Below are positions 1 to 23,880 of a stretch of DNA of 23,880 bases, piece by piece (position 1 is the first letter of the stretch; the number at the start of each line of letters is the position of its first letter). A program made the translations under genes and the position numbers. The notes below the pieces were generated by a model that ran no database searches, had not been told where the DNA came from, and saw only the letters and a program-made list of their open reading frames with translations. The stretch lies in the IMG/VR virus record IMGVR_UViG_3300006865_000030, positions 1 through 23,880 of that record; one strand, written 5' to 3'. Source of the DNA: a virus.

Positions 1-1
1 A

Positions 2-214
2 ATGAAACTATCTTTTAGCGAACGTGATGAGTTCGGTAATGGGCGTGGCGTAATTATTTCGCTACCCTCTACAGTAACGCCAAGGCAAATTTTGGCGATT
101 GGTAGGTGTTACGAAAAAATCGGTTGGCAACCAAGCCGCCGAACAAAGCGTGCACTTGACGCGGCTAAAGCTGCAATCAAATTAGCACGCTCTACAAAAT
201 CGCCGCGCAAGTAA
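2..214 (+). CDS. Small basic protein of unknown function, possibly cut by the window edge
   Basis: A 70-aa open frame whose first ATG lies one base inside the window, so the true start may be upstream and outside view. The N-terminal half looks beta-rich and the C-terminal half (about residues 45-70) is a strongly basic, Lys/Arg/Ala-rich helix-like stretch ending SPRK, which would suit nucleic-acid binding; that is inference only. No family is recognised. It precedes a run of small unknown genes ahead of the lysis module and is in the same orientation. No ribosome-binding site can be judged because the upstream sequence is missing. Confidence 0.5.
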   Translation: MKLSFSERDEFGNGRGVIISLPSTVTPRQILAIGRCYEKIGWQPSRRTKRALDAAKAAIKLARSTKSPRK

Positions 215-236
215 CGCAAAGCCGTTAGCCCGCATT

Positions 237-305
237 ATGTGGCTCACTGAAGCGCAGGTAGTTGAATATCGCCGTCAAGGTTACTACGTTACAGAAGTTG
301 GCTGA
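237..305 (+). CDS. Possible 22-aa ORF (MWLTEAQVVEYRRQGYYVTE...)
   Basis: A short ATG-to-TGA frame fills the gap between two small genes. The peptide has a protein-like composition, but there is no clear Shine-Dalgarno site and it is far too short for family assignment. The frame stays open for some codons upstream of the ATG without another start codon, so it might equally be a decayed fragment. Treat it as tentative. Confidence 0.2.
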   Translation: MWLTEAQVVEYRRQGYYVTEVG

Positions 306-338
306 CGCGGACTTGTGTCTACGCTAAAAGGAGAAATT

Positions 339-539
339 ATGAACTGGGAAATTGTCGAATTGAAAAACGGACGAAAAACCGCCGGAAAGGTAAGTCGAAG
401 CGGGGAGTATATTGAAGTTCTTGTTCCGCAGCGCGATGGAACGTTTCTGCGTGAGACCTATTTGACGAGCGACATTCGCTCTTCGCGTCAGGTTCCAGAA
501 GACAAAGCGCGTTCATTTGCTTATTGGTACGTTCAATGA
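339..539 (+). CDS. Small phage protein of unknown function (66 aa)
   Basis: The start is placed at ATG 339 (MNWEIVELKNGRKTAGKV...) because an AAAAGGAG ribosome-binding site sits just upstream at about 326-333. An upstream GTG at 315 is in frame, but using it would place the Shine-Dalgarno site inside the coding sequence. The protein is short, charged and probably beta-rich (alternating V/I/L and K/R/E), like small SH3-type barrel proteins, but no family is recognised. Its stop overlaps the ATG of the next gene (ATGA at 536-539), so it is translationally coupled to the membrane protein that follows. Confidence 0.6.
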   Translation: MNWEIVELKNGRKTAGKVSRSGEYIEVLVPQRDGTFLRETYLTSDIRSSRQVPEDKARSFAYWYVQ

Positions 540-928
540 TTTGGGTAATTGTGTTCATTGTTGGCGTCGGGCTGTATGCCGGTATTGACGCCGGGTTGTC
601 CGGTAGACTGCCGGATTTTGGATTCATCCTGGGCGGCGTATTTTTGTTTGGGCTGTATCAGGTAATCGCGTCGTTTCTCCATCGGCGCGATTATATTGAG
701 GACGCCGACAAAATTGAGGAGGAGATAACCGCCGCGCAGATGCAGCGCATACAGGAGAAATCCCGCCTGTTGTATGCCATTGGCAAACCGGATAAAGACG
801 GCAGATACAGTCCCGCCAAAATGGTGTTATGGGAACGGTTTTTGCACTTGGACAAACTGGATAAACGGGCAACGAAACAGGAGCGTGAGCGGCTGATACG
901 CGCCCGTGGAGGATATATCGATGAGTGA
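536..928 (+). CDS. Two-TM membrane protein with charged cytoplasmic tail
   Basis: A 130-aa protein starting at the ATG that overlaps the preceding stop (ATGA); a TTG 12 nt upstream is in frame but less likely. Residues about 1-20 (MIWVIVFIVGVGLYAGI) and about 28-49 form two hydrophobic segments. A long, highly charged helical region rich in E, R and K follows, probably cytoplasmic. No enzymatic motif is visible. Its position two to three genes upstream of the holin candidate could suggest a membrane role in late infection, but a lysis role is not shown by the sequence. The last 8 nt overlap the next small gene. Confidence 0.6.
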   Translation: MIWVIVFIVGVGLYAGIDAGLSGRLPDFGFILGGVFLFGLYQVIASFLHRRDYIEDADKIEEEITAAQMQRIQEKSRLLYAIGKPDKDGRYSPAKMVLWERFLHLDKLDKRATKQERERLIRARGGYIDE

Positions 929-1001
929 TGCGATGGTCGGTGTTATTGCGTTGATTATTGCCGCTGTGTTGTGGTCGTTGGCGAGTGCAATGCGTAAATG
1001 A
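921..1001 (+). CDS. 26-aa single-TM peptide
   Basis: ATG 921 opens a 26-codon frame (MSDAMVGVIALIIAAVLWSL... ending ASAMRK). Residues about 5-22 form one hydrophobic segment and the C-terminus is positively charged, the pattern of a small inner-membrane peptide. GGAGG at about 908-912 precedes the start by 8 nt. Its start overlaps the previous stop and its own stop overlaps the next ATG (ATGA at 998-1001), so it fits the translational-coupling pattern of the neighbours and is likely real despite its size. Function is unknown; similar tiny membrane peptides occur beside phage lysis genes. Confidence 0.5.
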   Translation: MSDAMVGVIALIIAAVLWSLASAMRK

Positions 1002-1588
1002 CTGATGAGTGGAAACATTTCGAGCGGGTATATGCCCGCTATAAAAAAGACCTGCGTTCCTCCAACTCCTCCTTATGGGAGCTGTGTCTTGCGGCGGAGG
1101 CGGTTGTGGGCAGCGGACGCGGTGCGGCGGCGCAAATCTCCGATAGTATCGGAATTTCCCGCGATACGCTGGAAAACTGGGCGAAAGTCGGCTGGATGAT
1201 ACGCGCCTGCGATGGATGTTATACGCTGGACGAGCGCGGCAGCCGCTGGACGCTGGCGGACATTTGGTCAGTGGACAAATTGACCTACGACCATTTGTTG
1301 CGCGCGGCGCGGGCGATGAAATGGTATGAGCTTGCGCCCGAAATGGTGCTGGAGCGATTACTGCTCGCGCTGGACGGCGGGCAGGCGGCGCACGAAATGG
1401 AGAGGGACATCGAAGTTGCGGAGGAGGACGAACGCGCATTGTGGATGCGTGATGTCCGAAAATTAGCGGATGTCATCCGGCGGCGTGCCGACTTGTTCGA
1501 GTATCGGGGCGCGTCGCCAGGACTGATACGCGCCCGTAATTTGTTCTTGGGCAGACTGCAGCAGGAGATAGATGAAGGAAGCCGGTGA
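998..1588 (+). CDS. Putative HTH-containing protein of unknown function
   Basis: A 196-aa mostly helical protein. Residues about 40-66 (GRGAAAQISDSIGISRDTLENWA) read as a helix-turn-helix: a small-residue helix, a turn (GIS) and a recognition-like helix ending in NWA, as in many MerR/Xre-like or ParB-like domains. The rest is rich in Arg/Glu helices. DNA binding is therefore inferred, with no family assigned. It is coupled to the 26-aa membrane peptide by an ATGA overlap and overlaps the next small gene by 17 nt. A regulator of late genes is possible, but nothing here shows the target. Confidence 0.6.
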   Translation: MTDEWKHFERVYARYKKDLRSSNSSLWELCLAAEAVVGSGRGAAAQISDSIGISRDTLENWAKVGWMIRACDGCYTLDERGSRWTLADIWSVDKLTYDHLLRAARAMKWYELAPEMVLERLLLALDGGQAAHEMERDIEVAEEDERALWMRDVRKLADVIRRRADLFEYRGASPGLIRARNLFLGRLQQEIDEGSR

Positions 1589-1745
1589 GGAATATCATTG
1601 GTACATTCGCGGTACCTGTTGGATACGCTGCGATATTGTCTCGAATTTCCTGGGCATGGCGGTGGTGACATTGCGCACGACAGGCGAGACTGTCAACGGA
1701 CGCGCCCGCCGCGGGCTGTATGGTGTATTGGTGGACGCCGTTTGA
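1572..1745 (+). CDS. Small unknown protein (57 aa)
   Basis: ATG 1572 follows an AGGAG ribosome-binding site at 1563-1567 with good spacing, inside the end of the preceding gene, and the frame runs 57 codons to TGA 1743-1745. The product (MKEAGEEYHWYIRGTCWIRC...) has two Cys residues near the start and a basic RARRG segment. No family is recognised. The strong ribosome-binding site and the overlap style shared with neighbouring genes argue that it is translated. It ends just before a probable promoter for the holin gene. Confidence 0.5.
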   Translation: MKEAGEEYHWYIRGTCWIRCDIVSNFLGMAVVTLRTTGETVNGRARRGLYGVLVDAV

Positions 1746-1754
1746 GTTCTTTTG

Positions 1755-1763
1755 TGGTATACT
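1755..1763 (+). promoter_or_regulatory. Extended -10 promoter (TGgTATACT) for the lysis genes
   Basis: TG at 1755-1756, one base, then TATACT at 1758-1763 matches an extended -10 sigma70-type element (5/6 to TATAAT). No convincing -35 hexamer lies 16-18 nt upstream, which extended -10 promoters tolerate. Transcription would start near 1770, about 25 nt before the holin ATG at 1795. The same TGn-TATA pattern recurs before 4759 and 11861, which supports a shared late-promoter style. Confidence 0.45.
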
Positions 1764-1794
1764 AGAATCATCATCACAAGCGAAGGAGATAAAA

Positions 1795-2088
1795 ATGTCG
1801 CTCATTGAAATCCCGGTGGAATTACAAAGTTTAATCCAAATTGGCATTGAAATTGTTGTCGTATTCTTATTGACACAACTTGCCAAACTTGGACTCGACT
1901 TGCAAGGACATAAGGCTGCCGTTACCGCCGCGTTGTTCTCAGCGGTCACGGTCATCCTGAATGCGCTGCTAGCAAAGGTTCCCCTCAACCTGGAGGGGAT
2001 TGTATCGGCGTTATTGAATTTGCTGGTGGTCGTATTGGGCGCATTCGGTCTGTACAAACAGTACCGCCGGATGTTTCCCAAAAAATGA
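1795..2088 (+). CDS. Candidate holin (three-TM, 97 aa)
   Basis: The start is ATG 1795, preceded by AAGGAG at 1783-1788; an in-frame GTG at 1720 would put this ribosome-binding site and the promoter inside the gene. Three hydrophobic segments are visible at residues about 12-32, 41-61 and 67-87, followed by a short basic tail (KQYRRMFPKK). Size, topology and a position two genes before the muramidase fit a class I holin, which forms membrane lesions that let the lysin reach peptidoglycan. Holins share little sequence, so the call rests on topology and context. An accessory membrane protein is the main alternative. Confidence 0.65.
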   Translation: MSLIEIPVELQSLIQIGIEIVVVFLLTQLAKLGLDLQGHKAAVTAALFSAVTVILNALLAKVPLNLEGIVSALLNLLVVVLGAFGLYKQYRRMFPKK

Positions 2089-2097
2089 TAGCAGTTC

Positions 2098-2135
2098 CTC
2101 TCCGCCCTTCTCCTTGAGGGGGTTCCGGCGGAGAG
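2098..2135 (+). other. Intergenic RNA hairpin 1 in the lysis cassette
   Basis: CTCTCCGCC at 2098-2106 is the exact reverse complement of GGCGGAGAG at 2127-2135, giving a 9-bp GC-rich stem with a 20-nt loop that can itself pair (CTCC with GGGG). It begins a few bases after the holin stop codon. No T-run follows, so it is not a typical intrinsic terminator. An mRNA-stabilising or processing element is more likely. Confidence 0.5.
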
Positions 2136-2141
2136 TCTGCC

Positions 2142-2205
2142 TGCCGCGCAGCTCCAGTCTTAAACCGGTTCCTTTCGCCGGGAAATAGCCACTGGCTGCG
2201 CGGCA
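2142..2205 (+). other. Intergenic RNA hairpin 2 in the lysis cassette
   Basis: TGCCGCGCAG at 2142-2151 pairs perfectly with CTGCGCGGCA at 2196-2205 (10 bp). Inside it CCAGT at 2154-2158 pairs with ACTGG at 2191-2195, leaving a 2-nt bulge, and a CCGG/TTTC-GAAA region could fold further within the loop. The element ends about 15 nt before the next ATG at 2220 and is followed by an AT-rich stretch with no obvious Shine-Dalgarno site. A structured leader acting on the downstream gene is plausible. Confidence 0.5.
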
Positions 2206-2219
2206 ATATATATTATCCC

Positions 2220-2546
2220 ATGGCGACACCATCGTTGTCTGCAATCAACAAGCGGCTGAATCAGCACAGTAAAAAAATAGCCGTTATCGAACAGCAGCAG
2301 CAGGAACAGCACAAACTGCTGACCAGCATCGACAAGAAATTATCCGATGAGTATTTCGAGCAGGTAAAAATGCTGTACGAATACGTCATTGTCGGAAACG
2401 GACAGCCGTCCCTCAAATCGTGGCGTAATGAAATTGATAAGGAACGTCAAGGGGGAGTCAAATGGGGCGACAGGTTATGGCAAATTCTACAGGCAATTAT
2501 TTTGATTATAGCGGGCGGTGTGATTAGCAGGTATATTCAATGGTAA
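2220..2546 (+). CDS. XhlA-like coiled-coil/TM lysis protein
   Basis: A 108-aa protein with an N-terminal heptad-rich, Gln-rich coiled coil (residues about 5-42, AVIEQQQQEQHKLLTSIDKK) and one C-terminal transmembrane helix (about 86-105) ending in RYIQW. This architecture matches XhlA-type hemolysin/holin-accessory proteins, which lie beside holin and endolysin genes and help release lysin or anchor to the membrane. The stop overlaps the muramidase start (ATGGTAA). The ribosome-binding site is weak and the upstream region is strongly structured, so translation may depend on RNA folding. A spanin-like or purely structural role remains possible. Confidence 0.6.
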   Translation: MATPSLSAINKRLNQHSKKIAVIEQQQQEQHKLLTSIDKKLSDEYFEQVKMLYEYVIVGNGQPSLKSWRNEIDKERQGGVKWGDRLWQILQAIILIIAGGVISRYIQW

Positions 2547-3673
2547 TCGACAGAATCAAACAATATATTCATTCATTGTTTTACGATGACGAAAACAGCC
2601 GCGAACGAAATCGCATCATGCACTCTGCGGTATTGGGCGCGGTGACGGCGTTATCCATGCCGGATTTTTCCCGCGTCTGGGGCGTGGACATCTCCCACTG
2701 GGATGGTAATGTATCGTTGTCTGTAACGCGCTCTTTGGGCGCGTCTTTTGTTTTTATCAAGGGGCTGGACGGCACGTTGTCCACGCGGTATTTTGCCGAA
2801 AACCGGCAGCGTGCGCTGGCTGCCGGACTGCCTCACGCGCCCTATCAGTGGTTGTATCGTCATGCCAATGTGTCCTGTACCGCGCAGGCGCAGGCAATGA
2901 AATCATTATTGGACAGCTATCCGTCCGTTTTGCCGCCGGTCATCGATTTCGAGTGGACATATTGGGGGGGGGCGCAATCGAATCCGTCCTGGTCGGATTT
3001 GGATATCTACGTGACCGAGTTATTGCGGCTCGGCGTCCGCAAGCCCATCCTCTATACGGCGGAGGGATACGCCAATCAATTCGGACGGATGCCGGATGCG
3101 CTGCGTGAGAAATTTTCGGCGTTTTGGTTTGCCAATTATGGCGTGACCAGTCCCGCGCTGCCACAGGGATTTACGACATGGGATTTCTGGCAGTTTTCAT
3201 CCAACGGTGACGCGGCAGTAGTGTCGCCCAACGATGTCGGCAAAAAAGAGGTCGATTTGAATTACGTTATCAGCGCGGCGCGCTTAAACGAATTGACAGG
3301 AGGAGGAACGACAATGCTTTGGTATAAAGCGATTGGAAATATTACCATGCGGACGGCGGCAAGCAGCACGTCGCCCGCGGCGCAGATTAATGGCGTAACG
3401 CAGTACGTGCTTGTGGGGGATTATGTCGAAACGTCCAAAGAGTCCGGCGGGTTTGTGCTGTTGAATCGGGTGTACCGCAACGGTGGATTTGTCGAACTGC
3501 CTCAGCCTCCGGTTTGGTGCGGCATGGCATATCTGGAAGCCTCCGACCCTCCGGTGTTGGAGCCGCCAGCTTCCGTGCATGTGACGCTGGTCTCCGATAT
3601 CACGCTGGATGTGGACGGCAAACGATACGGAGCGCAGGTAATCAATGAGAACGTGGAGTTGACGCCCAAATGA
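2540..3673 (+). CDS. Endolysin: GH25 muramidase with C-terminal SH3-like wall-binding region
   Basis: Hydrolyses the beta-1,4 bond between N-acetylmuramic acid and N-acetylglucosamine in peptidoglycan at the end of infection. The GH25 domain spans residues about 46-250: GVDISHWDGN holds the first acidic residue (D50), VIDFEW holds the catalytic pair D136/E138, then FWFANY, WDFWQFS and a closing VDLNY follow in the usual order. A TGGGTT linker (about 253-258) leads to a beta-rich, SH3-like region (about 259-335) and a short C-terminal beta module. Residues 1-40 are an unusual extra N-terminal extension without a clear signal peptide. A nine-G run (2964-2972) lies just after the catalytic motif. 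An internal start at 3314 is described separately. Confidence 0.9.
   Translation: MVIDRIKQYIHSLFYDDENSRERNRIMHSAVLGAVTALSMPDFSRVWGVDISHWDGNVSLSVTRSLGASFVFIKGLDGTLSTRYFAENRQRALAAGLPHAPYQWLYRHANVSCTAQAQAMKSLLDSYPSVLPPVIDFEWTYWGGAQSNPSWSDLDIYVTELLRLGVRKPILYTAEGYANQFGRMPDALREKFSAFWFANYGVTSPALPQGFTTWDFWQFSSNGDAAVVSPNDVGKKEVDLNYVISAARLNELTGGGTTMLWYKAIGNITMRTAASSTSPAAQINGVTQYVLVGDYVETSKESGGFVLLNRVYRNGGFVELPQPPVWCGMAYLEASDPPVLEPPASVHVTLVSDITLDVDGKRYGAQVINENVELTPK
3298..3316 (+). promoter_or_regulatory. Strong internal ribosome-binding site and ATG within the endolysin
   Basis: AGGAGGAGG at 3298-3306, a 7-nt spacer and ATG 3314 form a near-ideal initiation site in frame with the endolysin. It sits exactly at the linker between the catalytic domain and the wall-binding region, and is stronger than the site before the gene's own ATG. 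Initiation here would give a 119-aa protein (residues 259-377) holding only the C-terminal domains. Such internal starts are established for several phage endolysins. The Gly-Gly-Gly codons of the linker could produce the motif by chance. Confidence 0.5.
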
Positions 3674-4428
3674 CGCTGACAGTTGACCAATATCTTCTGA
3701 TGACCGTCCGCCAGCCGTCGGTCGTTACCATCCCCTATTGGGCGCGGGTCAAATGGGATTGGGAGCGGACGAGCGATGGGATGCCGAGGATGTTGTCTGT
3801 CGATTACAAGCCGCCGACATACGGGTATCCTGGCGGGCTGCCGGATACGAACAAGACCTATTTCGACCAGTTTTTCGAGCTGGTCAAAAAAGCGCAGTAT
3901 CTCTGGTATGATCTCAACTGTATTGCCCAATATGGGAAATCATCGAAGGCGTTATCTGCCTCTCAGTCCAAAGCGGCGCGGCAGTCGTGGAAGAGTTTAA
4001 CGGCTTCCGGGCGGGCGCTGACCAACGGCAGGAGCCGCGAGGAGGGATATGCTGATTATGTGCTGGGTATCAATATCGGCGCGGCGAAAGGCGGCATCCA
4101 GCAAGAGAATCTGGTGCTGGGCGGAAATACAGTCAAAGTCATTGGAGAGCGTGAGATGCTGGGCGGAAAATGGTATCTCCCGGTTGCCGCCGTCGATTTG
4201 AGTAAACCGCTTCCCGCTGCCGCAGACCTATTTCGTGACAAAACATTATGTCATTGGTGTACCAATTCTACGCCGATTCCCGTCATGTCTGGAGGATACA
4301 GGATCGACCCATTCCCGCAATTCGGCGGGAGGGCGGTCTATCTCCTGATAGGACGCGGCGGCAGAGTGTATATCGAGGAACGATTATTGGAGCCTGTAGA
4401 GAGTATTCTATCGCCGTTTTATCCGTGA
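3670..4428 (+). CDS. Unknown protein coupled to the endolysin
   Basis: A 252-aa protein with ATGA overlap to the muramidase gene. It begins with an aromatic-rich region (PYWARVKWDWERTSDGMPRM), has a central Ser/Ala/Lys-rich helix (about 90-115) and a beta-rich C-terminal half (GGNTVKVIGEREMLGGKWYLPV and MSGGYRIDPFPQFGGRAVYL) resembling SH3-like barrels. No signal peptide, TM segment or catalytic motif is recognised. Translational coupling to the lysin suggests a lysis-related or wall-associated role, but a virion surface protein is equally compatible, since the adhesin module follows shortly after. Confidence 0.6.
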   Translation: MTLTVDQYLLMTVRQPSVVTIPYWARVKWDWERTSDGMPRMLSVDYKPPTYGYPGGLPDTNKTYFDQFFELVKKAQYLWYDLNCIAQYGKSSKALSASQSKAARQSWKSLTASGRALTNGRSREEGYADYVLGINIGAAKGGIQQENLVLGGNTVKVIGEREMLGGKWYLPVAAVDLSKPLPAAADLFRDKTLCHWCTNSTPIPVMSGGYRIDPFPQFGGRAVYLLIGRGGRVYIEERLLEPVESILSPFYP

Positions 4429-4431
4429 TAA

Positions 4432-4728
4432 GGACGGTACTCTATACTCAACTGTAAAAAGTGTGGTCGTAAAAATTGGGGAAAGGTGTGGGGCAAAGCC
4501 CGTTTCGATTTCATGAGTAATGGATTGGATTTTATCGCCCCCAAACTTGGCGGCAGTCCAAAACGTAATATGGAGCGTGAGGATTGGATTCGCATTGTCG
4601 AGACCGGCGACCCGCAAACGCTGGCGGACATGGAGTCATATTGCCGCTGTGATGTCCGTAACGGGATTACCGTATTCCGCCGGATGGTCGCGTACATCGA
4701 ATCATCGGGCGAAACGGTGTACAAATAA
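4432..4728 (+). pseudogene. N-terminally truncated DEDDy 3'-5' exonuclease (RNase H-like) remnant
   Basis: The frame is open from 4432 but the only usable start is GTG 4486, giving about 80 aa. From that GTG, residues 4-20 (KARFDFMSNGLDFIAPK) match the FRFPSN-LDYL region and residues 52-56 (YCRCD) match the Exo III YxxxD motif of DnaQ-like exonucleases common in phages and PolB-like families. The N-terminal DxE (Exo I) and Exo II regions, about 100 residues, are absent both here and in the upstream 60 nt, so the product cannot be a complete exonuclease. A zinc-knuckle-like CKKC lies in frame before the GTG. It sits between the lysis and adhesin modules, far from any replication genes, and looks like recombination debris. 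Confidence 0.6.
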
Positions 4729-4737
4729 TGTTATAAT
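4729..4737 (+). promoter_or_regulatory. Consensus extended -10 promoter (TGtTATAAT)
   Basis: TG at 4729-4730, one base, then a perfect TATAAT at 4732-4737. No good -35 hexamer lies at 16-18 nt spacing. Predicted transcription starts near 4744, giving a leader of only about 15 nt that carries a GAGG ribosome-binding site before ATG 4759. It would drive the adhesin genes and possibly terminase and head genes downstream. Confidence 0.55.
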
Positions 4738-4758
4738 GCCGGAATATAGCGAGGTAAT

Positions 4759-5217
4759 ATGGCAGATATCAAACTCAAGACAACCAGCGTGGCGACGCTG
4801 GCAAGCACGGAACTCAACAGCCTTACTAATGGGGGCGGCGCGTTGTGTACGGAATACGATAACGGAACGAACCTATACATCTATGGATTGTTTCTGTTGA
4901 CGGTGACATTCGGGACGAACCCAACCACTGGCAAACTGGTTAATGCCTATCTTGTCCCGGCGATTGACGGGACGAATTACGCTTATACCGGCGGCGGCGC
5001 GACGTTCATCGCCAACAGCATGTACATCGGCGGTTTCCCGGTATACGCTACAACCAGCACGCAGCGGATTCCTCTTGGCATTGACGGTTCGGTTAACAAG
5101 CCGGTGCTATTGCCGCCGTGCAAGTTCAAGCTGTACGTTATCAATAATTCCGATCAGGCGTTTCCCGCCAGCGGCAGCACCATCACCATGCTGCCTGTCT
5201 GGGCGCAATCCGTGTAA
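4759..5217 (+). CDS. Probable virion surface/structural protein (152 aa)
   Basis: A beta-rich, Thr/Gly/Ala/Asn-rich protein with almost no charged helical segments, typical of phage head-decoration or tail-fibre components. It opens MADIKLKTTSVATLASTELN and has a Gly-rich loop (YAYTGGGATF) and a C-terminal strand region (FKLYVINNSDQAFPASG). A GAGG ribosome-binding site is 7-8 nt upstream, and a consensus extended -10 element lies just before it. The large repeat-containing adhesin follows 2 nt after its stop. The exact place in the particle cannot be told from the sequence. Confidence 0.6.
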   Translation: MADIKLKTTSVATLASTELNSLTNGGGALCTEYDNGTNLYIYGLFLLTVTFGTNPTTGKLVNAYLVPAIDGTNYAYTGGGATFIANSMYIGGFPVYATTSTQRIPLGIDGSVNKPVLLPPCKFKLYVINNSDQAFPASGSTITMLPVWAQSV

Positions 5218-5219
5218 TC

Positions 5220-6749
5220 ATGGCAGTTCGTTTCGACAGTACTTCCGACCGGGTGTTACATAGCAACCCGGACGTGGACGGCGATGATTTATATACTGCC
5301 GCAGCGTGGTTTTACCGCGTCGGCACGCCGTCGGCATACGGTACGCTCTATACGCTCAACACCAACGACACGGCGGGGAATACCAACATCGACGCGGTGC
5401 TTATCGACAGTTCCAACCGGCTGCAGTCCTACGTCGGCGATTCCATCGATTCCGGTTTCAGCTCGCCCGGCACGACGTTGAGCGCGAACACATGGTATTA
5501 CATCGCGTGGGTCAACAGCTCGCTGGGTGTCAATGGATTCAAGGTCTACGTCAACGGTGTGCTGGATACCGAAAATGCCTATGACCGCACGGGACGAACC
5601 GCTGCGTTCACGCGCGAGGAGATGGGAGCGATTTATTCCATCAATCAATATCTGTTCAACGGACGCGTGTCCAATTTCATGTTTTGGCGGCGGGTATTGA
5701 CGGCGAACGAAATCATCCGGCAGATGGGGCAGTTCGAGCCGATTTATCCCAATGATTTGCGTGTTTGGTCTCCATTCCGTGACCGCGGGACAGCCCGGCT
5801 GATGGAGTATTCCCGCGGCAACAATTGGACGGCAGCCGGGACGCTGACCGATGAGGCAGACCCGACATTATTTAATTATGTCTCCAACCGTCGTTATTTT
5901 TTTGGGCTGCCGTTGTACATTCCGGATACGTCCAGCCCGGTGTCCATTACGCTGGACACGGCGAGCGTTTCGGCTTCCGGGCAGCCGCTGACCATCGTTC
6001 CCGGCGCGGTGTCTGTGTCGCTGGCGACTGCGCTGGCGCAGGCTTTGGGTCAGGCGGCGTCCATCGTATCCACAGTATCCATACCATTGGATACGGCAAG
6101 CGTTTCCGCCTCCGGGCAGTCGTTGACGGTCGTTCCTGGTGCGGCGGCGGTGGCGTTGAGTTCGGCGGTAGTTTCTGCTATTGGGCGGGCATTGTCGGTT
6201 GTTCCGGGAGCGCGCACCATTACACTTTCCACCAGCCTGCTGACCGCGTCCGGGCAGACGCTTTCCGTCCATGTCGGGTATACTGTGGCATTGGACACAG
6301 CGGTCATCTCTGTCAATGGACAATCCATGACAGTCGTTCCCGGCGCGGTATCCACCGCGTTGGACACCGCCAGTTTGACCGCCTCCGGCGTTTCTCTGTT
6401 GGTCGTTCCCGGCGCGGTGTCTACAGCGCTGCAGACCGCCAGCCTGCTTGCCGATGGTACAGCGTTATCCGTTGTTCCCGGCGCGGCGCTTGTCGTTCTG
6501 GATACGGCGTCGGTACAGGCGGACGGACAGACCATCGCCGTCGTACCCGGAGGCGTAACCATCCTGTTGGATACTGCTGCTTTGATTGCCGGAGGACAGG
6601 CGGTCGATGTGTCCGCCCTCGGTGAGTTGATTGCCACTGTACGGGCGTGGACGCTGGATGACCGCGCCCTGAATTGGACGCTGGATGACCGCGCCCTGAA
6701 TTGGACGCTGGATGATAGAGACTTGGATTGGAGTGTCGATGACAGATAA
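5220..6749 (+). CDS. LamG-domain adhesin with two sets of tandem repeats
   Basis: A 509-aa virion protein. Residues about 1-200 form a concanavalin/LamG-like jelly roll (DDLYTAAAWFYR, NTWYYIAWVNSS, GFKVYVNGVLDT, FNGRVSNFMFWRRVLTANEI), a fold that often binds glycans. Residues about 241-466 hold roughly ten 22-23-aa units ending VVPGA (LDTASVSASGQSLTVVPGA type), predicted beta structure forming a stalk. Residues 477-508 are four nonapeptide units WTLDDRALN, WTLDDRALN, WTLDDRDLD and a shortened WSVDDR. The domain order suggests a receptor-binding or head-decoration fibre. It lies upstream of terminase, far from the tail tip genes, which leaves its attachment site open. Confidence 0.7.
   Translation: MAVRFDSTSDRVLHSNPDVDGDDLYTAAAWFYRVGTPSAYGTLYTLNTNDTAGNTNIDAVLIDSSNRLQSYVGDSIDSGFSSPGTTLSANTWYYIAWVNSSLGVNGFKVYVNGVLDTENAYDRTGRTAAFTREEMGAIYSINQYLFNGRVSNFMFWRRVLTANEIIRQMGQFEPIYPNDLRVWSPFRDRGTARLMEYSRGNNWTAAGTLTDEADPTLFNYVSNRRYFFGLPLYIPDTSSPVSITLDTASVSASGQPLTIVPGAVSVSLATALAQALGQAASIVSTVSIPLDTASVSASGQSLTVVPGAAAVALSSAVVSAIGRALSVVPGARTITLSTSLLTASGQTLSVHVGYTVALDTAVISVNGQSMTVVPGAVSTALDTASLTASGVSLLVVPGAVSTALQTASLLADGTALSVVPGAALVVLDTASVQADGQTIAVVPGGVTILLDTAALIAGGQAVDVSALGELIATVRAWTLDDRALNWTLDDRALNWTLDDRDLDWSVDDR
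5940..6617 (+). repeat. About ten tandem 66-69-bp repeats encoding the VVPGA beta units
   Basis: Units of 22-23 codons recur with consensus LDTAsvsAsGQsLtVVPGAvs. Copies near 5940, 6078 and 6350 to 6420 are closest, and GTTCCCGGCGCGG recurs almost unchanged in several units. Units 2 and 5 have lost the PGA ending. Such repeats allow length change by recombination. Confidence 0.75.
6648..6746 (+). repeat. 27-bp tandem repeats encoding WTLDDRALN
   Basis: Copies at 6648-6674 and 6675-6701 are identical in DNA, the third (6702-6728) starts the same and then diverges, and the fourth (from 6729) is a shortened, degenerate WSVDDR. The identical pair implies recent duplication. The next gene's ribosome-binding site lies inside the last copy. 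Confidence 0.8.
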
Positions 6750-7002
6750 TGCGCAACTCAGGATATTACATATCCGGCGCGGGTTATGCCGGACATTTAT
6801 CTCCATTCTTGACCGGATGGATGACGAGGAGGTTATTCGGCTGGGAGAGACGCCCGAAACGCGCCGCTCTGCGCTGGAGGAATATAAGCGGCAACTGGCA
6901 GAGATCGACGCGCAGATTACCGCCATTACCGGCACGCCTCCGCCGGTGGTGGTCAATCTCAAAACAGCCCGACTGTTCGGGCATTCAGATAATCTACATT
7001 GA
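6739..7002 (+). CDS. Small helical protein overlapping the adhesin gene
   Basis: The start is ATG 6739, preceded by GGAG at 6730-6733; an in-frame upstream start at 6712 lacks such a site. The 87-aa product has a basic start (LRILHIRRGLCR), a long charged amphipathic helix (about 45-65, RRSALEEYKRQLAEIDAQI) and a Pro-rich C-terminus. Its first 11 nt overlap the adhesin end. Small helical proteins directly after a fibre gene are often assembly chaperones or anchors, but that role is only inferred from position. Confidence 0.6.
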   Translation: MTDNAQLRILHIRRGLCRTFISILDRMDDEEVIRLGETPETRRSALEEYKRQLAEIDAQITAITGTPPPVVVNLKTARLFGHSDNLH

Positions 7003-7014
7003 GGAGATGAGACA

Positions 7015-7446
7015 ATGGCAGAAGGCGATGCACACGTAGTCAACAATTTCAAGGAACAACTGTTGCTAAAGACCATCAGTTGTACCGCTGATACGTTCAA
7101 AGTTGCGCTGTATTCGGACGCGTATTCGTCCACGCAAATCGACGGCGCAGACCCGGCGTACAGCACCACCAACGAAATCAGCGCGGCAAACTATACGGCG
7201 GGCGGACAGTCCATCGGAACGGCGGTTGTCACACAGGATGACACCAACGATTGGGCGAAATGGGATGATGATGGAACGGATGTGTCGTGGACAAGTCTCG
7301 GCGCAGCAACCATTCAACGCGCCATTTTATATGACGATACTACCGCCACAAAATGGCATTGTATCATTTGGGAAATTGCCACCAACTCCAACGGCGGCAA
7401 TTACACATTACAATTCGGCGCAAACGGTATCATGACTCTGGTGTAA
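7015..7446 (+). CDS. Virion structural protein (YSTTNEIsxxxYTAGGqs family)
   Basis: A 143-aa protein carrying the signature YSTTNEISAANYTAGGQS, preceded by FKVALYSDAY, an arrangement shared by many small uncharacterised virion proteins of siphophages and lambdoid-like phages near fibre genes. It is mainly beta, Asp/Thr/Ala-rich and ends NYTLQFGANGIMTLV. A strong GAGGAG ribosome-binding site lies upstream. The translation-initiation region is nearly identical (19 of 20 nt) to that of the portal gene. The family is known as structural, but its exact location in the particle is not known to me. Confidence 0.65.
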   Translation: MAEGDAHVVNNFKEQLLLKTISCTADTFKVALYSDAYSSTQIDGADPAYSTTNEISAANYTAGGQSIGTAVVTQDDTNDWAKWDDDGTDVSWTSLGAATIQRAILYDDTTATKWHCIIWEIATNSNGGNYTLQFGANGIMTLV

Positions 7447-7447
7447 C

Positions 7448-7774
7448 ATGGCGTCGGTACGCGAAATCAAACAAGGCAGGCAGGAACAGGGAGCGGACGA
7501 GGAGATTGTTTACACTTTGACCGTCCCCTCTACCTGGGGCGTGCCTACCGGCACACCAACCGTCACAGCCTATAGCGTCAGTGGATATGAAACCTACACG
7601 GACGTTACCAGCACGTTGTTCCCGTCCGGTACGCCGTCCATCGCCGGACAGGTCATCACGCTGCCGGTATGCAAGGGTATGACTGTCAATACTACTTATC
7701 GCATTGAGGTCAAGTTTTCGACTACCGGCGGCAGTATTTTCGAGCCGTACGCGCTGATTGACTGCAAGCGGTGA
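7448..7774 (+). CDS. Beta-sandwich virion protein (Ig-like)
   Basis: A 108-aa protein beginning 1 nt after the previous stop. After a charged N-terminal segment (VREIKQGRQEQGADEE) it has alternating beta strands: EIVYTLTVPSTWG, TVTAYSVSGYET, GQVITLPVCKGM, TYRIEVKFST. This pattern resembles Ig-like domains found in phage surface proteins that follow fibre genes. There is no clear ribosome-binding site, so translation is probably coupled to the upstream gene. Immediate proximity to the terminase module suggests a co-expressed virion component. Confidence 0.55.
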   Translation: MASVREIKQGRQEQGADEEIVYTLTVPSTWGVPTGTPTVTAYSVSGYETYTDVTSTLFPSGTPSIAGQVITLPVCKGMTVNTTYRIEVKFSTTGGSIFEPYALIDCKR

Positions 7775-7792
7775 CGAAATAATTGCTAACAA

Positions 7793-8185
7793 ATGGAAAG
7801 CAAAAAACGCAAACGCGGTAATCCGGCGTGGGTGAAAGGCGGCAAGTCTCCTAACCCCTCCGGGCGTCCAAAAGACGGCGAGTCCTGGGCGTCTATTATC
7901 AAGGCGGTGGGTGATATGTATCCCGCCGATATTATCGCGTTTGTCGGCAGGGATAACGACCTGGGCAAAATGTTAGCGAAACTGCCTCAGGGCGTCCAAA
8001 TGAAATATCTCGTGACCGCGCGTGTTTTCAGCGCGTTGATGTTCGAGCCATCCTCTGGATTGTGGAAAGAATTAATGGAACGCGCTGACGGGAAAGTGCA
8101 AAGTCTGGTGGATATTACCAGTGGAGGCGAGCCGGTCAAAGGTTATATTGGATTTTCACCGGACGAATGGGAAGATAATTCATGA
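7793..8185 (+). CDS. terS: Small terminase subunit-like protein (DUF5681-type N-terminus)
   Basis: A 130-aa protein that opens with the basic motif GNPAWVKGGKSPNPSGRPKD, matching the DUF5681 signature (KPGQSGNPxGRPKG) found in phage small terminases and DNA-packaging proteins. A helical middle region (SWASIIKAVGDMYP...) and an acidic C-terminus (SPDEWEDNS) follow. Its ATGA overlap with the large terminase gene strongly supports a role in recognising phage DNA and loading it onto TerL. The start follows an AT-rich spacer with only a weak ribosome-binding site. The packaging site may lie in or near this gene but is not visible. Confidence 0.75.
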   Translation: MESKKRKRGNPAWVKGGKSPNPSGRPKDGESWASIIKAVGDMYPADIIAFVGRDNDLGKMLAKLPQGVQMKYLVTARVFSALMFEPSSGLWKELMERADGKVQSLVDITSGGEPVKGYIGFSPDEWEDNS

Positions 8186-9462
8186 CGACCGTCATTGCGC
8201 CATATAAACCGCTGCCATGGCAGATTAAGCCGCTGGCTGATAAATCACAAACGCTTTTGTTGACAGGTTCGGCGGGCGGAGGTAAATCGCGCTGTGCCGC
8301 CGAAAAGGTCAATATGTATTGTTGGAAATATCCGGGTTCCACCTGGCTGATTTGTCGTAAAGCGCGTGAGTGGAACGGACATTCCATCATTCCGTTCATG
8401 TGGAAAACAGTCATGGGCATGGATAAGCGTATCAAGTTCAACGTCTCGAATGGTACGTTCCTGTACCCCAACCAGTCCATGATTTATTCCGCCGGAATGT
8501 ATGATGAACGGCAGCGGCAGGCGGCGCGTTCTATTGGCGGTGATGGTGGGCTGGATGGCGCGTGGCTGGAGGAGGCAAACGCATTCACACGGCAGGATTA
8601 CGAGGAAATCATTGGACGCGTACGACATACGGCGGCAGACTGGCAGCAAATCATCCTGACTACCAATCCTGATTCGCCGACCCATTGGATTTACACTGAC
8701 CTGATACAAGGCGGCGGCGCGGCAGTATATTACAGCAGCGCGTCGGACAATCCGAACAACTCAGCGGCGTACATCAACAACCTGCAGAAGATGACCGGTG
8801 TGCTGAAAGAGCGTTTGGTGTACGGCAGATGGGTACAGGCGGAGGGCGCGATATATGATGAGTATGACCCGCTTGTGCATTGTATCGACGCCGACAAAGT
8901 GCCTCCATTCATCCGGCGTTTTCGTGTGGTGGACTTTGGATATACTAATCCGTTTGTTTGTCAATGGTGGGGCATGGATGCTGATGGGCGATTGTATCTA
9001 TATCGTGAGTTATACGTCACGCAGCGTCTGGTGGAGGACTTAACGCGTCAAATCCTGCGATTGACCGGAGATGAATCGATTGAGGTGACTGTTGCCGACC
9101 ATGACGCCGAGGACAGGGCGACCATGGAGCGGCATGGCATTAGTACAACGCCGGCATATAAGGACGTATCATCCGGTATTCAGGCGGTCAAATCGCGCTT
9201 GGCGGTGCAACCGGACGGTAAGCCGCGGTTGTACTTTGTCCGCAATGCTCTGGTGCGCGTGGACGAATTGTTGGAAGCAGCCAAAAAACCATTTTGCACG
9301 GAGCAGGAAATTACCGGGTATGCGTGGCGCAAGTATGATGACGGGAAGCCGAACAAAGAGGAACCCGTCAAAATCAATGATCATGGTATGGACTCTATGC
9401 GGTATATAGTCATGTATGTTGACGGCAGACCGGATGCCACGAAACTGGTGGATTGGGTATAA
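8182..9462 (+). CDS. terL: Terminase large subunit (ATPase and nuclease)
   Basis: The motor that packages DNA into the prohead and cuts it. In the ATPase domain, Walker A is GSAGGGKS (residues 29-36), Walker B with catalytic acid is LDGAWLEEAN (124-133), and the coupling motif is TTNP (160-163). The RNase H-like nuclease domain has VVDFGYTNP (acid D251), VADHDAED (D306/D308) and a third acidic site at NDHGMD (D400/D404), in the normal spacing. Length 426 aa is normal for the family. It is flanked by TerS (ATGA overlap) and the portal, the standard packaging order. Confidence 0.95.
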   Translation: MTTVIAPYKPLPWQIKPLADKSQTLLLTGSAGGGKSRCAAEKVNMYCWKYPGSTWLICRKAREWNGHSIIPFMWKTVMGMDKRIKFNVSNGTFLYPNQSMIYSAGMYDERQRQAARSIGGDGGLDGAWLEEANAFTRQDYEEIIGRVRHTAADWQQIILTTNPDSPTHWIYTDLIQGGGAAVYYSSASDNPNNSAAYINNLQKMTGVLKERLVYGRWVQAEGAIYDEYDPLVHCIDADKVPPFIRRFRVVDFGYTNPFVCQWWGMDADGRLYLYRELYVTQRLVEDLTRQILRLTGDESIEVTVADHDAEDRATMERHGISTTPAYKDVSSGIQAVKSRLAVQPDGKPRLYFVRNALVRVDELLEAAKKPFCTEQEITGYAWRKYDDGKPNKEEPVKINDHGMDSMRYIVMYVDGRPDATKLVDWV

Positions 9463-9477
9463 CGAGGAGATGAGATA

Positions 9478-11058
9478 ATGGCATTCTTTGGACTGATAAC
9501 GCGCCGGGAACATGCGGAGATGATGGAGGCTCTTAAAGCCGACTTCATGAAAAATCTTCCGAAATTTCTGTTGGAAACGGCAGATGTCGAGAAATGGAAC
9601 TTGCCCAATCCTGCGGTGTACGAAAATCAAGCCGATTTATTCCGCAAACTGTCATGGGTATTACAGGCGGTGGACATCACCGCCTCGGCAGCCGCATTGA
9701 CTCCGTTAAGCGTCAAGCGCATTGTGTCGGGAGTCGAGCCGAAAAAAATACCACATCACGAGTTCGAGATGTTATTATTACATCCGAATCCGCTTGACTC
9801 TCGTTATGAGTTTTTATACGGAACGATTTCCATGATGATGTTGACCGGGAATGCGTATTGGTATCTCAGTTGTGACAGCGAAAACGAACCGCCCAGCGAA
9901 TTGTGGCTAATACCGTCTCACATGATAGAACCCATTCCGGACGGGCGGATGTACATTCGCGGATACAAATACAACCCTGGCAACGGAACGGAAATATTTC
10001 TGGAGAAATGGCAGATTTGTCATTTTCGCAGGTTCAATCCATTCAGTCGTTTTGTCGGATTGTCGGCTATTGAGTCCATTGCCATGACATCCCAGATGGA
10101 TTTGGCGATGCAGGAGTGGAATACAAAATTCTTTGGCGAATATAACGCCCGCCTGCCGGGTATCTTGACGTTTGAACAAATGATTGCCGACACGACCTGG
10201 GATGACATAAAAAAGAATACGCGGGAGGCGTCCAAAAAACGGGAATTACTGATGCTGCGCGGCGTCGGACAGGGCGCGGTACAATGGATGCAGAACGCGG
10301 TCAGTCAGAAGGAGATGGAATTTCTCAACGGGCGCATGTTCAACCGGGATGAGATTTGGAACACGCTCGCGCCGGGAATGGTATCCATGTTAAGCGAAAA
10401 CGCAACCGAAGCAAATTCAAGAACGGGCGCGGCGGTTTTCAACGAACGGACTATTTACCCAAAACACATTCTGATATCGCAAAAGGTGACGAATGAAATC
10501 CTGCCGCGTTACGGAGGGCGTCCTCTATTGTGTGAGTTTGATGACATCCGTGTGGTAGACCGTCAGTTACAAATGGACGAACAGCGGCTATATAGTGAAT
10601 CGCATACTATCGCCGAAATCCGCAAAAAATATTATAACGAGGAGCCGCTTGGAGACGAGCGGGACGAATTATTTCCGTCGCAGGTTACGGCGTCTGCCGT
10701 TCAACCTGCCGATGCGGAATTTAATAATGACGAACTGGAACGAAACACCAATGAACAGAAAATAACGGATGAGGAGAAGGAAAAAGAAAAACAGGCGCAG
10801 GCAACAAAAGCAGTTTTGGATGAACTTGGACGCTGGGAACGAAAAGCGTTGCGCTTGATTGGAAAAAAGACTGAGTTCATTAGCGACACCATTCCGGAAT
10901 ACATTGTGAAATATGTCGAGAAACGTCTGCCCGGCTGCTTATCAGAAACGGCGGTCAAGGCAGTATTTGATACTGCCCGCCGGGATGTAATGCCGCAGCC
11001 ACCGGAGGCGGAGCTGGTTTTGCGTGGTTTGATTGAAACGTTGAGGACATTGCGATGA
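9478..11058 (+). CDS. Portal protein (HK97/SPP1-like), with long C-terminal extension
   Basis: Forms the dodecameric ring at one capsid vertex through which DNA passes. Typical features are the clip/wing region LLLHPNPLDSRYEFLYGTIS, GNAYWYLSCD, ELWLIPSHMIEPIPDGR, WQICHFRRFNPFSRFVGLSAIE, and the C-terminal EATEANSRTGAAVF/ERTIYP-type segment. Residues past about 400 form a charged coiled-coil and helical extension (EEKEKEKQAQATKAVLDELG and beyond), making it longer (526 aa) than many portals of 400-450 aa. The start is set by a strong GAGGAG site. The stop overlaps the next gene (ATGA). Gene order after TerL confirms the call. Confidence 0.92.
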   Translation: MAFFGLITRREHAEMMEALKADFMKNLPKFLLETADVEKWNLPNPAVYENQADLFRKLSWVLQAVDITASAAALTPLSVKRIVSGVEPKKIPHHEFEMLLLHPNPLDSRYEFLYGTISMMMLTGNAYWYLSCDSENEPPSELWLIPSHMIEPIPDGRMYIRGYKYNPGNGTEIFLEKWQICHFRRFNPFSRFVGLSAIESIAMTSQMDLAMQEWNTKFFGEYNARLPGILTFEQMIADTTWDDIKKNTREASKKRELLMLRGVGQGAVQWMQNAVSQKEMEFLNGRMFNRDEIWNTLAPGMVSMLSENATEANSRTGAAVFNERTIYPKHILISQKVTNEILPRYGGRPLLCEFDDIRVVDRQLQMDEQRLYSESHTIAEIRKKYYNEEPLGDERDELFPSQVTASAVQPADAEFNNDELERNTNEQKITDEEKEKEKQAQATKAVLDELGRWERKALRLIGKKTEFISDTIPEYIVKYVEKRLPGCLSETAVKAVFDTARRDVMPQPPEAELVLRGLIETLRTLR

Positions 11059-11735
11059 CGAACGGCATACGCAACGCCATTGAGTATCTGTATAAATATC
11101 AAGTGGATATTCCGCTTGATGTGATTGTTCACGCAGTCAAAGCGGGCGCGTTGAAGTCTGAATCCGACTTGACTGACGTCCGGGCGCGTTATAACGACGC
11201 TATTATCGATGCGATTGTATTGTATTTCGAGGGTGGGTCGTTGGTGGCTGCAAGAAACTCATTCAAGCGCGCCGCGACAGAGGCGTTTGGCGCGGCGGTA
11301 GATACTGGCTGGGAGGACGGCGGTGAGACGCCGCCGTTGGATGCGGAATTATTGTCATGGTTCAATGCCCGCGTCAATGAGGAATATGCCCATATTGACT
11401 CGTTGTTCGAGCAAATCAAAATGTTAAAAAAAGAGCCGGATTTCGATTATTTCTCATGGGCAACGCAGCGGGCGGACGGTTATACTAGTACATTGCGTGA
11501 GATTTATAATCACGCGGTGCTGGCTGCCAAAGGCGGACAGTTGTTGACATGGCGGCTGGGAAACACGGAAGTACATTGTGACACATGCAAAAAACTGGAC
11601 GGCGGCAGCCATCGGGCGTCATGGTATATCGGACGGGATTACATTCCAGGAAAACCGGGCGCGGCGATGGACTGCCATGGGTATAATTGTGATTGTAAAT
11701 TATTCGACAAAAACGGAAAGTTGATTTCCATTTGA
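11055..11735 (+). CDS. MuF-like minor head protein with C-terminal zinc-binding cysteines
   Basis: A 226-aa protein following the portal, with an all-helical N-terminal part (to about 165) and a C-terminal Cys cluster: C175-x2-C178 (CDTCKKLDG), then PGKPGAAMDCHGYNCDC with C207, H208, C212 and C214. This C/H pattern and the Gly-rich core are those of phage head morphogenesis (MuF/gp7-like) domains, whose proteins sit at the portal vertex or inside the head. Spacing suits a structural zinc site. Its final codons contain the -35 of a probable promoter for the capsid genes. Confidence 0.75.
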   Translation: MTNGIRNAIEYLYKYQVDIPLDVIVHAVKAGALKSESDLTDVRARYNDAIIDAIVLYFEGGSLVAARNSFKRAATEAFGAAVDTGWEDGGETPPLDAELLSWFNARVNEEYAHIDSLFEQIKMLKKEPDFDYFSWATQRADGYTSTLREIYNHAVLAAKGGQLLTWRLGNTEVHCDTCKKLDGGSHRASWYIGRDYIPGKPGAAMDCHGYNCDCKLFDKNGKLISI

Positions 11736-11749
11736 TTCTGTGGTAATAT
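11721..11749 (+). promoter_or_regulatory. Promoter for the capsid operon (-35 TTGATT, TGg, -10 TAATAT)
   Basis: TTGATT at 11721-11726, a 17-nt spacer, extended-motif TG at 11741-11742 and TAATAT at 11744-11749. The -35 matches 4/6 and the -10 4/6 of consensus, with ideal spacing and a TGn extension. The start point would be near 11756, about 105 nt before ATG 11861. The leader contains the attenuator-like hairpins. Confidence 0.5.
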
Positions 11750-11772
11750 GTTATCAATAAAATAATCACGAG

Positions 11773-11848
11773 AGTTGTCTGAGACAATCATTTTGTAGAC
11801 AACTGAAAAGCCCCGTTAATGTGGTTTTTTTCAGTTGTCTATTTTTTT
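11773..11848 (+). terminator. Attenuator-like leader: alternative antiterminator and intrinsic terminator
   Basis: Arm 2 (AGACAACTGAAAA, 11797-11809) is the perfect reverse complement of arm 3 (11828-11840), giving a 13-bp stem followed by A and seven T residues (11842-11848): an intrinsic terminator. Arm 1 (AGTTGTCT, 11773-11780) is the reverse complement of the first 8 bases of arm 2, so 1:2 pairing would prevent the terminator. TTGTCT-G-AGACAA at 11775-11787 can also fold locally. It may simply end the upstream transcript, with the extra arm a coincidence. Confidence 0.7.
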
Positions 11849-11860
11849 GGGATGATGAAC

Positions 11861-12676
11861 ATGCCGGATATATCACAATACGACAATATGGATGATTGGA
11901 TGAGCGCGTGCATCCCCGTCAGGATAGCGGAGCGGGATGACCGTGACCAGGCGGTGGCGGTCTGCATGAGTCAGTGGACGGAAAAGAACGCCGCGAAATA
12001 TTCTACTTTATGGAACGCGATAAAAGCGGTCGGCGATTGGGAACTGGATGTTCTGGCGATTCCGTTTCACGTCAAGGATTCGGATGGGCAATGGTTCGAT
12101 GAGCAGACGGACATTATGCCTGATGCGTTTCAAACGCCGCTGATTGTATATCAGCATGGCATTGAACAGGGAGCAAAACGGATGCAGGAAAAGCCGCTGA
12201 TTATTGGTAAGAGCGTCGCCGGCACGCTCAAAAAAATGGTGGATGGTTGGCATGTACGAGTCATTTTGGACAAGACGGTTCAGGCTGCCAAGACCGTCAT
12301 GGATGCAGCCAAGCGCGGTATGGTGTCTGTGTCCAGCGGTTCTATTTCTCATTTGGCGCGGCTGGACATTGGTGGAAAATTGATTAAGTATGAGAAAAAC
12401 AGACCGGGACGAATTGCGGTATGGGCTTTGGGAGAGGTGTCATTATGGGAACGCGGCAATGGGAACATTACGCCCGCCTCTCCTTTCGCGGTTGCCATGC
12501 CGGTTATGAAGGCAATGTATCGGGATGCTGGACTGCCGTTCCCCGATTTGCGCAATATCCATGGCGATGTGCCAGAGGCGGATGACGCGGCGCACCGCGC
12601 GAGAATTGCGGAAATCAAACGGGAGACAAACAGGCATTTGTCCAATATCGAAAAACTATTAGGAGAATCATCATGA
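11861..12676 (+). CDS. Prohead maturation protease (HK97 S78-like)
   Basis: A 271-aa protein, counted from ATG 11861. ATGs at 11852 and 11855 are also possible, but ATG 11819 lies inside the terminator loop. The N-terminal segment MDDWMSACIPVRIAERDDRDQAVAVCMSQW contains a conserved Cys-x-P...DQAVAxCxSxW motif seen at the front of phage capsid-protease proteins. The protease part has the candidate catalytic His in LIVYQHG (H99) and Ser in GMVSVSSGS (S156 or S158), then RPGRIAVWALGEVSLWERG. It should cleave the capsid delta domain during maturation. The ATGA overlap with the capsid gene supports the call. Confidence 0.8.
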   Translation: MPDISQYDNMDDWMSACIPVRIAERDDRDQAVAVCMSQWTEKNAAKYSTLWNAIKAVGDWELDVLAIPFHVKDSDGQWFDEQTDIMPDAFQTPLIVYQHGIEQGAKRMQEKPLIIGKSVAGTLKKMVDGWHVRVILDKTVQAAKTVMDAAKRGMVSVSSGSISHLARLDIGGKLIKYEKNRPGRIAVWALGEVSLWERGNGNITPASPFAVAMPVMKAMYRDAGLPFPDLRNIHGDVPEADDAAHRARIAEIKRETNRHLSNIEKLLGESS

Positions 12677-14241
12677 ACGAATTAGAGGAAAAACTGCAAA
12701 AAATCCGCGGCGAACTGCGAAAGCTGGTCGCTTTGGAAAATCCATCTGACGAACAGGTGGAAAAAATGAGTCAGTACAACAAGGACGCGGTCAAGCTGGA
12801 AGCGCAAATCGAAACCGAACGCCAGCTTGAAAAAGCGGAGCGTGAGGAAAAAGAGCGTCACGAGCGGGAGATTCAGGACGCCGTCAAGAAAGCCCGTGAG
12901 GAAGAGGCTGCCAAAGCGCGCCGGTTGCAATACGCCGAAGCTCCCTATCAAACGGTATTCCACGACACCGACAAGTACGACAATCTCAACGCTGGCGAAA
13001 CCGCTCTGGTAATCGACATCCTGCAGTCGCGCGGTCTGCCGGTATCCGGCGCGGCATTCAAAGCGTTATCGCTCAAAATCGGCGAACTGAGCGACCGCAC
13101 CAATACCGAAGAGGGACAGCGCGCAGTGAACTATGTCAAAAACGCATTCAAAGCCGCGACCCGCATCGAACCGACCCCTGAGGGAACCTCTGCCGCTGTG
13201 AAAGCGGCGACCGACCCGATGTATACCGGCGGAAACGGTATCGGAAGCGATTGGGTGGGAACTGCCTACTCATCGGAAATGTGGCAGAGTATTCGCGCCA
13301 ACAATCAGGTCATTGGGCGCATCCCTGAAACTGTCGTACCTGACGGATATTCCAGTGTGTATATTCCGCTTGAATCATCCGACCCGACATGGTACAAGGT
13401 GGCTGAGGCTACTACCTCTGACGCCACACTGAAAGTCCCGGCTGCCACTGTTACCGCGTCACAATTTGCCACTGCCAACAAGCAGATTACGCTCGGCAAA
13501 CTGGGCGCGCGTGTATTGTATTCCGGTGAGATGGTCGAGGATTCACTGATTGCCTTTGCACCGGAGGCACGCCGAAAATTGGTCGTGTCTGGTACGGAAA
13601 TTCTGGAACACCTGGCAATCGACGGCGACGTGGAGACATCAGCGAACAAGAACATCAACGATATTGCCGGTACTCCGGCAGGAACCGAGCCGTTCCTGTT
13701 GGTGGATGGGTTCCGCAAGTTGGCTCTTGTGACCAATACGGCAAACAGCGTTTCAGCCGGCGGCTCGTTTGTGGTTGAGAATTTCAAGAATACTCTCAAA
13801 CTTATGGGAACCGCTGGACTGAATGGCGCAGACCCGCGGGCTGTTGCGTTCATTCTGGACTACAACACGATGTGGGCTGCGCTGGACTTGCCGGAAATCA
13901 AGACGCGCGATGTGTTCTCACCGGCGACCATCGAAAATGGATTCCTGACCCGCATCTATAATACGCAGGTTCTGTACGCGTACCAGATGCACAGGTACGC
14001 GACCGACCGCAAGGCGAATACTGCCGGCAAAATCGACCAGGACACCACGTCCAATAACACTACCGGTTCGATTTTGGCGGTTCGTTTCGACCAGTGGAAG
14101 CAAGCGTACAAGCGGCGCATGAATTTGGAGACCACTCGTATTTCCAACGCTGACGCGTGGGAGGTGGTTGCGATGGTACGTTGGGGAATGGCATACCGCG
14201 ACAGTGAGGCGAGCGCTATTACCTACAACGTGGGCGTGTAA
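12673..14241 (+). CDS. Major capsid protein with N-terminal scaffold-like domain (HK97 fold)
   Basis: A 522-aa protein. Residues about 1-90 form a highly charged coiled coil (KLEAQIETERQLEKAEREEK...) resembling the HK97 delta domain, expected to be removed by the upstream protease. The remainder has HK97-fold features: an N-arm and E-loop region (GIGSDWVGTAYSSEMWQSI, VIGRIPETVVPDGYSSVYIP), the spine helix region (LIAFAPEARRKLVVSGTEIL) and the A-domain to C-terminal segment (RFDQWKQAYKRRMNLETTRI). AGGAG at 12661-12665 precedes the ATG, which overlaps the protease stop. No separate scaffold gene is seen, as in HK97. Confidence 0.92.
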   Translation: MNELEEKLQKIRGELRKLVALENPSDEQVEKMSQYNKDAVKLEAQIETERQLEKAEREEKERHEREIQDAVKKAREEEAAKARRLQYAEAPYQTVFHDTDKYDNLNAGETALVIDILQSRGLPVSGAAFKALSLKIGELSDRTNTEEGQRAVNYVKNAFKAATRIEPTPEGTSAAVKAATDPMYTGGNGIGSDWVGTAYSSEMWQSIRANNQVIGRIPETVVPDGYSSVYIPLESSDPTWYKVAEATTSDATLKVPAATVTASQFATANKQITLGKLGARVLYSGEMVEDSLIAFAPEARRKLVVSGTEILEHLAIDGDVETSANKNINDIAGTPAGTEPFLLVDGFRKLALVTNTANSVSAGGSFVVENFKNTLKLMGTAGLNGADPRAVAFILDYNTMWAALDLPEIKTRDVFSPATIENGFLTRIYNTQVLYAYQMHRYATDRKANTAGKIDQDTTSNNTTGSILAVRFDQWKQAYKRRMNLETTRISNADAWEVVAMVRWGMAYRDSEASAITYNVGV

Positions 14242-14265
14242 ATCAACTCTATATGACAGCCTGAT

Positions 14266-14292
14266 GTGTGGGCGGTTTACTGCCGCCCACAC
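14266..14292 (+). other. Hairpin between capsid and decoration genes
   Basis: GTGTGGGCGG at 14266-14275 and CCGCCCACAC at 14283-14292 form a perfect 10-bp stem with a 7-nt loop, 24 nt after the capsid stop codon. There is no T-run, so it is not a standard terminator. It could protect the 3' end of capsid mRNA or mark an RNA processing site, giving unequal expression of the genes on either side. Confidence 0.55.
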
Positions 14293-14310
14293 GGAGGCAG
14301 CGAGGAAAAC

Positions 14311-14718
14311 ATGGCAAACAAATATGGATATATTGCCCGTGGAAACCAACGGGATATTTTTGTGATAACTCCAGCGGCGTTCAATATCGACAATGGCGCG
14401 GGGACAACGGCGGATTATCAATTGTGCAATCTGCCATTCGACGCCCGCATTGTCGATGTACGGGCGATATACTCGGAGGCAACCGATACCAGCGGCGCGG
14501 CGTCCGCGAATTTCAAACTTGGAGTGACGGCTGGCGATGACACCATCGTTGCCGCCACTGCGCTGGAGGTGTCGAAAGCCATTGGCGATGTAACCACGGC
14601 GGTAATTGCATCCGACCTGCTGCCGGCTAATACTACATTGCACGTTCGGCACACTGGCGTGGCTGCAACAGAAAACGGTCAATATTACGTACAGGTATTG
14701 CTGGTTCCTGAACCATAG
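14311..14718 (+). CDS. Head decoration-like protein (135 aa)
   Basis: The start is ATG 14311 (MANKYGYIARGNQRDIF...), with a GAGG site at about 14300-14304; a GTG at 14266 is in frame but lies in the stable hairpin. The protein is beta-rich and small-residue-rich (TTADYQLCNLPFDARIVDVRAI, ASANFKLGVTAGDDTIVAAT, TTLHVRHTGVAATENGQYYV), typical of capsid decoration proteins that follow the major capsid gene. No diagnostic residues are present, so the call depends on position and composition. Head-fibre or virion surface protein is an alternative. Confidence 0.6.
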   Translation: MANKYGYIARGNQRDIFVITPAAFNIDNGAGTTADYQLCNLPFDARIVDVRAIYSEATDTSGAASANFKLGVTAGDDTIVAATALEVSKAIGDVTTAVIASDLLPANTTLHVRHTGVAATENGQYYVQVLLVPEP

Positions 14719-14726
14719 GAGATACG

Positions 14727-14921
14727 ATGAAAGTCAAAATGCTGGAACATTATCAGGATTCACGCGTGCATTATTTCCCCGAACAAGTCGTGGATGCGGA
14801 TGTGAAACTGGCGCAATGGTTGCTGGAACATAGGAAAGCAGTCGCGGTTATTGAAGAGACTGTTGTCGAAGACAAAAAATCCGAAGAAAAACCGCGTCCA
14901 CAGCGGAGGATTGTCAAATGA
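14727..14921 (+). CDS. Small acidic/basic head-module protein (64 aa)
   Basis: Begins MKVKMLEHYQDSRVHYFPEQVVDADVKLAQWLLEHRKAVAV and ends in a charged tail (EDKKSEEKPRPQRR). This matches the pattern of a widespread small phage protein, MkVrml...G.vVdlpd..A..Lv..g.A..v, found among head genes with no known function. A strong AGGAG site overlaps the preceding stop codon. Its stop overlaps the next ATG (ATGA). A second, related small gene lies at 17624-17848 in the tail-completion region. Confidence 0.6.
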   Translation: MKVKMLEHYQDSRVHYFPEQVVDADVKLAQWLLEHRKAVAVIEETVVEDKKSEEKPRPQRRIVK

Positions 14922-15283
14922 GACGGATTGCCATTGCATTGACAACCAACGCGTCAGGCGCGGCGTCCGCTTTTGGCGACACGGTGGTCGGAAAAATGTA
15001 TGCCGTGCAATATCAGCCAGGGACGATTGATACCGGAGCGACACTGACGTTGACCTGTGAATCTGATTCGTCCAAACCGTTATTGACCAAAGCCACCGCG
15101 GGAACTGCCAATGTGTTTTTCTATCCGCGTGATCTAGTCCACGCCGTTGCCGACGGCTCGGCGTTGACCGGAACGAGCGGCGGAGACCGGGCTTGTCCTA
15201 TTGTGGACGGACGAATCAAGGCAGTAATTGCATCCGGCGGAGATACAAAGAGCGGAACCGTGATTGTCTATGTTGACGATTGA
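14918..15283 (+). CDS. Beta-rich structural protein after the capsid gene (121 aa)
   Basis: Begins MRRIAIALTTNASGAASAFG and contains GKMYAVQYQPGTIDTGATLTLT, ANVFFYPRDLV and GRIKAVIASGGDTKSGTVIVYVDD. The YPRDLV...DG...DGRIK arrangement occurs in a family of small phage proteins encoded near head genes, thought to be virion decoration proteins; their function is not established. It is coupled to the previous gene by ATGA overlap, and its end overlaps the next gene by 14 nt. Confidence 0.55.
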   Translation: MRRIAIALTTNASGAASAFGDTVVGKMYAVQYQPGTIDTGATLTLTCESDSSKPLLTKATAGTANVFFYPRDLVHAVADGSALTGTSGGDRACPIVDGRIKAVIASGGDTKSGTVIVYVDD

Positions 15284-15923
15284 GCAATGCTGGAACAGAC
15301 ACGCCGGACAGACCTGTTTGATTGTCGGCGTTGCGCCTAATCTCAAACTCACCCCGCCTCCGTTGTTTTCATTCCCATCATTCGGTGTAAACACCATCTA
15401 CAAACAGACCGAATGGGATTGGAAGCCCACCTATTACGTCGGTGTCGATGAGCGGTTGAGAATTGAGGATGGTGACGTGGTGTGTTCCGTGTATAGTGAT
15501 GTTCCCAAGTTTTTTCCGTCGCCAGACTGGGATAAACAGCAGGGCAAAAATATTTTGCGCTTTGTTCACAGGCAAGGCGGAAATCTGTATGTTGGCGGTC
15601 AATTGGCGAACCACAAGGAGGCATTGGTTAAACACGGTATCACCTATCATTACATTATGGGCGCGGTGTTTCAAATTGCGTGGCACATGGGATTTACGAC
15701 CATGTTGATTATCGGTATGCAGCATAATCCGCAGGATACCCGCGCCCACTTTTGGGGACAGGATACCGCCGCCGTGGTACAGCCGCAGGAACCGTGGTTC
15801 GATGAATACCGAACGTTTCGAGGCATGATGACGAACGTGACCATGCTGAATATTTCGCCGGACACTTATGTCCCCGAAGAAGTCATTCCTCGGGATGACT
15901 GGCAAAAATGGATAATACAATGA
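15270..15923 (+). CDS. MptE/DUF115-like Rossmann-fold protein in the head operon
   Basis: A 217-aa protein from ATG 15270; an in-frame TTG at 15264 also exists. The N-terminal TCLIVGVAPNL is a Rossmann-type beta-turn-alpha motif, then FGVNTIYKQTEWDWKPTYYVGVDERL matches the pattern of MptE-like/DUF115 and sialyltransferase-like proteins (GxGPSL, FGVN, P.YYVGxD). The C-terminal YHYIMGAVFQIAWHMGFTTMLIIGMQHN matches the later A...A..lG...i.liG.D segment, with H and W in AHFWGQD. Such proteins act in glycan or nucleotide-sugar chemistry, but the substrate here is unknown. Lying between head decoration and connector genes, it may be an accessory cargo gene (moron) or modify virion or host surface sugars. 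Confidence 0.55.
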   Translation: MLTIEQCWNRHAGQTCLIVGVAPNLKLTPPPLFSFPSFGVNTIYKQTEWDWKPTYYVGVDERLRIEDGDVVCSVYSDVPKFFPSPDWDKQQGKNILRFVHRQGGNLYVGGQLANHKEALVKHGITYHYIMGAVFQIAWHMGFTTMLIIGMQHNPQDTRAHFWGQDTAAVVQPQEPWFDEYRTFRGMMTNVTMLNISPDTYVPEEVIPRDDWQKWIIQ

Positions 15924-16765
15924 CAACACAGAACGCATACGCAACACTGGCGGAGTTCAAGGATTACTGGCGTTCACGCGGCGGTGAAATCCGGGCGGAC
16001 GCTTCGGATGATACGGTAATTGAGTTTCTTCTGCGCGCCGCCAGCCGGCTGATTGATTCAGAAACCGGACGGCATTTCTATCCGTACTACGAAACGCGTT
16101 ATTACAGCGTTCCTGATGGAGACAGTCTGGATGTTCGTTTGCTGAAACTGGATAACGACCTGTTGGAGGTTGATACAGTGACCAATGGGGATGGTACGGT
16201 TATTCCCAGCACGGAGTATAAACTGGTTCCAAAAAACAACACTCCACACTCCGGCGTTCGGTTGAATGGTACATCGACGTACTATTGGACAAGCGATGCT
16301 TCGGGAGATACGGAATCGGTCATCTCTATTGCCGGGTTTTGGGGCTATCACAATCGGTATTCGGATGCGTGGGAAAGCACGACCACCGCTAATGAAGCAA
16401 TGGACGCGTCCGAAACGGATTACACGGTCACAACGCATGTCGGATTTTCCGTTGGCGATTTGATTCGTTTTGACAATGAAATTGGATATGTGTCATCCAT
16501 TGACACCAACATATTGACCATTTTGCGCGGCGTCAACGGAACGACTGCCGCAACGCATCTGACGGGTATTTCCATTTCGATTTGGAAAATCATGGATGAA
16601 TGTCGAAATGCGTGCATAGAGATTGCAAATGCGGCGTACAATCGGAGATTTGGCGTATCAACCAACAACACGGAAACAATTACTGCATCCGGAATTGTTC
16701 TTTCGCCGCGCGACATTCCTCCGCTGGCTGCTGATTTTATTCGCGCATACAGGCGGTATGTATGA
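15920..16765 (+). CDS. Head-tail connector (adaptor) with inserted beta domain
   Basis: ATG 15920 gives an ATGA overlap with the previous stop; ATG 15908 is also in frame. N-terminal helices (ATLAEFKDYWRSRG, DDTVIEFLLRAASRLIDSETGR) and the FYPYYETRYYSVPDG motif are typical of gp6-like connectors that bind below the portal. The usual closing helices (DECRNACIEIANAAYNRRFG, PPLAADFIRAYRRYV) are present. Between them, residues about 135-230 carry extra beta structure (YWTSDASGDTESVISIAGFWGYHN, GFSVGDLIRFDNEIGYVSSI), making it 281 aa, longer than a simple connector (100-200 aa). Its place after the head genes and before HK97 gp10-like supports the call. Confidence 0.75.
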   Translation: MTTQNAYATLAEFKDYWRSRGGEIRADASDDTVIEFLLRAASRLIDSETGRHFYPYYETRYYSVPDGDSLDVRLLKLDNDLLEVDTVTNGDGTVIPSTEYKLVPKNNTPHSGVRLNGTSTYYWTSDASGDTESVISIAGFWGYHNRYSDAWESTTTANEAMDASETDYTVTTHVGFSVGDLIRFDNEIGYVSSIDTNILTILRGVNGTTAATHLTGISISIWKIMDECRNACIEIANAAYNRRFGVSTNNTETITASGIVLSPRDIPPLAADFIRAYRRYV

Positions 16766-17172
16766 CTGACATTCTCAATATTCGTGTGGTTGGAGCAGAT
16801 GAGTTGATCAAAGCGTTTCAGGAAATCCCGGAGGGCGCGAAACCATACGCGCTCAACGCATTTGTCGGCTATGTCATGGGCAACAAAAGCGCATCACGCG
16901 GGCTGGCGCATTATCCCCCCTATCGCCCGAAGCGGTACGTCAGGACATATCGTCTGATGTACTCATGGTACGCGACGCCGGCGCAGGGAACGCGCGCCTA
17001 TATTGCCACACAGGTTCCGTATGCGATTTATCCGATGGGCAATCCGCCCACTCGTTTCATGCGTTCGATTGGATGGATAAGCGCGCTGGAGCGGGTGATG
17101 TCTAATATGACTGGCGGTATTCGCGCCGCGCAACAGGCGGTTATGCGTTGGGTACGAGGCAAATTGGGATGA
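16762..17172 (+). CDS. HK97 gp10-like minor tail/connector protein
   Basis: A 136-aa protein coupled to the connector by ATGA overlap. The opening VVGADELIKAFQEIPEGAKPYALNAF is the helix typical of HK97 gp10-like proteins, followed by a basic aromatic strand region (YPPYRPKRYVRTYRLMYSWYATP) and a C-terminal helix (AALERVMSNMTGG-like region ending RWVRGKLG). These proteins help complete the head-tail joint. A GTG before the next gene overlaps its end, keeping tight spacing. Confidence 0.7.
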   Translation: MTDILNIRVVGADELIKAFQEIPEGAKPYALNAFVGYVMGNKSASRGLAHYPPYRPKRYVRTYRLMYSWYATPAQGTRAYIATQVPYAIYPMGNPPTRFMRSIGWISALERVMSNMTGGIRAAQQAVMRWVRGKLG

Positions 17173-17627
17173 CTACTGTTAATTTTGTAACCGTTGCCCG
17201 CAGTATTGCTCAAATAGACCTTCGGTCACGCGGCATTTATACAGCCAACACGGATAATGTTCCCGTGAATGCCATTAGCGTTTGTCCGGCGTGGATTCCG
17301 AAGGCGGCAGATTTCATTTCGACGTTGAACGCCAGCCGGAAATCGTTCGGCGCGCAGGGCACGGAAAAAATGGACATCGAATATGATATGACGTGGCAAT
17401 ATTTCCACACTCCCGTCGGTCAGGTATTGACATTGCAGGAGTTTACATCGTTGCTGGACAACTTGGCGTATATCATCGAACAGATGTCGGATAACGACCA
17501 GCCGACCAACAGCGTTGATATGAAATTTGCCGGAATAAAAACCATTGGAATTGTTGCCGATGCTGCCAACAATCAATATTTTGGCGCAGAGGTCATACTG
17601 AGAATCACGGAGTTCATCAACGGATGA
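17169..17627 (+). CDS. Tail completion/terminator-like protein (152 aa)
   Basis: Starts at the ATG overlapping the previous stop (ATGA 17169-17172); an earlier GTG at 17148 is less likely. The alpha/beta mixture (ARSIAQIDLRSRGIYTANTD, DIEYDMTWQYFHTPVGQVL, QEFTSLLDNLAYIIEQMSDN, YFGAEVILRITEFING) and position between the gp10-like protein and the tube proteins fit a tail terminator or completion protein that caps the growing tube. The sequence has no family-specific motif that I can name, so the role comes mostly from gene order. Confidence 0.6.
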   Translation: MTTVNFVTVARSIAQIDLRSRGIYTANTDNVPVNAISVCPAWIPKAADFISTLNASRKSFGAQGTEKMDIEYDMTWQYFHTPVGQVLTLQEFTSLLDNLAYIIEQMSDNDQPTNSVDMKFAGIKTIGIVADAANNQYFGAEVILRITEFING

Positions 17628-17848
17628 AAACTATACGTTTTTTGTTCAGCGGTATTTTTGAAATCAATGGGCGCGCTCTTCCATTTTTACAAGGCGACAT
17701 CATCGACGTGGAGGACGCTGACGCCGACCGGTTGATTATCGGATTATGCGCTGTCGAAGTGACGAACAACACAACAGATGAAATAATCATTGTGGAAGAA
17801 TCACCCCGCGAAAAGGAGTTGAAACATGGCAGGAAGAACCGTACTTAA
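17624..17848 (+). CDS. Small tail-region protein, possible paralogue of the 64-aa head-module protein
   Basis: A 74-aa protein, MKTIRFLFSGIFEINGRALPFLQGDIIDVEDADADRLIIGLCAVEV, followed by an acidic tail and a basic end (GRKNRT). It shares the layout of the protein at 14727-14921 (short beta start, G.iiDv.d.dA..Li..g.A..v, charged tail). The start overlaps the previous stop (ATGA), and the end overlaps the next gene by 23 nt, which contains that gene's AAGGAG ribosome-binding site. Function is unknown. Confidence 0.55.
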   Translation: MKTIRFLFSGIFEINGRALPFLQGDIIDVEDADADRLIIGLCAVEVTNNTTDEIIIVEESPREKELKHGRKNRT

Positions 17849-18596
17849 ACACGCCAGAATATATGTCGATGGATATGACCTGTCTGGATACTCCCGCTCG
17901 TTTGGCCCGCTGATGTGTCAGTTCGATGATGCGGATTTGACCTGCATTACGGATGCGGTCAAGGGCGCGCTGCCAGGACATGCCACACTCGGCATTGGCA
18001 CGCTCAATGGCGTGATGGATAATACCGCCTCCAGCGGACTACATGCCGTCATCAACGCGCCCGGACAACAGCGCACCGTCATGGCGGTCATTGGAATCAA
18101 TGCGGCTCCGGCACAGGGCGACCCGGCATATTGCGCCATGCTGGAGCAGAAAGACTATCAATTAGAACCAAATGCCGCCGGCGTGTATGTCAACGTTGCG
18201 TTCGACAAAACCTCCAGCGCGGCGACATCGTTATTGTACGCTAATCCGTGGGGCTGGCTGCTACATGCCAAAGGAGCGGAAACAGCAGTCAATACGGCGG
18301 TGGGTATTGACGACAACGGCGGAGCGAGCGCGTATGGCGGTTATATGATGTATCAGGTGTTTGCCGGCAACGGCACAGCGACCATCAAGGTACAGGACGC
18401 CGCGACCAACAGCAACGGGTCATTTGCCGACCTGTCCGGCGCGACCAGCGGCAGCATTGATTGCAGTACGCCGAAACATGGCGTGGTGGCGTTGAGCCGG
18501 ACGGCGACCGTGCGCCAGTATCTACGCTGGCAGATTGTGCTGGGTACGGCGACAACCGTGACATTCGCGTTGGCGTTTGTCCGGGCGAAATACTAA
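17826..18596 (+). CDS. Tail tube protein A (major tail protein-like, 256 aa)
   Basis: Begins MAGRTVLKHARIYVDGYDLSGYSRSFG, the typical start of siphophage tube proteins that list a small beta domain and a DAVKGALPGHATLGIGTLNG segment. The middle is mostly beta, and the C-terminal part (TIKVQDAATNSNGSFADLSG, RTATVRQYLRWQIVLG, TVTFALAFVRAKY) resembles a domain found in other phage tube proteins. AAGGAG at 17813-17818 sets the start. It is followed by a shorter related protein, so one may be the tube and the other a tail initiator or capping version; the sequence cannot decide. Confidence 0.65.
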   Translation: MAGRTVLKHARIYVDGYDLSGYSRSFGPLMCQFDDADLTCITDAVKGALPGHATLGIGTLNGVMDNTASSGLHAVINAPGQQRTVMAVIGINAAPAQGDPAYCAMLEQKDYQLEPNAAGVYVNVAFDKTSSAATSLLYANPWGWLLHAKGAETAVNTAVGIDDNGGASAYGGYMMYQVFAGNGTATIKVQDAATNSNGSFADLSGATSGSIDCSTPKHGVVALSRTATVRQYLRWQIVLGTATTVTFALAFVRAKY

Positions 18597-18611
18597 TAAG
18601 AGGAGATAATT

Positions 18612-19097
18612 ATGGCAGTACAAACAGGACGTACAACGAATAAGTGGGTTGATTTCCGCGTGGATGATTCCGGCGGGACGCTGCGCAGTATCCCGGTGGA
18701 TACCATCAATGGCGTTGGATTGGTATATGACGAGGTGGAATTAACGGCGTTTCAGGACGCTATCAAAGGCGTATTGCCTGCTCACCCGGATTGCACCATT
18801 ACCATCTCGGGCCCGTTCGACACATCGGCGGCTGCGACTGCCGGCACGCTGTCCGGCTCGCATACGATATTGAGCGGTATCGTTGGTGGCAATACTCCAT
18901 TATCGCTGGATGTACAGGTCGGTATCCGTCACGCATGGGAGGCAGGCGAGCCGCAATTCGGCATTACCTCCACATCCACCAGCGGATTTCTGTGTTTCGA
19001 TTATCAGCCCGATTTGAACACTGGAAAATACACCGCAAAATTCCGCATGTTTCCCGGCTCGGCGGCTCCGGCATGGGGTACAGCGGCTGAAACCTAA
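18612..19097 (+). CDS. Tail tube protein B (related to tube protein A, 161 aa)
   Basis: Opens MAVQTGRTTNKWVDFRVDDSG and contains LTAFQDAIKGVLPAHPDCTITISGPFD, which matches the DAVKGALPGHATLGIGTLNGVMD segment of the upstream protein in order and spacing. The protein ends in a beta region (FGITSTSTSGFLCFDYQPD, GKYTAKFRMFPG). AGGAG lies upstream. The small size and place directly before the G/GT chaperones match the usual position of the major tail tube protein, so it is the stronger candidate for the tube itself. Confidence 0.65.
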   Translation: MAVQTGRTTNKWVDFRVDDSGGTLRSIPVDTINGVGLVYDEVELTAFQDAIKGVLPAHPDCTITISGPFDTSAAATAGTLSGSHTILSGIVGGNTPLSLDVQVGIRHAWEAGEPQFGITSTSTSGFLCFDYQPDLNTGKYTAKFRMFPGSAAPAWGTAAET

Positions 19098-19099
19098 TC

Positions 19100-19480
19100 A
19101 TGAAACGAGTCGAATCGCCCGTAGAACGCTGGGCAGGATACGTCATCCTACATGAGCCGCTGTTATACTCGCATATACGCGCCATTGAGGACGCGCAAGA
19201 CGCGGCGGCGGAAACCGAACCGTCCAGTTTTCTGTCCATTGTAGATGAAAATGGAACGATAACCAAAAAATTATACTGGTTATCCAAACTGGATTATTTA
19301 CGGTTGACTGCCATTCTGCCATGTGTGGTGGAGTGGCATTTAACCGGCGTGGACGATAAGCCGACACCAGATACATTTCCGATGACGCCGCGCTCTGATT
19401 CCAGCCGTCTGATTGCATGGCTGTGGGATGAGCTGTACAAAATCTATAACGGAGAGACCGAAGTCCCAAACGAGTCCTGA
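19100..19480 (+). CDS. Tail assembly chaperone, gpG-like
   Basis: A 126-aa helical protein starting 2 nt after the tube gene and ending at TGA 19478-19480. It has the size and place of lambda gpG homologues, which bind the tape measure during tail assembly. Middle helices include KKLYWLSKLDYLRLTAILPC and RLIAWLWDELYKIYNGE. The last codons contain the slippery heptamer CCCAAAC in the zero frame as C CCA AAC, allowing a fraction of ribosomes to shift to the -1 frame and make the longer GT form. The ribosome-binding site is weak, so coupling to the tube gene is likely. Confidence 0.8.
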   Translation: MKRVESPVERWAGYVILHEPLLYSHIRAIEDAQDAAAETEPSSFLSIVDENGTITKKLYWLSKLDYLRLTAILPCVVEWHLTGVDDKPTPDTFPMTPRSDSSRLIAWLWDELYKIYNGETEVPNES

Positions 19481-19513
19481 CCGCCGCCTATCAGTCGGCA
19501 GAGGGCGGCGGTC
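19465..19513 (+). promoter_or_regulatory. -1 programmed ribosomal frameshift signal (CCCAAAC plus stem-loop)
   Basis: The slippery heptamer CCCAAAC is at 19465-19471 with codons CCA and AAC in the zero frame, the X XXY YYZ pattern. A 7-nt spacer (19472-19478) is followed by GACCGCCGCC (19479-19488), which pairs perfectly with GGCGGCGGTC (19504-19513): a 10-bp GC-rich stem with a 15-nt loop. The zero-frame stop is at 19478-19480, and the -1 frame stays open to 19740. Confidence 0.9.
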
Positions 19514-19740
19514 TAAGTCCCGAACTACAACTGGCTGGATTGCTGGATAGATACGGAGCGCAGGCGGTATTGAATCGTCCATTGTACGCGCGCGAAATAT
19601 ATCGGATTGCGGCAGCGGAATCAATTGTCAACGCATACCGGCAGCGGCAGCGGTCGAGGGATTGGAGACGCTGGGCGCATGATAACCCGGAGGCGGCGCG
19701 GCTGTTAGCGCATGTGGAGAAATTAATTAATGGCGGATAG
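19471..19740 (+). CDS. GT extension: -1-frame part of the tail assembly chaperone fusion
   Basis: This is the -1 reading frame entered by slippage at CCCAAAC; the fused product begins at 19100 and is 213 aa (124 from G plus 89 from this frame). The frame reads RVLTAAYQSAEGGGLSPELQ and then a conserved-looking helical region (REIYRIAAAESIVNAYRQRQ, ending KLINGG). Upstream in this frame a stop at 19447-19449 blocks independent translation from further upstream, and the only ordinary starts (such as 19540) lack a good ribosome-binding site. The end overlaps the tape-measure start by 11 nt, as in other phages. Confidence 0.82.
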   Translation, partial: RVLTAAYQSAEGGGLSPELQLAGLLDRYGAQAVLNRPLYAREIYRIAAAESIVNAYRQRQRSRDWRRWAHDNPEAARLLAHVEKLINGG

Positions 19741-21739
19741 TGTTAGAATTACCATTGAGGCGGATGACAAGACAGCGGCAGGCATCGCGTCGGCAGTTAC
19801 CAACCTTGGCAAGTTAGAAAAAGCCGCAACGAAAGCCAAGGGGAATAAAGGCGGCGGAACCGGCATTGGCGGATTGGGCGCGGCGTTTGATAACTTGAAC
19901 CGACTGTTGTCCGGTATCGGTCTGCCTGTATTGGGTTGGACGGCTGTTGTCGGCGGCGCGGTGGCGGTCGCCAAAAATGCAATTGCCACCACCGCCAAAT
20001 ACAGTGAAGAAGTACGCGACCTATCCTATGTGACCGGCACGGGAGCGGAAAGCACCTCCCGTCTGCTGCAGGTGTTGGATGACTACCAAATTGGCGCGCA
20101 GGACGTGGAGGTGGCGACCAAAGCCCTGACGAAAAACGGATTGGCTCCCACCGTAGAAACGCTGGCGCAATTGTCCGATGAATATCTACAAATCACAGAC
20201 GCGCAGGAACGCAATGAGTTCGTCCTAAAAAATCTCGGCAAAGCCGGTTTGAATTGGGTTAACTTCCTGTCACAGGGAAGAGACGCCATTTTGTCGCTCA
20301 ATGACGGTGTCAATCAAAATTTGATTTTGACCGATGAGGAAATCGCCCGGTATGAAAAATACCGTCTGGCAATTGATAATGTACGCGATACAGTGGACGG
20401 CTGGAAGGTTGCAACGGTAAACGCGGTTTTGGACGTGAACGAAAATCTTGAAATGTATCACGACAAAATCAAACTCGGCACAGAATTGGCGGAACGGTTT
20501 GGAATATCAGCGCGGTCACAAGCCGAATACAACGCGCAAATACGCGGTCTGGCTGATGAGTTTATCCGTGCTGAAAATTATGGACTGGCGTGGCAGCGCG
20601 TGCTGGAGGGCGGCGGCGCGGCAGCGCAGGACGCCAGTGTCAATTATGCCGACCTGCTGAAATACGGACAGGCTATCACGAAAACAAACGACTCGCTGGC
20701 TGAGTCGCAGGAGAAAATCAAAGCGCAGTTCGATAACAATGCGTTTGTCGCCGAGTTATTCAAATCCCGTGTCGGAGAATTGAAAGACCAGTTACAGGAC
20801 GGGGAAATTACCAATCAGGAGTATTATCAGTCGGTGGCGCAGTTGCAGCAGGCGTTTCGGGACGGGACATTCGCGGCGGAGGAACAGGCGCGGGCGTTAT
20901 CCGAATTGGAATCATCGGTGGACAAATCGGCGCAGGCGTTTGCGTTATCGCAGTTGGAGATGACTGGCGCAACGGAACGGCAAAAGGTGGAGTTTGCGCT
21001 GGCGAATGGACTGATTACCAGTCAGGCGGCAGACCAGGCGAAGGCGCAAATTAAACTGGCGGAGGCGTACACTGCCGGACGAATCAACGCCGAGCAATAC
21101 GCGGCGGCTGTCAATCAGGTATCCGGCGATTTGCAGTTGCTCAACGGACAGTCGGCGGAATCCTATGTGGACGTATATATCCGCTATCACGGACAGATGC
21201 CGCAATTCGTAAGTGGGCTGCATGAGCAATCAGACACACTGACCGGACCTCTGGCAGGCGGACGGGCTGGCGGCGGTATGATGTACAGCGACCGTCCGAC
21301 ACTGGTTGGCGATATGCCGGGCGGCAGGCTGACGCCATACTCCGAATTATTGTTACCGAGCGGTGAAATATTGGACGCTCAAACTACGCGCCGGGTATTC
21401 GAGATGGGATTATTATCCGGTGTGGATTCGGCGGCAGTTGGAAAATCGGCTGTCAGTATTTCCGATACTATCGGCAGAGGCAGGTTATCACGCCGCGCTG
21501 TAACGCCAAAGCGTAACCAGGTAATCGTGCCGCTGACCAAAAACGAAATTGCCGAGGAGTCTGTTGGGGAGATACAGACCCAAGCCGTAAGCAATCTGCA
21601 AATACAAGCGTTAAATCAGGCGACACAACAGACCAATAATAAGCTGGACATAATCGCCGGATACCTGGCGCGGCAATCCACGCGTCAGGATGATTTCGCC
21701 TCCGCGGCTTATGCCAGCCGGATGAACATCAATGGCTAG
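19730..21739 (+). CDS. Tape measure protein
   Basis: A 669-aa protein setting tail length and probably involved in DNA delivery. It begins MADSVRITIEADDKTAAGIA (a typical tape measure start), has a hydrophobic segment at about 59-86 (LSGIGLPVLGWTAVVGGAVA), long amphipathic heptad-like helices (about 200-480) and a Gly-rich C-terminal region (AGGRAGGGMMYSDRPTLVGD, LTPYSELLLPSGEILDAQTT) that resembles other tape measure C-termini. By the known rule of about 0.15 nm per residue, the tail would be near 100 nm. GGAG at 19716-19719 precedes the start. It follows the G/GT pair directly, the diagnostic order. Confidence 0.93.
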   Translation: MADSVRITIEADDKTAAGIASAVTNLGKLEKAATKAKGNKGGGTGIGGLGAAFDNLNRLLSGIGLPVLGWTAVVGGAVAVAKNAIATTAKYSEEVRDLSYVTGTGAESTSRLLQVLDDYQIGAQDVEVATKALTKNGLAPTVETLAQLSDEYLQITDAQERNEFVLKNLGKAGLNWVNFLSQGRDAILSLNDGVNQNLILTDEEIARYEKYRLAIDNVRDTVDGWKVATVNAVLDVNENLEMYHDKIKLGTELAERFGISARSQAEYNAQIRGLADEFIRAENYGLAWQRVLEGGGAAAQDASVNYADLLKYGQAITKTNDSLAESQEKIKAQFDNNAFVAELFKSRVGELKDQLQDGEITNQEYYQSVAQLQQAFRDGTFAAEEQARALSELESSVDKSAQAFALSQLEMTGATERQKVEFALANGLITSQAADQAKAQIKLAEAYTAGRINAEQYAAAVNQVSGDLQLLNGQSAESYVDVYIRYHGQMPQFVSGLHEQSDTLTGPLAGGRAGGGMMYSDRPTLVGDMPGGRLTPYSELLLPSGEILDAQTTRRVFEMGLLSGVDSAAVGKSAVSISDTIGRGRLSRRAVTPKRNQVIVPLTKNEIAEESVGEIQTQAVSNLQIQALNQATQQTNNKLDIIAGYLARQSTRQDDFASAAYASRMNING

Positions 21740-23252
21740 CGTTACGTTGACGGTTGAGTATCATAACGGCACGGCATGGACAGACATCACCTCCGATGTG
21801 GTGTCGGCAGCGGGCGTGTCGTGGACAATGGGGCTGCAGAACGCATCCGTGACTGACCGTGTTGCGCCGCCGGGAACGGTGGAATTGGAAATGAATAACA
21901 GCATTTCCAACAGTGCGGGATTGAACGGTTATTATTCGCCCGACCACGCCAACGTGCGGACTGGATGGGTTATCGGGGCGCGGCTGCGTATCAAGCTGGT
22001 CTCCTCACCCAACACACGTTATTGGCTGTACCGCATCAAGGACATTATTCCGGCGGCGGGCGAGCGTGGACAGCGGCGCGTACGTGTGACAGGCGTGGAT
22101 TATATGGATGAGTTTCTCATTCGCAAAATCAATGCCTTGACCGTCCAGTTTGCGAAACGGTCTGACGAACTACTGACAACGCTTGTGGCGACCATGCCCA
22201 TTGCGCCAACGACAACCAGTTACGACCGCGGAACGTATATTTTTCCGTACGCGTTTCACGACGAACAGAGCGAGAATACATTCGCAATTACCGTCCTGCA
22301 GAAGATAGCGCAATCCGGGATGGATTACATCTATGTGGACGGTGATGCAACCGGCGGAGAGACGCTGTATTTGGAATCTGCAACCGCCCGGTATCATAAC
22401 ACCACCAGCGCGGCGACCATCGATACTCCGGCGCGGGCGTTGAATCCAGTACACTCACGCGATTCGGTTGTCAATAAAGTACGCGTGACCGTTTACCCGG
22501 TGGAAGTAGATAATGAGTACATCGTGCTGGCGCATACGGAATCGGACATTGTGCTGGAACCGGGAGAGACGAATAAAAAAATTACGCTGCGTTATCTCGA
22601 CCCTGGCAACGACCGCCGTATTACTGGATATGACATACAATCATTGGTTGAGAATACTGATTACAGCATGTCCCGCCGTCCAAATGTCCGCAATGGCGGG
22701 TTGAACTCTGACCTGACCATTAGCATGTCCGCCGGAGCGGACAGCGTGGAATTGACTTTATCTAACGCCAACACAACGCGCAAAGGGTATGTCTGGGCGC
22801 AGGTGCGCGGCAAAAGTATTACGCTTTGGAATAAGGTGGAGGTCATCGCAGAGGACGCCGTATCCCAGGACACATACGGCGAGCGGACAATTTCGTTCGT
22901 CATGCCGTACCAGACCGACCCCGGCGTGGCGCAAATAGCAGCCAATGAAATCATCCGCCGTTATAAAAATCCGCAGACACAGATACAATCGGTGGAGTTC
23001 AATGCCAACCGCTCGGCGACATATATGGGATATGCGTTGACGCTCGGCATCGGTGACCGGATTACCGTCACCGAGTCGATAACCGGTATTTCGGATGATT
23101 ATTTTATCAACGGTGTGTCGTACACATTGTCCAGCGGAAATATTCTCAATGTGACGTATGTTCTGGAACGCGCATTTGGCGAGAGCGGTATGACCTATTT
23201 CAAACTCGGCACGTCCACATTCGCCGACGGACATATTCTCATTCCTCTCTAG
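21732..23252 (+). CDS. Tail tip/hub protein (baseplate-type)
   Basis: A 506-aa protein overlapping the tape measure end by 8 nt. The N-terminal region (MASVTLTVEYHNGTAWTDIT, SVTDRVAPPGTVELEMNNSI) is jelly-roll-like, followed by a receptor-hub style region with VRVTGVDYMDEFLIRKIN, a middle beta domain, and C-terminal strands (SATYMGYALTLGIGDRITVT, YFINGVSYTLSSGNILNVTY) as in tail hub (gp27/Tal-like) proteins. Its location immediately after the tape measure is where distal tail or hub proteins are normally encoded. No endopeptidase motif is visible. Confidence 0.7.
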   Translation: MASVTLTVEYHNGTAWTDITSDVVSAAGVSWTMGLQNASVTDRVAPPGTVELEMNNSISNSAGLNGYYSPDHANVRTGWVIGARLRIKLVSSPNTRYWLYRIKDIIPAAGERGQRRVRVTGVDYMDEFLIRKINALTVQFAKRSDELLTTLVATMPIAPTTTSYDRGTYIFPYAFHDEQSENTFAITVLQKIAQSGMDYIYVDGDATGGETLYLESATARYHNTTSAATIDTPARALNPVHSRDSVVNKVRVTVYPVEVDNEYIVLAHTESDIVLEPGETNKKITLRYLDPGNDRRITGYDIQSLVENTDYSMSRRPNVRNGGLNSDLTISMSAGADSVELTLSNANTTRKGYVWAQVRGKSITLWNKVEVIAEDAVSQDTYGERTISFVMPYQTDPGVAQIAANEIIRRYKNPQTQIQSVEFNANRSATYMGYALTLGIGDRITVTESITGISDDYFINGVSYTLSSGNILNVTYVLERAFGESGMTYFKLGTSTFADGHILIPL

Positions 23253-23261
23253 GAGATTCTC

Positions 23262-23804
23262 ATGACCAGACCAACCATGATTACATGGACATCCTCCGAC
23301 CCGACTGTATCGCAATTCAACGAGCAGATACGCGACGCGATGAATTGGAATTATGACCAGTGGGATGACGCTGTGCGATATGTGGCGGCGGACGAAAGCA
23401 ATTCCACCACCACGCTGGCAGATTCGACATATCTGACTTGGGATGTGGCAGCAAACGATGTATGGGAGTTTGTGTTGACGCTGATTTATACCGGTTCCAC
23501 CACTGCTGATTTTCAGTTTTGGTGGACGTACCCAACCGGTACGACGTTGTTAATGGGTTCGGATGTGGTCGCGCCGGGCACCGGCTCTACATTGACGACA
23601 CTCACGGAGGCGAGCGGAGCGCGTTCCATCGGCGCGGCAGGCGCATCTACGCCGACATTGGTCAAGTATCACGGAGTATTCTTTGTGTCATCCACGTCCG
23701 GGACGATTACGCTGCAATTCGCTCAGGCGGCAAGCGGCGCAACAGCAGCGGTCGTCAAGAAGGGGTCAAATTTGATACTCAAAAAGTTGTCGCCGTATCC
23801 GTAG
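23262..23804 (+). CDS. Virion protein at the end of the tail operon (180 aa)
   Basis: Begins MTRPTMITWTSSDPTVSQFNEQIRDAMNWNYDQW, a helix-containing N-terminal part, then a beta domain rich in Thr, Ser, Gly and Ala (LADSTYLTWDVAANDVWEFV, SGTITLQFAQAASGATAAVV), and ends in the basic, hydrophobic tail VKKGSNLILKKLSPYP. The pattern strongly resembles small tail-associated surface proteins with a fibre-like beta domain. AGGAG (23252-23256) overlaps the previous stop. A probable terminator follows, so it ends this operon. Confidence 0.6.
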   Translation: MTRPTMITWTSSDPTVSQFNEQIRDAMNWNYDQWDDAVRYVAADESNSTTTLADSTYLTWDVAANDVWEFVLTLIYTGSTTADFQFWWTYPTGTTLLMGSDVVAPGTGSTLTTLTEASGARSIGAAGASTPTLVKYHGVFFVSSTSGTITLQFAQAASGATAAVVKKGSNLILKKLSPYP

Positions 23805-23807
23805 TCC

Positions 23808-23848
23808 GTTACGGTTGATTGATTGCGACCAACCATAACCTTATTTTT
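23808..23848 (+). terminator. Probable intrinsic terminator after the tail operon
   Basis: GTTACGGTTG (23808-23817) pairs with CAACCATAAC (23830-23839) with one mismatch, a stem of 9 of 10 pairs and a 12-nt loop. It is followed by TTATTTTT (23841-23848). It begins 3 nt after the last tail stop codon, in the correct place to end late transcription. Confidence 0.55.
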
Positions 23849-23880
23849 GGATGATACCTTTTTACGCCACAGCCTTGCAC

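Follow-up and report, generated by a model that had tools for sequence, protein, structure and literature searches.

The genes designated here G and T, located in the tail module of an uncultivated tailed phage from the environment, very probably form a -1 programmed ribosomal frameshift cassette that would make G and G-T tail assembly chaperones. We regard the frameshift as very likely because the slippery site and the stem to its 3' side are conserved, because both the conservation and the predicted fold of T start at the heptamer, and because a start codon for T is not conserved. The G/GT frameshift is a well-known phage trick and the textbook arrangement of long-tailed phages; here it occurs in a lineage for whose helper proteins no family match was obtained.

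The stretch of DNA analysed, referred to below as the window, is a 23,880-base IMG/VR virus record with a head and tail module. The phage collection contained no close DNA match to the window, and there were no Rfam or tRNA matches within it. Genes for the terminase (8182-9462), portal (9478-11058) and major capsid (12673-14241) are followed, on the plus strand, by those for a 256-aa major tail protein (17826-18596; PHROG 9522 major tail protein, E 2e-13) and a second, 161-aa major-tail-like protein (18612-19097; weakly similar to a PHROG major tail protein, E 0.0037) just 5' of G, then by G/T, and then by a long ORF at the tape-measure position (19730-21739, plus strand). The latter, a putative tape measure protein of 669 aa, is named in the window from its length and position only, and has a homologue at the same place in locus L002. 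The 2 major-tail-like genes adjoin, and the smaller is the better conserved. Elsewhere in the window we observed a GH25 lysozyme-type endolysin to the 5' side of the terminase (2540-3673), a LamG-domain protein that contains repeated segments and, at its C terminus, a series of WTLDDR-like repeats (5220-6749), and, between the capsid and tail genes, a 219-aa protein without a Pfam match (15264-15923), which is present as 2 diverged copies close together in several relatives.

G is a tail assembly chaperone-like ORF of 126 aa (19100-19480, plus strand, as are all elements of the cassette) that has an ATG start, ends in ...EVPNES, aligns with its relatives and gave an AlphaFold2 model of pLDDT 91.8. 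The heptamer CCCAAAC (19465-19471) lies in the zero frame of G as C_CCA_AAC, and is followed by a 7-nt spacer (19472-19478; of 24 loci measured, 23 have a spacer of 5-8 nt) and a putative stimulatory stem-loop (19479-19513, arms 19479-19489 and 19503-19513), the foot of which is overlapped by the zero-frame TGA of G (19478-19480). These relationships had been proposed in an earlier note on this DNA and were borne out at the base level. The position of the stem was also as described there, but the 10-bp perfect helix of that description was computed to be one of 11 bp, with 10 Watson-Crick pairs, one inner U-G pair and a 13-nt loop. T, the -1-frame extension of G (19471-19740), reads RVLTAAYQSAEGGG...EKLINGG; its frame is indeed open to the tape-measure start, for 89 codons from 19471 rather than for 90, with its stop at 19738-19740, and its end overlaps the tape-measure ATG at 19730. 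The expected G-T fusion is of 124 + 89 = 213 aa, with the junction EVPN-RVLT. As the note had anticipated, a gene caller would lose this fusion and output the 126-aa ORF and a truncated 66-aa ORF; the annotation at the cassette is corrected here.

Within the window alone, the bare heptamer was found 3 times against 3.4 expected, and the 121-nt fold had a z of -1.26 relative to dinucleotide shuffles. In-frame X_XXY_YYZ sites with Y = A or T numbered 12 per 6954 codons, and the chance that a given gene has one among its last three codons was ~0.5%. The evidence from the single contig is modest, and suggests that the cassette is real. As a single contig could be chance, relatives were fetched. 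A capsid search gave seven related loci, three of them with the tail region, and a search with an alignment of the 161-aa major-tail-like protein as query gave 33 loci, picked without reference to the cassette. From these 33, 24 distinct loci were kept after removal of copies, of cut or rearranged loci (L039 is rearranged), and of one locus without G and T. Locus L011, which has a closely related major-tail-like protein, contains only ~108 nt (3986-4095) between the major-tail-like gene and the tape measure position; G and T are missing from this interval, and no T was detectable in the rest of the 17-kb record. Four loci obtained by scanning with T, an Anaerolineales MAG (L046) and the window itself bring these 24 to the 30 loci discussed below, all of which are <70% identical in nucleotide sequence in the GT region; the four that came from T carry a bias towards the site, since PKR was part of one search pattern. 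When G, T or the tape measure was used as a single-protein query against IMG/VR, nothing was found, whereas the capsid and major-tail-like proteins worked. The complete T alignment was too diverse for use as a scan query, and a search for T homologues among 396 genomes of the host class gave one match, the MAG already known.

The earlier note had held that homologues keeping the ORFs and lacking both site and stem would speak against a frameshift. We looked for such homologues, and observed a slippery-type site at the homologous position in 24 of 24 unbiased loci and a stem in nearly all. The site in these 24 loci was CCCAAAC in 16, CCCAAAA in 5, CCCGGAA in 2 (L016:4425-4431 and L017:4268-4274) and CCCTTTG in one (L028); for all 30 loci, the corresponding numbers were 21, 6, 2 and 1. 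The window site conforms to the X_XXY_YYZ pattern of -1 frameshift signals. The site lies 0-2 codons 5' of the zero-frame stop in 27 of the 30 loci, and every one of them has an open -1 frame of 85-105 codons. The zero-frame Pro codon is CCA in 27/30 loci, as compared with 45 of 281 Pro codons (16%) in the window, and the codon to its 5' side ends in C in all 30 loci, against a background of 28% in the window genes. As second codon, 21 loci have AAC and 6 have AAA, whereas AAG does not occur. Individual loci showed further features. L017 has an additional C_CCC_CCG one codon 5' of its CCCGGAA. In the divergent locus L007 (15660-15760; L038:4400), CCCAAAA is followed by a long-range stem that encloses a second hairpin, and the zero-frame stop is 37 codons away. 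In L028 (3998-4220), G has an internal deletion and is split over different frames, either through decay or through an assembly error, and T is open.

Two tests support the view that the stem structure is maintained for its own sake, beyond the need to code for protein. In an arm-swap test, the 5' arm paired with its own 3' region at -21.6 kcal/mol and with those of other loci at -14.0 kcal/mol, a difference reached in 0 of 100,000 permutations. Also, the stem was stronger than in synonymous shuffles of T (mean z -2.4), with 28 of 30 loci below -1; L028, with its disrupted G, showed no excess structure, a point against the frameshift reading. Pairs +8 to +13 of the core were present in 21-22 of 22 loci, a count that is illustrative, with the arm-swap test as its control, in that the helix was picked in each locus to maximise pairing. 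G-C and C-G were both common at several of these pairs, and both sides changed between loci (covariation); no formal covariance model was built, since bulges keep MAFFT from aligning the 3' arms of the stem region. These observations indicate a structure under selection that starts 5-8 nt past the heptamer, inside the 5-9 nt expected of such signals. Pairing of the loop with downstream sequence, as in a candidate pseudoknot, was stronger for own than for swapped partners (p 0.0004), an effect due to a small number of long-looped loci. An upstream Shine-Dalgarno-like stimulator was rejected: anti-Shine-Dalgarno pairing was no better than after synonymous codon replacement (mean z -0.2) and its spacing varied; such a stimulator is optional in bacteria, so that its absence does not exclude a -1 frameshift signal. 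Nor do we claim compensation of CCCAAAA sites by weaker stems; the arm duplex was weaker (p 0.008), but the overall fold energy did not differ (p 0.98) and the most divergent loci drove the effect.

The T homologues align from the heptamer on, and conservation in the T frame starts at that point. The AlphaFold2 model of T (pLDDT 95.4) has its first helix at residues 2-15. It is improbable, in our estimation, that T is a separate protein made by termination-reinitiation or from its own start, although an ATG or GTG is present among the first three T-frame codons of 10/30 loci, in some cases as a TGATG or TAATG overlap with the end of G. Such a start is missing from the window and from 19 other loci, which have CTG, ATA, ATC, GCG or AAG instead, and the first ATG, GTG or TTG in the window T is a TTG at 19540, inside predicted helix 2, the use of which would remove helix 1. 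Moreover, what is conserved is the heptamer with its stem rather than a start codon, and reinitiation leaves the CCA and the C preceding it unexplained. In the window, T can be read solely by extending G in the -1 frame, and this extension is conserved in relatives. A chance site between unrelated overlapping ORFs, with which the heptamer frequency and fold z-score of the window would agree, is hardly credible in the face of 30-locus conservation, a covarying stem and homologous T frames; conservation in 29 other divergent loci puts the cassette far beyond chance. A sequencing indel or decayed gene splitting one ORF, for which the broken G of L028 might be cited, is equally hard to credit, as the same frame change occurs at the same codon in 30 divergent loci on separate contigs, all of which possess a slippery-type site and, with few exceptions, a stem.

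The chaperone roles of G and T are assigned by analogy, from gene order and anatomy. The G/GT naming used in the note is supported by the location between major tail protein and tape measure position and by the cassette itself, not by sequence homology, as none to known chaperones was detected and fold searches gave nothing significant. G matched nothing in Pfam or PHROG, and T nothing in PHROG, either singly or as 21-22 family members; the window T had no Pfam match, neither protein matched INPHARED, and no fold match to either reached an E below 0.001. Among the weak viral fold matches of G, which were all above that threshold, were a few named tail chaperones. Known tail chaperone pairs diverge widely, and family homology is not required (PMC5009743).

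The lambda heptamer is G_GGA_AAG. Relative to lambda gpG/gpGT, the window has a different heptamer, C_CCA_AAC, together with a strong downstream stem and no detectable sequence homology. Shared with lambda are the place between major tail protein and tape measure, the -1 shift near the end of G, and the C-terminal T extension (PMC5009743). The actinophage chaperone frameshifts (the SEA-PHAGES set used by PRFect, PMC10885494) likewise feature a -1 shift in paired chaperone genes, and their commonest "threetwotwo" motif, CCCGGAA, is that seen in L016 and L017; the present set differs in its dominant CCCAAAC site and in having no protein match in the phage collection. The g-t sites of the haloarchaeal siphoviruses HCTV-1, -2 and -5, G_GGA_AAC and A_AAA_AAC (PMC5009743), have AAC as second codon in common with the window site, but their hosts are archaeal and their first codon is not CCA. 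The window terminase shares 32-33% identity with its HCTV-1 and HCTV-5 counterparts.

In E. coli, C_CCA_AAG ranks among the best heptamers, and sites having mixed purine-pyrimidine second codons such as AAC shift less, although some insertion sequences probably make use of such sites all the same; C_CCA_AAC belongs to this weakly shifting class (PMC4066793). This counts against the frameshift reading, and the preference of the family for AAC is its least ordinary feature. The hosts of these phages are likely Chloroflexota, to judge from sequence matches: the contigs with capsid relatives belong to Anaerolineae MAGs, Herpetosiphonaceae MAGs and one MAG named only "bacterium", and one Anaerolineales MAG (L046) carries the whole cassette. 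In a more speculative reading, these phages may have come to favour C_CCA_AAC in combination with a strong stem, to the exclusion of AAG, either because a low shift rate is selected, or because the ribosomes or tRNA-Asn of the probable Chloroflexota hosts shift on AAC more readily than those of E. coli. A lack of queuosine in the tRNA-Asn of the hosts was not supported as the reason for AAC, as tRNA-guanine transglycosylase matches were present in 7 of 7 related-capsid MAGs, 6 of them above the family cut-off.

The sequence elements, their deep conservation, the covariation and the open, homologous T frames are direct observations; slippage, its frequency and translation of the fusion we infer from them, as follows. 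Most ribosomes would translate G and stop at the TGA at 19478. With CCA (Pro) in the P site and AAC (Asn) in the A site, the stem 7 nt downstream would hold the ribosome, and some ribosomes would slip back one base, the 2 tRNAs re-pairing with CCC and AAA; translation would then continue in the T frame to give the 213-aa G-T protein. By analogy with lambda, G may coat the tape measure protein, and a few G-T molecules may recruit the tail tube protein via the T domain.

In the aggregate, a G/GT frameshift appears to have been kept through deep divergence in environmental phages with chaperones that no sequence library recognises, and the recoding signal therefore marks these genes better than does protein sequence. 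The loci also provide ~30 natural variants of one cassette, with which the effect of heptamer and stem on the ratio of G to G-T could be measured.
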